Of a stretch of 64,000 nucleotides of DNA, positions 1 through 64,000 are shown piece by piece. The translations under genes were made by a program, and so were the position numbers. Location of the stretch: NCBI RefSeq assembly GCF_001027745.1, contig NZ_LECU01000005.1:310001-374000 (forward strand). The letters run 5' to 3'. The notes under the pieces were generated by a model. It worked only from the letters and a program-made list of their open reading frames with translations. It did not search any database and was not told the DNA's origin. The first letter of the stretch is position 1. The number at the start of each line of letters is the position of its first letter. This DNA is from Pedobacter sp. BMA. GTDB taxonomy: Bacteria; Bacteroidota; Bacteroidia; Sphingobacteriales; Sphingobacteriaceae.

Positions 1-100
1 TATCGCAGATAAATGCATCCATGCCTTCAATTAACATTAACGTTTCGTGCTTGCCAGAATGGCAGAATGAGCAACGGGATTCTTTATTTTGTTTCGCCAT
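1..100 (-). CDS. clpX: ATP-dependent Clp protease ATP-binding subunit ClpX, N-terminal fragment
   Basis: Only the first 33 codons lie in the window; the gene continues beyond base 1. The translated start reads MAKQNKESRCSFCHSGK, which is the start of the ClpX zinc-binding domain, with the first Cys-x2-Cys pair (RCSFC) visible. ClpX unfolds substrates and feeds them to ClpP. Its start codon (bases 98-100) lies 17 bases inside the end of clpP, so the two are almost surely co-transcribed and perhaps translationally coupled. The AAA+ domain is outside the window, so the identity rests on the zinc domain and on the clpP neighbour. Confidence 0.9.
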   Translation of the reverse strand, partial: MAKQNKESRCSFCHSGKHETLMLIEGMDAFICD

Positions 101-791
101 CTTTTTTCGAGTTTCTCGATAATACTTCATCAACCATACCAAATCCTTTTGCCTCGTCGGCAGTCATCCAGTAATCGCGGTCTGAAGCTCTCTCCACCCA
201 GTCGTAAGTTTGACCCGAGTGCTCAGAAATAATATCGTACAATTCCTTTTTCAATTTCAACATCTCTCTCAAGTTGATTTCCATATCAGATGCAACACCT
301 TGTGCGCCTCCTGATGGTTGGTGTATCATTACCCTTGAGTGAGGTAAAGCTGCACGCTTTCCTTTCGCGCCGGCTACCAATAATACTGCGCCCATTGATG
401 CAGCCATACCAGTACAAATTGTAGCTACATCTGGCTGAATATACTGCATGGTATCATAAATACCTAAGCCTGCATATACTGAACCACCTGGTGAGTTAAT
501 ATAAATCTGAATATCCCTGTCAGCATCTGTTGATTGCAAAAACAACAATTGCGCCTGGATGATATTTGCATTCTGATCGTAAATGGCATCACCTAAAAAG
601 ATGATACGGTCCATCATTAACCTTGAAAATACATCCATTTGAGCCACGTTCAACTGACGTTCCTCAATGATATATGGAGTCATATTCTGAGGATTTACAT
701 TAGCCTGTGCAATAAACTTATCTACATGCAAACCGCCAATCCCCTGATGTTTAACGGCAAATTTTCTGAATTCTTGTGAATCTATGTTCAT
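84..791 (-). CDS. clpP: ATP-dependent Clp protease proteolytic subunit
   Basis: Serine peptidase of family S14 that forms the tetradecameric chamber of ClpXP. The catalytic triad is visible: Ser132 in GMAASMGA, His157 in MIHQPSGG and Asp206 in SDRDYWM, with the same spacing as Ser98/His123/Asp172 of the E. coli enzyme. At 235 residues it is longer than most ClpP because of an N-terminal extension of about 35 residues, as is usual for this phylum. It overlaps clpX by 17 bases downstream and lies 218 bases after tig, giving the classical tig-clpP-clpX order. A long hairpin separates it from tig. Confidence 0.97.
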   Translation of the reverse strand: MNIDSQEFRKFAVKHQGIGGLHVDKFIAQANVNPQNMTPYIIEERQLNVAQMDVFSRLMMDRIIFLGDAIYDQNANIIQAQLLFLQSTDADRDIQIYINSPGGSVYAGLGIYDTMQYIQPDVATICTGMAASMGAVLLVAGAKGKRAALPHSRVMIHQPSGGAQGVASDMEINLREMLKLKKELYDIISEHSGQTYDWVERASDRDYWMTADEAKGFGMVDEVLSRNSKKDGETK

Positions 792-944
792 TATATGAGT
801 TTTTTAGTAGAGGGCATAGCATTTGAAGTAATGTCCCCATAGTTTCGTGGATAATAATCAAACCAAAATATAAATAATATTTTAATTATAATGGTTTAAT
901 CAAAGAACATACCATGAAGATTTCACTGACATTATAGCATGGTT

Positions 945-988
945 ATATACAGTAAGAGCAGCTCCATGGAACTGCTCTTACTGTATAT
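945..988 (-). terminator. Long hairpin between tig and clpP
   Basis: A 22-base arm pairs with a 22-base arm with one mismatch and no unpaired loop bases, centred at 966/967. It lies about 20 bases after the tig stop. The downstream side on the minus strand (bases 930-944) has no T-run, so it is not a textbook intrinsic terminator; it may be an attenuator or an RNA-processing stem between tig and clpP. Confidence 0.55.
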
Positions 989-1009
989 TTAGTTAACTAG
1001 CTATGTAAT

Positions 1010-2356
1010 TTACTTCGCCAGTTCCACAAATTTATCATAGTCGATGTCTTTTGGCTCTAAAGTCACGATTGATTTGATGTACTCAAAAGTTTTCAAAGCT
1101 TTCACCTCTTCGAATGTACGGTTAGCATTCTCTTTTTCCTGTAAAAACTGTACAGCGTATTGAGCCAACTGATCTTCAGGAAGCGGACTAGGGCTATACA
1201 TTCTGAACTGTGCATCTAACTTTGCTTTAGCAGCCTGAACCACATCTTCATACTTGATTTCGATGCTATTGTCTTTGATAATTTTATTTTCAATCAAAGT
1301 CCATCTTAGATTTTTAGCAAAATCATCGTAACCTTCAGCTAATTCCTCATCAGTGAGTTTTTCATTAGTTGCTTTTAACCAGCGACGTAAAAACTCATCA
1401 GGTAATTCTAAAGTATGTTTCTTTAAAAGTTCTTCATAAATATCATTAGATAATTTACGTTCAGCATCCTGTTTAAACATGCCTTCAACTTCTTCCTGGA
1501 TTTTGGCTCTGAAACCAGCTTCGTCAGTTACAGTACCTTCTCCAAATAATTTGTCAAAAAACTCCTGATTTAAATCAGATTCCTCTAAACGGTTAACGTT
1601 TTTAACGGTCAACTGGAATTCAGACTTCAAATCGGCAGCGTCTTCTTCAGAAATATTAAGTGCTTTAGCGATAGCTGGAGCATCTTCAAAAGCTTTCTGA
1701 ACATCGATTGTAACTACATCATCCTTTTTTAAACCAACTAAAGATTTAAGAACTTTTTTGTCTTTGATCAAGTCTAAACGAATGGTAGCTGTGTTCGAAA
1801 TTCCGCCTTCGAAAACTGTTCCGTCAGCAGCTAACTGTACCAGTTCAGCGTATAAAACATCACCTTCAGCCGCAACTTCAGGATTTGTCATTTTGCCATA
1901 ACTACGGCGAATATTCTTAATACGCTCTTCTAAAGTTTTTTCATCAGCTTTAACAACGTATTCAGTAAATTTATCTTTAGATGAAACGTTAACATCAAAA
2001 GCAGGTGCCAAACCTAACTCATAGTCAAACTCAAACTCATCTGTATAATCCCAGTTAAACTCACGCTCGTTATCCATTGCTGGCAATGGCTGGCCTAAGA
2101 TTTCTAATTTTTGCTCGGCAATGTAGTTAGATAAAGTATCGTTTAATAAATTGTTTACCTCTTCTACCAGGATACTTTTACCGTACATTTTTTTAATGTG
2201 GCCAGCAGGAACCATTCCTTTACGGAAACCAGGTAATTGTGCTTTTTTAGCCTGGTCTTTAATAGCCTTTTCAACTTTTGCACTATAATCAGCAGGTGCG
2301 ATTTTGATTTTTACAACAGCATTTAAGTTGCCGGTTTTTTCCTGTGTAATATTCAT
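1010..2356 (-). CDS. tig: Trigger factor (ribosome-associated chaperone)
   Basis: Chaperone that binds nascent chains at the ribosome exit tunnel. The ribosome-docking signature GFRKGMVP is seen near residue 43, inside the N-terminal domain, and the protein has the usual family length (448 residues). The middle and C-terminal parts are highly charged and helical, as expected for the substrate-cradling domain; the middle PPIase-like region is poorly conserved here, as is common in Bacteroidota. It lies upstream of clpP and clpX on the same strand, the standard arrangement. Confidence 0.95.
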   Translation of the reverse strand: MNITQEKTGNLNAVVKIKIAPADYSAKVEKAIKDQAKKAQLPGFRKGMVPAGHIKKMYGKSILVEEVNNLLNDTLSNYIAEQKLEILGQPLPAMDNEREFNWDYTDEFEFDYELGLAPAFDVNVSSKDKFTEYVVKADEKTLEERIKNIRRSYGKMTNPEVAAEGDVLYAELVQLAADGTVFEGGISNTATIRLDLIKDKKVLKSLVGLKKDDVVTIDVQKAFEDAPAIAKALNISEEDAADLKSEFQLTVKNVNRLEESDLNQEFFDKLFGEGTVTDEAGFRAKIQEEVEGMFKQDAERKLSNDIYEELLKKHTLELPDEFLRRWLKATNEKLTDEELAEGYDDFAKNLRWTLIENKIIKDNSIEIKYEDVVQAAKAKLDAQFRMYSPSPLPEDQLAQYAVQFLQEKENANRTFEEVKALKTFEYIKSIVTLEPKDIDYDKFVELAK

Positions 2357-2387
2357 TTCTTTGTGAATGTTGTTTTTAAAAACAAAA

Positions 2388-2413
2388 CCGTTCCGATTTT
2401 TAAATCGAAACGG
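2388..2413 (-). terminator. Intrinsic terminator after tRNA-Leu
   Basis: On the minus strand a 10 to 12 bp stem (one G-U pair) with a short A/T loop is followed by TTTTGTTTTT. It sits 15 bases past the 3' end of tRNA-Leu and before tig, so it should end the tRNA transcript. Confidence 0.75.
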
Positions 2414-2427
2414 CCTTTATCTTGTTG

Positions 2428-2509
2428 TGCGGAAGAAGGGACTCGAACCCCCACGCCGTGAAGCGCCAGATCCTAAGTCTGGTGCGGCTACCAATTACGC
2501 CACTTCCGC
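2428..2509 (-). tRNA. tRNA-Leu (anticodon TAG)
   Basis: Read on the minus strand, the 82-base sequence starts GCGGAAG and ends CTTCCGC plus discriminator A, giving a perfect 7 bp acceptor stem. The anticodon stem CCAGA/TCTGG encloses the loop CTTAGGA, so the anticodon is TAG, which reads CUN leucine codons. The long variable arm (about 14 bases, CGCTTCACGGCGTG) makes it a class II tRNA, as leucine tRNAs are. The T arm shows GGTTCGAGTCC. The CCA end is not encoded. Confidence 0.96.
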
Positions 2510-2531
2510 AGTTAGGATGTTGTAAGGACTG

Positions 2532-2560
2532 CAAAGATAGAAACCAGATTGAATAATCAA
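2532..2560 (-). promoter_or_regulatory. Bacteroidota-type promoter of tRNA-Leu
   Basis: On the minus strand a TTG (bases 2558-2560) lies 18 bases before TATCTTTG (2532-2539). This matches the -33 TTG / -7 TAnnTTTG consensus of the primary sigma factor of Bacteroidota. The predicted transcript start lies roughly 15 bases ahead of the tRNA. Confidence 0.65.
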
Positions 2561-2655
2561 AAGCTATATGCAATATTTTTTCAAATATTTTCAACCAATC
2601 CGGCTAACTATCTAATTTTTAAGTAGAAAAACTTAACCTTGCGTTTCCCGTTTGT

Positions 2656-3108
2656 TTACATCACCGTTTTAATCAGATAATTTTTCCCGTTAAATTTAAA
2701 GCTATCGCCCTTTTCTTTACCGATCAACACCCTCCCTATCGGGGATGCTTGCGAGATAGCAAAAAATTTGTCACCCTCAACATTTAATTCACCAGCGCTT
2801 ATGCTAATGTAAAAACTGCCTTCAGAGGTAATCACTAAACTACCGTTTTTGACAATTGAATTTCCTTCCGCCTTTTCAACTTGCTGCAAAGCAATTTTTT
2901 GTTGGCCTGCCTCATAAAGCAGCTTGTTGTTCCTGTCCATTTCCTGTTGCATCATCTCCCGGGTAGTTTCATACTTATCGCCCGCACTGCTTTTGGTATC
3001 GTCGTTTGAAGCCTGCCGGGCTTGCTGCAATGAATACTCAATATTTTCAATGCGATTTTGAATAAAGGTTAAACACAACTCGTAAAGCTGAGATTTTAAG
3101 GTAGACAT
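2656..3108 (-). CDS. GreA/GreB-like transcript cleavage factor family protein
   Basis: A 150-residue protein with GreA-like layout. The N-terminal half is a predicted helical coiled coil that includes SSAGDKYETTREMMQQE (about residues 40-56), close to the AGDKxET motif at the tip of Gre coiled coils. The C-terminal half ends in SPIGRVLIGKEKGD, like the SPLGRALLGK stretch of the FKBP-like Gre domain that binds the RNA polymerase secondary channel. It is divergent from canonical GreA (about 158 residues), so it may be a paralogue with a modified role. It stands alone, followed by tRNA-Leu. Confidence 0.6.
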   Translation of the reverse strand: MSTLKSQLYELCLTFIQNRIENIEYSLQQARQASNDDTKSSAGDKYETTREMMQQEMDRNNKLLYEAGQQKIALQQVEKAEGNSIVKNGSLVITSEGSFYISISAGELNVEGDKFFAISQASPIGRVLIGKEKGDSFKFNGKNYLIKTVM

Positions 3109-3175
3109 ATTAATAAATGATAAGGAAATGAGTGATGGAAGATAGAAAACTACGATACTGACTATATGAACGACC

Positions 3176-3748
3176 TTATGCTTCGATCCAGGTTACCTTT
3201 TCTTCAATTGTAGTACGGTTTGGTGCCCAGGGTTTTTCATTATGGTAGCCCATATAAAATAAACCTATGCATTTTTCATTTGCTTTCAATCCCAGAAATT
3301 CACCCAATCCATCAATCAATGGCGGCGTGCTCCAGTAAGCACCAACTTTTAGGCTCTCTGCTGTTAATGCCATATTCTGCACGGCACATGAAACTGCAGC
3401 AAGTTCTTCCCATTCAGGTATCTTACCACTTACTGCCATGTTTATTGCAATGATACAATCCGCTTGACCCGTTTTTTCGGCAAAACTATCGTACTTCTTT
3501 TGTAGAAAATTCTGTGGAGAAACCAGCTCTTTATAAAGTTTCCCAAGTTCTTCACCCAACTTCGCCAGGCCTCCTTTCCTGATGACTGTAAAACGCCAGG
3601 GTTGCGTTAATTTATGTGTAGGGGCGTAATTAGCTGTTTCTAAAATCTGGTTGATTACCTCTACAGGAATTTCTTTCTTAATATAACTTGCCGGAAAAAT
3701 ACTACGGCGTTCTTTGATAACCTGTGATACAATTTCGTATTTACTCAT
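3176..3748 (-). CDS. Nitroreductase family protein
   Basis: A 190-residue FMN-dependent NAD(P)H oxidoreductase of the small nitroreductase type. Family marks are the N-terminal ERRSIF segment (flavin phosphate binding), YAPTHKLTQPWRFTVI near residues 41-56, and GAYWSTPPLI in the C-terminal half. Such enzymes reduce nitro compounds, quinones or other acceptors; the substrate cannot be told from sequence. It is transcribed away from the ABC-F gene and no operon partner is evident. Confidence 0.88.
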   Translation of the reverse strand: MSKYEIVSQVIKERRSIFPASYIKKEIPVEVINQILETANYAPTHKLTQPWRFTVIRKGGLAKLGEELGKLYKELVSPQNFLQKKYDSFAEKTGQADCIIAINMAVSGKIPEWEELAAVSCAVQNMALTAESLKVGAYWSTPPLIDGLGEFLGLKANEKCIGLFYMGYHNEKPWAPNRTTIEEKVTWIEA

Positions 3749-3815
3749 TTGGTAAAAATAGCTAAAAGCGGAAAGACTAAGAGGAAAATGAAAAAGATTT
3801 GACGTTGAAATAGCG

Positions 3816-3847
3816 TTTCGAATGATGAATTAGAAACCTTATCTTTG
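3816..3847 (+). promoter_or_regulatory. Promoter of the ABC-F gene
   Basis: A perfect -7 box TATCTTTG (3840-3847) lies 20 bases after TTTC (3816-3819), an imperfect -33 element. The ATG of the ABC-F gene is 20 bases downstream of the box, so the leader is short. Confidence 0.5.
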
Positions 3848-3866
3848 CGGCTTATTTAATAAAAGC

Positions 3867-5489
3867 ATGATTTCAGTTTCTAATTTATCGTTAAGATACG
3901 GCAAACGCACATTATTTGAAGATGTTAACCTAAAGTTTACGCAAGGCAATTGCTATGGCGTAATTGGCGCGAACGGCGCGGGTAAATCTACTTTCCTGAA
4001 AATTCTTTCGGGAGAGGTAAATCAAACTTCAGGTAGCGTAGCGTTTACTCCAGGTGAGAGAATGGCTGTTTTAAAACAGAATCATTACGAATTTGATGAG
4101 TTTTCGGTGTTGGAAACTGTGATGATCGGTCATAAAGAACTTTATGCCATCATGAAAGAGAAAGATGCCATTTACATGAAAGAGGATTTCTCAGAGAAAG
4201 ACGGCGAACGTGCCGGTGAACTGGAAAACCTTTTTGCTGAAATGGATGGCTGGAACATGGAAAGCAATGCTGCTACCATGCTTAGCAATTTGGGAATCAC
4301 TGAAGATAATCACTATAAGTTATTGAAGGAGCTTGATAACACACAAAAAGTACGGGTATTGCTTGCACAGGCGCTTTTCGGTAACCCTGATATTTTATTA
4401 CTGGATGAGCCTACCAACGATCTGGATATTGAAACCATTGCCTGGCTGGAAAACTTCCTGGCAGATTATCAGAACATTGTGTTGGTTGTATCTCACGACA
4501 GGCACTTTTTAGATGCAGTTTGTACGCATATCGTAGATATCGATTTCGCGAAAATGAGCATCTACACGGGTAACTACACTTTCTGGTATGAATCAAGCCA
4601 GCTGGCATTGAAACAACGTAGCGACCAGAACAAAAAGATGGAAGATAAGGTGAAGGAGCTGCAGGAGTTTATCCGCAGGTTTAGCGCCAACGCTTCTAAA
4701 TCAAAGCAGGCTACCTCGCGTAAAAAAGCTTTGGATAAAATTGATATTACAGAGATCAAAGCATCAAGCCGTAAATATCCTGCTATTATTTTTAATAATA
4801 CCGGTCGTGAAGCTGGTGATCAGATTCTTCAGGTTGAAAATCTTGGTAAATCCGGTAACGATGGCATTTTGTTCGATAAGGTTACCTTTATGGTAAACAA
4901 AGGCGATAAAATTGCCATATTGTCGCAAAACAGTTTAGCTACCGCAGCATTTTACGATGTATTAACCGGCAGAACTCCGGCTGATAAAGGTGAGTTTAAG
5001 TGGGGTGTTACCATTAGCACGGCTGATATTCCAAATGATAACTCAGAATATTTCGCTGGCAAAGATGAAAACCTGGTTGATTGGTTGCGCGAGTATTCCG
5101 GAACTGATGCCGATGAACAATTTGTACGCAGCTTTTTAGGACGTATGTTATTCTCTGGAGAGGAAGTATTGAAAAATGTTAAAGTACTTTCAGGAGGTGA
5201 AAAAATGCGCTGCATGTTCTCCAGAATGATGCTTCAGCAAGCTAACTTATTAATGTTTGATGAACCTACCAATCACCTTGACCTTGAATCAATCGAGGCA
5301 TTGAATAATGGTATGAAAGATTTTAAAGGCGCAATTCTATTCACCTCACGAGATCACCAGTTAACCGAAACTGTTGCCAACCGCATTATCGAAGTTACAC
5401 CTAAAGGTACGATTGATAAACTGATGACGTACGACGAATACATTAACAATGCAGATGTAGCTAAGCTACGCGAAGAAATGTATGCTTAA
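3867..5489 (+). CDS. ABC-F family ATPase (YbiT/YkpA-like)
   Basis: A soluble protein of 540 residues with two ABC domains joined by a charged helical linker (about residues 245-300), the ABC-F layout of ribosome-associated ATPases. Domain 1 has an intact Walker A (GANGAGKST, 34-42) and Walker B (ILLLDEP, 176-182), but its signature is ELDNTQK instead of LSGGQ. Domain 2 has an intact signature (LSGGEK, 441-446) and Walker B (LLMFDEP), but its Walker A is degenerate (SQNSLATA, about 353-360, without GK[ST]) and its switch His is replaced (TSRDHQ). Thus one of the two composite ATP sites looks impaired. Some of these changes may be typical of the subfamily. A strong terminator follows. Confidence 0.88.
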   Translation: MISVSNLSLRYGKRTLFEDVNLKFTQGNCYGVIGANGAGKSTFLKILSGEVNQTSGSVAFTPGERMAVLKQNHYEFDEFSVLETVMIGHKELYAIMKEKDAIYMKEDFSEKDGERAGELENLFAEMDGWNMESNAATMLSNLGITEDNHYKLLKELDNTQKVRVLLAQALFGNPDILLLDEPTNDLDIETIAWLENFLADYQNIVLVVSHDRHFLDAVCTHIVDIDFAKMSIYTGNYTFWYESSQLALKQRSDQNKKMEDKVKELQEFIRRFSANASKSKQATSRKKALDKIDITEIKASSRKYPAIIFNNTGREAGDQILQVENLGKSGNDGILFDKVTFMVNKGDKIAILSQNSLATAAFYDVLTGRTPADKGEFKWGVTISTADIPNDNSEYFAGKDENLVDWLREYSGTDADEQFVRSFLGRMLFSGEEVLKNVKVLSGGEKMRCMFSRMMLQQANLLMFDEPTNHLDLESIEALNNGMKDFKGAILFTSRDHQLTETVANRIIEVTPKGTIDKLMTYDEYINNADVAKLREEMYA

Positions 5490-5513
5490 ATTTAGATATT
5501 GAATAAATCGAAG

Positions 5514-5540
5514 AGCCGCATTTTACCATGCGGCTTTTTT
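5514..5540 (+). terminator. Intrinsic terminator of the ABC-F gene
   Basis: Stem AGCCGCA/TGCGGCT with an 8-base loop followed by a run of T, 25 bases after the ABC-F stop. Confidence 0.85.
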
Positions 5541-5655
5541 ATTTCCATTAAATTCTGAGGATGTTGTAGCGTTTCCAATACCTTAATCGTTTTATCAGAA
5601 AAAGCGTTAATGGCCATTAACCAATTTTATCACAAAATTGATTTAAAACATTAAA

Positions 5656-6363
5656 ATGAAAACTACTCTGAAAAACTTTAGTAAGACAACGAAAATTATA
5701 TGCGCCCTCTTTGCAATAACACTATTTCTTTCGGCATGTAAAAAAGATTGGGGAGATTATTCAGATTCAGTCACAGTTGCAGGTATTGGATTTGTACATG
5801 CCTCGCCGGGTACCGGTGCGCTTGATTTTATCGTAGACAATCAGAAAGCGAACAGTAAAGATTTTACCTATACCAAAGACCTGGGTTATTTTGGTGCCTA
5901 CCCGGGTAACAGACTGTTTGGTGTTACGAAGAAAGATTCTACCAGATACCTGACTACCGCTAATGTCGCCCTGCAATCAGGAATTTTTTATTCTGCATTT
6001 GTAGTTGATGTGCTGCCTGCTCCAAAAATCTTAATCGTGCAAGATGATCTGACTGCCCCGGCTACCGGAAAAGCAAAAATTCGCTTTATTAACTTAAGTC
6101 CTGATGCACCGGCCCTGGATTTGGCAGTAGAAGGAACAGCAACAGCCCTGATTACTGCAAAGGCATATAAAGAAGCATCACCATTTATTTCAATTGATCC
6201 TTCTGCCGGTTATACTTTTCAAATAAAAGAAAGTAATAATGTTACCGCTACCCTGCCATCAACTAAAATTGAGGCTGGTAAAATTTACACATTGTGGGCT
6301 AAAGGACTGAAAAGCAAAACAGATAGCACAAAATTCGGGTTATCGATACTGACGAACAAATAA
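5656..6363 (+). CDS. DUF4397 domain-containing lipoprotein
   Basis: A 235-residue predicted lipoprotein: a hydrophobic signal with the lipobox LSAC (Cys27) leads into a DUF4397 region. Two repeats are suggested, GFVHASPGTGALDFIVD (about 44-60) and IRFINLSPDAPALDLAV (about 141-157), typical of this immunoglobulin-like family. The KKD after the Cys has no LES-type export signal that I can identify with certainty. Its function is unknown; members are cell-envelope proteins common in Bacteroidota. Its own terminator separates it from the sigma factor gene. Confidence 0.82.
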   Translation: MKTTLKNFSKTTKIICALFAITLFLSACKKDWGDYSDSVTVAGIGFVHASPGTGALDFIVDNQKANSKDFTYTKDLGYFGAYPGNRLFGVTKKDSTRYLTTANVALQSGIFYSAFVVDVLPAPKILIVQDDLTAPATGKAKIRFINLSPDAPALDLAVEGTATALITAKAYKEASPFISIDPSAGYTFQIKESNNVTATLPSTKIEAGKIYTLWAKGLKSKTDSTKFGLSILTNK

Positions 6364-6385
6364 CACCTACATATGAAACGAATCT

Positions 6386-6420
6386 GACATCATCTTCGAT
6401 AACAAGATGGTGTCATTTTC
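6386..6420 (+). terminator. Terminator of the DUF4397 lipoprotein gene
   Basis: An 11 bp stem (one G-U pair) at 6386-6396 and 6404-6414 with a 7-base loop, followed by ATTTTC. Confidence 0.7.
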
Positions 6421-6422
6421 AT

Positions 6423-6430
6423 TAAATTTG
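6423..6430 (+). promoter_or_regulatory. Possible -7 box ahead of the sigma factor gene
   Basis: TAAATTTG fits TAnnTTTG and lies 38 bases before the TTG start of the ECF sigma gene; no good -33 element is seen because the upstream bases form the preceding terminator. Confidence 0.35.
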
Positions 6431-6467
6431 CATCGCAAATAAACTAATCTCTACTAAGTCCGGAAGG

Positions 6468-7043
6468 TTGATAAAAAAAATACTCAGTGTTGAGGAAATT
6501 ATAAAGGGCTGCAAAAACAACGATAACAGCTGTAAAGAAATGATGTATAAATCATTTTATGGCTATTTAATGGGCATTATTTTACGTTATGTAAACAACA
6601 GTTATGATGGAGAAGAGCTTGTAAATGACTGTTTTATAAAGATTTTTAAAAATATCGAAAGCTTTCAGCCGCCAAAAGAAACGACAGAACTATCGAAAAC
6701 TTTTAAAGGATGGATTGCGAAAATTGCATCTAGAACTGCGATAGACAAGTTGCGAACATTGAAAAACCAGTCGTATGTTGATGACCTTTCTGAAGATGAA
6801 CATCCTGTTAGTCAGGTTTCAATAGCTTCTGATTTGCACGTACAGGATATTTTAAAATTACTAAATGATTTGCCCGACACGCACAGACTCGTTTTTAATC
6901 TTTACGAAATCGAAGGATTTGCCCATGATGAGATTTCTAAAATGATGAATATACCCGAGAGCTCAAGCAGGGTCTACTTAACGAGGGCAAAAAACAAACT
7001 TCGGGCACTATATTTAAAAACACTGGTTAGTTCCTATGAGTAA
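6468..7043 (+). CDS. ECF RNA polymerase sigma factor (sigma-70 family)
   Basis: A 191-residue sigma factor with region 2 (about 12-85, including YDGEELVNDCFIKIFKN, the core-binding and -10 recognition part) and region 4 (about 125-180, LPDTHRLVFNLYEIEGFAHDE with a helix-turn-helix ending in SSRVYLTRAK). No region 3 is present, as expected for an ECF factor. The start is TTG at 6468, preceded by GGAAGG; the first ATG (6541) would cut into region 2.1, so TTG is preferred. The gene overlaps the next one by 8 bases, and that product looks like its anti-sigma factor. Confidence 0.9.
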   Translation: MIKKILSVEEIIKGCKNNDNSCKEMMYKSFYGYLMGIILRYVNNSYDGEELVNDCFIKIFKNIESFQPPKETTELSKTFKGWIAKIASRTAIDKLRTLKNQSYVDDLSEDEHPVSQVSIASDLHVQDILKLLNDLPDTHRLVFNLYEIEGFAHDEISKMMNIPESSSRVYLTRAKNKLRALYLKTLVSSYE

Positions 7044-8340
7044 AATGGATAAAGAGTTAATTGACCATATCAAAAATAAACTTGCTTCGCATGAAGAGGC
7101 ATACACTCCCGGGGCATGGGAGCGATTTGCCGCGCAGGACGAAAAGAAGCGAAGAGGTTTCTTCTATTGGCCGTTATGGTCTGCAGCAGCCATACTGCTG
7201 ATATTCGGCGGCATACTACTTTTCCAGAATAACAAAACAACCCTTCAAAATGGTCTTGCAAAAAATTTAAAATCAGAAAACCGTAATTCCGACACTGCCG
7301 ATGACAAGGAAAACGGCCAGACCGACCGTGCTTTAGTCGTTGCTAAAAGGAATGGCATTATCAAGAAAACAAATAATGCTAATAAAACCACAGGCTCGAA
7401 ACCGCTTTCAGGTTATAATGAAGGTGACTTAGCTGCAAGAGTTACTGAACAAGTCTCTTTATCGGTTACGAATTTAAGCAATGGTGATTTAACCGCTCAG
7501 CCTCAACTCAACGCTACAATATATTCAAACAGAATAGCTTTAACTCCTGCTGATTTGAATATGCAAATTTCAAATGGCAGGACACAAACCGCTTCAGGGA
7601 AAGTTAGTTTTGAGCAACTGTTGGAACGGGATAGCTATAATAACAAGCTGGCCAAAAATGCACGCAATAAATCTACCGACAAGTGGCAACCGGGCGTATA
7701 TGTTGCTCCATCCATGGGGAACGATAATAAAGTAAATATGAATTATGGTTTCTCTTTATCGTATCGGGTAAACGATAAACTATCACTTAACTCAGGAATT
7801 GCTTATGCGGCATTGAGTAGTACTAGCGGTAGTGCTACCTCTAATAGCAATATGATGAGCGATGCTCAGGCAAGTGCGAGTTTAAGTTCGAAATCTTCAG
7901 CCTACAGTACTTCGTCTAAAAATTTGGAATCTGTTAATGCTGTTTTAAATGGCATCAATATTCCATTGGAACTTAAATACAGTATTAGTAAAAAGATTTA
8001 TACAGGTATTGGTATTTCCGCACTTGCTATATTAAATAACAAACAGAATAACAATTATCTGGTGAGTAGCACACAAAATACTACAGTTGCCAATACCTTG
8101 GGCTACTCAGAGCAAAAAATGCTTATCGTAACGGAACGTGTTTCGGAGCAACAGACTGAATCGACATCGGTTACAGACAAATACATTGGCTTTTATAATT
8201 TTTCACTCGGATATAAGCAAAAAATTGCAGGGAAGAAAAACTTTGCTGTGGAGCCGTTTTTACGTATACCAATGAAAACCTTTTCTAGTGATAATTTAAA
8301 CCTGACCAATGGTGGCTTAAGGTTAAAACTAGATTTCTAG
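7036..8340 (+). CDS. Putative dual-membrane anti-sigma factor with C-terminal outer-membrane barrel
   Basis: A 434-residue protein starting inside the sigma factor gene (8-base overlap). Residues 1-42 are charged and helical with DxELIDHIKNKL and PGAWERF, a pattern of short anti-sigma segments. One transmembrane helix follows (about 43-63). Residues 64-214 are a polar, Asn/Thr/Ser-rich stretch long enough to cross the periplasm. From about residue 215 (WQPGVYVAPSMG) to the C-terminal Phe the sequence alternates like an outer-membrane beta barrel and ends LRLKLDF. The layout fits the dual membrane-spanning anti-sigma type described in Bacteroides. The sigma partner is inferred from the overlap; the signal sensed is unknown. 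Confidence 0.7.
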   Translation: MSKMDKELIDHIKNKLASHEEAYTPGAWERFAAQDEKKRRGFFYWPLWSAAAILLIFGGILLFQNNKTTLQNGLAKNLKSENRNSDTADDKENGQTDRALVVAKRNGIIKKTNNANKTTGSKPLSGYNEGDLAARVTEQVSLSVTNLSNGDLTAQPQLNATIYSNRIALTPADLNMQISNGRTQTASGKVSFEQLLERDSYNNKLAKNARNKSTDKWQPGVYVAPSMGNDNKVNMNYGFSLSYRVNDKLSLNSGIAYAALSSTSGSATSNSNMMSDAQASASLSSKSSAYSTSSKNLESVNAVLNGINIPLELKYSISKKIYTGIGISALAILNNKQNNNYLVSSTQNTTVANTLGYSEQKMLIVTERVSEQQTESTSVTDKYIGFYNFSLGYKQKIAGKKNFAVEPFLRIPMKTFSSDNLNLTNGGLRLKLDF

Positions 8341-8391
8341 TACTAAAATGCAGTATTATTGAGCCAAAATCTATTTAAAGATGAGTTAAAA

Positions 8392-8426
8392 AATAAAGGC
8401 CCCAATTTACATTTGAGGCCTTTATT
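8392..8426. terminator. Bidirectional terminator
   Basis: A perfect 10 bp stem AATAAAGGCC/GGCCTTTATT with a 15-base loop between two convergent genes, A-rich on one side and T-rich on the other. Confidence 0.7.
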
Positions 8427-8474
8427 GTATAGTTTACAACGGTTGTAAACCTGATATTTTAAAATGCTTATTAA

Positions 8475-8981
8475 CTAGTGACCTGAATGGCCATCCGCTC
8501 CATGAGCATGTCCGTGAGCCAATTCATCCTGAGTAGCCTCGCGAACGTTCAGGATTGTTCCGCTAAACAATAGGTTTTTACCTGCCATTGGGTGATTTAA
8601 ATCAACAGCCACAGTTTCTTCGTGAACCGCGGTAACACCAGCTCTGAACTGGTTACCATTATTATCTTGCAATGGAATAACATCACCTACAGCAGGAACT
8701 TCGCCACCTGCTTCGGTAAACATTGTTTTTGGCAAATCAGCAAAAGCACCTGGATCAATTTCTCCGTAACCATCAGCTGCAGATAACTCAAAACCATATT
8801 CATCACCAGTTTTTAAACCAGCTAGATGCTCTTCGAATTTAGGCAACATCATGCCTACGCCATATAAAAATACTAAAGGATTTTGCTCATCAGCTTTTTC
8901 AACAAAAACTTGTTGTCCTTCTTCGTTAGTAGTATGCAAATCATAAGTTAATGCAACTACTGAGTTTGGTGAAATATTCAT
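8475..8981 (-). CDS. SlyD-like FKBP-type peptidyl-prolyl isomerase
   Basis: A 168-residue FKBP-type PPIase of the SlyD group. The FKBP half-domains flank an insert-in-flap region: VALTYDLHTTNEEGQ, PLVFLYGVGMMLPKFEEHLAGL (the substrate-binding loop), YGEIDP and VAVDLNHPMAGKNLLFSG are typical of SlyD. The C-terminal tail ends in HGHAHGADGHSGH, a short His-rich metal-binding tail like that of E. coli SlyD. It lies 10 bases after the DUF255 protein gene on the same strand, so both are probably one operon. Confidence 0.9.
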   Translation of the reverse strand: MNISPNSVVALTYDLHTTNEEGQQVFVEKADEQNPLVFLYGVGMMLPKFEEHLAGLKTGDEYGFELSAADGYGEIDPGAFADLPKTMFTEAGGEVPAVGDVIPLQDNNGNQFRAGVTAVHEETVAVDLNHPMAGKNLLFSGTILNVREATQDELAHGHAHGADGHSGH

Positions 8982-8991
8982 TCAGATTGTT

Positions 8992-11001
8992 TTAATGTAA
9001 ATACGCTAATGCTTCCTCAACAGTTTTAACCGGCAACTGGCACACTTTATTTCGGCAAATATAAACTTTTGTTTCATTGCTTTCCTTACCTTTTAACAGT
9101 GGCAGGTTACTTTTTGTTCCACCCAATGTAATTTTATTTGGAATGTAATGATTACTTAACTCCATTTTCACCACATCTGCTTCTAGCCCTGTTATTGCAA
9201 TTTCGTTGGTGCCGTAAATTTCATTCAGCAACTGAATAGCCCAATTCGAATAGGCAGATCCATAACTCTTTATCTTTGGTTCAACAGCAGCCAGCATCAG
9301 CGCAGCTTTTTCAGTATATTTTTCCTCGTCAAATAGCAATCCCAATTTATTTAAGTTGCTCGCCATCACAGAATTGGAAGCCGGAATAACGTTGTCCATT
9401 ATTTCATGCTTTCGGGCAATCAAACTTTCACTTTCTGCAGAGGTGTAAAAGAACATTGGCGACTTAGCATCAGTAAAATTACCGAGAACATAATCTGTTA
9501 ACGCCTTTGCTTCATCGAGCCACGCTTCCTCAAAATCGTATTCATAAAGTGCAATCAAAGCTTCTATTAAAAAGGCATAATCATCCAAAAATGCAGTTAT
9601 CGAGGCTTTGCCATTTTTGAAATTGCGAAATAAACCGCCATTTTGCTGTTTCAAATTACTTAAAATAAAATCAGTTGCTACTTTTGCTTTTTCATAGTAC
9701 TCACCATGATTTAAAATCTGTGCAACATCAGCCAATGCTTTGATCATCATGCCATTCCAGGCAGTTAAACATTTGTCATCCAGCCCGGGCCGTACCCGCC
9801 TATTCCTAACCTCAAGTAATTTTAGCTTAGCTACCTGAACTTTATCATAGAGAACTTCAGGGCTAATACCATATTTTGCTATAATCAAATCATCGTCAAT
9901 GGTTTTTCTTAGAATATTAGCCTGTTCTTCTTCCCAGTTTCCCTCTTCAGTAATGTTGTAATACTCTCCAATCAGTTGAGCATCTTCACCCAGGATACGA
10001 TCAAACTCTTCCTTTTCCCATATGTAGAATTTACCCTCCACCCCTTCACTATCAGCATCCAGCGCGGCATAAAATAAACCCTCTGGCGAGGTCATTTCAT
10101 TAAAAACCCATGAAATACTTTCAGTAACTGTTTGTTTGAAAGAATCAAAACGCGTGCACTGGTAAGCTTCAGCGTAAAGGCTGATTAGCTGAGCATTGTC
10201 GTATAGCATTTTCTCAAAATGTGGAACATGCCAGCGATCATCAACCGAGTATCGGGCAAACCCACCGCCTATCTGGTCATAAATACCTCCCCTGCTCATT
10301 TCTTCAAGGGTATGGCAAACTGCCGTAAACACAGATTGCTCATCCTTTAAAAACCCATATCGGAGCAGAAATACCCAATTGTTAGGTAGGGGAAACTTTG
10401 GAGCTCGATTGTAACCTCCCAGTCCGATATCAAAGTGCCGTTTCCAGGGTTCGACAATTTCGGTTAGATTTAAATCTGTATAGGTTGCCGTTCCCTGCGA
10501 CGGGATAAGTGTTTCACTCTCCTTAATCCCCGCAGTAAGCCGGTCAGCATATTGCAACGCTTTTTCAGGTTCATGCGACCAAAGTTTAGCCACATTCTCC
10601 AGTATATTAATCCAGTCATTTTTTCTGAAGTAGGTCCCCCCATAAACCGGCCGCTGGTCGGGCAGGCAAATGCAGTTTAAAGGCCAGCCCCCGCTTCCCG
10701 TCATCAGCTGAATGGCATACATATAAATCTGATCGATATCTGGACGCTCTTCCCGGTCTACTTTTATGCATACATAATTACGGTTCATCACCTCTGCAAC
10801 CTCATGATTTTCGAAACTTTCACGTTCCATTACATGGCACCAATGGCATGCCGAGTATCCAATGCTTACTAAAATGAGCTTGTTTTCTGCTTTGGCCTTC
10901 TCCAGTGCCGCAGGTCCCCACTCATACCATTCTACAGGATTGTATGCATGTTGTAAAAGGTATGGTGATGAGGCATGGATGAGATTATTGGGTTCGGACA
11001 T
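8992..11001 (-). CDS. Thioredoxin-fold DUF255 protein (YyaL/SSP411 family)
   Basis: A 669-residue protein with an N-terminal thioredoxin-like DUF255 domain (about 1-165) and a C-terminal (alpha/alpha) six-barrel region resembling N-acylglucosamine 2-epimerase/cellobiose epimerase folds. The hallmark [18 protein letters not shown] (about 46-63) carries the Cys-x2-Cys pair, and [14 protein letters not shown] follows. The GGxGGWPLN motif is also seen (SGSGGWPLN would be the family form; here TGSGGWPLN). The family is widespread but its role is not established. Length is normal, so it seems intact. It is followed by the SlyD-like gene. Confidence 0.9.
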
Positions 11002-11126
11002 AGTGAGGTGGTAGGATGTTTAAAAAGTGTATGATGCAATTTATAGACTGTAAATCTATTAATAATCTACAAAGCTGTTTCTATTTAGATTTTGTTTTTA
11101 TACTTTAGATACAAATCTAATGAGAC

Positions 11127-12108
11127 ATGGAGCTGACAAGAAATGACTTATTTAATTCGATAAAAGAGATCATTACACAATCGCGATTAAGGGTATTTCG
11201 TGCGGCTAATTCGGCTTTATTAAAATCCTACTGGCAAATTGGGAAATTAATTGTAGAAGATGAACAACAAGGTAAACAACGTGCTGCATACGGCAATGCT
11301 ACATTAAAAGAGCTTTCAAAACGACTTACCGTTGAATTTGGAAAGGGTTTCGATGAACGAAATTTAAACAATATGAGGTCGTTTTATTCTGCTTTCCCAA
11401 TTTGGTACGCATTGCGTACCGAATTAAGCTGGACGCATTACAGAATCCTTTCCCGTCTTGAATCAGAAGAAAAAAGAAAATTCTATATTGATGAATCTAT
11501 TGTTTCGAACTGGAATAGCCGAGAGCTACAAAGACAGATCAGTAGCTTAACTTTTGAACGCTCGTTGAACAAGCCGAAAAAAAACAAGATTAGCACTAAC
11601 ATTCAGGAGTACATCAAAGACCCTTATATTTTTGAGTTTTTGGGATTAAAACCAGATCATAAATTTACTGAACGAAATCTGGAATCTGCCATTATAGATC
11701 ACTTGCAAAAATTTCTATTGGAATTTGGAAAAGGTTTTGCCTTTGTGGCATCAGCAACATATTGTAACTGATACTTCAGACTTTTACATCGATTTAGTAT
11801 TCTATAACTATATTCTTAAATGTTTTGTAATCATCGATCTAAAAACAACTGCTTTGAGCCATCAAGATATTGGTCAAATTGATATGTATGTAAGAATGTA
11901 CGATGATTTAAAAAGAAATGAAGATGATAATCCCACAATAGGGTTATTGCTCTGTACCGAAAAAGATGAAACTATAGTAAAATATTCCGTGTTAAATGAT
12001 AAAAACGAACTCTTCGCAAGCAAATATCTATTATACTTACCTAAAGAAAAAGAGTTAATTGCTATGATCGAACAAGACAGACAACGCTTTGAGCTAGATA
12101 ATCTATAG
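11127..12108 (+). pseudogene. Frameshifted DUF1016 (YhcG-type) PD-(D/E)XK nuclease gene
   Basis: The first part (11127-11771) encodes 214 residues with the DUF1016 N-terminal domain (SYWQIGKLIVEDEQQGKQRA; ELSWTHYRILSRL). It runs into a stop, and the family sequence continues in the +1 frame from about 11750 to 12108 (DFYIDLVFYN, IDLKTTALSHQDIGQIDMYV, the nuclease core). At the junction GTGGCATCAGCAACAT would read FVA-R-QQHI if CG were restored before the T, so a 2-base deletion is the simplest reading. Both halves are otherwise well preserved, so the break is recent or a sequence error. DUF1016 genes are often mobile; this one sits 2 bases before an epimerase gene. Confidence 0.8.
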
Positions 12109-12110
12109 AA

Positions 12111-13208
12111 ATGAAAATTACCCACACCGAAATATACCGCTTCAGTATACCAATGGAACCCTTTGTAATTGCAACTGGCACCATGCATTTCGCTCAGAAC
12201 GTATTAATAAGAATTTATACCGACAGCGGCATTCATGGCATTGGCGAATGCTCTGCCTTTCCAATGATTGTGGGCGAAACGCAGGAAACCTGTATTGCCA
12301 TGGCTAAAGATTTCGCAGCAATTATTAAAGGTAAAAATCCGCTTGAAATTCCGGAGCGGATGAATGACTTGTTAGGCTATGCCGATCATAATAATACCAT
12401 TAAAAGTGCTTTCGATATGGCCCTCTTCGATATTTCAGCTAAACATGCTGGTTTACCACTGTACAAATTTCTTGGTGGTACTAAAAGAACGATCGAAACT
12501 GACATGACCATAGGCATTGATACGCCGGAAGGGATGGCTCAAACAGCATTAAAATACAAAGCTCAAGGATGCAGGATTCTGAAAATTAAACTGGGCAAAA
12601 AAGTGCATGATGATATTGAAAGGGTAAAACAGATCAGGGAGGCCGTTGGTGACGAAATTATACTTCGTCTTGATGCAAATCAGGGCTGGAGTTTTGACGA
12701 TGCCTTGTTTGCACTTGGATCCCTCGAAAAATACAATATCGAATTTTGCGAGCAGCCCATGCGCACCTGGTACGATGATCAGTTGCCGGAACTGAACGTC
12801 AACTCCCCCATTAAGCTAATGGCCGATGAAAGTTGTTACAACCACCATGATGCAAGAAAACTAATCAACAGTCAGTCTACAACCTACCTGAACATTAAAT
12901 TTTCTAAATCAGGAGGGATTTTAGAAGCACAGAAAATACATGAGGAAGCGTTGCAAACCGGTATAAAATGTATGATTGGCAGCATGCTGGAGAGCAGGAT
13001 AGCATTGAGTGCAAACCTTCACTTTGCGCTGGCAAGTCCTAATGTAGTATTTTTCGACCTGGATACGGCGCTGCTAGGTCATCTGGTGGATCCTTCAGTT
13101 GGGGGGCTTACTTACGACGGTTATTTCCTCGATGTTCCCGACGAACCCGGAATTGGTGCCGAAGCCGATGAATTCTTTTTAGAAAACTGCGAAAGCTGGA
13201 CGATATAA
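12111..13208 (+). CDS. Dipeptide epimerase (enolase superfamily, L-Ala-D/L-Glu epimerase type)
   Basis: A 365-residue member of the enolase superfamily, muconate lactonizing/dipeptide epimerase subgroup. Visible catalytic residues: KIKLG (acid/base Lys about 158-162), RLDANQGW (metal Asp), CEQP (metal Glu), MADES (metal Asp) and KFSKSGG (second acid/base Lys), with the DLD motif (FFDLDTALLG) that binds the dipeptide amino group. The likely reaction is epimerisation of L-Ala-D-Glu or a related dipeptide from murein turnover; exact specificity is not proven by sequence. The ATG follows the broken DUF1016 gene by 2 bases. A GH25 lysozyme lies convergent to it. Confidence 0.85.
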   Translation: MKITHTEIYRFSIPMEPFVIATGTMHFAQNVLIRIYTDSGIHGIGECSAFPMIVGETQETCIAMAKDFAAIIKGKNPLEIPERMNDLLGYADHNNTIKSAFDMALFDISAKHAGLPLYKFLGGTKRTIETDMTIGIDTPEGMAQTALKYKAQGCRILKIKLGKKVHDDIERVKQIREAVGDEIILRLDANQGWSFDDALFALGSLEKYNIEFCEQPMRTWYDDQLPELNVNSPIKLMADESCYNHHDARKLINSQSTTYLNIKFSKSGGILEAQKIHEEALQTGIKCMIGSMLESRIALSANLHFALASPNVVFFDLDTALLGHLVDPSVGGLTYDGYFLDVPDEPGIGAEADEFFLENCESWTI

Positions 13209-13239
13209 GCTCCAGCGCCCAAAAGGGAAACAAAGGGGA

Positions 13240-14121
13240 TTATTTAACCAACATACCAGCCAGTGCCGTGCTGTCTCCACTGAAGGCGTTAAAATCTACC
13301 ACATGCCCGATACCATTTATTTTCGCTTTATCAGAATGTTGCCAGAATTTCCATTTACCCTCAGCCAGTCTTAATTTAGGCTGGTAATAATGCGCAATCC
13401 AAAGTGGGTAGTTATCAAGTTTATCTTCCAGGTAATCTTCGTAAAACTTTAAACCAGTGTATATAATTGGTCTCACCTTAGTTTTCATCTCTACATAGGT
13501 TAGAAAATCAGATAGTTCCAATCGCATTCTAAGGGGTGAAACGCCGTCGAGCGTTTCGATATCTACCACCGGAGGCAAGTCGCCTTTCTCGATATTAACC
13601 ACTTGTAAAAAGAACTTTGCCTGGGCTTTCCCGCTTTTTTTTGGGCGAAAGAAATGATAAGCACCACATACAATACCGGCTTTTGGCGCTTCGCGCCAGT
13701 TTCTTTGAAAATAAGGATCGACTTGTAACAAACCTTCTGTTGCTTTGATAAAGGCGAATCTAATCTTCACTTCGTCTTCCTTCATCTCCTTTACCAGGGG
13801 CCAGTTTATCTTTCCCTGATAATAGGATACATCAATACCGTGAACGCTATACTTTTTAGGAATTTTAATGTTGAAACTTTCATAGGTACGGTAGTTTGGG
13901 TCCTGCCCCCAGTCCCGCACCCAGCGCCAGGTAGATACGAAGCCATTCAAGATGTAGCCGTAGTAAAACGGAGATAGCAGAATAAGAAGCATGCCGGCAA
14001 TTGCCACTTTCAAGCCCAAAGAAATGGATTTGCCTTTCTTCTTCCTTTGCGGTGATTTGCTTTGGGCGGGTTTCCTGGCAACAGGTTTGCGAACAACTGG
14101 TTTTCTTTTCTCTGGCGGCAT
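13240..14121 (-). CDS. Membrane-anchored GH25 lysozyme-like muramidase
   Basis: A 293-residue protein with a basic N-terminal tail (1-35) made of KPVVRKPVARKPAQ-like repeats, one transmembrane helix (about 36-56) and a GH25 domain (about 90-290). GH25 marks: GIDVSYYQGKINW, RFAFIKATEG, GAYHFFRP and PVVDIETLDG (catalytic Asp/Glu pair), WIAHYY and WKFWQHSD. It should cleave the beta-1,4 bond after N-acetylmuramic acid, probably on the periplasmic side. The neighbouring dipeptide epimerase is also suited to murein recycling, though it is on the other strand. Confidence 0.88.
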   Translation of the reverse strand: MPPEKRKPVVRKPVARKPAQSKSPQRKKKGKSISLGLKVAIAGMLLILLSPFYYGYILNGFVSTWRWVRDWGQDPNYRTYESFNIKIPKKYSVHGIDVSYYQGKINWPLVKEMKEDEVKIRFAFIKATEGLLQVDPYFQRNWREAPKAGIVCGAYHFFRPKKSGKAQAKFFLQVVNIEKGDLPPVVDIETLDGVSPLRMRLELSDFLTYVEMKTKVRPIIYTGLKFYEDYLEDKLDNYPLWIAHYYQPKLRLAEGKWKFWQHSDKAKINGIGHVVDFNAFSGDSTALAGMLVK

Positions 14122-14217
14122 ATCTTTTTCGGTGGTGCAAAGTTGGAGAAAAACTAGGGAAATAAAAACTTCTCATCATCCATCTCTTTCCTTATTTTTA
14201 CATCCCCTAATAAAACC

Positions 14218-15435
14218 ATGCTTAAACTCATCCTTAACACCTATAAATCTTCTTTCAGTGGCCTAAGTAAAGAGACCTGGCTGTTGAGCATCGTGATGAT
14301 GTTTAACCGCTGTGGCAGCATGGCCGTACCTTTTATGGGTTTATATGTTACCCAAAGCCTGCACCATTCCGAAACAGATGCAGGATTAATCATTACCCTG
14401 TTTGGAATTGGCTCTATCCTGGGCTCCTTAACAGGAGGAAAACTGACCGATATGATTGGCTTCAGACCAGTACAAATACTATCGTCAATAATCGGAGGAT
14501 TACTTTTTATTGTTTTCTCCACGATAAATGATTTTTCAACGTTATGTATCTTATCGGTTGTCATCAGTTTTTTCTCTGAAGCTTTCCGGCCTGCCAACTT
14601 TACTGCTGTTGCCCATTATGCCAAGGAAGGTACAACTACACGATCCTATTCTCTAAACCGCCTGGCTACAAATATCGGCTGGTCGGTTGGAATCAGTCTG
14701 GCAGGAATCGTTGCTTCTATCAATTATAAACTTCTGTTTCTAGTTGAAGGCAGTGTGAGCATTTTAGTAGGGATATCCATAATGCTATCCTTACCGCAGG
14801 TGAAGGGGTTTATGAAAAAAGCGAAAGAAGAGCGTGCCAGCCTGGTGGTGCAAAAGCCCTGGAACGATGCTTTTTACATTAAATTTATCTTGATTACTAC
14901 TGTATTTATCACTTCCGCTTTTTTGATGTTTAGGGTGGTACCTGTGTTTTTTAAGGATCATTGGGGAATCAATGAAGCCGCTATCGGGGTGATAATGGGC
15001 CTTAACGGCGCAATTATTGCCCTGTTTGAGATGGTGATGATTAATCAGATTGAAAATAAAAGACCTGCCATATTTTTTATCATTATTGGCGCGGTTTTGT
15101 TTGCCTTTTCTTATTTGATTTTGAGCATTCCCTTCGGCTTGCATATTGCAATGGCCGTTCTTACGGTTGTTGTTTTTACTGTTGGTGAAATGTTTGTGCT
15201 TCCTTTTATTAATACGGTTGTAATTAGCAGAAGTAATGTCCACAACCGGGGTCTTTATGCAGCGGGTTATACTTTGAGCTGGTCAATAGCGCAGGTATCC
15301 GGCCCGGTATCTGGCTTTTTTATTGCCAAACATTTTGGCTACAACACCTTATGGGCAATTGTAGCCAGTATTTTATTGTTATGCGCTTTGGGCTTCCGGC
15401 TTCTTGGTAAATCAAATATAGAAATACCTACTTAA
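14218..15435 (+). CDS. Major facilitator superfamily transporter
   Basis: A 405-residue membrane protein with about 12 predicted transmembrane segments. The MFS loop 2-3 motif appears as GGKLTDMIGFRPVQ (about 79-92). The N-terminal half also shows EAFRPANFTAVAHYA, common in multidrug-type MFS carriers such as MdtH. The substrate is unknown. The stop overlaps the stop end of the GH43 gene by 8 bases (convergent). Confidence 0.88.
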   Translation: MLKLILNTYKSSFSGLSKETWLLSIVMMFNRCGSMAVPFMGLYVTQSLHHSETDAGLIITLFGIGSILGSLTGGKLTDMIGFRPVQILSSIIGGLLFIVFSTINDFSTLCILSVVISFFSEAFRPANFTAVAHYAKEGTTTRSYSLNRLATNIGWSVGISLAGIVASINYKLLFLVEGSVSILVGISIMLSLPQVKGFMKKAKEERASLVVQKPWNDAFYIKFILITTVFITSAFLMFRVVPVFFKDHWGINEAAIGVIMGLNGAIIALFEMVMINQIENKRPAIFFIIIGAVLFAFSYLILSIPFGLHIAMAVLTVVVFTVGEMFVLPFINTVVISRSNVHNRGLYAAGYTLSWSIAQVSGPVSGFFIAKHFGYNTLWAIVASILLLCALGFRLLGKSNIEIPT

Positions 15436-16414
15436 ATTTCTGCGCCGGTACACCTTCCTCGGTGATTTTAACCGGAAGGATATTGCCATTTGTGTCGAAT
15501 TTCATTTCGTCAATACAGGTTTCACGGTGATTTCCGTCCGTCTCCGTCAACGGACGTCGGTGATAGACGATATAATATTTGTTCTTTTTCTCATTTATGA
15601 TCAGTGAATGATGGCCGGCTCCCCGTGCAATCGTTGCATCTTGCTGTAAAATTTTACCCACTCTTTTGAATGGTCCGAACGGCGAATCGCTCACTGCATA
15701 AGCAACTGAATAATCAGGACCCGTCCAACCTCCTTCGCTCCACATAAAGTAATATTTACCGTTTTTGATAAACATGTATGGACCTTCAACATAATTGTCG
15801 GGTGTAATTTCCTTAAAGATCGTTCCGTCAGGATATGGAACAAAGCCGGTAAAATCGTTATTTAATTTAGCGATGTTGCAATGTTTCCAGCCACCATAAA
15901 TCAGATAGTATTGTCCGTCTTTATCTTTAAAAACAAACTGATCTATGGGTTGTGCGCCATTGTGAAATTTATCTACCAATGGCTTACCCAAATGGTCTTT
16001 GTAAGGCCCCTCTGGTCGATCAGCCACTGCAACCCCTATTCCTCCTACTTCGTTATCACTTTGAATATCGTTGGCTCCAAAAAACAAATAGTATTTTTTG
16101 TCTTTCTGAACAATCGCAGGGGCCCACATGGCTTTATTTGCCCATTTAACTGCCGCAGTATCTAACACGTGAGGATGTTTTTTCCATTTCACCAGGTCGT
16201 CAGATGAGAAAGCATCTATAAACACCTGCTCTTTATACTTTGCAGAATAGGTTGGATAAACCCAGTATTGGTTATTAAAAACCGCTGCTTCAGGATCAGC
16301 GTACCAGCCCTGAAAAATAGGATTACCCGATTGATTAATCGTTTTAGTACTTTGAGCAAAAGAATTAATTCCAGCCAAAAGTAAAAGAGATGATAATATG
16401 TATTTCATGCCCAC
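15428..16414 (-). CDS. Exported GH43 family glycoside hydrolase
   Basis: A 328-residue protein with a signal peptide (1-20, ending SFAQ) and a five-bladed propeller of GH43 type. Catalytic residues are suggested by WYADPEAAV (Asp base, about 34-42), PIDQFVFKDKDGQYYL (pKa-modulating Asp) and VEGPYMF (Glu acid). GH43 enzymes act on arabinose- or xylose-containing glycans, so a role in plant polysaccharide use is plausible; no SusC/SusD pair is nearby. It probably has its own promoter, since a terminator separates it from metZ upstream. Confidence 0.85.
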   Translation of the reverse strand: MGMKYILSSLLLLAGINSFAQSTKTINQSGNPIFQGWYADPEAAVFNNQYWVYPTYSAKYKEQVFIDAFSSDDLVKWKKHPHVLDTAAVKWANKAMWAPAIVQKDKKYYLFFGANDIQSDNEVGGIGVAVADRPEGPYKDHLGKPLVDKFHNGAQPIDQFVFKDKDGQYYLIYGGWKHCNIAKLNNDFTGFVPYPDGTIFKEITPDNYVEGPYMFIKNGKYYFMWSEGGWTGPDYSVAYAVSDSPFGPFKRVGKILQQDATIARGAGHHSLIINEKKNKYYIVYHRRPLTETDGNHRETCIDEMKFDTNGNILPVKITEEGVPAQKFK

Positions 16415-16497
16415 AATTTAGAAAAAAATCCGGGCTAAAAAAACTGAATATTTTCCGGGAGACCGAGTCAGTTGCTTTGCCGGAGGAGAAAAGCATA

Positions 16498-16531
16498 ATG
16501 CGGTAAACGAATCAAGGTTCGTTTACCGCAT
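16498..16531 (-). terminator. Terminator downstream of the metZ-like gene
   Basis: A 14 bp perfect stem (ATGCGGTAAACGAA and its complement) with a 6-base loop, followed on the minus strand by a TATGCTTTT stretch, 9 bases after the metZ-like stop. Confidence 0.8.
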
Positions 16532-16540
16532 CGTTTATTT

Positions 16541-17707
16541 TTAAGCCAGCGCCTGCTCAATATCAGCAAGAATATCATTGATGTGCTCCAGTCCGATAGA
16601 TAAACGGATAGAACCTTGTTCAATACCTACAACATTTCGTTCTTCTTCACTTAACTTACTGTGAGTACTCGTTGCCGGGTGCGTTGCAATAGAACGGGTA
16701 TCAGCTAAGTTGGCTGAAATTGAAAACATCTTCAGCCCATCCATAAATTTGCTGGCGCCTTCTACCCCGCCCTCAACAACGATGGTAACAATACCGCCAC
16801 CTTGTTTCATCTGCTTTTTAGCAATTTCATGTTGCGGGTGCGATGGTAAAAAGGGGTATTTCACCAACTTAATTTTTGGGTGCTGCTCCAAATATTCTGC
16901 AACTTTTAAAGCACTCTCGCAGTGGCGATCCATACGTACAGCCAACGTTTCCAGACTTTTTGATAGGATCCAGGCGTTGAATGGCGAAAGTGACGGTCCG
17001 CTGTGACGGGCAAAAGCCACTACCTCCGCAATCAATTCTTTACTACCTAGAATAACACCGCCAAGTACACGTCCCTGCCCATCAATATACTTTGTTGCCG
17101 AATGGATTGAGATGTGTGCACCTAATTTAAGTGGCTGCTGGAGGTATGGCGTTGCAAAACAATTATCTACTACCAAAAGCTGATTGTGTTTTTTAGCCAG
17201 ATTTCCTAAATATTCCAGGTCAATGATATCTATACCCGGGTTTGATGGCGTTTCTACAAAAATCATTTTTGTATTGGGTTTAACCAAGCCTTCCCAGTCC
17301 TCGGGTTTGTCTAAATCTGCATAATCAAAAGTAACCCCCCATTTAGAAAACACATTAGTTAGTAGCTGGTGCGTTGATCCGAAAACAGAACGGCTTGAAA
17401 CAATATGATCGCCAGCCTTTAGAAATGCGGCAAAGGTGGTAAAAATAGCCGCCATTCCTGTAGCCGTAGCAAAACCGTCTTCAGCACCTTCCAGCAAACA
17501 CATTTTTTCGATAAATTCTGATGTATTTGGATTTGCATAACGACTATACACATTTCCTTCTTTTTCATTGGCGAAAAGTGCACGCATTTCTTCAGCATCA
17601 TCAAATTTATAACTTGATGTAAGATAAATTGGTGCAGAATGTTCTTTATGTAAACTACGTTCGGTTTGAGTGCGTATAGCTATCGTTTCAAAATTTTCAG
17701 ATTTCAT
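16541..17707 (-). CDS. metZ: O-succinylhomoserine sulfhydrylase-like PLP enzyme
   Basis: A 388-residue Cys/Met metabolism PLP enzyme (trans-sulfuration family). The PLP lysine is in SATKYIDGQGRVLGG (about 205-219), a stretch that resembles O-succinylhomoserine sulfhydrylases, with YSRYANPN, TGMAAIF and VDNCFATP in their usual places. It would make homocysteine from activated homoserine and sulfide in methionine synthesis. Cystathionine gamma-synthase or lyase activity cannot be excluded from sequence alone. OsmC and ispE lie upstream on the same strand with short gaps. Confidence 0.8.
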   Translation of the reverse strand: MKSENFETIAIRTQTERSLHKEHSAPIYLTSSYKFDDAEEMRALFANEKEGNVYSRYANPNTSEFIEKMCLLEGAEDGFATATGMAAIFTTFAAFLKAGDHIVSSRSVFGSTHQLLTNVFSKWGVTFDYADLDKPEDWEGLVKPNTKMIFVETPSNPGIDIIDLEYLGNLAKKHNQLLVVDNCFATPYLQQPLKLGAHISIHSATKYIDGQGRVLGGVILGSKELIAEVVAFARHSGPSLSPFNAWILSKSLETLAVRMDRHCESALKVAEYLEQHPKIKLVKYPFLPSHPQHEIAKKQMKQGGGIVTIVVEGGVEGASKFMDGLKMFSISANLADTRSIATHPATSTHSKLSEEERNVVGIEQGSIRLSIGLEHINDILADIEQALA

Positions 17708-17800
17708 TTTTGTTATTATCAGGATTTTAGTATCAAGATCGAAGTATCGGATATCAAGATCTGGTATTTTATATAGGTCATGTCTTGATAGCTGTCATTG

Positions 17801-18223
17801 CTACTTGCTACCGTTTATTGTATAAGTAAAATTAATTTTTGCAGAGCGACCGAGAATGTTGGATACCGAACAATATTTATCAAAAGTCATGGATAATGCA
17901 CGTTCCACCTTGGTCGTACTCAGGTCACCAGCCAGGTCAAACTGGATATCAATTACATCAAAAATTGGAGGCATCTCCTCTTCTTTGCGTGTAGCCTTGA
18001 TTGCTATTCTGATATCATCAATTACTTCCTTCTGCTTCGTTAATATGTTCACCATATCGATTCCACTACATCCGCCAAGACCAATCAGGAGCATCTCCAT
18101 TGGTCTGAAACCTTTGCCTTCACCACCAATAGCAGCTTTTGCGTCCAATTCGACAGTGAAACCGCTCTCGTTTTCTGCCTCAAAGTTAAATTTTCCGCTT
18201 TTGCGGATGAGATTAATATTCAT
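17801..18223 (-). CDS. OsmC family protein
   Basis: A 140-residue OsmC/YhfA-like protein. The two redox cysteines of the family are present: GLGGCSGIDM (about Cys52) and DKYCSVSN (about Cys118). Such proteins reduce organic hydroperoxides or act as stress proteins. Length is typical. It stands between ispE and the metZ-like gene, with repeat-rich gaps on both sides. Confidence 0.88.
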   Translation of the reverse strand: MNINLIRKSGKFNFEAENESGFTVELDAKAAIGGEGKGFRPMEMLLIGLGGCSGIDMVNILTKQKEVIDDIRIAIKATRKEEEMPPIFDVIDIQFDLAGDLSTTKVERALSMTFDKYCSVSNILGRSAKINFTYTINGSK

Positions 18224-18295
18224 TTCGTTAGTATGAAGTATGAGGTTCAGGGCATCAAGACGTCACGTCTTACACCTAACAACCTTTTACCTTTG

Positions 18296-19099
18296 TTAAA
18301 TATCGTAATAAACTAAATTTTCGTATTCCAGTTCAGGCAATTTTACGGGATTATTGAAAATTGCAAATACCGACGAACCACTTCCGCTCATTAGAGCAAA
18401 GGTTGCGCCTGCATCATATAAACTGGTTTTTATTTGACGAATTTGGGGATACTTCGCGAATACCGATGGCTCGAAATCGTTGATAACCTTATTTTTCCAT
18501 GTTGTTGATGGCAAATGTATGATTTCTTTTAAGGATTGCAAAGGCTTTTGTGGTTTTACCAGGGCATAGGCATCAGCTGTACTGACATGCACAGGCGGTT
18601 TAACCAGCACTTTAAAGTAAGCTGACAAATCAACTTCGCACTTTTCGAATTCATCGCCTTTATTGAAAGCATATACAGGTTTATTCTCGATAAAGAACGC
18701 ACAGTCCGCCCCTAGCTGTCGTGCATAATTCTCCATTTGTTGAACAGATAACCCCAAATCAAATTTATCATTTAACAGTTTTATGAGAAAGGCACAGTCG
18801 GCCGAGCCGCCCCCTAAACCTGCTCCCACCGGAATATTCTTTAAAAGATTAATTTCCTGTGGGGGGATATTAAAGTCCGTCTTTATCAGATGGTATGCTT
18901 TTACACATAAATTGTCATTTGCATCACCCGGGATAACAATTCCATGTATTTTGCATGAAGTAAATTCCGCATCGGTGATTTCAACGGAATCTTTAATATT
19001 AACCGGATAGAAGATCGTTTCCAGGTTGTGGTAACCATCTGGCCGCTTTTCGGTGATATTAAGTCCGAGGTTTATTTTTGCATTTGGAAAAGATAACAT
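18296..19099 (-). CDS. ispE: 4-diphosphocytidyl-2-C-methyl-D-erythritol kinase
   Basis: GHMP kinase of the MEP isoprenoid pathway that phosphorylates the 2-OH of CDP-methylerythritol. The N terminus (FPNAKINLGLNITEKRPDGYHNLETIF) and the ATP loop PVGAGLGGGSADCAFLI (about 90-106) are diagnostic; MSGSGSSVFAIF is the C-terminal GHMP motif. At 267 residues it is slightly shorter than the E. coli enzyme (283). Confidence 0.95.
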   Translation of the reverse strand: MLSFPNAKINLGLNITEKRPDGYHNLETIFYPVNIKDSVEITDAEFTSCKIHGIVIPGDANDNLCVKAYHLIKTDFNIPPQEINLLKNIPVGAGLGGGSADCAFLIKLLNDKFDLGLSVQQMENYARQLGADCAFFIENKPVYAFNKGDEFEKCEVDLSAYFKVLVKPPVHVSTADAYALVKPQKPLQSLKEIIHLPSTTWKNKVINDFEPSVFAKYPQIRQIKTSLYDAGATFALMSGSGSSVFAIFNNPVKLPELEYENLVYYDI

Positions 19100-19292
19100 T
19101 CAGAGTTCAGATTTGAAATATGTGATTTGAGATCTGAGATTGCTCAAATTCAAACATAGTACTGATACAAACATACAAAATGTTTAAAAAACTGAATTGT
19201 AGAAAACTAATGACTATTCAATTTGATTAATTTTAGATATTTGTAACCAATACCACTTAAGATCTGGAAGCCCCGGAACGGGTTAAGAAAAT

Positions 19293-20087
19293 ATGAAACA
19301 ATACTTAGATTTAATGCAGCATGTGCTGGATAATGGTGCACAGAAACACGACCGCACAGGGACAGGAACCATTAGTGTTTTTGGCTACCAGATGCGGTTT
19401 AATTTGCAGGAAGGCTTCCCTATGGTTACTACTAAAAAGCTCCATTTAAAATCTATTATTCATGAACTGATCTGGTTTTTAACAGGCGACACCAATATTA
19501 AATACCTGAAAGATAATGGTGTACGGATTTGGGATGAATGGGCTGATGAGGATGGAAACCTGGGACCGGTATATGGATCACAATGGAGAAGCTGGCCCAC
19601 GCCAGATGGTCAGCATATTGATCAGATTACCAATATCATCAATACCCTTAAAAACAATCCTGATTCACGCAGAATTATCGTTTCCGCATGGAACGTTGCT
19701 GAAATTGAACATATGGCGCTTCCACCCTGCCATGCGTTTTTTCAGTTTTACGTAGCTGACGGAAAGTTAAGTTGCCAGCTGTATCAGCGCAGTGCAGACA
19801 TCTTTTTGGGTGTTCCTTTTAACATTGCATCATACGCTTTATTAACAATGATGGTTGCTCAGGTATGCGGACTTGAAGCCGGTGATTTTGTACATACCTT
19901 AGGTGATGCCCACCTATACAATAACCACATTGAGCAGGCTCATTTACAATTGAGCAGAGCGCCAAAGCCGCTACCAATAATGAAGATTAACCCAGATGTG
20001 AAAAGTATTTTTGATTTCAAATTTGAAGATTTTACATTGGAAAATTACGAAGCACATCCACATATAAAAGGCGTAGTGGCAGTATAA
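19293..20087 (+). CDS. thyA: Thymidylate synthase
   Basis: Methylates dUMP to dTMP with methylene-tetrahydrofolate. It has 264 residues, exactly the E. coli length. The catalytic Cys lies in [13 protein letters not shown] (about Cys146), followed by [28 protein letters not shown] near the start binds phosphate. The next gene is dihydrofolate reductase, which regenerates the folate consumed here, so the pair is a functional operon. Confidence 0.98.
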
Positions 20088-20116
20088 TACAGTTTATATA
20101 AATAAAATAAGAGTTG

Positions 20117-20632
20117 ATGACTAATGAAGGAAAAAGCGCTTTGCTTTGTATTGCCGTTGCCACGGGCGAAAACTTTGAAATAGGGAAAAACAATCAGCTA
20201 CTTTGGCATATGCCGGCCGACTTGAAATTTTTCAAACAAACCACTACCGGTCATACGGTGATCATGGGCCGTAAAACCTTCGATTCGGTAGGAAGACCAT
20301 TGCCAAACCGCAGAAACATCGTAATCACACGAGATCGTCAATTGAAAATCGACCATGTAGAAGTAGTAAACAGCCTCGACGAAGCACTTGAGTTAACCGC
20401 GGACGAGGAAAAATCAGTATTTGTAGTGGGTGGTGCCGAAATTTACCGTCAGGCGTTACCTAAAACCGACATTTTGTACCTGACTACCATTCACCATACC
20501 TTTGAGGCTGATACATTTTTCCCGAAAGTTGATAGAACGGAATGGCAAACCATTAGTAGTGAAACTCATCATGCGGATGATAAAAATAAGTACGATTACA
20601 CCTTTGAGGTATTAAAGAGAAATAACATCTAA
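20117..20632 (+). CDS. folA: Dihydrofolate reductase
   Basis: Reduces dihydrofolate with NADPH. About 171 residues from the ATG at 20117 (a TTG three bases earlier is less likely). Motifs: NNQLLWHMPADLKFFKQTT (active-site region, with the Trp and the Asp proton donor), GHTVIMGRKTFDSVGRPLPNR (NADPH binding), FVVGGAEIYRQALP. It lies about 30 bases after thyA. Confidence 0.96.
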   Translation: MTNEGKSALLCIAVATGENFEIGKNNQLLWHMPADLKFFKQTTTGHTVIMGRKTFDSVGRPLPNRRNIVITRDRQLKIDHVEVVNSLDEALELTADEEKSVFVVGGAEIYRQALPKTDILYLTTIHHTFEADTFFPKVDRTEWQTISSETHHADDKNKYDYTFEVLKRNNI

Positions 20633-20737
20633 ATCGTATTATGCGGCGAAGCCAGCTCAAAAACAGTATAACCTCAACAATTCTCACCCGATAATTCTCT
20701 GTTAAAAATTATTCTTAATAAATTATCAATAAGGAGG

Positions 20738-20767
20738 TTCTATAATTTAAAAATTTAATTAGATTTG
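20738..20767 (+). promoter_or_regulatory. Promoter of secDF
   Basis: -7 box TAGATTTG (20760-20767) lies 19 bases after TTC (20738-20740), a one-base variant of the -33 TTG. The predicted start leaves a leader of about 40 bases before the secDF ATG. Confidence 0.45.
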
Positions 20768-20813
20768 CCGACTTGTTAAAAAACAGCGAAAGACAAATTA
20801 TTTTAAACAAACA

Positions 20814-23795
20814 ATGCAAGGAAAAGGTTTTATTAAGTTTATAGCGATAGTTTTAGCTATCGTTTGTGCGTATGCACTTTCTTTTACTTTGGTAGCAAAC
20901 AAAATAGAGAAAGACGCAAAAAACTATGCGAAAGGTGATGCAGCCAAAGAGAAGGCTTATTTAGATTCGATGAGTACCGAGAAAGTTTATCCAATTGTTG
21001 GATTTACTTACAGCGAGGTAAAATCGAAAGAAATTAACTTAGGTCTCGACTTAAAAGGCGGTATGAACGTAACGATGGAGATATCGTTAGCTGAACTGGT
21101 TAAATCTTTAGCGGGTAACCCTACAGATGCCAATTTCAACAAAGCTGTTCAAAATGCACAGATCCAGTTAAACGCAGGTGGAAAAGATTACATCAAGATT
21201 TTTGTTGATGAATTCGAAAAGTTGAGTCCGGGCGTTAAACTTGCAGATTTTTTCTCTAATCAGAATAATGCTTCGCAGTTAAAACCAAATGCAAGCAATA
21301 GCGAGGTTGAGTCTTTCTTAGAAAAAGAAGCAACCAGTGCGATTGATCGTTCTGAAACTGTTTTACGTTCTCGTATCGATGGTTCAGGCGTTGTTAGTCC
21401 AAACATTCAAAAACAAGAAGGAAGTAACCGGATCTTAATTGAAATGCCAGGTGTTCAGGATAAAGAACGTATGGCTAAATTATTACAGGGTTCTGCTGAA
21501 TTACAATTCTGGCAGGTATACCAGGTTCAGGAAGTTGTTCCTTTGCTTGAAAATATTAATAAAACTTTAGCGGCTACTTTGAAATCAAATACGCCTGCAA
21601 GCACTGATACTACTGCAGCTCCTGCTGCTGGTGGCAAGCTTGCCGGTTTAGAAGGCAAAGCTAAAACTGATTCTGCTGCTAAAGGTGGTAAACTGGCTAA
21701 TTTAGGTAAAAAAGATTCTACAGCGGTTAGAGCCGAACTGGCAAAATCCAATCCGCTATACGCCGTGCTTAACTTACCGATTTATCAGGGCGAAAACGGT
21801 CAGCAACAGTTGATTCCTGGCGCTGTAGTAGGGATGTCTTTACAGAAAGATACTGCTAAAGTTAATGCTTACCTTAAAATGCCTGAAGTTGCTGCATCTA
21901 TTCCATCATCGATGAAATTTATGTGGAGCGTTAAACCAAGAGAAGGTTCTAAAATTTTCGAACTATATGCTATTAAAGTACTTAGTGCAGATGGCAAACC
22001 GGATTTAGGTGGTGAAGCAATCAGCGATTCCCGTGCTGATTTCGATCAGAAAGGTAAACCAGAAGTAACCATGTACATGACCAGCGAAGGCGCTGCAAAA
22101 TGGAAAAAAATTACCGCAGAAGCTGCAGCTGATGCAAACAATAAAAAATCTATCGCAATTGTATTAGATAACATGGTTTATTCTGCACCTACAGTACAGA
22201 ATGAAATCGCTGGTGGTGTTTCTTCAATTACCGGTAACTTTACACAAACTGATACAAAAGATTTATCTAACATCTTAAAGGCTGGTAAATTACCTGCTCC
22301 TGCACGCATTGCAGGTAGCTACATTGTAGGTCCTACCCTTGGCGCACAGGCGATACACGATGGTCTGATCTCTTTCGTAATTGCATTTATTGTAATCTTA
22401 ATCTTCATGGCGTTGTATTATCACCGTGCAGGTTGGGTTGCAAACTTCGCTTTATTGGTTAACTTATTCTTCATCATTGGTATATTGGTATCTCTTGGTG
22501 CTGTATTAACTTTACCAGGTATTGCAGGTATCGTATTAACCATTGGTTTATCTGTAGATGCAAACATCCTTATTTTTGAACGTGTACGTGAAGAGCTCGC
22601 TTTAGGAAAGGCTACTCCCGCTGCAATCAAAGAAGGTTTCAAACATGCGATGCCATCTATTATCGATTCAAACGTAACGGTATTCATTTTAGGTGCAATT
22701 CTATACTTTTTCGGAAGTGGCCCGGTTCAGGGTTTCGCAACTACATTATGTATCGGTATCCTTTCTTCGTTGTTCGCAGCTGTATTAATCTCAAGAGTAG
22801 TATTCCAATCGATGTTAGATCGCAAGGTTGAAATTTCTTTTGATAACAGCTTAACCCGTAATGCTTTCAAAAACCTGGCCTTCAACTTCGTTGGCCGCCG
22901 TAAAATTTACTACATCATTTCCAGCATTATCATTATTGCCGGTATTGGTATGTATTTTAAAAATGGTGGTTTAAACCTGGGTGTAGATTTCAAAGGAGGA
23001 AGAACTTATCTGGTTCATTTCCAGAATCCTGTTACTACTGAAGAAGTAAGAGCTAAACTAACTCCTGCTTTTGGAAACGAAACACCTGAGGTTAAAACTG
23101 CGGGTGAAGACAGTCAGTTGAAAATTACAACTACTTATCAAATAGAAGATCAGGATGTTAAAACGGATAAAGTTGTTGAAGATGCTTTAAATAAAGGGTT
23201 AGCAGGTTCAAAATATGAAATTGTAAGCTCGCAAAAAGTAACGCCTATTATCGCCAGCGATATCGTTAACGGTGCATTTTACGCTGTATTAATATCATGT
23301 TTGTTCATGTTCGTGTATATTGTAATTCAGTTCAAAAAATGGCAGTATGGTTTAGGTGCAGTTATCGCATTATTCCACGACGTTTTAATGGTATTATCAT
23401 TCTACACAATTTTAGATGGCGTACTACCATTCTCATTAGAAATTGGTCAGGATTTCATCGCAGCGATTTTAACGGTAATGGGTTACACCATGACGGAAAC
23501 AGTAGTCGTATTCGACCGTATTCGTGAACGTCTTAAAGAATCGGGTAAAAGCGATTTACACGGTGAAGAACGTAATAACTTAATCAACTTCGCATTGAAC
23601 AGTACATTAAGTCGTACGATTTTAACTTCACTTTCGGTATTCTTTGTATTATTGGTGATCTTCATCTTTGGCGGAGACAGTATACGTGGATTTATCTTCG
23701 CATTGTTGATTGGCCGTATCATTGGTACCTATTCATCACTATGTATCTCTACTCCTATCGTAATTGATCTTGGTAGTTCAGAAGAGAAAAAATAA
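20814..23795 (+). CDS. secDF: Protein translocase subunit SecDF (fusion)
   Basis: A 993-residue fusion of SecD and SecF, RND-type proton-driven factors that pull exported proteins out of the SecYEG channel. SecD part: first helix 7-26, NLGLDLKGGMNVTMEI (D1 motif), large periplasmic P1 domain, then GLSVDANILIFERVREEL (D4-type motif, proton path). SecF part from about 680: GVDFKGGRTYLVHF and TMTETVVVFDRIRERL. An Ala/Gly/Lys-rich insert (about 260-300) with two GGKLAxL repeats interrupts the SecD periplasmic domain. A strong terminator follows, so it is probably monocistronic. Confidence 0.96.
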   Translation: MQGKGFIKFIAIVLAIVCAYALSFTLVANKIEKDAKNYAKGDAAKEKAYLDSMSTEKVYPIVGFTYSEVKSKEINLGLDLKGGMNVTMEISLAELVKSLAGNPTDANFNKAVQNAQIQLNAGGKDYIKIFVDEFEKLSPGVKLADFFSNQNNASQLKPNASNSEVESFLEKEATSAIDRSETVLRSRIDGSGVVSPNIQKQEGSNRILIEMPGVQDKERMAKLLQGSAELQFWQVYQVQEVVPLLENINKTLAATLKSNTPASTDTTAAPAAGGKLAGLEGKAKTDSAAKGGKLANLGKKDSTAVRAELAKSNPLYAVLNLPIYQGENGQQQLIPGAVVGMSLQKDTAKVNAYLKMPEVAASIPSSMKFMWSVKPREGSKIFELYAIKVLSADGKPDLGGEAISDSRADFDQKGKPEVTMYMTSEGAAKWKKITAEAAADANNKKSIAIVLDNMVYSAPTVQNEIAGGVSSITGNFTQTDTKDLSNILKAGKLPAPARIAGSYIVGPTLGAQAIHDGLISFVIAFIVILIFMALYYHRAGWVANFALLVNLFFIIGILVSLGAVLTLPGIAGIVLTIGLSVDANILIFERVREELALGKATPAAIKEGFKHAMPSIIDSNVTVFILGAILYFFGSGPVQGFATTLCIGILSSLFAAVLISRVVFQSMLDRKVEISFDNSLTRNAFKNLAFNFVGRRKIYYIISSIIIIAGIGMYFKNGGLNLGVDFKGGRTYLVHFQNPVTTEEVRAKLTPAFGNETPEVKTAGEDSQLKITTTYQIEDQDVKTDKVVEDALNKGLAGSKYEIVSSQKVTPIIASDIVNGAFYAVLISCLFMFVYIVIQFKKWQYGLGAVIALFHDVLMVLSFYTILDGVLPFSLEIGQDFIAAILTVMGYTMTETVVVFDRIRERLKESGKSDLHGEERNNLINFALNSTLSRTILTSLSVFFVLLVIFIFGGDSIRGFIFALLIGRIIGTYSSLCISTPIVIDLGSSEEKK

Positions 23796-23819
23796 GAATC
23801 AGCATTTTTTAAGATTCAG

Positions 23820-23852
23820 AAACGCCCCGATAAACCGGGGCGTTTTTTTTTT
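23820..23852 (+). terminator. Terminator of secDF
   Basis: Stem AACGCCCC/GGGGCGTT with an 8-base loop and a run of ten T, 25 bases after the secDF stop. Confidence 0.92.
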
Positions 23853-23988
23853 GCCATAACTACAAATTGAAATGATCATAACAACATTAATTACCGGCAG
23901 AATGAGGTGATAACGGTTGAATATCCACGGTATTTAAACCATTTGTATATCTTTTTGTTACTTTAGCAAACAGATAAACCGATAGAAA

Positions 23989-25293
23989 ATGGATTTACAA
24001 CTTCCTAAAAGCGAATACCCTAGAGTACTTATAGTTGGAGGTGGATTTGGAGGAATTGAATTAGCAAAACGATTAAAGAATAAACCTTTTCAGGTGGTGA
24101 TGTTGGATAAACATAACTACCATACTTTTCAACCGCTACTTTATCAGGTAGCAACAGGCGGACTCGAGGCTGAAGCCATCGCCTTCCCACTTCGAAAAAT
24201 ATTTAAAGGTCAGAAAAACCTGATCTTCAGGGTAACCAAGGTGAATGAAGTTAATGCGGCTGAAAATTATGTACGCACCGATATTGGCGATATCCATTAT
24301 GATTACCTGGTAATTGCTACTGGCTCTACCAGCAACTTTTTTGGTAATCAAGAGATCGAGGCAAATTCGATGCCAATGAAATCGATTCCCGAAGCTCTCG
24401 ATTTAAGAAGCCTGATACTACAGAATTTTGAAAAGTCTTTAATTGAAAGCGATTCAGATAAAAAAAGCGCCCTTTTAAACTTTGTTGTCGTAGGCGGCGG
24501 ACCAACCGGAGTAGAAACTTCCGGAGCAATTGCGGAGCTTAAAAAGCACGTGATACCTAACGATTACCCCGAAATGGATTTAAGTAAGGTAAACATTTAC
24601 CTTGTTGAAAACTCTCCGGAAGTACTCGGCCCGATGTCGCCACAGGCTCAGGTTCATGCCAAGAAATTCCTTATCGAAATGGGGGTGCAGGTGATGAATG
24701 AAACCCGCGTACTCGGCTATGACGGACATATACTTACGCTTCAGGATAAGCCACCAATATTAAGCGCTACGGTAATCTGGAGTGCCGGCGTTAAGGGGCA
24801 GGTATTAGCAGGAATGGAAAAGGCAGAAGTGGTACGTGGCGGAAGATTAAAAACCGATACGGAAAACCTCGTTGCAGGATACCAGAATATATATGCCATT
24901 GGGGATGTTGCGGCGATAATCAATGACGAAACACCTAACGGACATCCCGGGGTAGCGCCAGTAGCCATCCAGCAAGGGCACCACCTGGCCAAAAACCTGA
25001 TCAATATCGCCCAGAAAAAACCTCTGGAAAAGTTCAGCTACTTTGACAAAGGATCGATGGCTACTGTTGGAAGGAATAAAGCGGTAGTAGATATGGGCAA
25101 AATACGCTTCCAGGGCGTGTTTGCGTGGTTCACCTGGATGTTTGTGCACCTGATGACATTAGTGGGCTTTAGAAACAAAATTATCGTGTTTATCAACTGG
25201 CTCTGGAGCTACTTCAGTTACGACAGGGGAACACGTTTAATCATCAGGACATTTGCCAAAGACCGAAGTGTTGACTATAGAAAGGAAATTTAA
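23989..25293 (+). CDS. Type II NADH:quinone oxidoreductase (NDH-2)
   Basis: A 434-residue FAD-dependent oxidoreductase. The FAD-binding dinucleotide motif GGGFGGIELAKRL (about 17-29) and the NADH motif VVGGGPTGVETSGAIAEL (about 166-183) are intact, and YAIGDVAAI and VAPVAIQQGHHLAKN match NDH-2 enzymes. The C-terminal hydrophobic/amphipathic stretch (WFTWMFVHLMTL, NKIIVFINWLWSYF) fits the membrane anchor. It would oxidise NADH and reduce quinone without pumping protons. A cytochrome bd oxidase is encoded 6 kb downstream. Confidence 0.9.
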   Translation: MDLQLPKSEYPRVLIVGGGFGGIELAKRLKNKPFQVVMLDKHNYHTFQPLLYQVATGGLEAEAIAFPLRKIFKGQKNLIFRVTKVNEVNAAENYVRTDIGDIHYDYLVIATGSTSNFFGNQEIEANSMPMKSIPEALDLRSLILQNFEKSLIESDSDKKSALLNFVVVGGGPTGVETSGAIAELKKHVIPNDYPEMDLSKVNIYLVENSPEVLGPMSPQAQVHAKKFLIEMGVQVMNETRVLGYDGHILTLQDKPPILSATVIWSAGVKGQVLAGMEKAEVVRGGRLKTDTENLVAGYQNIYAIGDVAAIINDETPNGHPGVAPVAIQQGHHLAKNLINIAQKKPLEKFSYFDKGSMATVGRNKAVVDMGKIRFQGVFAWFTWMFVHLMTLVGFRNKIIVFINWLWSYFSYDRGTRLIIRTFAKDRSVDYRKEI

Positions 25294-25363
25294 CTGATGA
25301 CCTGGCCGTTTTACATTGACTTGAAAACCTTGCCTATCACCTATTTTAGTGAGCCCATTGCAT

Positions 25364-26224
25364 ATGAGTGAAAATAAATTTAAACTGGTTGAATGTCCTC
25401 GTGATGCCATGCAGGGCCTTCATGATTTTGTTCCAACAGCCTTAAAAGCGCAATACATTAATTTATTGCTTCAGGTTGGTTTTGACACGCTGGACTTTGG
25501 TAGTTTTGTATCGCCAAAGGCTATTCCGCAGATGGCGGATACCGCAGCATTGCTGGCAAAACTGGATCTTAGCAACACTGCTACCCAGCTGCTCGCCATA
25601 GTAGCAAATATAAGGGGCGCAGAAACGGCGGCTGATTATGAACAGATCGATTTTTTGGGCTTTCCATTTTCCGTTTCAGAAACCTTCCAGCAGCGCAATA
25701 CCAATTCGAGTATACCGGCATCGTTAGCTACGGTTGAGCAGATGTTATCCTTATGCCAAAAGAAAAACAAAACAGCCGTTGTGTATCTTTCAATGGGTTT
25801 CGGCAACCCGTATGGCGATGTTTGGAACTATGAAATTGTAGAAAAATGGACAGAAATTCTGGTGAGTAAAGGAGTTAAAATTCTTTCGATTGCTGACACA
25901 GTAGGTGTGTCTACTCCCGAAAAAATCAGGGAAATTCTACCCACACTGATATCCGGATATCCGGATACCGAAATCGGGATTCACCTGCATTCCACTCCTG
26001 CCGACCGCCTCAAAAAGATTGAAGCTGCATATCAATCAGGAGTGAAGCGCATTGATGCTGCTTTAAAAGGCTTTGGTGGTTGTCCGATGGCAGCTGATGA
26101 CTTAACGGGAAATATTGCTACAGAAGATGTAATTTCCTTTTTAACTGCAAAAGGCGAAAATCTAAATCTCAACATGGAAAAATGGCACGAGGCAATGATT
26201 TTGTCCGCTCAGATATTTGGATAA
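25364..26224 (+). CDS. Hydroxymethylglutaryl-CoA lyase-like protein
   Basis: A HMGL-type TIM-barrel enzyme of about 286 residues from the ATG at 25364 (a GTG lies 15 bases upstream). VECPRDAMQGL carries the Arg and Asp of the active site, HLHSTP the metal His pair, and GFGGCPMAADDLTGN the catalytic Cys loop of HMG-CoA lyases. It would split HMG-CoA to acetyl-CoA and acetoacetate in leucine breakdown. It follows the NDH-2 gene by 70 bases. Confidence 0.82.
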   Translation: MSENKFKLVECPRDAMQGLHDFVPTALKAQYINLLLQVGFDTLDFGSFVSPKAIPQMADTAALLAKLDLSNTATQLLAIVANIRGAETAADYEQIDFLGFPFSVSETFQQRNTNSSIPASLATVEQMLSLCQKKNKTAVVYLSMGFGNPYGDVWNYEIVEKWTEILVSKGVKILSIADTVGVSTPEKIREILPTLISGYPDTEIGIHLHSTPADRLKKIEAAYQSGVKRIDAALKGFGGCPMAADDLTGNIATEDVISFLTAKGENLNLNMEKWHEAMILSAQIFG

Positions 26225-26245
26225 TTGTTGTTCGCTTTAAAATCT

Positions 26246-26668
26246 TTAAACTTTCTTTACCATTTTAAAATGCTGAATTCCTGCCTCTTCAAACTGGTCA
26301 CCTTGTGAAGCAAAGCCAAATTTGGCATACAAGCTTACGGCATCCAGTTGCGAGTTCAGGTATATATAATGAGCATCTTCAGGTAAATCTGAAAGTGCTT
26401 CGGCAATTAGAGCTCTGCCTACCCCCTGCCCCCTGAATTCTTTCAATACGGCAAAACGTTCGAGCTTATAACCCAGTTCAGTTTTACGCCAGCGGCAGGC
26501 CCCGCAGGGTTGCCCATTCTGAGTGGCAAGAAAATGGGTGGAAATATCTTCGTTTTCCCACTCCAGCTCTGGCGGACAATTTTGTTCCTCTACAAATACT
26601 TTTTTACGGATAGCAAATACCTTATCTAAATCTTCTGGGTGAATAACTTTTTGAACCTGTAGACTCAT
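26246..26668 (-). CDS. GNAT family N-acetyltransferase
   Basis: A 140-residue GNAT protein of YjcF/ElaA type. The acetyl-CoA binding motif is EFRGQGVGRALIAEAL (about 78-93, the R/QxxGxG/A loop). FVEEQNCPPELEWEN near the start is typical of this subgroup. The acceptor is unknown. Its ATG overlaps the stop of the upstream iron-permease-like gene by one base, so they form an operon. Confidence 0.88.
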   Translation of the reverse strand: MSLQVQKVIHPEDLDKVFAIRKKVFVEEQNCPPELEWENEDISTHFLATQNGQPCGACRWRKTELGYKLERFAVLKEFRGQGVGRALIAEALSDLPEDAHYIYLNSQLDAVSLYAKFGFASQGDQFEEAGIQHFKMVKKV

Positions 26669-27153
26669 TATTTCTGGTGTTTAAAGTGTTTATTCGTTTT
26701 TATTTTCTCTTCGTTGAGTTCCTTGGCAACATCAATGGAATGAGAGCAGTGAATATCGGCCTCTTTTTTGGCAAGCGTAGCAATCGTAACGTAAAATTTA
26801 TGTAACTGATCCAACTCCTTTTCACTTAAATCCTCAATATCTACCATGCGGTTGCTTGCACCCTGTTGCGCAGCAATTAATTCATTTAACTTTAACTGTA
26901 TAGCTTTACCATCCTTGTTCTGCGCTTTCTGAATCAGAAAAACCATCAGGAAGGTGATGATAGTGGTACCTGTATTAATCACGAGCTGCCAGGTTTCCGA
27001 ATATTTAAAAACAGGACCAGTAACTGCCCAGATAATTACGATAGCAGTTGCGGCAATAAAAGCTACAGAACTGCCTGTAAATTTGGTTGCGGCATTGGCA
27101 AACTTCTCAAAAAAGTTATTTTTTTTGATGTCGGTTTTAGATTTAGTCATCAC
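26668..27153 (-). CDS. Low-affinity iron permease family protein
   Basis: A 161-residue protein with two transmembrane helices (about 28-50 and 57-78) and a charged cytoplasmic tail, matching the bacterial half-size relatives of fungal Fet4. The FTGSSVAFIAATAIVIIWAV and INTGTTIITFLMVFLIQ segments fit the family. Whether such short proteins carry iron is not established. Two Met codons are adjacent at the start. Confidence 0.75.
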   Translation of the reverse strand: MMTKSKTDIKKNNFFEKFANAATKFTGSSVAFIAATAIVIIWAVTGPVFKYSETWQLVINTGTTIITFLMVFLIQKAQNKDGKAIQLKLNELIAAQQGASNRMVDIEDLSEKELDQLHKFYVTIATLAKKEADIHCSHSIDVAKELNEEKIKTNKHFKHQK

Positions 27154-27193
27154 ATTTTGGTTTGCTTAAATATAACCATAAAACAAAGAAAAA

Positions 27194-27219
27194 CGCCATA
27201 AGTTTTTATACCTATGGCG
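27194..27219 (-). terminator. Terminator of the aldolase gene
   Basis: Stem CGCCATA/TATGGCG with a 12-base loop; on the minus strand it is followed by TTTTTCTTTG. It lies about 70 bases after the aldolase stop. Confidence 0.65.
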
Positions 27220-27290
27220 CTTTCTAAATTATCGAGTGGCTGATTTCCAGATGAGTGAATGAAAAAATTCACCATCAAAAATCGCACATA

Positions 27291-28370
27291 TTATAATTTG
27301 TCATTTGCATTAACGCAATTCAAATCTTCAAAAGCAACAGTCAAACGTTTAACAAATGCTTCTTCAGCTTTACGCAACCAAACACGTGGATCGTAGTATT
27401 TCTTGTTTGGCTTATCGTCGCCCTCAGGGTTACCGATCTGGCCTTGAAGATAAGCTTCGTTCTTTTTGTAGTATTCTAGAATACCTTCCCAGAATGCCCA
27501 TTGCATATCCGTGTCGATATTCATCTTGATTGCCCCATAAGAAATTGCCTCTCTGATTTCTTCTTGTGAAGAACCTGAACCACCGTGGAATACAAAGTTG
27601 ATTGGTTTTTCTTCAGTTAAACTAAATTTCTCTTTAATAAAGTCCTGAGAGTTTTTCAAAATTACCGGCTGCAATTTAACGTTACCTGGTTTGTAAACAC
27701 CATGCACATTACCAAAAGCGGCAGCAACTGTGAAACGAGGAGATACTTTGCTTAACTCTTCGTAAGCATAAGCTACTTCACTAGGCTGAGTATATAATTT
27801 TGAGCTATCTACATCACTGTTGTCTACACCATCTTCCTCACCACCTGTTACACCAAGTTCAATTTCGATAGTCATGTTCATCTTTGACATGCGTGCTAAG
27901 TATTTAGCTGAAATCTCCATGTTCTCCTCGATAGATTCTTCAGACAAATCTAACATGTGTGAAGAAAATAAAGGCTTTCCGGTTTCTGCGAAGAATTTCT
28001 CGCCATGATCTAAAAGGCCATCAATCCATGGCAATAATTTTTTAGCAGCGTGGTCAGTATGCAAAACCACAGCAACACCATAGTGTTCTGCCAATAAATG
28101 TACATGCTTCGCTGCAGATACAGCACCTAATATGCACGCTTGTAATTTCTCATTATCTAAAGATTTACCAGCATAAAACTGTGCACCACCATTAGATAAC
28201 TGAATCATAACAGGCGAATTTACTGCCTTAGCAGTTTCCAATACCGCATTAACCGTATTTGTTCCGGTTATGTTTACTGCTGGTAAAGCAAACTGATGTT
28301 TTTTAGCCTGCTCAAATAATTCTTGAACGGCATCTCCGTAAATTACGCCTTTGTAGCCTTTTAAACTCAT
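27291..28370 (-). CDS. fbaA: Class II fructose-bisphosphate aldolase
   Basis: A 359-residue zinc-dependent aldolase of the FbaA (class IIA) type, similar in length to E. coli FbaA. Motifs: HTDHAAKKLLPW (zinc/catalytic Asp-His), FHGGSGSS (phosphate-binding Gly loop with zinc His just before it), NIDTDMQWA, and YFTQP-like LYTQPSEVAY. It splits fructose-1,6-bisphosphate in glycolysis. It is transcribed away from accD across a 308-base gap that carries two copies of an AGTGTAAAAA repeat. Confidence 0.95.
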   Translation of the reverse strand: MSLKGYKGVIYGDAVQELFEQAKKHQFALPAVNITGTNTVNAVLETAKAVNSPVMIQLSNGGAQFYAGKSLDNEKLQACILGAVSAAKHVHLLAEHYGVAVVLHTDHAAKKLLPWIDGLLDHGEKFFAETGKPLFSSHMLDLSEESIEENMEISAKYLARMSKMNMTIEIELGVTGGEEDGVDNSDVDSSKLYTQPSEVAYAYEELSKVSPRFTVAAAFGNVHGVYKPGNVKLQPVILKNSQDFIKEKFSLTEEKPINFVFHGGSGSSQEEIREAISYGAIKMNIDTDMQWAFWEGILEYYKKNEAYLQGQIGNPEGDDKPNKKYYDPRVWLRKAEEAFVKRLTVAFEDLNCVNANDKL

Positions 28371-28678
28371 CTCTTGTTAATTTTTATTTGTTCGAAGTTA
28401 TAAAAAAAAATAACATTCCAAGCTTTTGTAACAACAGAATTATTTGCTTTACAACCAACTAAAGGCCATTAAGTGTAAAAATCACATTATCCTTAGTGTA
28501 AAAAACACACATTAGCAGGAATAACTTATTTTTAACTTCAGATTAATCATTGGCAAAAATCAATTACCAAACCAACCGGGCGCTGATACCATTTTTATAA
28601 TTGAAATTTGATCAATGGTAATTTATAAACTTGAGTATATTTTTCGTTTCTTTGCAATCCAATTCTTTAAAAAATTAT
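28371..28678. other. Intergenic region between the aldolase gene and accD
   Basis: 308 bases, divergent. No ORF or RNA gene was seen. It holds two direct copies of AGTGTAAAAA-[T/A]-CACA (28474-28488 and 28497-28511), 23 bases apart, each a half-dyad GTGT-N6-CACA, which could be operator sites. A box TTTCTTTG (28647-28654) lies before the accD ATG without a well-spaced -33 element. Confidence 0.5.
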
Positions 28679-29524
28679 ATGGCTTGGTTTAAAAGAGAAA
28701 ATAAAGGTATCATCACCACAACAGAAGAGAAGAAAGAGGCACCGGATGGCGTGTGGAATAAATGTCCGAATTGTAAAAAACCCTTGCATCAGGCAGAATT
28801 ACAGGAAAACAAATACGTTTGCCACTACTGCAACTATCACCTGAGAGTGGGTTCTAAAGAATACTTCGAGGTTCTTTTCGACAACAATGAATTTAAAGAA
28901 CTTTTTCCAAACCTCACATCTGGCGACCCGCTAAATTTCAACGACAATAAACCCTATACGGATAGAATCAAGGAAAGTCAGGCGAAAACCGGCTTAAAAG
29001 ATGCTATACGTGCGGGCGCAGGAAAAATCGAAGGTCAGGATATTGTGATTGCCTGTATGGATTTTGCCTTTATTGGCGGTTCAATGGGTTCTGTTGTAGG
29101 GGAGAAAATAGCCCGTTCAATTGACTATAGTATCAAACATAAAGTGCCATTCCTGATGATTTCTAAATCAGGCGGCGCTCGTATGATGGAAGCTGCATTT
29201 TCATTGATGCAAATGGCTAAAACTTCAGCAAAACTTGCTTTGCTTAGTCAGGCTAAAGTACCATATATTTCTTTACTCACCGACCCTACTACAGGAGGTG
29301 TTACTGCATCTTATGCAATGCTTGGCGACATTAATATTGCTGAACCGGGTGCTTTGATCGGCTTCGCCGGCCCAAGGGTAATCAAAGAAACCATTAAAAA
29401 AGACCTGCCAAAAGGCTTCCAAACTTCAGAATTTGTATTGGAACATGGCTTTCTTGATTTCATTGTAGACAGACGTGCCATGAAAGCTAAATTGGGTGCT
29501 TTCATTAAAATGATGAATAACTAG
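28679..29524 (+). CDS. accD: Acetyl-CoA carboxylase carboxyltransferase subunit beta
   Basis: Beta subunit of carboxyltransferase, which moves CO2 from carboxybiotin to acetyl-CoA at the start of fatty acid synthesis. The four-Cys zinc ribbon (KCPNC about 26-30, VCHYC about 45-49) identifies AccD, and [16 protein letters not shown] and [16 protein letters not shown] are typical. The start ATG at 28679 ([10 protein letters not shown]) is chosen over an upstream TTG at 28631, because family members begin at this point. About 281 residues. The alpha subunit gene accA is not in the window. Confidence 0.95.
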
Positions 29525-29558
29525 ATTTCAGGTATAACATTTCCCAGATATTTAAAAG

Positions 29559-29602
29559 CAGGGCTTTGGTAACTTCGGTTATTTCAGCCCTGTTTTTTTT
29601 TG
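29559..29602 (+). terminator. Terminator of accD
   Basis: Stem CAGGGCT/AGCCCTG with a 20-base inner region (itself able to form a small TAAC/GTTA stem), then a run of T; about 35 bases after the accD stop. Confidence 0.8.
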
Positions 29603-29734
29603 CCCTTAAACCGTGGCGCCGGCAATGTGAGTTTTTTTGCCATAATGAAAGTGTTAACTGCAACATTTCCATTAACATCACGTATCCAAGCTCTAAATAG
29701 TTAAATTAGCCTGATCCGTTAACCACAACTTATT

Positions 29735-31282
29735 ATGAATAAAAAACTACTACTCCCTACCCTTTTGCTGTTTACATCATCCATCGCTTTTGCGCAAGAC
29801 AGCAAGTTGATAGACAATATTGTGAAAGAAGTAAATGAAAACTCTCAGCTCGAGAAGCTGGCACATGAGCTTTTAGATGTTGTGGGACCCCGTTTAGTGG
29901 GGTCACCGCAAATGAAGCAAGCCAACGACTGGGCAGTGAAAAAATACAGTGACTGGGGTATTTCTGCAAAAAATGAGAAATGGGGCGAATGGCGGGGCTG
30001 GGAAAGAGGTGTAAGCCATATTGATCTCGTTAGTCCGAGGCTGAGAACCCTTGAAGGTACTCAATTAGCCTGGAGCCCATCAACAAATGGAAAAGCCATA
30101 AATGCAGAAGCCATTGTTTTACCTGCCATCACCGACTCTGTTTCTTTTCAGCGGTGGTTGCCTAATGTGAAAGGTAAACTGGTGTTAATTTCGATGAACC
30201 AGATTTCCGGCCGGCCAGAAAAAAACTGGGAAGAGTTTGCCACTAAAGATCTGTTTGAAAAATATAAAAAAGAAAAAACCGAAGCTGGTAAAGCCTGGTC
30301 GGCCGGGATGGCCAAAACGGGACTAACCGGGAAGAATCTGGCTCTGGCCATAGAAGGTGCAGGCGCAGCCGGAATCATCATCAACAACTGGTCGCAAGGC
30401 TTTGGAGTGGATAAAATTTTTGGCGCAAACACCACCAAAATCCCAACACTCGATCTATCAGTTGAAGATTATGGCCTGGTTTACCGCTTAGCTACGAGTG
30501 GCAATAAACCCATGCTCAGGATCGAATCAGAATCAAAAGAACTTGGTGTTGTGCCCACGTTCAACACCATTGCAGAAATTAAGGGAAAGCAAAAGCCAAA
30601 AGAATATGTGATGTTGTCTGCTCATTTTGACTCGTGGGATGGTGCAAGCGGTGCAACGGATAATGGATCGGGCACTATCATGATGATGGAAGCCATGCGT
30701 ATTCTAAAGAAATTTTATCCTAACCCAAAACGTACCATTTTAGTTGGGCACTGGGGTAGTGAAGAACAGGGCTTAAATGGTTCCCGGGCATTTGTTGAAG
30801 ATCATCCAGAGATTGTGGGCAACCTTCAGGCATTATTCAATCAGGATAATGGAACCGGACGCGTAGTTAATATCGGTGGACAAGGGTTTGCAAAGTCTAA
30901 AGATTACATTACGCGCTGGTTAGCTGCAGTACCAGATACCATAAAAAACCAGATTAAGACAAGTTTCCCGGGAACACCAGGCGCCGGAGGTTCTGATTTT
31001 GCCTCCTTCGTTGCTGCTGGTGCGCTCGGTTATTCCCTAAGCGCTACCAGCTGGGATTACGGGACTTATACCTGGCATACCAACCGCGATAGTTATGACA
31101 AGCTTGTTTTTGACGAAATTCGCAGCAATGTAATTTTGGCAGCCATTATGGTTTATATGGCTTGTGAAGATCCTGAAAAAACGTCTACAGAAAAAGCTGC
31201 AGATTTACCTGTAAATGAACGCACAGGTAAGCAAGCCACCTGGCCTGAAGTAAAAAAAGCAACGAGGAAAGGTGGTTTGTAA
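29735..31282 (+). CDS. Exported M28 family peptidase (carboxypeptidase Q-like)
   Basis: A 515-residue secreted metallopeptidase with a signal peptide (1-20, ending AFAQ). Residues about 115-255 are a PA-type insert domain; the M28 zinc core follows: SAHFDSWDGASGATDNGSG (metal His and Asp), SEEQGLNGS (catalytic Glu-Glu), FNQDNGTGRV (metal Asp) and YTWHTNRDSYDKL (metal His). It should act in the periplasm or outside on peptides. It has its own terminator. Confidence 0.88.
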   Translation: MNKKLLLPTLLLFTSSIAFAQDSKLIDNIVKEVNENSQLEKLAHELLDVVGPRLVGSPQMKQANDWAVKKYSDWGISAKNEKWGEWRGWERGVSHIDLVSPRLRTLEGTQLAWSPSTNGKAINAEAIVLPAITDSVSFQRWLPNVKGKLVLISMNQISGRPEKNWEEFATKDLFEKYKKEKTEAGKAWSAGMAKTGLTGKNLALAIEGAGAAGIIINNWSQGFGVDKIFGANTTKIPTLDLSVEDYGLVYRLATSGNKPMLRIESESKELGVVPTFNTIAEIKGKQKPKEYVMLSAHFDSWDGASGATDNGSGTIMMMEAMRILKKFYPNPKRTILVGHWGSEEQGLNGSRAFVEDHPEIVGNLQALFNQDNGTGRVVNIGGQGFAKSKDYITRWLAAVPDTIKNQIKTSFPGTPGAGGSDFASFVAAGALGYSLSATSWDYGTYTWHTNRDSYDKLVFDEIRSNVILAAIMVYMACEDPEKTSTEKAADLPVNERTGKQATWPEVKKATRKGGL

Positions 31283-31290
31283 TTGATAGT

Positions 31291-31324
31291 AAAAGAGAGC
31301 ATTTGAAAACAAATGCTCTCTTTT
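31291..31324. terminator. Bidirectional terminator
   Basis: Perfect 14 bp stem with a 6-base loop between the convergent M28 peptidase gene and cydB; the stem has A-rich and T-rich ends. Confidence 0.88.
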
Positions 31325-31362
31325 ATAGATTGACATCGTCTTAAACAGGCCTGAATCGGCTT

Positions 31363-32367
31363 TTATTCTTCTTTCTTTTGAAATTTATAAAACAGATACC
31401 CCAGGAAAGGCAAAATCAACACACTTCCCAGCAAAAGCGCCAGGCCCAGACTGTAAATAGTTTTAGGCGGACCAACTGTTTCAAAAAGCGAAATGGCATC
31501 ACCATTTTTTAATCGGATAAAGTTTGGAAAATGCGCATAGCTGATGGCAACCAGAATCATCGTCACCTGAAAACCGGCCAGTATTCTCAATACCTTTGTT
31601 TTCCCTTTTAACAGCAAGTACCACAATAAAAATAACGACAAGCTGGCCAGTATAATTGCCGTTAAGCCAACCGTATTTTTAAATACCCAGTCGATGAGTG
31701 GAATATTATCGAACTGTGCTGCAATAAAAACCATAGCCCCGAAAGCAACAGCAGATATGTTCATGTATTCTGCTTTCTTAATGAAGCGTCTCTTATCATC
31801 CTCATTATCGGTTTCACCAATCAGGTAAACCGCAGCCAAAAATCCGCATAACGACACCGTAAAAAGCCCAACTGCTATCGAAAACCAGTTTAACCAGCTA
31901 TAAACATAGGCAGAAAGGAAATCTTTTGCCTCTGTATCAATGTGCCCGGATATTACGCTCCCTGCAATAATCCCCAGAAAAAATGGTGTAACAAAGCTGG
32001 AATACCTGAAGATACGGTTATACAGCCATTGCATATCATCTTTAATGGCGTCGTAATGGCGAAATACAAAGGCTGTTCCCCGGGCAATAATCCCGATGAG
32101 CATAATCAGCAATGGGATATGCAAATATACCGACATGGTGGTGTATATATGTGGAAACCCAACAAATAGTATTACGATTGCGATAATGAGCCACATATGG
32201 TTAGCCTCCCAAACCGGCCCGATAGCCTGGTACATGGTTTTTCGGGTCCTACTCCTGTTCTTTGTCGACGTGAATAGTTCAATAATACCCGCTCCAAAGT
32301 CTGCACCTCCAAGAAGAAAGTAAAGCAGAATACCCAAACATAAAAAAGTAATGACTACGTATTCCAT
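31363..32367 (-). CDS. cydB: Cytochrome bd ubiquinol oxidase subunit II
   Basis: A 334-residue membrane protein with about eight or nine predicted helices. FLLGGADFGAGIIELF (about 18-33) and PVWEANHMWLII (about 50-61) are signatures of CydB. It is two bases after cydA, so it belongs to the same operon. Confidence 0.95.
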   Translation of the reverse strand: MEYVVITFLCLGILLYFLLGGADFGAGIIELFTSTKNRSRTRKTMYQAIGPVWEANHMWLIIAIVILFVGFPHIYTTMSVYLHIPLLIMLIGIIARGTAFVFRHYDAIKDDMQWLYNRIFRYSSFVTPFFLGIIAGSVISGHIDTEAKDFLSAYVYSWLNWFSIAVGLFTVSLCGFLAAVYLIGETDNEDDKRRFIKKAEYMNISAVAFGAMVFIAAQFDNIPLIDWVFKNTVGLTAIILASLSLFLLWYLLLKGKTKVLRILAGFQVTMILVAISYAHFPNFIRLKNGDAISLFETVGPPKTIYSLGLALLLGSVLILPFLGYLFYKFQKKEE

Positions 32368-32369
32368 AA

Positions 32370-33692
32370 TTATTTTACTTCAACAGGTTGATCATAAACA
32401 ACTGGCACCATTTTAATTTGCCTGTAAAGCAAAAAGGTAACCACAATACTCAAAGAGAAATAGATGGCAGAGAAAATGTAAAATGAATAAGCAATTCCAG
32501 GCATTGGGGTAACTGCATCTTTGGTCCTCATGATTCCGTAGATGATCCATGGCTGTCTGCCTACTTCCGTAACTACCCAACCCGCTTCTAATGCGATGTA
32601 GCCCAATGGAATGGCAAACACAAAAAGTTTTAACAGCCAGGGCTTATCTGCAAAAGATTTCTTTCTGAATAAATTAAAAAAATAAAGTACTGATATCAGC
32701 ATCATAAAAGTACCCAGGCCTACCATAATCTGAAAAGCATAATGGGTTATTGCAACAGGGGGCTGCTCATTCTTAGGAATCTGATCCAGACCTTTGACCT
32801 CGGCCTTGAAATCACCGTGTGCAAGAAAACTCAATGCTCCGGGAATTTTGATTGCTCCTTTTACTGTTCTATCTTCCTCATTCACAATTCCCCCTATTAA
32901 TAAAGGTGCGGGCTTCTCCGTGTGATAAAGTGCTTCCATCGCTGCCAGTTTTGCAGGTTGCCTTTTTGCAACATCTTTTGCAGACAAGTCTCCGCTCAGC
33001 GGTTGGAGCAATGCACCAATGCATGCAAAGGTTGCCGCGATTTTGAAAGCCTTTAAATGAAATAACTTGTTTCGATTCCTGAGTATCATTAAGGCATGTA
33101 CCCCCGCTACGGCAAATCCCGTAGCTGTAAAAGCTGCAAGACACATGTGCAAGGCCTGTGAAAACCATGCTTTGTTGAACATTGCCTGGATAGGATCGAT
33201 GTTCAGGTATTTTCCTCCAACAAAATCAAAGCCAGCCGGGCTGTTCATCCAGGCATTCGCAGCAACAACCAGAATTCCAGAAGCCAGTCCGCTTACACCA
33301 ACCACCATACCCGTAAACCAATGAAACCACTTATTTAATTTATTCCAGCCGTAAAGAAAAAAGCCTAAAGCAATGGCCTCAATAAAGAATGCCGTACCTT
33401 CCAAAGAAAATGGCATGCCAAAAATCGGACCTGCATGTTCCATAAATTTTGGCCAGAGTAACCCAAGCTCAAAAGATAACATGGTACCCGATACCGCTCC
33501 TGTAGCAAAAAAAATCGCCACGCCTTTACTCCAGGCCTTTGTCAGGTTCTTATAAACTTCATCATTCGTTTTAAGCCACTTGTAGTGAGATAGAGCCATA
33601 AAGAATGGCATAACCATACCGATACAAGAAAAAACGATGTGAAAGCCTAAGGATAAGGCCATTTGCGAACGGGCAGCTAAGAAATCATCCAT
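32370..33692 (-). CDS. cydA: Cytochrome bd ubiquinol oxidase subunit I
   Basis: A 440-residue heme-bearing subunit that oxidises quinol and reduces O2 with high affinity. The first heme ligand is His18 in LGFHIVFSCIG; FELGLLWPKFM and GRQPW are family motifs. The quinol-binding loop (about 246-315) is the short type: KLAAMEALYHTEKPAPL is seen, and total length is close to short-loop CydA proteins. It is the first gene of cydAB; a TATATTTG box lies upstream. Confidence 0.95.
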   Translation of the reverse strand: MDDFLAARSQMALSLGFHIVFSCIGMVMPFFMALSHYKWLKTNDEVYKNLTKAWSKGVAIFFATGAVSGTMLSFELGLLWPKFMEHAGPIFGMPFSLEGTAFFIEAIALGFFLYGWNKLNKWFHWFTGMVVGVSGLASGILVVAANAWMNSPAGFDFVGGKYLNIDPIQAMFNKAWFSQALHMCLAAFTATGFAVAGVHALMILRNRNKLFHLKAFKIAATFACIGALLQPLSGDLSAKDVAKRQPAKLAAMEALYHTEKPAPLLIGGIVNEEDRTVKGAIKIPGALSFLAHGDFKAEVKGLDQIPKNEQPPVAITHYAFQIMVGLGTFMMLISVLYFFNLFRKKSFADKPWLLKLFVFAIPLGYIALEAGWVVTEVGRQPWIIYGIMRTKDAVTPMPGIAYSFYIFSAIYFSLSIVVTFLLYRQIKMVPVVYDQPVEVK

Positions 33693-33716
33693 ATCTGAAT
33701 TGGATTAGGTGTAACG

Positions 33717-33724
33717 CAAATATA
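33717..33724 (-). promoter_or_regulatory. -7 promoter box of cydAB
   Basis: On the minus strand, TATATTTG fits TAnnTTTG exactly and lies 25 bases before the cydA ATG. The -33 region has only a weak candidate (CTG about 22 bases upstream). Confidence 0.45.
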
Positions 33725-33840
33725 ACAGATATGGATTTACCTGTACCAGATTCATATACCCAGTTTAGAATTATTTTAAATATAGAATGTTTATAAATTG
33801 AAAATAGATTTGGATAGATGCAGCGATAACCAAAATAAAA

Positions 33841-33864
33841 AAGCCACGACAATTGCCGTGGCTT
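33841..33864 (-). terminator. Terminator of the small gene at 33.9 kb
   Basis: Stem AAGCCACG/CGTGGCTT with an 8-base loop; on the minus strand it runs into TTTTTAT. It follows the 67-residue ORF by about 37 bases, which supports that ORF being expressed. Confidence 0.7.
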
Positions 33865-33900
33865 AAATTCAATCATATTGCCCTTAATTACTGGCACACA

Positions 33901-34104
33901 TTAGATCCCTGATCCTGGCGTAGTTCCTGGTTCATGTCCGGGACCAAAAGCATTATTTTTTCTGCCTTTGTCTTTATCAAACAAATTTGTCGACTGCTTT
34001 GATGACTTGTTATTATCCAGCGAATCATGTTCCCTTACATCTTCAACTTTTTTATCCAGTAAGTCATTCTCAATAACTTTTCCTTTTTCTTTATTCGTTC
34101 CCAT
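33901..34104 (-). CDS. Small charged protein with Gly/Pro-rich tail
   Basis: A 67-residue, highly charged protein with no Cys or hydrophobic segment. Residues 1-50 are rich in Lys, Asp, Glu and Asn and are probably disordered; the tail reads FGPGHEPGTTPGSGI. No enzyme motif is present and I do not recognise a characterised family. A well-placed terminator follows, and the ORF lies between cydAB and the cysteine desulfurase gene with wide gaps on its upstream side. It may be a stress-related small protein, but that is inference. Confidence 0.6.
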   Translation of the reverse strand: MGTNKEKGKVIENDLLDKKVEDVREHDSLDNNKSSKQSTNLFDKDKGRKNNAFGPGHEPGTTPGSGI

Positions 34105-34658
34105 GGTATTTTCTATTTTGATGTACTAAAAGAACAAGCAGGAAATAATTTTGTTTTCACATACTCGTAAAGAGAATGCCTTTACGCCTGCTGCATTTAT
34201 CTGAATACATGAATAGATCCAAATGAAAGGAATTTTCTTTTGTGAACTTTAGTAAAATGATTGGACGATTCAAATGAAAATGGGGCAAGGATAAATTTGT
34301 AAATGTGTTTTCTTTCATCACTTAATTTTAAGTTCGATGAGTGTTGCTCCCCGGCTGGGTTAATCTGGTTAGTTTCCATAGCATTATTATTTTGGAATAG
34401 GTTACAATTCTAAAAAGATGCTGAACCTTACACTCATGAGATATCTATAAGGTGATATGGAGGAAATACATTGGCAGCTCAAAATTTCACTACGCTTCTG
34501 CTCAAACTGCTCTGATCTAATACTATACTAAATTTAAGGTTTTAAAATTAAATAAACAAATATTTCGCCTGGTGTGATGAGTGATTACAGTAATTCCGGC
34601 ATGAAAACAAAAAATTCCCGGATTGCTCCGGGACTCTTCCTATTTGGTTACCTGTGTT
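34105..34658. other. Gene-poor gap, 554 bases
   Basis: Only a 60-residue minus-strand ORF (34197-34379) occurs; it has no recognisable family and is not supported. The right end holds the terminator of the cysteine desulfurase gene. The rest is AT-rich and shows nothing I can name; a short RNA cannot be ruled out. Confidence 0.5.
34616..34633 (-). terminator. Terminator after the cysteine desulfurase gene
   Basis: Stem TCCCGGA/TCCGGGA with a 4-base loop; minus strand continues into AATTTTTTG. It is 25 bases after the desulfurase stop. Confidence 0.85.
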
Positions 34659-35807
34659 TTAAGCCAAAGCATTTTGCTTTACTACCATTTTAACTTTTTC
34701 TACCACGTAGTCTAATTCTTCTCTGGTGGTAAATTTGCTGAAAGAAAACCGTACCGATGGACGGTTAGGATCTGCATTTATACCTGTCAAAACATGCGAA
34801 CCAATGTTAGAACCCGAAGAGCAGGCACTTCCGCCAGAGGCACATATTCCATTTATATCGAGATTGAACAATAACATGTCTGCCATGTCCATTTCAGGAA
34901 AGGATACATTTAAAACGGTGTATAGGCTTTTATCAGCATCGGTTTCACCATTAAAAGCAATACCCGGAATTTCGGAAATAAGCTGTTCTTTTAAATAATC
35001 CTTCAAGCCCTGAATATGAGCCTGATGTTCTGCCATCTCTGCATAGGCAATTTCCAATGCTTTAGCCAGCCCAACTATCCCATATACATTCTCAGTGCCA
35101 CCACGCATATTACGCTCCTGTGCACCGCCGTAAATCATTGGAGGTATCTTGATATTACTATTTACATATAAGAAACCTACACCCTTGGGTCCATGTAACT
35201 TATGTGCTGCACACACAATGAAGTGGGCCTTCAGCTCACGTACATTGTGCACATAGTGGCCCATTGTCTGAACAGTGTCGGCATGATAAATCGCGTCATA
35301 TTTCTCACAGATATTCCCTACTCTGATCATATCTGTAAGTGTACCTAACTCGTTATTGGCATGCATTAAAGAAACAAACGACCGCTCATTATTCTGGAGT
35401 AGCTCTTCCAGATGGGCATAGTCAATATTTCCTTTTGTATCAATATTAACAAAACTGAGTTTATCTATTTCACCGTTTTTAAGCATCATATTTAAAGTGT
35501 GCTCCACCGCATGGTGTTCAATTTTAGAGGTGATGGCATGTTTGATGCCGTATGCCGAAATCCCACAGCGTATAGCTGTATTATCTGCCTCTGTGCCACC
35601 CGAAGTAAAAAAAATCTCTGATGGAGACGCACCAAGTAGTCCGGAAACAGTTTTACGCGCCTTCTCTACCAGCGTCCTTACTTCTCTTCCCAATGCATGG
35701 ATTGCTGATGGATTTCCAAAGTAGTTTTCCATCACATTAGTCATTTCAGCAATTACAGCTTTATCCAAAGGTGTAGTGGCGGCATTATCTAAATAAACTT
35801 TTTTCAT
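34659..35807 (-). CDS. Cysteine desulfurase (NifS/IscS family)
   Basis: A 382-residue PLP enzyme that takes sulfur from cysteine for Fe-S clusters and thio-modifications. The PLP Lys is in CAAHKLHGPKGVGFLY (about 197-212); the persulfide Cys is in ICASGGSACSSGSN (about 322-335), with the long active-site loop of the NifS/IscS class I type. YLDNAATTPLD begins the protein. It is 3 bases after the phosphoglucosamine mutase-like gene, so the two are co-transcribed. Confidence 0.92.
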   Translation of the reverse strand: MKKVYLDNAATTPLDKAVIAEMTNVMENYFGNPSAIHALGREVRTLVEKARKTVSGLLGASPSEIFFTSGGTEADNTAIRCGISAYGIKHAITSKIEHHAVEHTLNMMLKNGEIDKLSFVNIDTKGNIDYAHLEELLQNNERSFVSLMHANNELGTLTDMIRVGNICEKYDAIYHADTVQTMGHYVHNVRELKAHFIVCAAHKLHGPKGVGFLYVNSNIKIPPMIYGGAQERNMRGGTENVYGIVGLAKALEIAYAEMAEHQAHIQGLKDYLKEQLISEIPGIAFNGETDADKSLYTVLNVSFPEMDMADMLLFNLDINGICASGGSACSSGSNIGSHVLTGINADPNRPSVRFSFSKFTTREELDYVVEKVKMVVKQNALA

Positions 35808-35810
35808 GTA

Positions 35811-37199
35811 TTAGTTTAATTTAAGGATTTCTTTGATGTCTGAAATGATCTTATTCGCCAGGCTTTCAGCAACCGTTTCATTTTCAGCTTCACTGTAAAT
35901 CCGGATGATTGGCTCAGTATTAGAACGACGTAAATGTACCCATGTTTTATCAAACTCAATTTTTAATCCATCGATGGTACTGTATGGCTGCTTTTTATAT
36001 TTCTCTTCAACCTGCTTAAGCAAGTTGTCAATATCCATCTCTGGCGTAAGGGTAATTTTGTTTTTAGAAATATAGTATTGAGGATAACTGCCCCTTAACA
36101 CTGAAATGGACTTGCCAAACTTGGCCAGATGAGTCAAAAACAATGCTATCCCAACCAATGCATCTCTTCCATAATGCGATTCAGGGTAGATAATTCCTCC
36201 ATTCCCTTCACCTCCGATAACTGCATTGGTTTCTTTCATCTTATTCACCACATTTACCTCGCCAACAGCCGATGCGTTGTAGTCAGCACCTGCCTGCTCG
36301 GTCACATCGCGCAATGCCCGGGTTGAGGAAAGATTGGAAACCGTATTTCCAGGTGTATTTTTCAGAACGTAATCAGCAACAGCAACTAAAGTATATTCTT
36401 CGCCAAACATACTTCCATCTTCATTTACAAAACACAAGCGGTCAACATCAGGATCTACAACAATGCCCAGGTCGGCATTTTGCTTTTGTACTTCTTTCGA
36501 AATCTCGGTAAGGTTTTCGGGAAGCGGCTCCGGGTTATGTGGAAAATGCCCGTCAGGTGTACAATAAAGCTCAGTAATTCGGGTCACCCCAAGTGCTTTT
36601 AATAAAGCAGGGATAAAAATACCTCCGGTAGAATTTACGCAATCAATAACGATTTTGAAATCTGCTTTTTTAATCGCCTCAACATCTACCAATGGCAGTG
36701 CCAATACCTGATCAATATGTTTTTGAAGATAGGTATCATTTTTTATCACTTTACCCAACTGATCTACTTCTGCAAATGCAAAAGCGCTGGTTTCTGCAAT
36801 ATCCAGAACATCCTTCCCATCGGCATCGCTGATAAATTCACCTTTATCATTCAACAGCTTCAGCGCATTCCATTGTTTTGGATTATGGCTTGCAGTGAGG
36901 ATAATTCCCCCGCCTGCCTGTTCATTGGGAACAGCGATCTCAACCGTTGGAGTGGTGGAAAGGCCCAGATCAATTACTTCAATTCCAAGGCCCTGAAGGG
37001 TTCCAATGACCAGGTTGTTAACCATTTCACCAGAAATACGGGCATCGCGGCCAATCACAATTCGTTTATTATTGGTTTTTTGAACTACCCAGCTACCAAA
37101 TGCAGCAGTAAATTTTACGATATCTAAAGGGGTTAAACCGTTTCCGGCTTGGCCGCCAATAGTTCCTCTTATTCCTGAAATTGATTTTATTAAAGTCAC
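35811..37199 (-). CDS. glmM: Phosphoglucosamine mutase / phosphohexomutase
   Basis: A 462-residue alpha-D-phosphohexomutase. The phosphoserine loop is TASHNPKQWNALK (about 103-115); the metal loop is DPDVDRLCF (about 249-257); the sugar-binding motif is GGEGNGGIIYP (about 325-335); the phosphate-binding loop is RRSNTEPIIRIYSEA near the C terminus. It probably makes GlcN-1-P for cell-wall precursors; phosphomannomutase activity is possible as well. It leads the desulfurase gene in one operon. Confidence 0.85.
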   Translation of the reverse strand: MTLIKSISGIRGTIGGQAGNGLTPLDIVKFTAAFGSWVVQKTNNKRIVIGRDARISGEMVNNLVIGTLQGLGIEVIDLGLSTTPTVEIAVPNEQAGGGIILTASHNPKQWNALKLLNDKGEFISDADGKDVLDIAETSAFAFAEVDQLGKVIKNDTYLQKHIDQVLALPLVDVEAIKKADFKIVIDCVNSTGGIFIPALLKALGVTRITELYCTPDGHFPHNPEPLPENLTEISKEVQKQNADLGIVVDPDVDRLCFVNEDGSMFGEEYTLVAVADYVLKNTPGNTVSNLSSTRALRDVTEQAGADYNASAVGEVNVVNKMKETNAVIGGEGNGGIIYPESHYGRDALVGIALFLTHLAKFGKSISVLRGSYPQYYISKNKITLTPEMDIDNLLKQVEEKYKKQPYSTIDGLKIEFDKTWVHLRRSNTEPIIRIYSEAENETVAESLANKIISDIKEILKLN

Positions 37200-37222
37200 T
37201 GCTTTGTTTTTTTTTTGAGTGT

Positions 37223-37230
37223 CAAAAATA
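37223..37230 (-). promoter_or_regulatory. Possible -7 box of the glmM-desulfurase operon
   Basis: Minus-strand TATTTTTG fits TAnnTTTG and lies 24 bases before the ATG; no well-spaced -33 element is seen. Confidence 0.35.
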
Positions 37231-37380
37231 CGAAAAAAAACAAGACAGCTTCTAATTCAAAGCAACCAACGCCATTAATTTACATTGTCTTTATATCAGT
37301 TTAAGCCATCTGTTCTTTGAATATTAACCTCGGTTGCAAAATCAAACGTATGCGCAAATGCATCATTGAAAATAAGAAAA

Positions 37381-37410
37381 ATCCCTGCCCGGTTTAAAAC
37401 AGGCAGGGAT
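37381..37410 (-). terminator. Terminator of the M20 peptidase gene
   Basis: Perfect 9 bp stem ATCCCTGCC/GGCAGGGAT with a 12-base loop; on the minus strand it is followed by TTTTCTTATT. Confidence 0.8.
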
Positions 37411-37428
37411 AAGTCATTAAGGTCTAAA

Positions 37429-38799
37429 CTATTTGCTGAATTCTGCGAAATATTTGTGAAATAAAGGCAAAGTTTCAATTCCTTTATAATAATTATAGAT
37501 ATCGTATTTCTCATTTGGAGAATGCAGTGCATCACTATCTAAGCCAAATCCAAACAGTACAGATTTGATACCCAACACATCTTCAAACAATGCAACAATT
37601 GGAATACTGCCGCCCCCGCGTGTTGGAATTGCTTTTTTCCCAAAGCTATCTTCAATGGCTTTTTCGGCCGCACGGTATGCCACACTATCAGTAGGTGTTA
37701 CCACAGGTTCGCCACCATGGTGTGGAGTAACCTTAACCTTTACGTTTTTTGGTGCAATGCTTTCAAAATGTTTGGTAAAAATTTCTGCAATCTCTTCCGA
37801 ACTTTGATCAGGTACTAAACGCATTGAAATTTTGGCATTTGCCTTACTTGGTAAAACAGTTTTTGCACCTTCACCAATATAGCCACTCCAGATACCATTT
37901 ACCTCCAATGTCGGACGTGTTCCGGTACGTTCCAGTGTCGAATACCCTTTTTCACCCCAAACTTCTTCTATATCAAGGTCTTTTGTATATTCTGCTTCAT
38001 CGTAAGGAGCCGAATTTAAAGCTTTTTTCTCCTCATCAGTCAGCTCGATAACTTTGTCATAAAAGGCAGGAATTGTAATATGATTATTCTCGTCATGTAG
38101 TGAAGCGATCATTTTACATAAAATAGTGGCTGGGTTAGCAACTGCCCCACCATAAACACCTGAGTGCAAATCGCGGTTAGGACCAACAACTTCTACCTCC
38201 ATGTAAGCCAGGCCACGCAAACCGGTTTCGATAGAAGGATGTTCCATACTGATCATGGAAGTATCCGAAATCAATACCACGTCTGCTTTCAAACGTTCAG
38301 CATTATCTTTCACAAAGATACCCAGGTTGGCCGATCCTACCTCCTCCTCGCCTTCGATCATAAATTTGATGTTGCAGGCAAGCGTATTGGTCTCTTTCAT
38401 CAATTCAAAAGCTTTCACATGCATATAGAATTGTCCTTTATCATCACAGGCACCACGGGCATATATCTTGCCATCACGTACGGTAGGTTCAAAAGGCGGT
38501 GTGTGCCACAACTCAAGCGGGTCTGCAGGCTGTACATCATAATGACCGTATACCAATACAGTTGGTAATGCGCTATCTATAATTTTCTCGCCATAAACAA
38601 TCGGGTAACCGGCTGTCTGGCAAATCTCTACATTATCTGCACCCGCATCTTTCAGCTTCTGAGCCACGTAATCAGCGGTTTTTAAAACATCACCTTTGAA
38701 TTTAGGATCAGCACTAACCGAAGGAAATCGCAAAAGCTCGAACAACTCATCTAAAAAGCGTTGCTTGTGCGTTTCTACATAATTTTTAATCTCTTGCAT
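37429..38799 (-). CDS. M20 family dipeptidase
   Basis: A 456-residue zinc aminoacyl-peptidase of the M20 dipeptidase type (related to carnosinase and ArgE/DapE). Metal and catalytic residues: VLVYGHYDVQPAD (His and Asp), ARGACDDKGQF (metal Asp), MIEGEEEVGS (catalytic Glu pair) and the C-terminal FGFGLDSDALHSPNEKYDI (metal His). Length is normal. It probably completes dipeptide breakdown in the cytoplasm. A TATATTTG box (38817-38824) precedes the ATG. Confidence 0.9.
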   Translation of the reverse strand: MQEIKNYVETHKQRFLDELFELLRFPSVSADPKFKGDVLKTADYVAQKLKDAGADNVEICQTAGYPIVYGEKIIDSALPTVLVYGHYDVQPADPLELWHTPPFEPTVRDGKIYARGACDDKGQFYMHVKAFELMKETNTLACNIKFMIEGEEEVGSANLGIFVKDNAERLKADVVLISDTSMISMEHPSIETGLRGLAYMEVEVVGPNRDLHSGVYGGAVANPATILCKMIASLHDENNHITIPAFYDKVIELTDEEKKALNSAPYDEAEYTKDLDIEEVWGEKGYSTLERTGTRPTLEVNGIWSGYIGEGAKTVLPSKANAKISMRLVPDQSSEEIAEIFTKHFESIAPKNVKVKVTPHHGGEPVVTPTDSVAYRAAEKAIEDSFGKKAIPTRGGGSIPIVALFEDVLGIKSVLFGFGLDSDALHSPNEKYDIYNYYKGIETLPLFHKYFAEFSK

Positions 38800-38816
38800 A
38801 ACAAAATGAATTTGGG

Positions 38817-38824
38817 CAAATATA
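38817..38824 (-). promoter_or_regulatory. Possible -7 box of the M20 peptidase gene
   Basis: Minus-strand TATATTTG, 18 bases before the ATG, matches TAnnTTTG; the -33 element is not evident. Confidence 0.35.
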
Positions 38825-39066
38825 GGTGTTACGGTTTAAAGGTCGTAAATGCATGGCAATTTAAAGTACAAACGTAATAATTGAATGGCTTTAAAAGAGT
38901 AGAAACCCTAAAATCAATACAAACCAAACCCTGGTGTAAAGTGTTGAAGAAACAGGATGTTAATATTGTTAAAAAGCCTGCAAATGTATTGCTGATGATA
39001 CTATTTTTTATGTAAATTGCGGCTTTTAACGGATATCCTTAAACCCTGTAAGAAAGAACATTCTAA

Positions 39067-40041
39067 ATGAAATTTAGCGCGATATTAATCTCTTTTATGC
39101 TGCTTTGTTTCATATGCCCTGAAAGTTTTGCTCAGGTGAATACCACTCCGGCAAATGTAAGTTGCCCTGAAGCAGCTCAGTATTATTCTAAAGACAGTAT
39201 CAATATCGTAACTTTCGGAGCAAGCACCGTTGAAGGCGTTCAGGGTCTAGGCTTCCAGAATGCACTTAAAAATAATTTCCTGCAATGCTACCAGAATAAG
39301 GTGGTTGACATCACTAATTTTGGAATCGGCGGACAAACAACCTCACAGGGTTTATTAAGAATTGACAATGCGATAAAAGACAGAACAGGCTTTATCGTTA
39401 TTGATATGGGAATCAATGATGCCCTGGCAATTGTTAATGGAAAAGGCAGCGTTGCGGAAACAGAAGCTAATATGCGTTCTTTACTTAACTCCAGCGTAGC
39501 ACAGAAATTAGTACCTATAATATGTACGCTGCAATTTGTAGACGATAGAAATAACCCTACACTTGTTAGGGCAAATGCCACAATTAGGGCACTTAATACC
39601 GTTTACAGAAGATTGGCATCCGAATATAAAATATACCTGGCCGACATCAATGCCGCCATCAGAAGGGATTTTTCATTATATCAAGACCCCTATCACCCTA
39701 ATGCACGCGGGTACCGGTTAATCAGCTACGTGATCTTCGACACCATAAACAAAGCAATTTTTGATAAATTCCTGAAGTTTGTTGTCTCGCAAAACTACCC
39801 TAACCCTGCTTCAAGCCAAACTTTTCTTGATATTGTATTACCTGAAACAGATAAAATAAACATTCAGGTTTTCGATTTATTGGGAAGGCTGGTAAAAACG
39901 GTGGTTAACGAATACCTGAATACCGGAAAACATACACTGGAGATTAACACTACCACATTTGTTCCCGGAATTTACTTCTTCAAAATCACTTCAGATTCCG
40001 GCCAATACAATACGGCAAAGAAGTTTATCGTTGCCAGATAA
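39067..40041 (+). CDS. SGNH/GDSL hydrolase with type IX secretion sorting domain
   Basis: A 324-residue exported protein with a signal peptide (1-22, ending SFAQ). The SGNH fold shows the nucleophile block FGASTVEGVQG (about 50-60), FGIGGQTTSQG (oxyanion Gly), IDMGINDAL (Asn block) and DPYHPNARGY (Asp-His pair). After about residue 235 a T9SS C-terminal domain follows: NYPNPASSQTFLDIVLP, VFDLLGRLVKTV, GIYFFKITSDSG, ending KKFIVAR. It is probably a cell-surface or released esterase/lipase. Its substrate cannot be inferred. Confidence 0.88.
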   Translation: MKFSAILISFMLLCFICPESFAQVNTTPANVSCPEAAQYYSKDSINIVTFGASTVEGVQGLGFQNALKNNFLQCYQNKVVDITNFGIGGQTTSQGLLRIDNAIKDRTGFIVIDMGINDALAIVNGKGSVAETEANMRSLLNSSVAQKLVPIICTLQFVDDRNNPTLVRANATIRALNTVYRRLASEYKIYLADINAAIRRDFSLYQDPYHPNARGYRLISYVIFDTINKAIFDKFLKFVVSQNYPNPASSQTFLDIVLPETDKINIQVFDLLGRLVKTVVNEYLNTGKHTLEINTTTFVPGIYFFKITSDSGQYNTAKKFIVAR

Positions 40042-40049
40042 AAGCGCAA

Positions 40050-40071
40050 CTTTAACCCACTAAGGTTAAAG
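40050..40071. terminator. Small convergent hairpin
   Basis: Stem CTTTAACC/GGTTAAAG with a 6-base loop between the T9SS hydrolase gene and the DUF493 gene; it overlaps the DUF493 stop. No clear T-run, so only weakly supported. Confidence 0.4.
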
Positions 40072-40389
40072 AATCATAATGCCTTTAATTTCGCCTGTCT
40101 GCCGATAAATTTTGATCACTTCGTCAGCATTTTGAACTTCCTTCTTTACTGTAATGGAGACATATTTACCTGTTTTTGATGGCTGTTCAATAAATTCATC
40201 ATCCGGTAAAACTTTACGCAACTCTTCTACCTTATCCAGTCCGCCGGTAATAATAAACTTGAAATGGTAAACTCCCGGAAATTGTTGAACACCTTCCAGT
40301 TTCTCTTTTAAATTGGCGTAAACATCAGTACCAGACCCTTCAGGTATGTCAGTAAGCTCAATGTCTTTATTCACTTTTTTCTCTTCCAT
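40066..40389 (-). CDS. DUF493 family protein
   Basis: A 107-residue protein with the YbeD/DUF493 ferredoxin-like fold: FPGVYHFKFIITGG (strand 1), then a charged helix, KTGKYVSITVKKEVQNADEVIKIYRQ (helix after the central strand), and GIMIL at the end. Such proteins are small ACT-like regulators of unknown role. It is convergent with the upstream hydrolase gene. Confidence 0.75.
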   Translation of the reverse strand: MEEKKVNKDIELTDIPEGSGTDVYANLKEKLEGVQQFPGVYHFKFIITGGLDKVEELRKVLPDDEFIEQPSKTGKYVSITVKKEVQNADEVIKIYRQTGEIKGIMIL

Positions 40390-40472
40390 AGCCCGGATAT
40401 ATCAAATTCTATTCCCAAAAAAGATCCATGCAATTTTGGCATAAGCATGATTAACTTCTATTTATCCACAAA

Positions 40473-40504
40473 TTCAATAAAAAGCCCGGGAATCCTTATT
40501 TTTG
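40473..40504 (+). promoter_or_regulatory. Promoter candidate of the uvrD-type helicase gene
   Basis: TATTTTTG (40497-40504) fits the -7 box; TTC (40473-40475) lies 21 bases upstream as a weak -33. If real, transcription starts after 40510, which rules out a TTG start at 40502 and supports the start at 40529. Confidence 0.45.
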
Positions 40505-40528
40505 AACCTCAAAAAAACAGAAGCCGAT

Positions 40529-42826
40529 TTGGACTATTTAGAAGGATTAAATCCACAACAAAGAGCAGCAGTAGAAAATACAAAAGGACCGGTAATGATT
40601 GTTGCAGGTGCTGGTTCGGGCAAAACGCGTGTAATAACCTTTCGTGTGGCGCACCTGATCCAAACCGGAACCGATCCCTTTAATATTCTCGTTTTAACGT
40701 TTACCAACAAAGCCAGTAAGGATATGCGCGAGCGGATCAGTAAAGTGGTAGGCGCTGAAGCAAAAAACATATGGATGGGGACCTTTCACTCTGTTTTTGC
40801 CAAGATTCTACGTGTTGAAGCGGAGAAAATCGGTTACCCAAGTAACTTCACCATTTATGATACTGACGATACCAAAAGTGTTATCCGTGCCATATTGAAA
40901 GAAATGCAGCTGGATGATAAACTGTATGCACCCAATTTTGTGTATGGCAGAATCTCGTCGGCTAAAAACAACCTGATTTCCTGGGGCGAGTATCAGGCAA
41001 ACGATCAGATACAGGCTGAAGATATCCAGAATAAAAGGCCTTTACTCGGTCAGATTTATGAGCAATACGCCAAAAGATGTTTCAGGGCAGGCGCTATGGA
41101 TTTCGACGATTTACTGTTTAAAACCAATATTCTGCTGAAAGAGCACCCTGAAGTATTAAATAAATATCAGCAGAAGTTCAGGTACCTGATGGTGGATGAG
41201 TATCAGGATACCAACTTTTCTCAATATACCATTGTAAAAAAACTCGCCGCAGCCTACCAGAACATCTGTGTTGTGGGCGACGATGCGCAGAGTATTTATG
41301 CCTTTCGCGGGGCGAATATTCAAAACATTTTGAACTTCGAACGCGATTACCCTGATTTAAAAGTTTATAAGCTTGAGCAAAATTACCGCTCAACGCAGAA
41401 TATTGTCGATGCCGCCAGTAGCATTATCGCCAATAACAAAAATCAGCTGGAAAAGAATGTGTTCTCTGAAAATGTTGAAGGCGACAGAATAAAAGTATCC
41501 CGCGCATTTACCGATAACGAAGAGGGTAAACTGGTTGCTGAATCCATTATTCAGGAGCGTGGCTTAAAAGGTCATCAGTACCATGATTTTGCCATCCTAT
41601 ACCGAACAAATGCCCAAAGCAGGGCGATGGAGGAAGGTTTGCGCAAACTCAACATTCCATATAAAATATACGGAGGCACCTCTTTCTATCAACGTAAAGA
41701 GATAAAGGATTTAATTGCCTACTTCCGCCTGACCTTTAATCCAAAAGATGAGGAAGCCATAAAACGCGTAATCAACTATCCTAAACGTGGTATCGGAGAC
41801 ACCTCTGTCGATAAAATTATTGTTGCAGCCGATCAGCACAACATCACCATGTGGGATGTCATTTCTAATGCCCACATGTACGTTGATGGCCGTTTGGCAA
41901 ATCAATTGAATGATTTTTCGATGATGGTGCAAAGCTTTCAGGCCGAAGCTAAAAAGCTTGATGCCTACGATTCAGCATTATTCATTGCCCAGCATGCAGG
42001 TATTTTAAAAGAGCTCTACACTGATGATAGTGTAGAGGGCAGAGCCAGATATGAAAATATCCAGGAGCTGTTAAACGGTATTAAAGAGTTTGCCGAACGC
42101 GAGGATATAGAAGAAAAGGGTCTGGATGTATTTATGCAGGATGTGGCCCTTTTAACCAACGATGACAAAGACGGCGACAAAAACAAGGATACCGTTTCAT
42201 TGATGACCATTCACTCTGCAAAGGGTTTGGAATTTAAAAACGTATTTATTGTCGGCCTGGAAGAAAACCTCTTCCCTTCTCAAATGTCCGTAAACTCTCG
42301 CGCCGATCTGGAAGAAGAACGACGCTTGTTTTATGTTGCCATCACCCGGGCCGAAATTAAGTTAACCATTACCTATGCAACTTCACGTTACCGTTGGGGA
42401 ACCTTAACCAACTGCGAACCAAGCCGTTTCATCAATGAAATCAATCCACGGTTTTTAGAGTTAGATGTTAAGCCAGCAAAAAGCAATATGCTCGAAGGTA
42501 ATTTTGACGATGAACGCAAAACCTGGACATCTCAGCCTCGTGATTTCATGAGCAAGCCAAAACCAACAGGAACAACTTCTGCCCCGCCTCCGCGTCCTAA
42601 AACAACATCTTTGCTGGCAAAAGCACACATTCCTACAGCCGGCTTCACGCCCTCACAGCCAAATGAATTTCAAAACGGCATGGAAGTGGAACACGAAAAG
42701 TTCGGTTTTGGTAAAATTGTAAGCCTGGAAGGAAATTTACCTGACGTGAAAGCCACGGTGTTTTTCCAGGGCTTAGGAAATAAACAGTTGTTATTGAAAT
42801 TTGCGAAGTTGATGATTGTGAAATAA
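40529..42826 (+). CDS. ATP-dependent DNA helicase of the UvrD/PcrA type
   Basis: Superfamily 1A helicase of about 765 residues. Motif I is VAGAGSGKTRVIT, motif II is MVDEYQDTNFSQY, motif III is VVGDDAQSIYAFRGANIQNIL, motif IV is EQNYRSTQNI, motif VI is FYVAITRAEIKLTI. The C-terminal 50 residues (EKFGFGKIVSLEG) match the PcrA/UvrD RNA-polymerase-interacting tail. It acts in DNA repair and replication restart. The start is unsure: TTG at 40529 (DYLEGLNPQQR, typical for the phylum) is chosen; an in-frame TTG at 40502 also exists. The smc gene follows by 44 bases. Confidence 0.92.
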   Translation: MDYLEGLNPQQRAAVENTKGPVMIVAGAGSGKTRVITFRVAHLIQTGTDPFNILVLTFTNKASKDMRERISKVVGAEAKNIWMGTFHSVFAKILRVEAEKIGYPSNFTIYDTDDTKSVIRAILKEMQLDDKLYAPNFVYGRISSAKNNLISWGEYQANDQIQAEDIQNKRPLLGQIYEQYAKRCFRAGAMDFDDLLFKTNILLKEHPEVLNKYQQKFRYLMVDEYQDTNFSQYTIVKKLAAAYQNICVVGDDAQSIYAFRGANIQNILNFERDYPDLKVYKLEQNYRSTQNIVDAASSIIANNKNQLEKNVFSENVEGDRIKVSRAFTDNEEGKLVAESIIQERGLKGHQYHDFAILYRTNAQSRAMEEGLRKLNIPYKIYGGTSFYQRKEIKDLIAYFRLTFNPKDEEAIKRVINYPKRGIGDTSVDKIIVAADQHNITMWDVISNAHMYVDGRLANQLNDFSMMVQSFQAEAKKLDAYDSALFIAQHAGILKELYTDDSVEGRARYENIQELLNGIKEFAEREDIEEKGLDVFMQDVALLTNDDKDGDKNKDTVSLMTIHSAKGLEFKNVFIVGLEENLFPSQMSVNSRADLEEERRLFYVAITRAEIKLTITYATSRYRWGTLTNCEPSRFINEINPRFLELDVKPAKSNMLEGNFDDERKTWTSQPRDFMSKPKPTGTTSAPPPRPKTTSLLAKAHIPTAGFTPSQPNEFQNGMEVEHEKFGFGKIVSLEGNLPDVKATVFFQGLGNKQLLLKFAKLMIVK

Positions 42827-42870
42827 AGTATAAATGGCCACAGATTAAATTTATCTCCCCACTACAAACC

Positions 42871-45800
42871 ATGCAACTCACTAAATTAGAAATTAAAGGA
42901 TTTAAGAGCTTTGGCGACAAAGTGACCATCAATTTTAATGAGGGAGTTACAGCTATTGTGGGGCCGAATGGTTGTGGAAAATCGAATGTGATTGATGCCA
43001 TGCGCTGGGTTTTGGGCGAACAGAGTACCAAAGCATTGCGCTCTGAGAAAATGGAAAACATCATTTTCAATGGCACAAAAAACCGGAAGCAGGCACAGCT
43101 CGCAGAAGTTTCGCTAAGCTTTGATAACACTAAAAACATTCTACCAACCGCTTACTCACAGGTTACCGTTACCCGGAAACTTTACCGCAATGGCGATAGT
43201 GAGTACCGCTTAAATGATGTTCAGTGCCGTTTAAAAGACATTACAGATTTATTTCTCGATACTGGTATTGGTTCGGATAGCTACTCTATCATTGAGCTTA
43301 AAATGGTTGACGAAATCATCAATAACAAGGAGCATAGCCGCCGTTCGTTATTTGAAGAAGCCTCGGGCATTTCCAAATACAAACTTCGTAAGAAACAGAC
43401 TTTTAGTAAGCTTAAAGACACTGAAGCCGACCTGGAACGGGTTGAAGATTTGCTTTTCGAAATTGAAAAGAACTTAAAAACGCTCGAAAACCAAGCCCGT
43501 AAAGCAGAGCGTTACTATAAATTAAAAGAACAATACCGTGAACTGAGTGTGCAGCTGGCCACTCACAGGATTGCTTTCTTCCGTACCGACTTAAATGCAC
43601 TCGAAACCCAGGAACAAAGCCAGCAGGTTTCCAGGGCTGAGCTCAGCACAAAAATAGATACTCAGGAAGCGGAGTTGCAAAAGCTCAAACTGGCAAGCAT
43701 CAATCAGGAGAAAAACTTATCCATTCAGCAAAAAGCAACGAACGAACTTGTTTCTAAAATCCGTGCCTACGAAAGTGAGAAAAAGGTTAAAAATGAGCAA
43801 ATGCGCTTTTTACAGGAAAAGGAAACCCGGGTATCCGGCGAGCTGGAGAAAGATAAAAATCAGGTTAACCACGTTAAATACAATATTAAGCGTTTAAACG
43901 AAGAAGTTTTAACAGAAACTGAAGTGTTTAACAAAGTAGAATCTGATTTAAAAGTCCTCAAATTATCACTCGATACATTCCGTGAACAACAGCAAACTGA
44001 AAAAAACAGGCTCGATAACCTGATTAAATCTGTAAGCGATTTACAAAATCAGGTGTATCAGGCTCAAAAAGAAATTGATATCCTCAATATTCAAAAGGAT
44101 GCCCTGGTGCAGGAAACCAACAGAAATGTGGATGACACTGAAACCAAAACCTTGGAACTGAAAACCTTCGACCATGCTTTGGCCGAACTTGATATTCAGG
44201 TTACCGAGAAGCAAAATAACATCAGGCAGCTTAAAGAAGCGGAAGAAATATTGAGAATTAAACTTGCCGAATCAGAGCTTAATTTAAACTCAGACAAAGA
44301 AAAGCTGACTTCACAGAACCGCAAAAAAGATGCGAAACAAAACGAATACAACCTCACAAAATCCCTGGTAGATAGTCTGGAAGGTTTTCCCGAATCGATA
44401 CGTTTTTTAAAAAAGAACAATTCATTTGCCAAAAGCGCCTTACTCCTTTCCGATATCCTGTTTTGTAACGAGGATTATCGTATCGCTATAGAAAACTATC
44501 TTGAACCCGTGATGAATCATTATGTGGTTGAGAAATATACAGATGCCGTTCAGGCCATCAATTTACTTACCGACGCCAGTCGTGGTCGCGCTAACTTTTT
44601 TATACTTGAGAATATTCCGGATAAAAATGCTGCACCCGTTAACCGCGAAGGTTTGATCCCTGCTTTATCCGTAATAGAAGTTGATAAAAAATACCAAAAT
44701 CTATGTAACCTCTTGCTCCAAAATGTTAATATAGCTGTTAACGAACAGGAACAATTGTTTAAGGAAACACCAACAGAAAGCATTACTGTCTTAGCAAAGA
44801 ACGGTAAGTACGCACAAACACGGGTTACATTGGCCGGTGGGTCTGTAGGACTGTTTGAAGGCAAAAGAATCGGTCGGGCAAAAAACCTGGAGAACTTAGC
44901 TAAAGAGATCAAGGCATCAGAATCGCTGATCAACCAATATAATGCAGCAATAAAGGCTGAAACCGAAAACATTTTTAACCTGAAAGAGGCTTCAAAAGTT
45001 AACCAAATCAGCACCCTGCAGCAAGAGTTGAACCGCTTGAGTAATGAACAGATTTCCGTTCAAACCCGTCGCGATCAATACCAGGAGTTTATCACAACCA
45101 GCGAAAACCGTAAAACGGACATTGCCCAAAAAATTGTGTCAATCGAAAAATCGCTGTCAGAAAAACTACCGGCTTTGGTAGCGTTGCAACAAAAACAGCA
45201 ACAATACCATGTAAACCTGCAGGAACAGCAAATCAATTATCAGGAACTTGCCGATCAGGTTAACGAAAGTGCAGGAAAATACAATCAGGACAATATTCGT
45301 TTTCACCAGCAGCAGAATAAATTATCAGGACTTGAAAAAGATCTTGATTACCGCTTTGTGCAGGAAGAGGCTTTAAATAAGCGGGTTGCCCAAAACGAAA
45401 AAGAATTACAGGAAACCCTGGCACAAATTACTGAAACCTTGCAACACACTGATTTAAGTGATGATACACTGCTGGAGATGTATCAGCAGCGCGAGGAAAT
45501 GGAAAAGGGCCTGGCAGATGTAGAAAAGGAATATTTTGATAGTAAAGGCAATATCAACGAAGTAGAAACGAGCCTTTCCAACATTCGTAAAAACCGTGAA
45601 GAAACAGATTTTATCCTAACAGAAATTAAGGACAAGAAAAACACTCTCAAGATTGATTTAAACTCCCTGAAAGAGCGTTTAGCTGTCGAATTTAACATTG
45701 ATATAAACGACCTGCTGGAAAGCGACACCGAGATTGAAGCCCTGGAAAGTGAGTTCGAAATCAGGCAAAAGGTAGAAAAAATGAAGCGCCAGCTGGATGA

Positions 45801-46410
45801 ATTTGGCGCAATAAATTCCATGGCAATGGAGGCTTTCAAAGAAATGGAAGAACGTTATGCGTTCATTCAGAACCAGAAAAAAGACCTTAATGCCGCCAAA
45901 ACAGATCTGCTGCAAACAATAAAGGAGATAGATGATACTGCAAAAGATAAGTTTATGCAGGCCTTCACACAGGCACGTGAACACTTTATCGTGGTTTTCC
46001 GCTCTTTATTTAATGAGGAAGATAGCTGCGACCTGATTCTATCAGATACAATCAATCCTTTAGAAGCAGATATCGACATCATCGCACGTCCCAAGGGAAA
46101 AAGACCACTCTCCATCAACCAGTTATCCGGAGGCGAAAAAACACTTACTGCCACAGCCCTTTTATTTTCGCTGTATTTACTAAAACCAGCTCCTTTCTGT
46201 ATTTTCGATGAGGTTGATGCACCGCTCGATGATACAAACATCGATAAGTTTAACAATATCATCCGTAAGTTTTCTGGTCAGTCGCAGTTTATCATCGTGT
46301 CGCACAATAAACGCACAATTGCCAGCACAGATATCATTTACGGTGTAACGATGGTAGAGCAAGGTGTTTCCAGAGTGGTTGCAGTAGATTTGCGCGAGGT
46401 CGCTGCATAA
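42871..46410 (+). CDS. smc: Chromosome segregation protein SMC
   Basis: A 1179-residue SMC ATPase. Walker A GPNGCGKSN is at about 31-39; long coiled coils (about 170-500 and 690-1000) flank a hinge (about 510-680, with EGFPESIRFLKKN and RGRANFFILEN); the signature LSGGEKTLTATALL and Walker B FCIFDEVDAPLDD lie near the C terminus. SMC condenses and arms chromosomes together with ScpA/ScpB, which are not in the window. An M28 lipoprotein gene follows by 29 bases. Confidence 0.97.
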   Translation: MQLTKLEIKGFKSFGDKVTINFNEGVTAIVGPNGCGKSNVIDAMRWVLGEQSTKALRSEKMENIIFNGTKNRKQAQLAEVSLSFDNTKNILPTAYSQVTVTRKLYRNGDSEYRLNDVQCRLKDITDLFLDTGIGSDSYSIIELKMVDEIINNKEHSRRSLFEEASGISKYKLRKKQTFSKLKDTEADLERVEDLLFEIEKNLKTLENQARKAERYYKLKEQYRELSVQLATHRIAFFRTDLNALETQEQSQQVSRAELSTKIDTQEAELQKLKLASINQEKNLSIQQKATNELVSKIRAYESEKKVKNEQMRFLQEKETRVSGELEKDKNQVNHVKYNIKRLNEEVLTETEVFNKVESDLKVLKLSLDTFREQQQTEKNRLDNLIKSVSDLQNQVYQAQKEIDILNIQKDALVQETNRNVDDTETKTLELKTFDHALAELDIQVTEKQNNIRQLKEAEEILRIKLAESELNLNSDKEKLTSQNRKKDAKQNEYNLTKSLVDSLEGFPESIRFLKKNNSFAKSALLLSDILFCNEDYRIAIENYLEPVMNHYVVEKYTDAVQAINLLTDASRGRANFFILENIPDKNAAPVNREGLIPALSVIEVDKKYQNLCNLLLQNVNIAVNEQEQLFKETPTESITVLAKNGKYAQTRVTLAGGSVGLFEGKRIGRAKNLENLAKEIKASESLINQYNAAIKAETENIFNLKEASKVNQISTLQQELNRLSNEQISVQTRRDQYQEFITTSENRKTDIAQKIVSIEKSLSEKLPALVALQQKQQQYHVNLQEQQINYQELADQVNESAGKYNQDNIRFHQQQNKLSGLEKDLDYRFVQEEALNKRVAQNEKELQETLAQITETLQHTDLSDDTLLEMYQQREEMEKGLADVEKEYFDSKGNINEVETSLSNIRKNREETDFILTEIKDKKNTLKIDLNSLKERLAVEFNIDINDLLESDTEIEALESEFEIRQKVEKMKRQLDEFGAINSMAMEAFKEMEERYAFIQNQKKDLNAAKTDLLQTIKEIDDTAKDKFMQAFTQAREHFIVVFRSLFNEEDSCDLILSDTINPLEADIDIIARPKGKRPLSINQLSGGEKTLTATALLFSLYLLKPAPFCIFDEVDAPLDDTNIDKFNNIIRKFSGQSQFIIVSHNKRTIASTDIIYGVTMVEQGVSRVVAVDLREVAA

Positions 46411-46439
46411 TTGACAATATAACCCCAACAGGCAACGTT

Positions 46440-47426
46440 ATGAATAACAAAATGAAAATACTATATATCCTTCCCTTAGCCATCATGCTAAGCAGCTGTT
46501 CGTCTGTTAAAAATCAAACCTCATCAGGAACAGGTAAATTAGACACCCAACTGCTCAAAGATGTAGAAGTGCTTTCTTCTGATGCCTACCAGGGTCGAAA
46601 AACAGGCACTAAAGGTGCAGAAATGGCCCGTGCTTATATCAGGGAAAGGTTTCAGAAGCTAGGCCTGAAGTCATACCCGCAAAATGTTAACTATGCTCAG
46701 GAATTTACATTCAACTCACGCGGTGGAACAAAAGTGAACGGGACAAACTTAATCGGCTATATCCCCGGCAAAACCACGAATATAATCGTGGTTTCTGCAC
46801 ACTACGATCACCTGGGGGTGGTTAAAGACCAGGTTTTCAACGGAGCGGATGATAATGCTTCAGGATCAGCAGGCCTGTTAAAAATTGCCGCCTACTTTGC
46901 AAAGAATAAACCTGTGAACACCATTATTTTCGCCGCCTTCGATGCTGAGGAAATGGGACTTCAGGGCGCCAAAGCCTTTGTCGCCAACCCTCCCGTTGCC
47001 ATCAATACCATTGCAGTTAATTTAAACATGGACATGATCAGTCATAGCGATAAGGGCGAACTTTATGTTAGCGGTACGTTCAAATATCCTGAACTGAAAA
47101 AATTTGTAGATACGAATAGAAAAGAAATCAAGGTCATATTAGGGCACGATGATCCAAAGCTTGGACATGATGACTGGACTAACCAAAGCGATCAGGGCGC
47201 CTTCAATGCTAAGAACATTCCCTTTTTATACTTTGGCGTTGAAGACCATAAAGATTACCACAAGGCAACTGATGAATACAGTACCATCACCAGACAATTT
47301 TTTAGTGATGCTGCCAACGTGGTTTTAGACGTTGTAAAAAGCATCGACAAGCAATCCCAACTGCAGGAAACTTTAAAAGATAAAATGTTGATGAGGGATA
47401 ATCCACAAAAAGTAAATAAATTCTAG
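46440..47426 (+). CDS. M28 family peptidase, predicted lipoprotein
   Basis: A 328-residue protein with a lipobox LSSC (Cys20 or so) after a short hydrophobic signal. The zinc core is SAHYDHLGVV (metal His), FNGADDNASGSAGLL (metal Asp), FDAEEMGLQG (catalytic Glu and metal Glu), MDMISH, and DYHKATDEYSTI (metal His). It resembles bacterial aminopeptidases. The start may be the first Met (46440) or the one at 46452. It follows smc, so co-expression is possible, though no functional link is apparent. Confidence 0.88.
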   Translation: MNNKMKILYILPLAIMLSSCSSVKNQTSSGTGKLDTQLLKDVEVLSSDAYQGRKTGTKGAEMARAYIRERFQKLGLKSYPQNVNYAQEFTFNSRGGTKVNGTNLIGYIPGKTTNIIVVSAHYDHLGVVKDQVFNGADDNASGSAGLLKIAAYFAKNKPVNTIIFAAFDAEEMGLQGAKAFVANPPVAINTIAVNLNMDMISHSDKGELYVSGTFKYPELKKFVDTNRKEIKVILGHDDPKLGHDDWTNQSDQGAFNAKNIPFLYFGVEDHKDYHKATDEYSTITRQFFSDAANVVLDVVKSIDKQSQLQETLKDKMLMRDNPQKVNKF

Positions 47427-47445
47427 TCGATTATTTAAAAGAAAA

Positions 47446-47466
47446 AAAGGCCCGTTACAGGCCTTT
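47446..47466. terminator. Terminator between the M28 peptidase gene and rsmG
   Basis: Stem AAAGGCC/GGCCTTT with a 7-base loop; A-rich before and TTTAACAAA after. It can serve both convergent genes. Confidence 0.7.
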
Positions 47467-47474
47467 AACAAAAA

Positions 47475-48110
47475 TTATTGCGGTACATAAACCACGTATT
47501 TGGTATCGAAAAACTCCTCCTCAAAATATTCTGAAAGCGGATACAACTCTGCTTTCAGTTTTGATTCTTTGATTTCCTCAGCCAAGTCCCCGCCTTTAAG
47601 ATACAAAATACCGTTTGGAATGGCATTCAGGCTATCTTTCTTGAACTTACCCTGAATCCAGGGATAAAACTCACCCAAGCGGGTTACAGCCCGGGAAACT
47701 ACAAAATTGAATTTATCTTTGATTTGCTCTGCCCTTAAATGATCGGCTTTTAAGTTATCCAAACCCAGTGCAGATGCCACTTCCTTTACCACTTTGATCT
47801 TCTTACCAATCGAATCAACCAGATGAAACTGCGTATCAGGAAATAATATGGCCAGCGGAATACCGGGAAAACCACCACCCGTTCCAACATCTAAAACAGA
47901 CTCACCCTTTCTAAATGTACATACTTTGGCAATTCCAAGAGAATGAAGCACATGGCGCTCGTACAGCTCTTCGATATCTTTTCTCGAAATCACATTAATC
48001 TGAGCATTCCAAAACACATATAAATCAAACAACTGTGAAAACTGATCGATCTGTTTGTCGGTTAAATCAGGAAAATATTTTAAAATGATATCAGGTTTTA
48101 CATCAGCCAT
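47475..48110 (-). CDS. rsmG: 16S rRNA (guanine(527)-N(7))-methyltransferase
   Basis: SAM-dependent enzyme that methylates G527 of 16S rRNA; 211 residues, family length. The SAM motif is VLDVGTGGGFPGIPLAI (about 68-84), with VISRKDIEELYERHVLHSL before it and VSRAV (motif IV) near 131. The upstream glycosyltransferase gene is 23 bases away on the same strand. Confidence 0.94.
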   Translation of the reverse strand: MADVKPDIILKYFPDLTDKQIDQFSQLFDLYVFWNAQINVISRKDIEELYERHVLHSLGIAKVCTFRKGESVLDVGTGGGFPGIPLAILFPDTQFHLVDSIGKKIKVVKEVASALGLDNLKADHLRAEQIKDKFNFVVSRAVTRLGEFYPWIQGKFKKDSLNAIPNGILYLKGGDLAEEIKESKLKAELYPLSEYFEEEFFDTKYVVYVPQ

Positions 48111-48133
48111 ATTGTAATTCTTATAAGTATAAT

Positions 48134-49261
48134 TTATTTCCAGTTAACTTTTTTCTTGCCAAACATGGCGAGAAATCCGTTGAGGGTTAGAAACAGGAAC
48201 AAAAGTATATCTAAAATTGGGAACCACCAACGCAAATCTCCATAGTTCAGTCTTTTCAACAACTTTGGGTATACAAAGCATCGGATCAGGATACTTAACA
48301 AAAGTACTCCACCAGCTAAATACTGGGCTTCTCTGCTTAAAAACATACATGCAGCAAATAATCCGTAAAACATAAACTGCATAACGATTTGTAGGCTCAG
48401 GATAAATTTATGTTTTGCTTTATACAATTTTCCGGCACCAAAATGACGTTTCTTTTGTCTCAGATAACCAGCCCAGGTGCGATTAGGTTCGCTCCATACA
48501 TGACTCTCACTATTCAACCTCACTTCTGTGTTGTATTTAGTAGCGTGGGCATTTACAAACAGATCATCATCGCCGGAAGGAATATGCATATGCGCAGCAA
48601 AACCCTTGTTTTTAAAAAACAAAGACTTTTTATAAGCCATATTTCTACCCACCCCCATGTATGGCACCCCTTTTAAAGCGAATCCAAGATAGTTAACGGC
48701 AGTGAAAAAAGTCTCAAAACGGATCAGGGCGTTAAGCAAAGTACGCCTTTTAAGGTAAGGGGAATAACCCAATACAATTTCAGTATTTTCATCCGCAGGC
48801 TGTTGCATCTCCATCAGCCAGTTATCCGAAGCCGGAGTACAATCCGCATCTGTAAATACAAGCCAGTCGTACTTTGCGGCTTTAATACCCATGGTAACCG
48901 CGAATTTCTTACCGGCTAAAAACTTATCGTTGTCCAGCACCTTTACCACCTTCAGATTACTGTATTTCTTAGCCATCTGCTCCAGTAACTCTTCCGTTCC
49001 ATCCCATGAACGATCGTTAACAACGACAACTTCATATTCCGGGTAATTTTGAGTCATTAGTGTTGGCAGGTATGCACCTAAATTTGCAACCTCGTTCCGT
49101 GCGCAAACAACAACACTAACTGGTTTTCGGGAAACAACCGGAACGTCTTCAACTATAGCATTCGCCAGTTTAAGGTGAACAAACAATACATAATATAACT
49201 GTACCAGCAGGCAAAATACCAGAGTGGAGAGCAGAATAATTTCTATAGGGGTTAATATCAC
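48134..49261 (-). CDS. Membrane glycosyltransferase family 2
   Basis: A 375-residue processive-type GT2. An N-terminal transmembrane helix (about 5-27) is followed by the GT-A domain (PVSVVVCARNEVANL, VVVVNDRSWDGT, LVFTDADCTPASDNW with DxD) and a late motif LRQKKRHFGAGKLY like the Q/RxxRW acceptor motif; two or three more hydrophobic segments close the protein. It could build a lipid or cell-surface glycan. The acceptor is unknown. It is divergent from tgt. Confidence 0.85.
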   Translation of the reverse strand: MILTPIEIILLSTLVFCLLVQLYYVLFVHLKLANAIVEDVPVVSRKPVSVVVCARNEVANLGAYLPTLMTQNYPEYEVVVVNDRSWDGTEELLEQMAKKYSNLKVVKVLDNDKFLAGKKFAVTMGIKAAKYDWLVFTDADCTPASDNWLMEMQQPADENTEIVLGYSPYLKRRTLLNALIRFETFFTAVNYLGFALKGVPYMGVGRNMAYKKSLFFKNKGFAAHMHIPSGDDDLFVNAHATKYNTEVRLNSESHVWSEPNRTWAGYLRQKKRHFGAGKLYKAKHKFILSLQIVMQFMFYGLFAACMFLSREAQYLAGGVLLLSILIRCFVYPKLLKRLNYGDLRWWFPILDILLFLFLTLNGFLAMFGKKKVNWK

Positions 49262-49357
49262 AATGATGAAATAAATAGGTTCAAATTTCTCATTTTTAAT
49301 CTGTAATACGCCTTTATGTGGAAAAAAATTAAAGAAAAATATGCCCTCAATTTTTGC

Positions 49358-49365
49358 TATTTTTG
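49358..49365 (+). promoter_or_regulatory. -7 box upstream of tgt
   Basis: TATTTTTG fits TAnnTTTG; the expected transcript would start near 49372 and have a leader of about 120 bases before tgt. No good -33 element is seen. Confidence 0.4.
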
Positions 49366-49390
49366 AAAGATTTTTGACGAGAAAAAATAC

Positions 49391-49472
49391 ATGTTAACCG
49401 TCCGGCATCAAAACGCCAATTAGCTCTGGTTAAGAAGTATTTTGATGTAGGAAACTCCATTTCGACATGGAG
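49391..49472 (+). promoter_or_regulatory. Structured leader of tgt with a 10-codon ORF
   Basis: Seen: TTAACC (49394-49399) pairs with GGTTAA (49428-49433), and CATCAAAA (49406-49413) pairs with TTTTGATG (49440-49447). The two stems are interleaved, as in an H-type pseudoknot. A hairpin CTCCAT/ATGGAG (49455-49472) follows before the tgt ATG. A short ORF (49391-49423) reads MLTVRHQNAN and covers both 5' arms; it carries one His and two Asn codons of the NAY type read by queuosine tRNAs. Whether it is a riboregulator is inference. Confidence 0.35.
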
Positions 49473-49489
49473 AAAATAAAAAGATACAG

Positions 49490-50620
49490 ATGAAATTTAG
49501 TTTACAGGCTAAAGACACCCAGTCTAAAGCCAGAGCCGGAACAGTTACAACTGCACACGGCGAAATACAGACACCAATTTTTATGCCAGTTGGTACCGCC
49601 GGAACTGTTAAGGCCGTACACCAGCGCGAGTTGAAGCAGGATATCGATGCTCAGATCATCCTCGGAAATACCTATCATTTGTACCTGCGACCAGGGTTGG
49701 ATATTCTGGAAAAAGCAGGGGGCTTACATCAGTTCATTGGATGGGATCGGCCGATCCTGACAGATAGCGGCGGTTATCAGGTTTATTCCTTGAGTAAAGT
49801 GCGTAAGATCAAGGAGGAAGGCGTAACTTTCCACTCCCACATTGATGGCTCTAAACACCTGTTTACACCTGAATACGCCATGGATATTCAACGTACTATC
49901 GGTGCAGACATCATTATGGCCTTCGATGAATGCACACCGTACCCCTGCGATTATACCTATGCAGCAGAGTCAATCAAAATGACACATCGCTGGTTACAAC
50001 GCTGCTGCACACATTTCGATAATACATCACCTAAATACGGCTTCGACCAAACGCTTTTCCCCATCGTGCAAGGATCAGTTTACAAAGATTTAAGGATTAA
50101 GTCTGCCGAATTTATTGCAAGTATGAACCGCGATGGTAACGCTATCGGAGGGCTATCCGTTGGCGAGCCTGCTGAAGAAATGTATGCCATGACGGAAATT
50201 GTATGCGACATATTACCATACGAAAAACCGCGTTATCTAATGGGTGTAGGCACGCCAATCAACATCCTCGAAAATATTGCACTGGGGGTAGATATGTTTG
50301 ATTGTGTAATGCCAACCAGAAATGCACGTAATGGAATGCTTTTCACCAGAAACGGGATCATCAATATCAGAAACAAGAAATGGGAAAACGATTTTTCTCC
50401 ATTAGATGCTGAAAGTGATTTGCATGCAGATCAGGTAACCAGCAAAGCATATTTACGCCATCTGGTTCACAGTAATGAGATGCTTGGTGCACAAATCGCA
50501 ACACTACACAACCTTCACTTTTATCTTTGGCTGGTAAAACAGGCACGTGAAAAAATTATAGCAGGAGAGTTCTATGACTGGAAAAACAAAATGGTTAAAG
50601 TTTTAGGTAACAAACTATAA
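49490..50620 (+). CDS. tgt: tRNA-guanine transglycosylase
   Basis: A 376-residue enzyme that swaps guanine-34 for preQ1 in tRNAs for Asn, Asp, His and Tyr. The active-site Asp blocks are seen as TDSGGYQVYSL (about 93) and GVDMFDCVMPTRN (about 264-276). It lacks the Cys-x-Cys-x2-Cys zinc cluster: where other bacterial enzymes have it, this one reads LDAESDLHADQ (about 305-315), while the later His (LHNLHFY) is kept. This loss appears to be common in the phylum. It leads an apparent operon with a permease and an EamA carrier. Confidence 0.93.
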   Translation: MKFSLQAKDTQSKARAGTVTTAHGEIQTPIFMPVGTAGTVKAVHQRELKQDIDAQIILGNTYHLYLRPGLDILEKAGGLHQFIGWDRPILTDSGGYQVYSLSKVRKIKEEGVTFHSHIDGSKHLFTPEYAMDIQRTIGADIIMAFDECTPYPCDYTYAAESIKMTHRWLQRCCTHFDNTSPKYGFDQTLFPIVQGSVYKDLRIKSAEFIASMNRDGNAIGGLSVGEPAEEMYAMTEIVCDILPYEKPRYLMGVGTPINILENIALGVDMFDCVMPTRNARNGMLFTRNGIINIRNKKWENDFSPLDAESDLHADQVTSKAYLRHLVHSNEMLGAQIATLHNLHFYLWLVKQAREKIIAGEFYDWKNKMVKVLGNKL

Positions 50621-50622
50621 AA

Positions 50623-51726
50623 ATGAGTCTACTAAAAGGGAAAATTAAAATCATCGATCAATATATCATAGGGAAGTACCTGGGTACATTTGTTTACACA
50701 CTTGCCATTTTTGTGATTATCATCGTGGTATTTGACCTATCTGAAAAGATGGATGATTTTATGAAAAGCGGACTCAGTCTTTGGGGCATTCTTTCCAAAT
50801 ACTACGCAGGCTCCATCCCCTTTTATGTAAACATGCTGTCTCCATTGATCAACTTCATTGCGGTAATATTCTTTACCGCAAAGATGGCCGATCAAACTGA
50901 AATAGTACCCATACTCAGTGGGGGGGTCAGCTTTAACAGATTCCTGTTTCCTTACTTCATTTCCGCCAGCGTGATTTTCTCAGCAAACCTGGTTTCCAAT
51001 CTGTATATTCTGCCTTATACCAATACCCTGAAAAATAACTTTGAGAACACCTTTGTTAAAAGAAATGATCCGTCAACGAAGTCAAATATCCACATGAAAC
51101 TGGATAACAAGACTTATATATACATTGATAATTTCGACAACAAAACCAATTACGGGTACAGGTTTTCACTAGACAACTTTAACGGCGACGTATTGACTAA
51201 AAAGATCGTTGCAGAAAGTATTAAATGGGATTCACTGAAGAGAAAGTGGCAATTGAGCAACTACTCCATACGTAAAATAGATGGCTTAAAGGAAACCATG
51301 ATTTACGGGAACGGAAAGCTTAAAGATACGATACTTGATATGAGGCCGGATGATTTTTCAGCCTATGATAACGTGGTTCAGAACCTCACTATAAAGGAAT
51401 TGTCTGATAAAATTAGGAAGGAAAAAACAAGGGGAACAGGCGTAATGAACGACCTGCAGTTTGAGCGCTACAAGCGCTTCTTTCACCCCCTTTCCGCCTA
51501 TGTACTTACCCTTATCGGAGTGGCCCTTTCTTCACGTAAAGTTCGCGGTGGAGTAGGTGTTTCTCTGGGGATCGGAATCTTCATCAGCTTCGCCTATATT
51601 GTATTCAACCAGTTCACACAAATGTTCTCGACCAAAGGTGGACTTCCTCCATTGGCAGCCGTAATCATGCCCACAATTTTCTTTGCCATCTTAGGCTTTT
51701 ACTTACTTAAAAGAGCACCAAAATAG
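50623..51726 (+). CDS. LptF/LptG family lipopolysaccharide export permease
   Basis: A 367-residue YjgP/YjgQ-like protein. Three transmembrane helices lie in the N-terminal third (about 18-40, 60-85, 105-125), a large periplasmic beta domain (about 130-270) follows, then three C-terminal helices. Partner LptB and LptC are not in the window. It starts 2 bases after tgt and likely moves LPS from the inner membrane. Whether it plays the LptF or LptG role cannot be decided. Confidence 0.85.
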   Translation: MSLLKGKIKIIDQYIIGKYLGTFVYTLAIFVIIIVVFDLSEKMDDFMKSGLSLWGILSKYYAGSIPFYVNMLSPLINFIAVIFFTAKMADQTEIVPILSGGVSFNRFLFPYFISASVIFSANLVSNLYILPYTNTLKNNFENTFVKRNDPSTKSNIHMKLDNKTYIYIDNFDNKTNYGYRFSLDNFNGDVLTKKIVAESIKWDSLKRKWQLSNYSIRKIDGLKETMIYGNGKLKDTILDMRPDDFSAYDNVVQNLTIKELSDKIRKEKTRGTGVMNDLQFERYKRFFHPLSAYVLTLIGVALSSRKVRGGVGVSLGIGIFISFAYIVFNQFTQMFSTKGGLPPLAAVIMPTIFFAILGFYLLKRAPK

Positions 51727-51729
51727 TCG

Positions 51730-52608
51730 ATGGACGACAATAAAAAGAACCTGTTAATCCTACACCTCACCGTACTGGTTTGGGGCTTTACGGGCGTACT
51801 TGGAAAGCTAATTTCCATTGATGCTGTGCCACTAGTATGGTATAGGGTTTTGATCGCCAGTGCCACGCTTTTCGCCTGGTTTTTGTTATCAAAAAAGAAT
51901 ATTAAGGTTACAAAAAAACAATTCATTCAGTTTATTTTAACTGGAGGAATTGTTGCCATCCATTGGATTTTCTTCTTTCATGCCATCAAAGTTTCCACCG
52001 TTTCGGTTACGCTGGTATGCCTCTCTTCATTCACTTTATTTACGGCAATTTTTGAACCGCTGATAAAAAAACAGCCTTTGCAAATCGGCGACATTTTTGT
52101 CGGCCTTTTGATTATTCTTGGTATTTACCTGATCTTTAAATTTGAAACACAATACACTTTAGGTATTATTTTCGGTTTGCTTGCAGCTGTTGCGTCGAGT
52201 TTATTTTCAACCATTAATTCCACACTCGTTCAAAAAAGTGAACCCTCAATCATCGGATTTTACGAACTGGTGGGCGCGCTATGCTGGATCACATTATACA
52301 GGATTTATGACGGATCTTTGATGCATACACCGTTTAATCTTAGCATCACAGACTGGATTTACATTACAATTCTAGGAACCTTTTGCACCTCTGTTGCCTA
52401 TGTAGCAGGCGTATCTGTAATGAGAACTTTATCCGCTTTCAGAGTGGCTTTAATCACCAATCTGGAGCCTGTTTACGGCGTGGTTTTAGCCTTTATTTTC
52501 TTTAAAAATAATGAACAAATGACAACTGGTTTTTACACTGGTGCAGCGATTATCATCGGGTCGATTTTCTTATATCCAATCTATAAGAAAAGAAGAAATA
52601 AATTATAA
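51730..52608 (+). CDS. EamA/DMT family transporter
   Basis: A 292-residue membrane protein with about ten predicted helices made of two EamA repeats: LTVLVWGFTGVLGKLISID begins the first and GLLAAVASSLFSTINSTL begins the second. The substrate is not evident; relatives carry amino acids or metabolites. It starts 3 bases after the LptF/G-like gene. Confidence 0.85.
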   Translation: MDDNKKNLLILHLTVLVWGFTGVLGKLISIDAVPLVWYRVLIASATLFAWFLLSKKNIKVTKKQFIQFILTGGIVAIHWIFFFHAIKVSTVSVTLVCLSSFTLFTAIFEPLIKKQPLQIGDIFVGLLIILGIYLIFKFETQYTLGIIFGLLAAVASSLFSTINSTLVQKSEPSIIGFYELVGALCWITLYRIYDGSLMHTPFNLSITDWIYITILGTFCTSVAYVAGVSVMRTLSAFRVALITNLEPVYGVVLAFIFFKNNEQMTTGFYTGAAIIIGSIFLYPIYKKRRNKL

Positions 52609-53889
52609 AAAAGCACTGCCAAAAGCGGCTTCAAATACCCCCCTCTATACAGATAGAAAACATTCATTAATCTGGGAATAGTAAACATATTCCAACAACA
52701 ATTCCAGGCATCAAAATTTACGATTAAAGCTACCTTACGGTGTGTTTCAAGATCCTTGGAAACACCCAGAAAACAACAAAATCTACAGGTCTAATTTCAT
52801 AAGCACAATGCGTAAATGCAAGCTCAACATGAAACTAAATATAGCTGATGTGCTTACATTTATGAATCCAAAAGCACGGCCTATTACACTAGAGCTTCAG
52901 GCAAAAAAGAACATGTGAAGGCTAATGAATTGAGCCAAAGAGGCCGTATTTTAGGAAACATTAAGCCGGGAACACATTTTGAGCAAAAAGCCAAAACAAA
53001 GACACAAAACACTAATAATCAGTAATTTAAATATTTATTAATAATTTTCAATAAAATTACGGTTAAAGTCGTCAATGAGCGAATATCGCAAAGAAACCTA
53101 ATTAAGCGGCTGTTTTCAGCACTAATTCAGCATGATTTGTATACAAATTCGGCAAACAAGACATCTGAAATACAGAATATATTAACTCCAAACCGATCAC
53201 AATCTAGGCAATTCGACCCGGCAATCAGCGAATCTTATCAGGTATATAGCGATGGTCCATTATTCTAAAAAGGATCAGAAGGGCCAGATCCATATGAAGT
53301 AAACAAAATTAGAAAGCCAGTTACGAAATTCAAAACATGCCATAATGGCACTAATATATAGAGCAGCTGAAAAATCTTATGGTTGTTTATCAGACTTTAT
53401 TCTTGAAGAGTAGTACAAAAACCAACCCGGCCTAAGTGGCCTAAATCCGCCACCCCTTCCAAAACCACCACGCAAACACAACACTTTAATTCTTCGGTTT
53501 CAAAAAAAGTGAATTAGCAATTCCAGGAAACCGACAATTTTGACTACACATTCAGCCTTCTATACCTAATAACTATAATGTTGTATTCTTCAACCTAGCC
53601 GAAATATGGGTAACCTAAATCCAGTATTGCTGATGTTTTTTTCGAAGAAAATGATTTAAATAGTGTAATTTAAGATCGTTATTCGCATCCTTCAAAAAAT
53701 TTATAATATTACTAAGTAGAGGTAATTTAGAGATAAATAAAAGCGGCAGTAACGCACATTATCTGAAATTGTACAAAACAAATAATAATTTAAAGATCAA
53801 TGCTTTAACAAATATTAACTAAATTAAAAAACCATAAAGGTTGACATTTGGAAAAAATGAAAAACTAAATATTTTAGCAAACTATTTAA
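52609..53889. other. Gene-free 1.28 kb region with possible gene remnants
   Basis: No ORF of 60 codons or more is found on either strand and no tRNA or repeat array is visible. A 58-codon open stretch at 52849-53025 (plus strand) begins without ATG and reads ...YIYESKSTAYYTRASG... then NELSQRGRILGNIKPGTHFE; it is preceded in another frame by a 36-codon ATG ORF at 52808-52918. This looks like a decayed or frameshifted small gene. Further on, short open pieces without starts suggest more decay. An imperfect hairpin lies at about 52740-52770 and a GGCC-TAAGT-GGCC inverted repeat near 53430-53440. The right end (53847-53877) is the promoter of the next gene. Confidence 0.5.
53847..53877 (+). promoter_or_regulatory. 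Promoter of the large outer-membrane protein gene
   Basis: TTTG (53847-53850) lies 19 bases before TATTTTAG (53870-53877), one base away from TAnnTTTG. The ATG at 53890 is only 12 bases after the box, so the leader is very short. Confidence 0.5.
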
Positions 53890-56694
53890 ATGAAGATAAA
53901 AAACAACAATAATAAACTATTCATCAAGCATTTAACAGCATTGACATTAAGTCTTATTTCATCATCTGTTTTTGGACAGATTTTCAGCAGTGCTCAAAAC
54001 CCACTTAGTGTAAAATGGAACTATATTTCGGCCAGTGGCTTTAAAATCATCTATCCGCGGGAACTGGAAAAGGAGGCGCAAAGAATGGCCAATACCCTAC
54101 CCTCCATCTACCCCAGAATTGGGCTGGGCTTGCACCAGGAAAAAACTTCTATTCCGCTTATCCTCCAGAACCAGGGAACCATAGCAAATGGATTTGTTCA
54201 GCTTGCTCCGCGCAAGTCTGAGTTCTATACTACCCCACCACAATATTTCGATAGCCAGGATTGGCTAAATAACCTGGCTGTCCACGAGCTCCGACATATT
54301 GCTCAGTTTGACAAATTGACAGGAACACAAACACATCCCTTCCCCGAACTGGTTTATTTCGCCTACTTCGGGGCGGGGATGCCGACCTGGTTTTTCGAAG
54401 GTGATGCGGTGGTAAATGAAACTGCGCTAACGAAATCAGGAAGAGGCCGACAGCCCAATTGGATCATGCCCTTCAGAGCCTCCATTCTGGAAGGCGAAAA
54501 ATTCTCTTATAGCAAAGCATACTTCGGATCAAATAAAGATGTCACTCCCGGCTATTATCAAACCGGCTATACGATGGTCGCGAACATGAAGGCACAGCAC
54601 GGACAATTCATTTCCGACAGCCTACTTGGCGACATCAGAAAAAGACCGCTAAGACTTTACCCCTTCTCCCAAAGCCTTAAAAAAATCACCAACCAAAACA
54701 CAAAAGATTTCTATCTTTCTACTCAGGAAAAACTGAAGCGAGAATGGATGAACCAGCTTAAAAAAGACCAGAAAGAAAACTACCTGTCCGCCAACAAAAA
54801 AACCACTCTGGCAACCAACTATTTTTTGCCTGTAAGGTTGAATAAAAATCAGATCCTGGCACTTAAAGAAAGTAAACAGGAAGCAAGATATTTTGTGATC
54901 ATCAACGATGATAAATCAGAACAAAAATTATTCGGGATTGGTTATCAGGAGCAGCCCTGGTTCAGCTACAAAAACAACACCCTGATCTGGGATGAAATAA
55001 GATACGATCCAAGATACAAACAAAGAAGCTATAGCGTAATCTGCTCCTACAATTTCATCACAAAAAAAATCAGGAAATTAAGCAGCCGAAGCCGCCTCTT
55101 CTCCCCCAGTCTTTCGAACGATGCAACAAAAATTATTGCGGCCAAAGTAGAACTTAACAATCAGTTTAATCTTGTTGAAATAGAAACCTCGTCGGGAAGA
55201 ATTTTAAAAACTTATCCTAATCCTGAGAATGAAATTTTACAAACGCCGGCTTTTGATGAAGCCGGAAAAAAGATCGCTTATATCGGCGTTAGCGAACAGG
55301 GCAAAAATTTAAGTATGCTTGAAAACGGGACGAAAAAAATAATCATCGCGAACAGCAGACAACAAATCAGCCGGCCGGTTTTTATCGGCGAACAAATTCT
55401 GTTCAACGCGCACTTTAATGGTACCGATAATATTTACGCGATCGATCCGCAGACCAAAAAAATTGAAGCACTAACGAACTCCAGATATGGCGCATTCAAT
55501 CCTGGCGAAAGTCAAGATGGTAAGCTAATCTTCAATGACTATAAGCTAAACGGATACGAAATTACTGAGCAAATACTTAGCCCAAAACCAATAGGCGAAG
55601 ATGCTTTTGTGGACTTCGCCTCAGCGGCAGAAAAACAGGAAAACACGGGAAACGTTTTCAACAATATTCCAGACAGTATTTTCAAGTCTAAACCCTATCA
55701 TCAGGCGCTGAACCTTTTTAGTTTTCATAGCATTATCCCAACCATTGATGACGAATATACATTCGGACTGGAACTTCAATCTAACAATCTGCTCAATACT
55801 ATGAGCGTTTACACAGGTGCAAAATTCCATAGAGATTTGAAGCGCTTCGAATACACGGCAGACATCAGCTATAAGGCACTCTATCCTGTATTGACTGTAC
55901 TTTACCGCAACCGACCGAGAAGAACGTTCTATCGCGCTAAAAATGCGATTCAGCAAGGCGACTGGCGGGAGAACTATACCAAGCTGAATGCTTCCCTCCC
56001 ATTGTCATTTAATGCAAGAAATAACACCTATGCATTTACCCTAAATGCCGCAACGAGTTTTACGCAACGCTACCTTCCCGAAAACATGCCTGCCAACTTT
56101 ATTCGCGAACTTAAATTCCCAATGGAGTACAGCTTTGCTTTAAATCACAGCACCAGAACTACTGAACGGGATATCGCTCCAAAATGGGCGCAGGTTTTAC
56201 GGGCTACCTACAATCACCAACCCTTCGATAATAATTTAGGGGGAGAGATTATGGCTTTGGAAAGTTTCTTTTATTTCCCGGGACTGGCAAAAAACCACTC
56301 CTTCCTGGTCAGCTTCAATTACCAGAAAGCAACTGGCGCAAACCAATACTCTACCGAAATATCTACCGTTTATGGTTACAATAATATTTTAGCAAAAAGT
56401 AAATTACAAAACACCCTTTTGTTCAATTACCGATTTCCATTTGCATTCCCTGACTGGGAGCTTGGCCCACTGGCCTATGTAAGAAATTTCAGGGCAGGTT
56501 TTTTTAGCCACTATGAAAACATCGGTGTTGATACCAATATCGGGGAACCTAAAACTTTTGGATTAGAATTAAACAGTAGCTTAAACATTTTGAGGTATCA
56601 GCCTGTTGTAGATGTTGGAGCGAGGTTGGTTTTTGTTCACAAGATATACAATCAAAATCCGATATTAGAGTTTTCATTTAATTATAGCTTTTAA
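53890..56694 (+). CDS. Outer-membrane protein with metallopeptidase-like, propeller and barrel regions
   Basis: A 934-residue protein with a signal peptide (1-29, ending SSVFGQ). The first module (about 40-290) has HELRH (132-136), an HExxH zinc motif, and a later Glu in FFEGDAVVNE (about 170), spaced as in gluzincins. The middle module (about 300-560) has repeating beta blades such as LFSPSLSNDATKI, QTPAFDEAGKKIAYIG, ISRPVFIGEQILF and YGAFNPGESQDGKLIF, typical of TolB/WD40 propellers. The last module (about 625-934) looks like a beta barrel and ends EFSFNYSF. Whether it is active is not known. The LapA-like gene follows by 4 bases. Confidence 0.7.
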   Translation: MKIKNNNNKLFIKHLTALTLSLISSSVFGQIFSSAQNPLSVKWNYISASGFKIIYPRELEKEAQRMANTLPSIYPRIGLGLHQEKTSIPLILQNQGTIANGFVQLAPRKSEFYTTPPQYFDSQDWLNNLAVHELRHIAQFDKLTGTQTHPFPELVYFAYFGAGMPTWFFEGDAVVNETALTKSGRGRQPNWIMPFRASILEGEKFSYSKAYFGSNKDVTPGYYQTGYTMVANMKAQHGQFISDSLLGDIRKRPLRLYPFSQSLKKITNQNTKDFYLSTQEKLKREWMNQLKKDQKENYLSANKKTTLATNYFLPVRLNKNQILALKESKQEARYFVIINDDKSEQKLFGIGYQEQPWFSYKNNTLIWDEIRYDPRYKQRSYSVICSYNFITKKIRKLSSRSRLFSPSLSNDATKIIAAKVELNNQFNLVEIETSSGRILKTYPNPENEILQTPAFDEAGKKIAYIGVSEQGKNLSMLENGTKKIIIANSRQQISRPVFIGEQILFNAHFNGTDNIYAIDPQTKKIEALTNSRYGAFNPGESQDGKLIFNDYKLNGYEITEQILSPKPIGEDAFVDFASAAEKQENTGNVFNNIPDSIFKSKPYHQALNLFSFHSIIPTIDDEYTFGLELQSNNLLNTMSVYTGAKFHRDLKRFEYTADISYKALYPVLTVLYRNRPRRTFYRAKNAIQQGDWRENYTKLNASLPLSFNARNNTYAFTLNAATSFTQRYLPENMPANFIRELKFPMEYSFALNHSTRTTERDIAPKWAQVLRATYNHQPFDNNLGGEIMALESFFYFPGLAKNHSFLVSFNYQKATGANQYSTEISTVYGYNNILAKSKLQNTLLFNYRFPFAFPDWELGPLAYVRNFRAGFFSHYENIGVDTNIGEPKTFGLELNSSLNILRYQPVVDVGARLVFVHKIYNQNPILEFSFNYSF

Positions 56695-56698
56695 CACC

Positions 56699-56980
56699 AT
56701 GAGCGGAAAAACCATTTTCATCATCATCTTAACTGTATTGCTTACCGTATTTCTGATGGTGAACACCGAACCCGTTGATTTCGATTTTCTTGTCGCAACG
56801 GTTCCAGTATCTAAACTTCTGGTCATCGGCATCTGTATTGTAATCGGATTCATCATTGGCTTTGTAGCTGGTCGTCCACGCAAAACAATCAGCAGCTACG
56901 ACGATGAAATTGAAAGGAATCAATCGACTCCTGCAAACAAAAAGGAGTTGAGCGACGAAGACAGAGAGTACATTAGTTAG
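56699..56980 (+). CDS. LapA (DUF1049) domain membrane protein
   Basis: A 93-residue protein with two transmembrane helices (about 4-22 and 39-59) and a charged C-terminal tail, as in LapA/YciS proteins linked to LPS assembly. LLTVFLMVNTEPVDFDFL is the family N-terminal pattern. It starts 4 bases after the preceding outer-membrane protein gene, so they are probably co-transcribed. Confidence 0.72.
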   Translation: MSGKTIFIIILTVLLTVFLMVNTEPVDFDFLVATVPVSKLLVIGICIVIGFIIGFVAGRPRKTISSYDDEIERNQSTPANKKELSDEDREYIS

Positions 56981-56988
56981 AAATAAAA

Positions 56989-57015
56989 ACCGCATTACAC
57001 CTGATGTAATGCGGT
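56989..57015. terminator. Bidirectional terminator overlapping a stop codon
   Basis: Perfect 11 bp stem ACCGCATTACA/TGTAATGCGGT with a 5-base loop between the LapA-like gene and the convergent receiver-like gene; the minus-strand gene ends inside it. Confidence 0.8.
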
Positions 57016-57297
57016 CATAATTTCTCCGTAAAGCAAACCACTTCCACCACCATAGTGCTGAATAATTTTTAAACCGGGTCGCAATTCCAGCAGACTTACC
57101 TTTAAAGCTTTTTCTGCTTCATGGTCTATTCCGTTACCAAGTAAAACCAGATCAATGTGCTGTGCTTTACAAATGGCAACCGCTTCCTCATCTAAACACA
57201 CACAAATGCCTTTCCACTCCGGCCTGGCATTTAGTAAACGATTCATCACCACTGTAATTTCTGTATCTCTCCCGATGTAAAGTATGATAGTTTGCAT
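56995..57297 (-). CDS. Receiver-like protein without phospho-acceptor Asp
   Basis: A 100-residue protein with alternating strands and helices: TIILYIG, RDTEITVVMNRLLN, GICVCLD, EEAVAICKA, IDLVLLGNGID, ALKVSLLELR, LKIIQHYGG. The pattern fits a response-regulator receiver fold, but the end of the third strand is LLGNG where an Asp would be phosphorylated. It is therefore likely a pseudo-receiver or an unrelated Rossmann-like fold. No DNA-binding domain is attached. It is convergent with the LapA-like gene. Confidence 0.55.
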   Translation of the reverse strand: MQTIILYIGRDTEITVVMNRLLNARPEWKGICVCLDEEAVAICKAQHIDLVLLGNGIDHEAEKALKVSLLELRPGLKIIQHYGGGSGLLYGEIMTALHQV

Positions 57298-57317
57298 ATT
57301 TTTTAAAAACGAATAAA

Positions 57318-57343
57318 CCCCGCAGAAAGTAAAATCTGCGAGG
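57318..57343 (-). terminator. Terminator of the pirin gene
   Basis: Stem CGCAGA/TCTGCG (57321-57326 and 57335-57340) with an 8-base loop. On the minus strand TTTATTCGTTTTTAAAA follows. It lies about 20 bases after the pirin stop. Confidence 0.6.
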
Positions 57344-57362
57344 CATGATAAAAAATGTTTTA

Positions 57363-58085
57363 TTAGTTCAATTCCATTGGAACATCCATCAACAATACTT
57401 CCGCACCATCGGTATTGGCTTTAAAACTGATGTGGTCTGTATCCCATATACCAAACCCATCTCTTGCACTTGCGGTTTGTCCGTTAATGGTCACTTCGCC
57501 GCTGATCACAAATGCGTAAACTCCATTTTCACTTCTTTTAATCTGATACTCAGTTTCGAAACCGGCATCAAACTTTCCTAACGAAAACCAGGCGTCCTGA
57601 TGGATCCAAACACCAGCATCATCCGCACTTGGCGATAAAATCTGCTGGAAGTTATTATGACGTGCATCAACGTCTAAAGTCATCTGGTCATAACGTGGAG
57701 TAACATTCTTTTTATTTGGAAACAACCAGATCTGCAGTAAGCTCAGCTTCTCCGCTTCCAATGCATTGAACTCACTATGGCTAACCCCTGTACCTGCGCT
57801 CATCACCTGAATTTCACCGCTTTTAATCACGGCTGAATTCCCCATACTGTCTTTGTGCGCAATAGCACCCGATAATGGAATGGTGATAATTTCCATATTG
57901 TCGTGCGGGTGAGTACCAAAACCCATTCCGCCATCAATCAAGTCATCATTTAAAACCCTTAAAACACCAAAGTGCATTCTTTCAGGATTGTAATAATTTG
58001 CAAAACTGAACGAGTGATGAGCATTTAACCATCCGTGATTGGCATGGCCTCTGGTATTTGATTTGTGCAAAATAAACTGTGACAT
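57363..58085 (-). CDS. Pirin family protein
   Basis: A bicupin of about 240 residues from the ATG at 58085 (MSQFILHKSNTRGH). The first cupin has HHSFSFANYY and HPHDNMEIITIPLSG (metal-binding His/Glu), the second is less conserved, as in bacterial YhhW-type pirins that can degrade quercetin. An ORF nine codons longer starts at 58112, but a -7 box at 58110-58117 makes that unlikely. Confidence 0.9.
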   Translation of the reverse strand: MSQFILHKSNTRGHANHGWLNAHHSFSFANYYNPERMHFGVLRVLNDDLIDGGMGFGTHPHDNMEIITIPLSGAIAHKDSMGNSAVIKSGEIQVMSAGTGVSHSEFNALEAEKLSLLQIWLFPNKKNVTPRYDQMTLDVDARHNNFQQILSPSADDAGVWIHQDAWFSLGKFDAGFETEYQIKRSENGVYAFVISGEVTINGQTASARDGFGIWDTDHISFKANTDGAEVLLMDVPMELN

Positions 58086-58109
58086 AAATTTCCTTTCTTG
58101 TTTATGATA

Positions 58110-58117
58110 CAAATTTA
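58110..58117 (-). promoter_or_regulatory. -7 box of the pirin gene
   Basis: Minus-strand TAAATTTG fits TAnnTTTG, 25 bases before the ATG at 58085; the -33 element is weak. Confidence 0.4.
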
Positions 58118-58164
58118 CAACAACATTTAGCGCTGCACATTGATGTAGGATAAGTAATGCTCAT

Positions 58165-58845
58165 TCACTTACCCACCCTTCTCAACACGGCTTCGCTGTT
58201 CAGCTCCCTTAATGCATCCAGTGCAATCCAGTTTGCTTTCTTATTCTGCTGCTCGAGAATGTGCCGGGCGGTTGCAATGGCATAATCATGCAAAAACGCA
58301 TTTCGTTTCCCAATCTGCCGCAAAGCCCAGTTTATCGCCTTCTTTACAAAATTGCGGTGATCGCAGGCATGCACTTCAATGAGTGGCAAGAAACTCAGGA
58401 ACGTCTCATCAGGCTCTTTTTTAAGGTGTACTGCGGCATCCGCCATGAGCACAAAGCCCGCACGTTTTACAAATTCTTTTTCTGCTTTGGCAAACTCAAA
58501 AACTTTCGACTTAAAATAAGGCGTTTTAACGAAGAGATTGCCGCAAGCCTGGTCACATATATCCCACGAGCTAAAATCGCTTACCCACGCATCAATTTGC
58601 GCTTCTTCGACCATTTTATACTCACCAATAAAAGTCGCTAAAAGCCGGGCCTCATGATAACCCGTTTCCCAAAGCAAAAGCGATAGTTCATGGTTACGAC
58701 CAATTTCCCTGGCCAGCTGCCTGATATGAGGCACACGGATACCATAGGCCCTTGACACATCAATCCCGAAGTGAGACATTTTTATCAAATACGTAGGATC
58801 ACCCAGCTTGCTTAGTTCATGAAGAATAAAGTCCACATCATTCAT
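58165..58845 (-). CDS. DNA alkylation repair protein (AlkD-like)
   Basis: A 226-residue all-helical HEAT-like repeat protein. YGIRVPHIRQLAREIG, ARLLATFIGEY, FSSWDICDQACGNLFVKT (the catalytic-pocket segment with Trp and Asp) and FVKRAGFVLMADAAVH match AlkD-type 3-methyladenine glycosylases. It removes alkylated bases. A promoter could not be found in the 161 bases before it. Confidence 0.88.
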   Translation of the reverse strand: MNDVDFILHELSKLGDPTYLIKMSHFGIDVSRAYGIRVPHIRQLAREIGRNHELSLLLWETGYHEARLLATFIGEYKMVEEAQIDAWVSDFSSWDICDQACGNLFVKTPYFKSKVFEFAKAEKEFVKRAGFVLMADAAVHLKKEPDETFLSFLPLIEVHACDHRNFVKKAINWALRQIGKRNAFLHDYAIATARHILEQQNKKANWIALDALRELNSEAVLRRVGK

Positions 58846-58972
58846 TACACTAATGTATTGATTTTTTAGTATTCCGGTTTCTCACTATTATTTATCAGCA
58901 CGCGCACAGAACTAAAAGCAATAAAATTGCGATACCGTGAAATTTGTCTACTGCGTTTACTGCAATTTTATC

Positions 58973-58980
58973 TAAGTTTG
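58973..58980 (+). promoter_or_regulatory. -7 box of the methyltransferase gene
   Basis: TAAGTTTG fits TAnnTTTG, 27 bases before the ATG at 59007. It supports that start over an ORF start at 58944. Confidence 0.4.
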
Positions 58981-59006
58981 CACCTTCCAAAACAAAAAGC
59001 TCAGTT

Positions 59007-59738
59007 ATGCAACGCAAGTGGTTCCAATATTGGTTTAATTCACCATATTATCATATCCTGTACCAACAAAGAAACCATGCTGAAGCCGAGTTTTTTATTG
59101 ATAACCTGACCAAGTTCCTTAATCCTCCGGCCGACTCAAAAATGCTCGACATCGCTTGCGGAAAAGGACGTCACTCGATTTATCTCAACAAAAAAGGGTT
59201 TGATGTTACGGGAATAGACTTATCTGAACAAAGCATCAAATACGCCAGGCAATTCGAAAACAATAAGCTTCACTTTCTCGTTCACGATATGAGAAAGCTT
59301 TTTTACATCAATTATTTCGACATTGCCTTAAACCTGTTCACCAGTTTTGGTTATTTTGAAACCGAAAAAGAGCACGTAAATGCACTTAAAACCTTCAGAA
59401 AATGCCTTAAAGCAGATGGTGTCCTGATCATTGATTACTTCAACACTGAAAAAATCATCAGAAATTTAAACTCTTGCGAAGTAAAGTCACTCGACGGAAT
59501 TAATTTCAACATCACTAAAAATGTGGTAGATGGCAAGATCATCAAAAAAATAAATTTCGAAGATCAGCAAAAGGTGTATAATTTTGAAGAGCGGGTACAG
59601 GCGTTTAGTGTTGAGGATTTCACCCGGATGTTAACCAAGGCAGGCCTGGTGATCCAGAAATCGTTCGGAAGTTATTCGCTTGAGGATTTTGAATTGCCAG
59701 AATCTGATCGTTTAATTTTAATCTGCAAAAAAGCATGA
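59007..59738 (+). CDS. Class I SAM-dependent methyltransferase
   Basis: About 243 residues from the ATG at 59007. The SAM-binding motif is MLDIACGKGRHSIYL (motif I) followed by VTGIDLSEQSIKYAR (motif II) and FDIALNLFTSFGYF (motif IV region). Its substrate is not identified. It overlaps the next gene by 4 bases, so they form an operon with the PAP2 and ZIP genes. Confidence 0.85.
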   Translation: MQRKWFQYWFNSPYYHILYQQRNHAEAEFFIDNLTKFLNPPADSKMLDIACGKGRHSIYLNKKGFDVTGIDLSEQSIKYARQFENNKLHFLVHDMRKLFYINYFDIALNLFTSFGYFETEKEHVNALKTFRKCLKADGVLIIDYFNTEKIIRNLNSCEVKSLDGINFNITKNVVDGKIIKKINFEDQQKVYNFEERVQAFSVEDFTRMLTKAGLVIQKSFGSYSLEDFELPESDRLILICKKA

Positions 59739-60298
59739 TAGAAAGCATACAGCAATTTGATGTTGAATTGTTTTTGAAAATCCACCGGGGGCTTTCAAAC
59801 AGCTTTTTCGATTGGCTGATGCCGTTGATGCGAAACCGGTTTTTCTGGTCACCGCTTTACCTTTTTATCATTATATTCTGCATTAAGCAGTATAAAAAGC
59901 AAGGCTATTATATCATTGGAATGTTGCTGGCCACGTTCGCACTGGGCGATCTGATATCCGCCAGACTCATCAAACCCTTCGTGGCCAGGGTAAGGCCCTG
60001 CAACGACTTTACCCTGTCGGTCGATATCATCCACCGTGTTCCCTGTGGAAGTGGCTTAAGCTTTCCATCATCACATGCCACCAATCATTTTGCCATTGCG
60101 GTATTTTTGATCTGCCTGTTTTACAGCCGCTGGAAACCGGTTTTACCGCTTGGCATTACCTGGGCTGCAATTATTAGCTTTGCGCAGGTATACGTCGGCG
60201 TACACTACCCTGTTGATGTGACTACAGGCGCAATACTTGGAACGGTAATTGGTTTTGCATGTTCCCGAATATTTAAAAAATTACAACCCGATTTTTAA
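59735..60298 (+). CDS. PAP2 family phosphatase
   Basis: A 187-residue membrane phosphatase with several helices. The three catalytic blocks are visible: KPFVARVRP (about 80-88), PSSHATNHF (about 111-119) and SFAQVYVGVHYPVDV (about 148-162). Such enzymes dephosphorylate undecaprenyl pyrophosphate or lipid phosphates in the envelope. It overlaps the methyltransferase gene and the ZIP gene. Confidence 0.93.
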   Translation: MIESIQQFDVELFLKIHRGLSNSFFDWLMPLMRNRFFWSPLYLFIIIFCIKQYKKQGYYIIGMLLATFALGDLISARLIKPFVARVRPCNDFTLSVDIIHRVPCGSGLSFPSSHATNHFAIAVFLICLFYSRWKPVLPLGITWAAIISFAQVYVGVHYPVDVTTGAILGTVIGFACSRIFKKLQPDF

Positions 60299-61014
60299 TG
60301 GAAGCCTGGAAATTTGCTGTACTTTTTTGCTGTGCTTTTTTTGGGGGGTCTACCATCTTCCTCGTTAAGAGCGACAAATCCAAATTACTGAAACTGATTT
60401 TATCATTCAGCGGTTCCTATCTCTTTGCCATTACCGTTTTACACCTGATTCCTGACGCATATAGCGGAACAGATAAAAATGAAATAGGCATTTTCATTCT
60501 CATTGGCTTCCTGCTTCAGATTTTTCTTGAACAATTCTCCGAGGGAGTAGAACACGGACATATTCACAAACACCACGATGGTCATGTGTTTCCTTTCGGC
60601 ATTATGATCAGCCTTTGTCTCCATGCCTTTCTTGAAGGGATGCCGTTGGCTAAAGATCAGCACAATGAATTGATATTTGGCATTTCCCTGCACCACATTC
60701 CTGCTGCCTTCGCCCTGGCCAGCATTTTGATGCAAAATCACTTCAAAAAAGGAAGCATCATATTGTACCTCTTCATTTTCGCTGTAATGGCCCCTCTTGG
60801 CTTTTATGTAAGCGTAGGATTAAGCAATGGTACAATCGGTGGAATAGATGCCTATTTCAATAAGATAATGGGAATCGTGATTGGAATATTTCTACACATC
60901 TCCACCACAATTTTATTCGAATCGAGTGCTGACCATAAAATCAACACCCGCAAAATGGTGGCAGTTATGCTCGGCATAGGGGTGGCATTGATTGGTTTCT
61001 TTGCAGGACATTAA
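60298..61014 (+). CDS. ZIP family metal transporter
   Basis: A 238-residue membrane protein with about eight helices. HLIPDAYSG (about 44-52) and CLHAFLEGMPL (about 109-119) are ZIP signatures, as is SLHHIPAAFALAS; a His-rich loop GVEHGHIHKHHDGH (about 83-96) fits zinc or related divalent metal import. Its start overlaps the stop of the PAP2 gene (TAATG). Confidence 0.9.
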   Translation: MEAWKFAVLFCCAFFGGSTIFLVKSDKSKLLKLILSFSGSYLFAITVLHLIPDAYSGTDKNEIGIFILIGFLLQIFLEQFSEGVEHGHIHKHHDGHVFPFGIMISLCLHAFLEGMPLAKDQHNELIFGISLHHIPAAFALASILMQNHFKKGSIILYLFIFAVMAPLGFYVSVGLSNGTIGGIDAYFNKIMGIVIGIFLHISTTILFESSADHKINTRKMVAVMLGIGVALIGFFAGH

Positions 61015-61019
61015 TTCAT

Positions 61020-61163
61020 TTACTTCTTTTCTTTCTTTTTACCAAAACCCCAGGGGCAGTGCTTACACTTGTTTTTACAACAATAGCCACGCTTCAGATG
61101 ATAAGCTTCCGTAAAAACCATAAATCCTTCTTCATTAAAATAAAAGTCTTCGCCTTCTTTCAT
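61020..61163 (-). CDS. Small Cys-rich protein (DUF5522-like)
   Basis: A 47-residue protein too short for most gene callers. It reads MKEGEDFYFNEEGFMVFTEA at the start, then YCCKNKCKHCPWGFG. The C-C-x3-C-x2-C cluster followed by PWG matches small proteins of DUF5522 type common in Bacteroidota. It may bind a metal or nucleic acid, which is inference. It converges with the ZIP gene, with stops 3 bases apart. Confidence 0.8.
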   Translation of the reverse strand: MKEGEDFYFNEEGFMVFTEAYHLKRGYCCKNKCKHCPWGFGKKKEKK

Positions 61164-61246
61164 GTCTTAATTTTTGAATCAGTGAATTTTGAATGATTGG
61201 GTTTAGCTGACTTTCCATTCACTCATGCGCTCTCCCACTCATTCAA

Positions 61247-62194
61247 TCATTTGCTATTCAGTATCTTCACAACCAAGGCGTTGCTAAAATAATCCTTTAG
61301 CTGGCTACCATCACCATGAAGCGTCCAAACCTGGCTTGGCTTCACTTTCTCAATAGTTTCCAGTATAGCATCCCAGTCTGCATGGTCAGAAATATAAAGT
61401 GATATACCATTCTGCTGCTGGAGGTTCTTCCAGCCCGATGCAAAAGCCCTCACTACATTGATAGCTTTATGGTAGCTGTGAAAAACCATAGGCGGCACAA
61501 TGTATACCTGATGCTGATGGTTATTCTTCATCACTTTCCGGTCATACATTTTATATGCACCCAATTTCATCCCATAATCCTCATATATCTTTACAAAGGG
61601 CATAATGCTGTGGTGTACCATAATGTTTTTCTCCGGACAAAAATCATTGAGCAGCTGGATAATTCTCTGGCTCTTTCCCAGCGCATAGGCACCCAGCATG
61701 ATATTGGAATCTGTATCGTTAAGCTTTTTAATCTCCTCCACCGCCGATGGATGTTTCGTCTCAGGATTAGCAAAAGTACTCTCTGTAATCAGTACATCGG
61801 CCCGAACGAACTCAAATGGTTCACAGGTAATATCAGCTTCCAGTTTATAATCACCCGTATACAGGTACCTTATGCCCTGATATACCATTAAAACCTGGGC
61901 AGAACCCAGAATATGTCCGGCTGCATGAAATGAAATTTCCACACCACCTATGTTGAAGGTTTCATTGTAACGCTGAACATGAAAGTCGACAGCCGCAAAC
62001 TTACGGTAACGATGCTTCATGAAACTTTCAGTTGCTGCAGTACAGTAAACATTCTGGCTGCCACCTATTGCGTGGTCGCCGTGCGCATGAGAAACTACTG
62101 CTTCTTTTACCGGCTGCTGAGGATCAAGGTAAAAATCCCCGTATGTGCAATACAAGCCTACAGGGGTAATCGTAATAAAATCGTCTAAAATCAT
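61247..62194 (-). CDS. MBL-fold exonuclease (ligase-associated type)
   Basis: A 315-residue metallo-beta-lactamase fold nuclease related to the ligase-associated DNA exonucleases. Metal ligands are in SHAHGDHAIGG (HxHxDH, about 35-45), GHILGSAQV (His about 94) and TGDYK (Asp about 113); SDHADW supplies a late His (beta-CASP-like end). In many genomes this gene sits beside an ATP-dependent DNA ligase and a helicase, but no such gene is in the window. It would trim DNA ends in repair. Confidence 0.78.
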   Translation of the reverse strand: MILDDFITITPVGLYCTYGDFYLDPQQPVKEAVVSHAHGDHAIGGSQNVYCTAATESFMKHRYRKFAAVDFHVQRYNETFNIGGVEISFHAAGHILGSAQVLMVYQGIRYLYTGDYKLEADITCEPFEFVRADVLITESTFANPETKHPSAVEEIKKLNDTDSNIMLGAYALGKSQRIIQLLNDFCPEKNIMVHHSIMPFVKIYEDYGMKLGAYKMYDRKVMKNNHQHQVYIVPPMVFHSYHKAINVVRAFASGWKNLQQQNGISLYISDHADWDAILETIEKVKPSQVWTLHGDGSQLKDYFSNALVVKILNSK

Positions 62195-62262
62195 GACTGG
62201 ATTTATGGGAATAATAATTTGTGGGGTTCAGTTGATGATTTTCCCGGAGCCAGGCAGTGCAT

Positions 62263-62877
62263 TTACTCAGAAACCTTTAAATCTGCTGCTGCTTTCAAAA
62301 ACTGTCGATGCAAGGCTAACACCTGTTCAATAACCGGATGCTTTTCATCATTAATCAGAAAATGATTGGCCATTTTCACTTTTTCTTCATCACTGAGTTG
62401 TTTATCCATCCGGGCCTTAACCTGCTCAGCCGTAACCTGATCGCGGTTCATTACCCTTTGTATCCTCACTTCTGCCGGCGCAGTAACCAGAATGGTGGTA
62501 TCGCACATTTTATACGAACCACTCTCAAAAAGCAGAGCCGCTTCCTTAAGGGTATAAGGAACATTAGGGTTAACATTGGCCTCCCAGGCATCAAAGGCAC
62601 GGAATACGGCCGGATGTACCAATCCGTTTAGTTTGTTTAACTCAGCCTCGTTGTTGAAAACAATTCCCGCAATATGCTTATTATTCAGCTTTCCATCCTC
62701 GAAATAACTCTCCTCACCAAAAGCCAGCTTTACGCCTGCAATCAATTCAGCATCCTGAATCATGATGTTTTTGGCTTCAGTATCGGCGTAAAAAACCGGA
62801 ATACCCAACACTTCAAAAACCTTACATACAGTAGTTTTTCCGCTACCAATTCCGCCCGTTATGCCTACTTTATACAT
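62263..62877 (-). CDS. coaE: Dephospho-CoA kinase
   Basis: Last step of coenzyme A synthesis: phosphorylates the 3'-OH of dephospho-CoA. The P-loop is GGIGSGKTTVCKVF (about 8-21), with FYADTEAK and LFESG (lid and substrate segments) in their usual places; 204 residues is the normal size. Its ATG overlaps the stop of the YbbR-domain gene, indicating an operon. Confidence 0.96.
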   Translation of the reverse strand: MYKVGITGGIGSGKTTVCKVFEVLGIPVFYADTEAKNIMIQDAELIAGVKLAFGEESYFEDGKLNNKHIAGIVFNNEAELNKLNGLVHPAVFRAFDAWEANVNPNVPYTLKEAALLFESGSYKMCDTTILVTAPAEVRIQRVMNRDQVTAEQVKARMDKQLSDEEKVKMANHFLINDEKHPVIEQVLALHRQFLKAAADLKVSE

Positions 62878-63824
62878 TATTTTTCTACTACAAAATCTAC
62901 TTTAGCCGGAGTAATACTTACCAGTTTACAGTAACCCGGAAATTCGCTTAATTTAACCGTAAACTGATTATGATGGAGTTTCGACCATTCATCTGCATCA
63001 ACCACGGCAGTAATAAAATCAGCATCAACCTGGTTAAAGTTGCCCAAAGCCACTAAGAAAGTAACCTTTACTTTTTTAGGATAAAGTTTTATACTGTTGT
63101 AATTCCTGTTATTGATTATTTTCAATGGAACCTCCAGTGTTTTCTCCGTAAATTCATCGACACCCAGTTTAACCTCAACCGATGAAGGATAAATGCTTAC
63201 GTTTTTATGGATGCTATGCTGCAAGGCAACCCTGATGGTGCTGCTCGATTGTACTTTATTTAGTTTTAAAGTGTCAGTAGGCCAGGATGTTATTTTATTG
63301 AGCTCCTCTAAAGGACCGGCAACTTTAACAAATTTTGGGTTCAGAAGAATCTCATTCGCTATTCCATACTGTTTCACAAATTCGACTTTTTGAATCAGCT
63401 TTATCGGAACCCGCTTTACCACCCGCTTGGTAAAATCAAAATACAGGGTATCAGGTTTAATTGAAATCACTTTCTGTGCACTTTCCACTTGCTGGTTGAT
63501 ACTGAAAAGCTGATCAGAACAGACAATAAAATCTTTACTGTTTAATTGATTCAGGTTAACAGCAATAGAAGGAGGACTGATCCTCAAACGGGCAAAAAGC
63601 AACTGCCACCCTGTACCTTCCACCTGTAAATCAACCGTGTCAGACTGCAATGGATAAAAAGCCCGCTTCGTGGGCGAGTTTTTAAACACCAGCACGGTTT
63701 TCGCATTATAGATATACTTATTGTTTAAAGCCATGAAAAACCATGCTGCAATAGCCAGCGCCAGGCAAGCCAAAAGGCTTAAAACACGTCTTCTCTCAAT
63801 TTTAGTTAACCGGATAAAGGGCAT
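62877..63824 (-). CDS. YbbR-like domain protein (CdaR-like)
   Basis: A 315-residue membrane protein: one N-terminal transmembrane helix (about 14-32) and a periplasmic region (about 40-315) with YbbR-like beta repeats (LEVPLKIINNRNY, RVPIKLIQKVEF and PKFVKVAGPLEELN are typical). In other bacteria YbbR proteins interact with a diadenylate cyclase; no such gene is in the window. It lies between yajC and coaE, the usual neighbourhood for the phylum. Confidence 0.8.
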   Translation of the reverse strand: MPFIRLTKIERRRVLSLLACLALAIAAWFFMALNNKYIYNAKTVLVFKNSPTKRAFYPLQSDTVDLQVEGTGWQLLFARLRISPPSIAVNLNQLNSKDFIVCSDQLFSINQQVESAQKVISIKPDTLYFDFTKRVVKRVPIKLIQKVEFVKQYGIANEILLNPKFVKVAGPLEELNKITSWPTDTLKLNKVQSSSTIRVALQHSIHKNVSIYPSSVEVKLGVDEFTEKTLEVPLKIINNRNYNSIKLYPKKVKVTFLVALGNFNQVDADFITAVVDADEWSKLHHNQFTVKLSEFPGYCKLVSITPAKVDFVVEK

Positions 63825-63891
63825 AGCACAATAAATTGTCGCTTAATGAAAAATATCATTAACCATAAAGTCAAATGTAATAAAACAAAAA

Positions 63892-63915
63892 CAGTCCCGA
63901 AAGTTTTCGGGACTG
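63892..63915 (-). terminator. Terminator between yajC and the YbbR gene
   Basis: Stem CAGTCCCGAA/TTCGGGACTG with a 4-base loop; the minus strand runs on into TTTTTGTTTTATT. It should end or attenuate the yajC transcript. Confidence 0.85.
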
Positions 63916-63939
63916 CGCTTATATTTTGATGAGAATCAA

Positions 63940-64000
63940 TTATGCTTTAACCGCAGGAGCAGCTGCTTTAGTAGCATCCAGGGATACTGCTGATTTATCG
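63940..64000 (-). CDS. yajC: Preprotein translocase subunit YajC, C-terminal fragment
   Basis: Only the last 19 codons and the stop are inside the window; the gene continues past base 64000. The translated end is DKSAVSLDATKAAAPAVKA. The DKSAVS segment resembles the C-terminal end of YajC proteins of Pedobacter, in which a short Ala-rich tail follows, and yajC next to a YbbR gene is common. The identity is inferred from this short tail and the context. Confidence 0.65.
   Translation of the reverse strand, partial: DKSAVSLDATKAAAPAVKA

Follow-up and report, generated by a model that had tools for sequence, protein, structure and literature searches.

A Pedobacter outer-membrane protein joining a conserved gluzincin-type peptidase domain, a TolB-type propeller and a probable Omp85 barrel in one chain

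Omp85 proteins serve to insert proteins into the outer membrane or to translocate them across it; proteases of the BepA kind act beside them as separate proteins. In Omp85 barrels, strands 11 and 12 flank a (V/L)RG(F/Y) motif, domains N-terminal to these barrels lie in the periplasm, and TolB is a soluble periplasmic protein. One subfamily, WD40-Omp85, combines a TolB-like propeller with an Omp85 barrel and is likened, in the survey passages that describe it, to a BamA–BamB fusion (Heinz and Lithgow 2014, PMC4104836); the “Metallo” class of that survey carries a different domain, PF00149. In passages of later reports, BepA is described as a quality-control metallopeptidase that aids the maturation of LptD or degrades it, probably on the BAM complex (PMC8423444), BamB as a propeller (PMC13067283), and BamI as a six-bladed propeller subunit on the surface side of the Bacteroidota BAM (PMC12578637), so that a propeller at BAM can also come from elsewhere. 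A word search of two studies from 2025 on the Bacteroidota BAM (PMC12611786, PMC12578637) returned neither “peptidase,” “metallo-” nor “TolB,” and the titles, abstract openings and passages of the open-licence literature searched contained no recognised protein that unites Omp85, propeller and metallopeptidase.

The window analyzed here—64,000 nucleotides of the Pedobacter sp. BMA genome—most likely encodes such a combination in a single 934-aa chain. Its features are given below in window coordinates, with residues numbered along the protein; “rows” are members of the family alignments, and “sisters” are proteins of the same phylum with Peptidase_MA_2, PD40 and Omp85 modules.

53890..56694, + strand: the whole gene, a 934-aa ORF, read as real
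53890..53976, + strand: predicted signal peptide, residues 1–29, with cleavage before the conserved Gln30 judged by eye
53995..54783, + strand: zinc-peptidase domain, residues about 36–298, a Peptidase MA relative by profile match to the Peptidase_MA_2 domains of the sisters
54283..54297, + strand: HELRH, residues 132–136, conserved, with two zinc-ligand His and the catalytic Glu assigned by homology
54382..54402, + strand: PTWFFEG, residues 165–171, conserved, with Glu170 as third zinc ligand by homology
54556..54558, + strand: Tyr223, candidate transition-state residue with a putative role, present in 46/46 rows and 19/19 sisters
54772..55590, + strand: TolB-type beta-propeller, residues about 295–567, by profile and fold match
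55723..56691, + strand: barrel, residues 612–934, ending in Phe, most likely of the Omp85 superfamily by model and profiles
56371..56379, + strand: YGY, residues 828–830, in the model loop that joins strand 11 to strand 12; it aligns with the Omp85 RG(F/Y), the Arg being replaced
56699..56980, + strand: gene for a LapA-like small membrane protein (PF06305, 30.4 bits against a cut-off of 28), after a 4-base spacer

The chain starts like a signal peptide, with residues 2–23 helical in the AlphaFold2 model and Q30 kept in 98 of 99 rows, and its last residue is Phe. When the window protein was scanned alone, no Pfam family reached its cut-off; the sole match, to H-NS (E 0.098, below cut-off), was rejected as chance. 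A phylum-wide search with the single sequence at E 1e-5 found a match in 107 of 247 genomes, some of these matches covering the propeller only, and HExxH was present in all 40 family ORFs read (from 40 regions that overlap in part with the genes L004–L029). Another match of the family search, a 363-aa propeller protein in locus L116, has no HExxH.

Conservation was read from a 99-row alignment, which includes the window protein as one row and two pairs of duplicate rows, and from a diverse 46-row family alignment with a median pairwise identity of 18% (one pair >95% identical). The 69 Pedobacter-group loci were retrieved by peptide patterns outside the zinc site, and this set was therefore not selected for that site. 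Several subsets were trimmed: alignment A1 omits 18 of the 69 loci and alignment A2 four of the 29 loci L002–L030; L075 was omitted from alignment A3 and from the upstream-gap test described below, and L294 from alignment A4; the Omp85 profile omits five of 34 loci (L141–L144 and L169), judged by eye to have no usable motif in their partly cut ORFs; and five of 27 loci were removed from the FadL set by length. The full-length AlphaFold2 model was built with 52 sequences (mean pLDDT 76, pTM 0.75).

The sequence-only reading had proposed a gluzincin-like zinc site from HELRH at residues 132–136 and a Glu 34 residues further on. Both elements are present in the ORF, with Glu170 lying 34 residues past His136 within PTWFFEG, and conservation agrees with the proposal: H132, E133, H136 and E170 are invariant in 99/99 rows and in 46/46 diverse rows, and they are the only invariant positions among 66 occupied by His or Glu, for which the median identity is 5/46. 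Of the 934 positions, just 13 stay invariant across the 46 rows, and the peptidase domain contains 12 of these; N100, W125, R185 and Y223 are among the further residues so conserved. The P-x-W-x-x-E-G context is held almost as strictly (P165 and G171 in 99/99 rows, W167 in 94/99). In the AlphaFold2 model, H132, E133 and H136 share the helix 125–144 and E170 lies on a second helix, 166–180, in surroundings that are among the model's least confident parts (pLDDT <50 at 94–115, 121–126, 148–158, 184–186 and 206–221); residues 36–298 folded alone with 69 sequences reached a pLDDT of 46, and that model was set aside.

The relatives of this domain emerge from comparisons of profiles. A PF13485 scan of 19 other family members matched nine, all from a distant, HEFTH-like branch of the family, with L030 (36.5 bits) and L133 (35.1 bits) over the cut-off of 32.4; the window protein had no match. 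A PF13485 search of 41 genomes of the phylum gave 30 loci with ORFs of 939–1,530 aa, several of which also match PF01103 (Omp85). From these sister proteins 20 regions were retrieved; the comparison made with all 20 (E 6.1e-78) was redone with 19 because L310, which the window protein matches, proved to be a distant-branch member of the family itself. Against the 19, the 46-row family aligns end to end over 871 columns (probability 100, E 6.8e-63), and by part at E 1.2e-24 for the peptidase, 1.1e-38 for the propeller and 7.3e-10 for the barrel. With the distant branch removed (35 rows), the whole chain still aligns end to end at E 2.3e-44 and the peptidase domain at 7.5e-18. HELRH falls on HELVH and PTWFFEG on PLWMVEG in the 20-row sister alignment, and the four zinc-site residues together with Tyr223 are invariant in 19/19 sisters. 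Nine sister proteins, counting L310, were tested against Pfam: in five, a single ORF exceeds the cut-offs for all three of Peptidase_MA_2, PD40 and Omp85, and the remaining four exceed them for Peptidase_MA_2 and PD40; L293, for which PF01103 scored 48.7 bits in one search and an Omp85 match was absent in another, was left uncounted. The window protein's own genome holds a sister, L291 (1,058 aa, contig C2 near 99–102 kb; PF13485 35.8 bits), for which an Omp85 match was absent at E 0.01. Membership of M48 was rejected: there was no Pfam M48 match, and the profile matched 30 M48 proteins at E 0.0015 as against 1.2e-24 for the sisters. On this evidence the N-terminal domain is a divergent Peptidase-MA relative of gluzincin type, and we infer that it binds zinc and is proteolytic. 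That HExxH arose by chance in an ordinary outer-membrane propeller protein, as a single sequence under every Pfam cut-off might suggest, has next to no likelihood, given that the site is invariant in all 99 and all 46 rows and that the domain is homologous to Peptidase_MA_2 domains which Pfam recognises.

The second module was predicted as TolB-like blades, and the profile and fold data agree. The NCBIfam TolB model matched the single sequence at E 4.7e-6 with a score far under the model's cut-off, and it matched 24 of 26 family members (best E 1.6e-43). TolB was the best match both by sequence, solved TolB chains included, and by fold (Foldseek), and VIA-align superposed residues 319–566 of the model on solved TolB 3iax over 235 residues (Z 21.9, rmsd 2.9). 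Neither zincin nor Omp85 chains appeared among the best 50 matches listed in each fold search with the full model; because these lists were filled by propellers, they say nothing on the peptidase or the barrel.

A barrel had likewise been predicted, and it stands: in the one AlphaFold2 model obtained, residues 612–933 form 16 strands of at least nine residues plus one of three (pLDDT of the block 55–92), and YGY lies between the 11th (804–814) and 12th (841–852) strands. Its most probable superfamily is Omp85 (BamA). The 46-row family profile was compared with 29 Omp85 proteins from the phylum and matched over 148 columns (probability 95, E 2.1e-8), with its RGY region on their LRGY; the corresponding controls gave 0.15 for PorP, 0.11 for FadL and 0.16 for reversed Omp85, and two Omp85 groups compared with each other gave E 4.3e-37. 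Against one six-protein Omp85 subset the whole family reached E only 0.0011. With the distant branch removed (35 rows), the barrel matched Omp85 at E 0.0018 (0.0015 when realigned) and the sister barrels at 0.0014, the Omp85 match being only somewhat better than the controls (FadL 0.045, PorP 0.23, reversed 0.14). Since this direct match is weak, the assignment of the window's branch is transitive: that branch matches the distant branch at E 4.1e-8 over 289 columns, and the distant branch matches Omp85 at 2.9e-12. The sister barrels match Omp85 at E 1.5e-22, and a joint profile built from 18 sisters together with L310 and seven family rows retrieves solved BamA barrels (best E 2e-12). PorP and FadL barrel types were rejected by profile comparison. 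In the motif itself, Gly is found in 36, Tyr or Phe in 41 and Arg in 18 of the 46 rows; among the 69 Pedobacter-group rows the Arg position holds Tyr in 68 and Phe in one, and because the Arg is replaced in this group the barrel may act unlike BamA.

The gene is followed by a LapA-like gene, as the sequence-only reading had noted; its PF06305 match is over the cut-off. It adjoins the family gene in 68 of 69 Pedobacter-group loci and in L100, from another genus of the taxonomic family, and it was not detected in the 19 more distant loci L101–L119. In L075 the search missed it, though by eye what follows the family gene looks like the beginning of the LapA-like gene in another frame. A functional link to LapA outside the family was rejected on its non-detection in the 19 distant loci; the link is family-level synteny and says little on function. 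Other near neighbors by Pfam are LptG and EamA, together with a gene that we take to be Tgt. For the upstream gap (52609–53889), 84 ORFs of at least 80 aa were taken from the 2.7 kb ahead of the gene in 68 Pedobacter-group loci, and none of these ORFs had a match at E 1e-3.

The window protein has three modules, each homologous to a named family (the barrel via the distant branch), and its zinc-site residues are invariant. The model that we tentatively prefer, at a confidence just short of even, is an Omp85 barrel with a periplasm-facing propeller and gluzincin metallopeptidase that clears or matures outer-membrane or exported proteins. Here, the TolB-type propeller and N-terminal gluzincin would stand in place of POTRA domains on the Omp85 barrel. 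Because Omp85 N-terminal domains lie in the periplasm, the peptidase and propeller would most likely be periplasmic, under the barrel. Client or partner proteins would be bound by the propeller, perhaps with the selection of substrates that the sequence-only reading had suggested, and the peptidase would cut the proteins kept under or beside the barrel; the outcome would be removal or maturation, at the membrane, of outer-membrane or exported proteins. One chain would then do the work of BepA (peptidase), BamB (propeller) and BamA (barrel), a comparison drawn because E. coli has these as separate parts.

An alternative to general quality control, unlikely on balance though the one that survives best, is a dedicated maturation protease that trims particular exported or surface cargo at the outer membrane. 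It draws on the distant branch, whose gene lies directly downstream of one for NF052323, a “T9SS-dependent M6-like inactivated metalloprotease”: all five of the upstream proteins tested were over that model's cut-off, the same cluster was found in eight of ten fetched distant-branch loci, and a DUF5683-type gene lies downstream in nine of the ten (two of these proteins were tested, one being over the Pfam cut-off). At E 1e-60, NF052323 was found in 94 genomes, 89 of them over cut-off, and at least 52 of the 94 have a family match on the same strand no more than 6 kb downstream—a lower bound, as it derives from 114 family matches with most same-class ones left out, misses at least an overlapping pair in genome G176, and includes many matches that cover the propeller only. 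This operon favors export-related maturation, and does so for the distant branch only. On the other side, all 94 NF052323 genomes lie outside the window's class and the window's own genome has no NF052323 at E 1e-60; 25 of the 94 have a family match elsewhere only and 17 have none; and the Tgt, LptG, EamA and LapA-like neighbors of the window gene are unlike export cargo. A wider proposal, possible though we doubt it, is that these proteins form a separate protease-carrying Omp85 class, a built-in BepA–BamB–BamA that belongs to the Pedobacter core genome, and that the distant branch is coupled to the T9SS inactive protease, which would perhaps be a regulator or cargo.

The peptidase and propeller might instead be passed through the barrel, as proposed for PlpD, to give a surface-displayed protease for nutrition or defense. 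The patatin-Omp85 proteins are a precedent (PMC4104836), but some 560 residues, a closed propeller among them, would need to cross the barrel. The distribution is also more in keeping with a housekeeping role than with an accessory enzyme at the surface: a search of the own genome with the protein at E 0.01 returned one match, itself, i.e., the gene is single-copy, and the gene is present in 116 of 119 Pedobacter genomes and in all 109 that are near-complete (≥90% complete, ≤5% contaminated). We consider surface display distinctly improbable.

There is a similarly slim chance that the zinc site is a binding or structural one and the protein a non-proteolytic assembly factor. BepA, according to passages on it, also promotes assembly of a client, not just its degradation (PMC8423444), and would lend this some plausibility; against it, Glu133 (expected to be the catalytic base) and Tyr223 are invariant like the ligands, and a structural zinc would need neither.

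We give equally little credence to a barrel of another outer-membrane type, with Omp85 confined to the sisters. The lost motif Arg and the direct match of just E 0.0015–0.0018 without the distant branch are in its favor, but it is opposed by the two-step path to Omp85 through the distant branch, the 16 strands of the model, and the negative PorP, FadL and reversed controls.

Set beside known proteins, the protein preferred here as a periplasm-facing metallopeptidase on an Omp85 barrel resembles its sisters, which have the same three modules in the same order and the same zinc site; they differ in being 939–1,279 aa long with domains that Pfam recognises, whereas the window protein lies below every cut-off, and a description of them was not found in the literature searched. 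With TolB it shares the propeller fold (Z about 22) and nothing beyond it. The likeness to BamA lies in the barrel, since the joint profile retrieves solved BamA barrels; unlike BamA, the window family has a propeller and a peptidase, POTRA families are absent from the Pfam results of the family members scanned, and the motif Arg is lost in the Pedobacter group. BepA, BamB and BamA together offer the same parts—metallopeptidase, propeller and Omp85 barrel—as separate chains, with the peptidase from a different family, M48, to which there is only the weak match already given. A family found across the phylum with a protease in the Omp85 chain would make the coupling of assembly to proteolysis directly testable in one protein, and it would provide a testable function for the WD40-Omp85 group, for whose function the 2014 survey had a hypothesis only (PMC4104836). 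Among published kinds it is this group that comes closest: both have TolB as the closest propeller structure, an Omp85 barrel (a probable one in the window protein) and no POTRA match, while section 10 of that survey mentions no peptidase for the group and no word in its main text begins with “peptidase.” As judged from its sequence, the window protein is most likely a WD40-type Omp85, whose Omp85–propeller part was already known, with a conserved gluzincin.

The genome encodes a second protein of apparently the same design as the window protein, though divergent, which carries HELVH and RGYESNS and was picked up through a PF13485 search, not with the window protein as query. At the position of the Omp85 motif Arg, the Pedobacter-group alignment of the family has Tyr in 68 of its 69 rows and Phe in the other one, while the Arg is kept in 18/46 diverse family rows.

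L291:4314-7487 (contig C2), divergent second protein of the same genome, 1,058 aa
Window 56371-56379, site aligned to the Omp85 motif Arg

The 1.28 kb on the 5' side of the gene (window 52609-53889) hold no ORF longer than 58 aa, have a GC content of 33% (vs 41% in the gene itself, 53890-56694) and gave no match to 84 ORFs that lie 5' of the family gene at 68 loci of the Pedobacter group. This stretch is possibly the remnant of a decayed gene.

In the distant branch of the family (divergent members with HEFTH-like motifs), the family gene lies directly 3' of an NF052323 gene, encoding a type IX-secreted, inactive M6-like protease, and a DUF5683-type gene follows downstream.

Loci with this arrangement: L121, L124, L125, L126, L133, L134, L135, L136

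By comparison of hit positions, the NF052323 and family genes are neighbours in at least 52 of the 94 genomes that encode an NF052323 protein.
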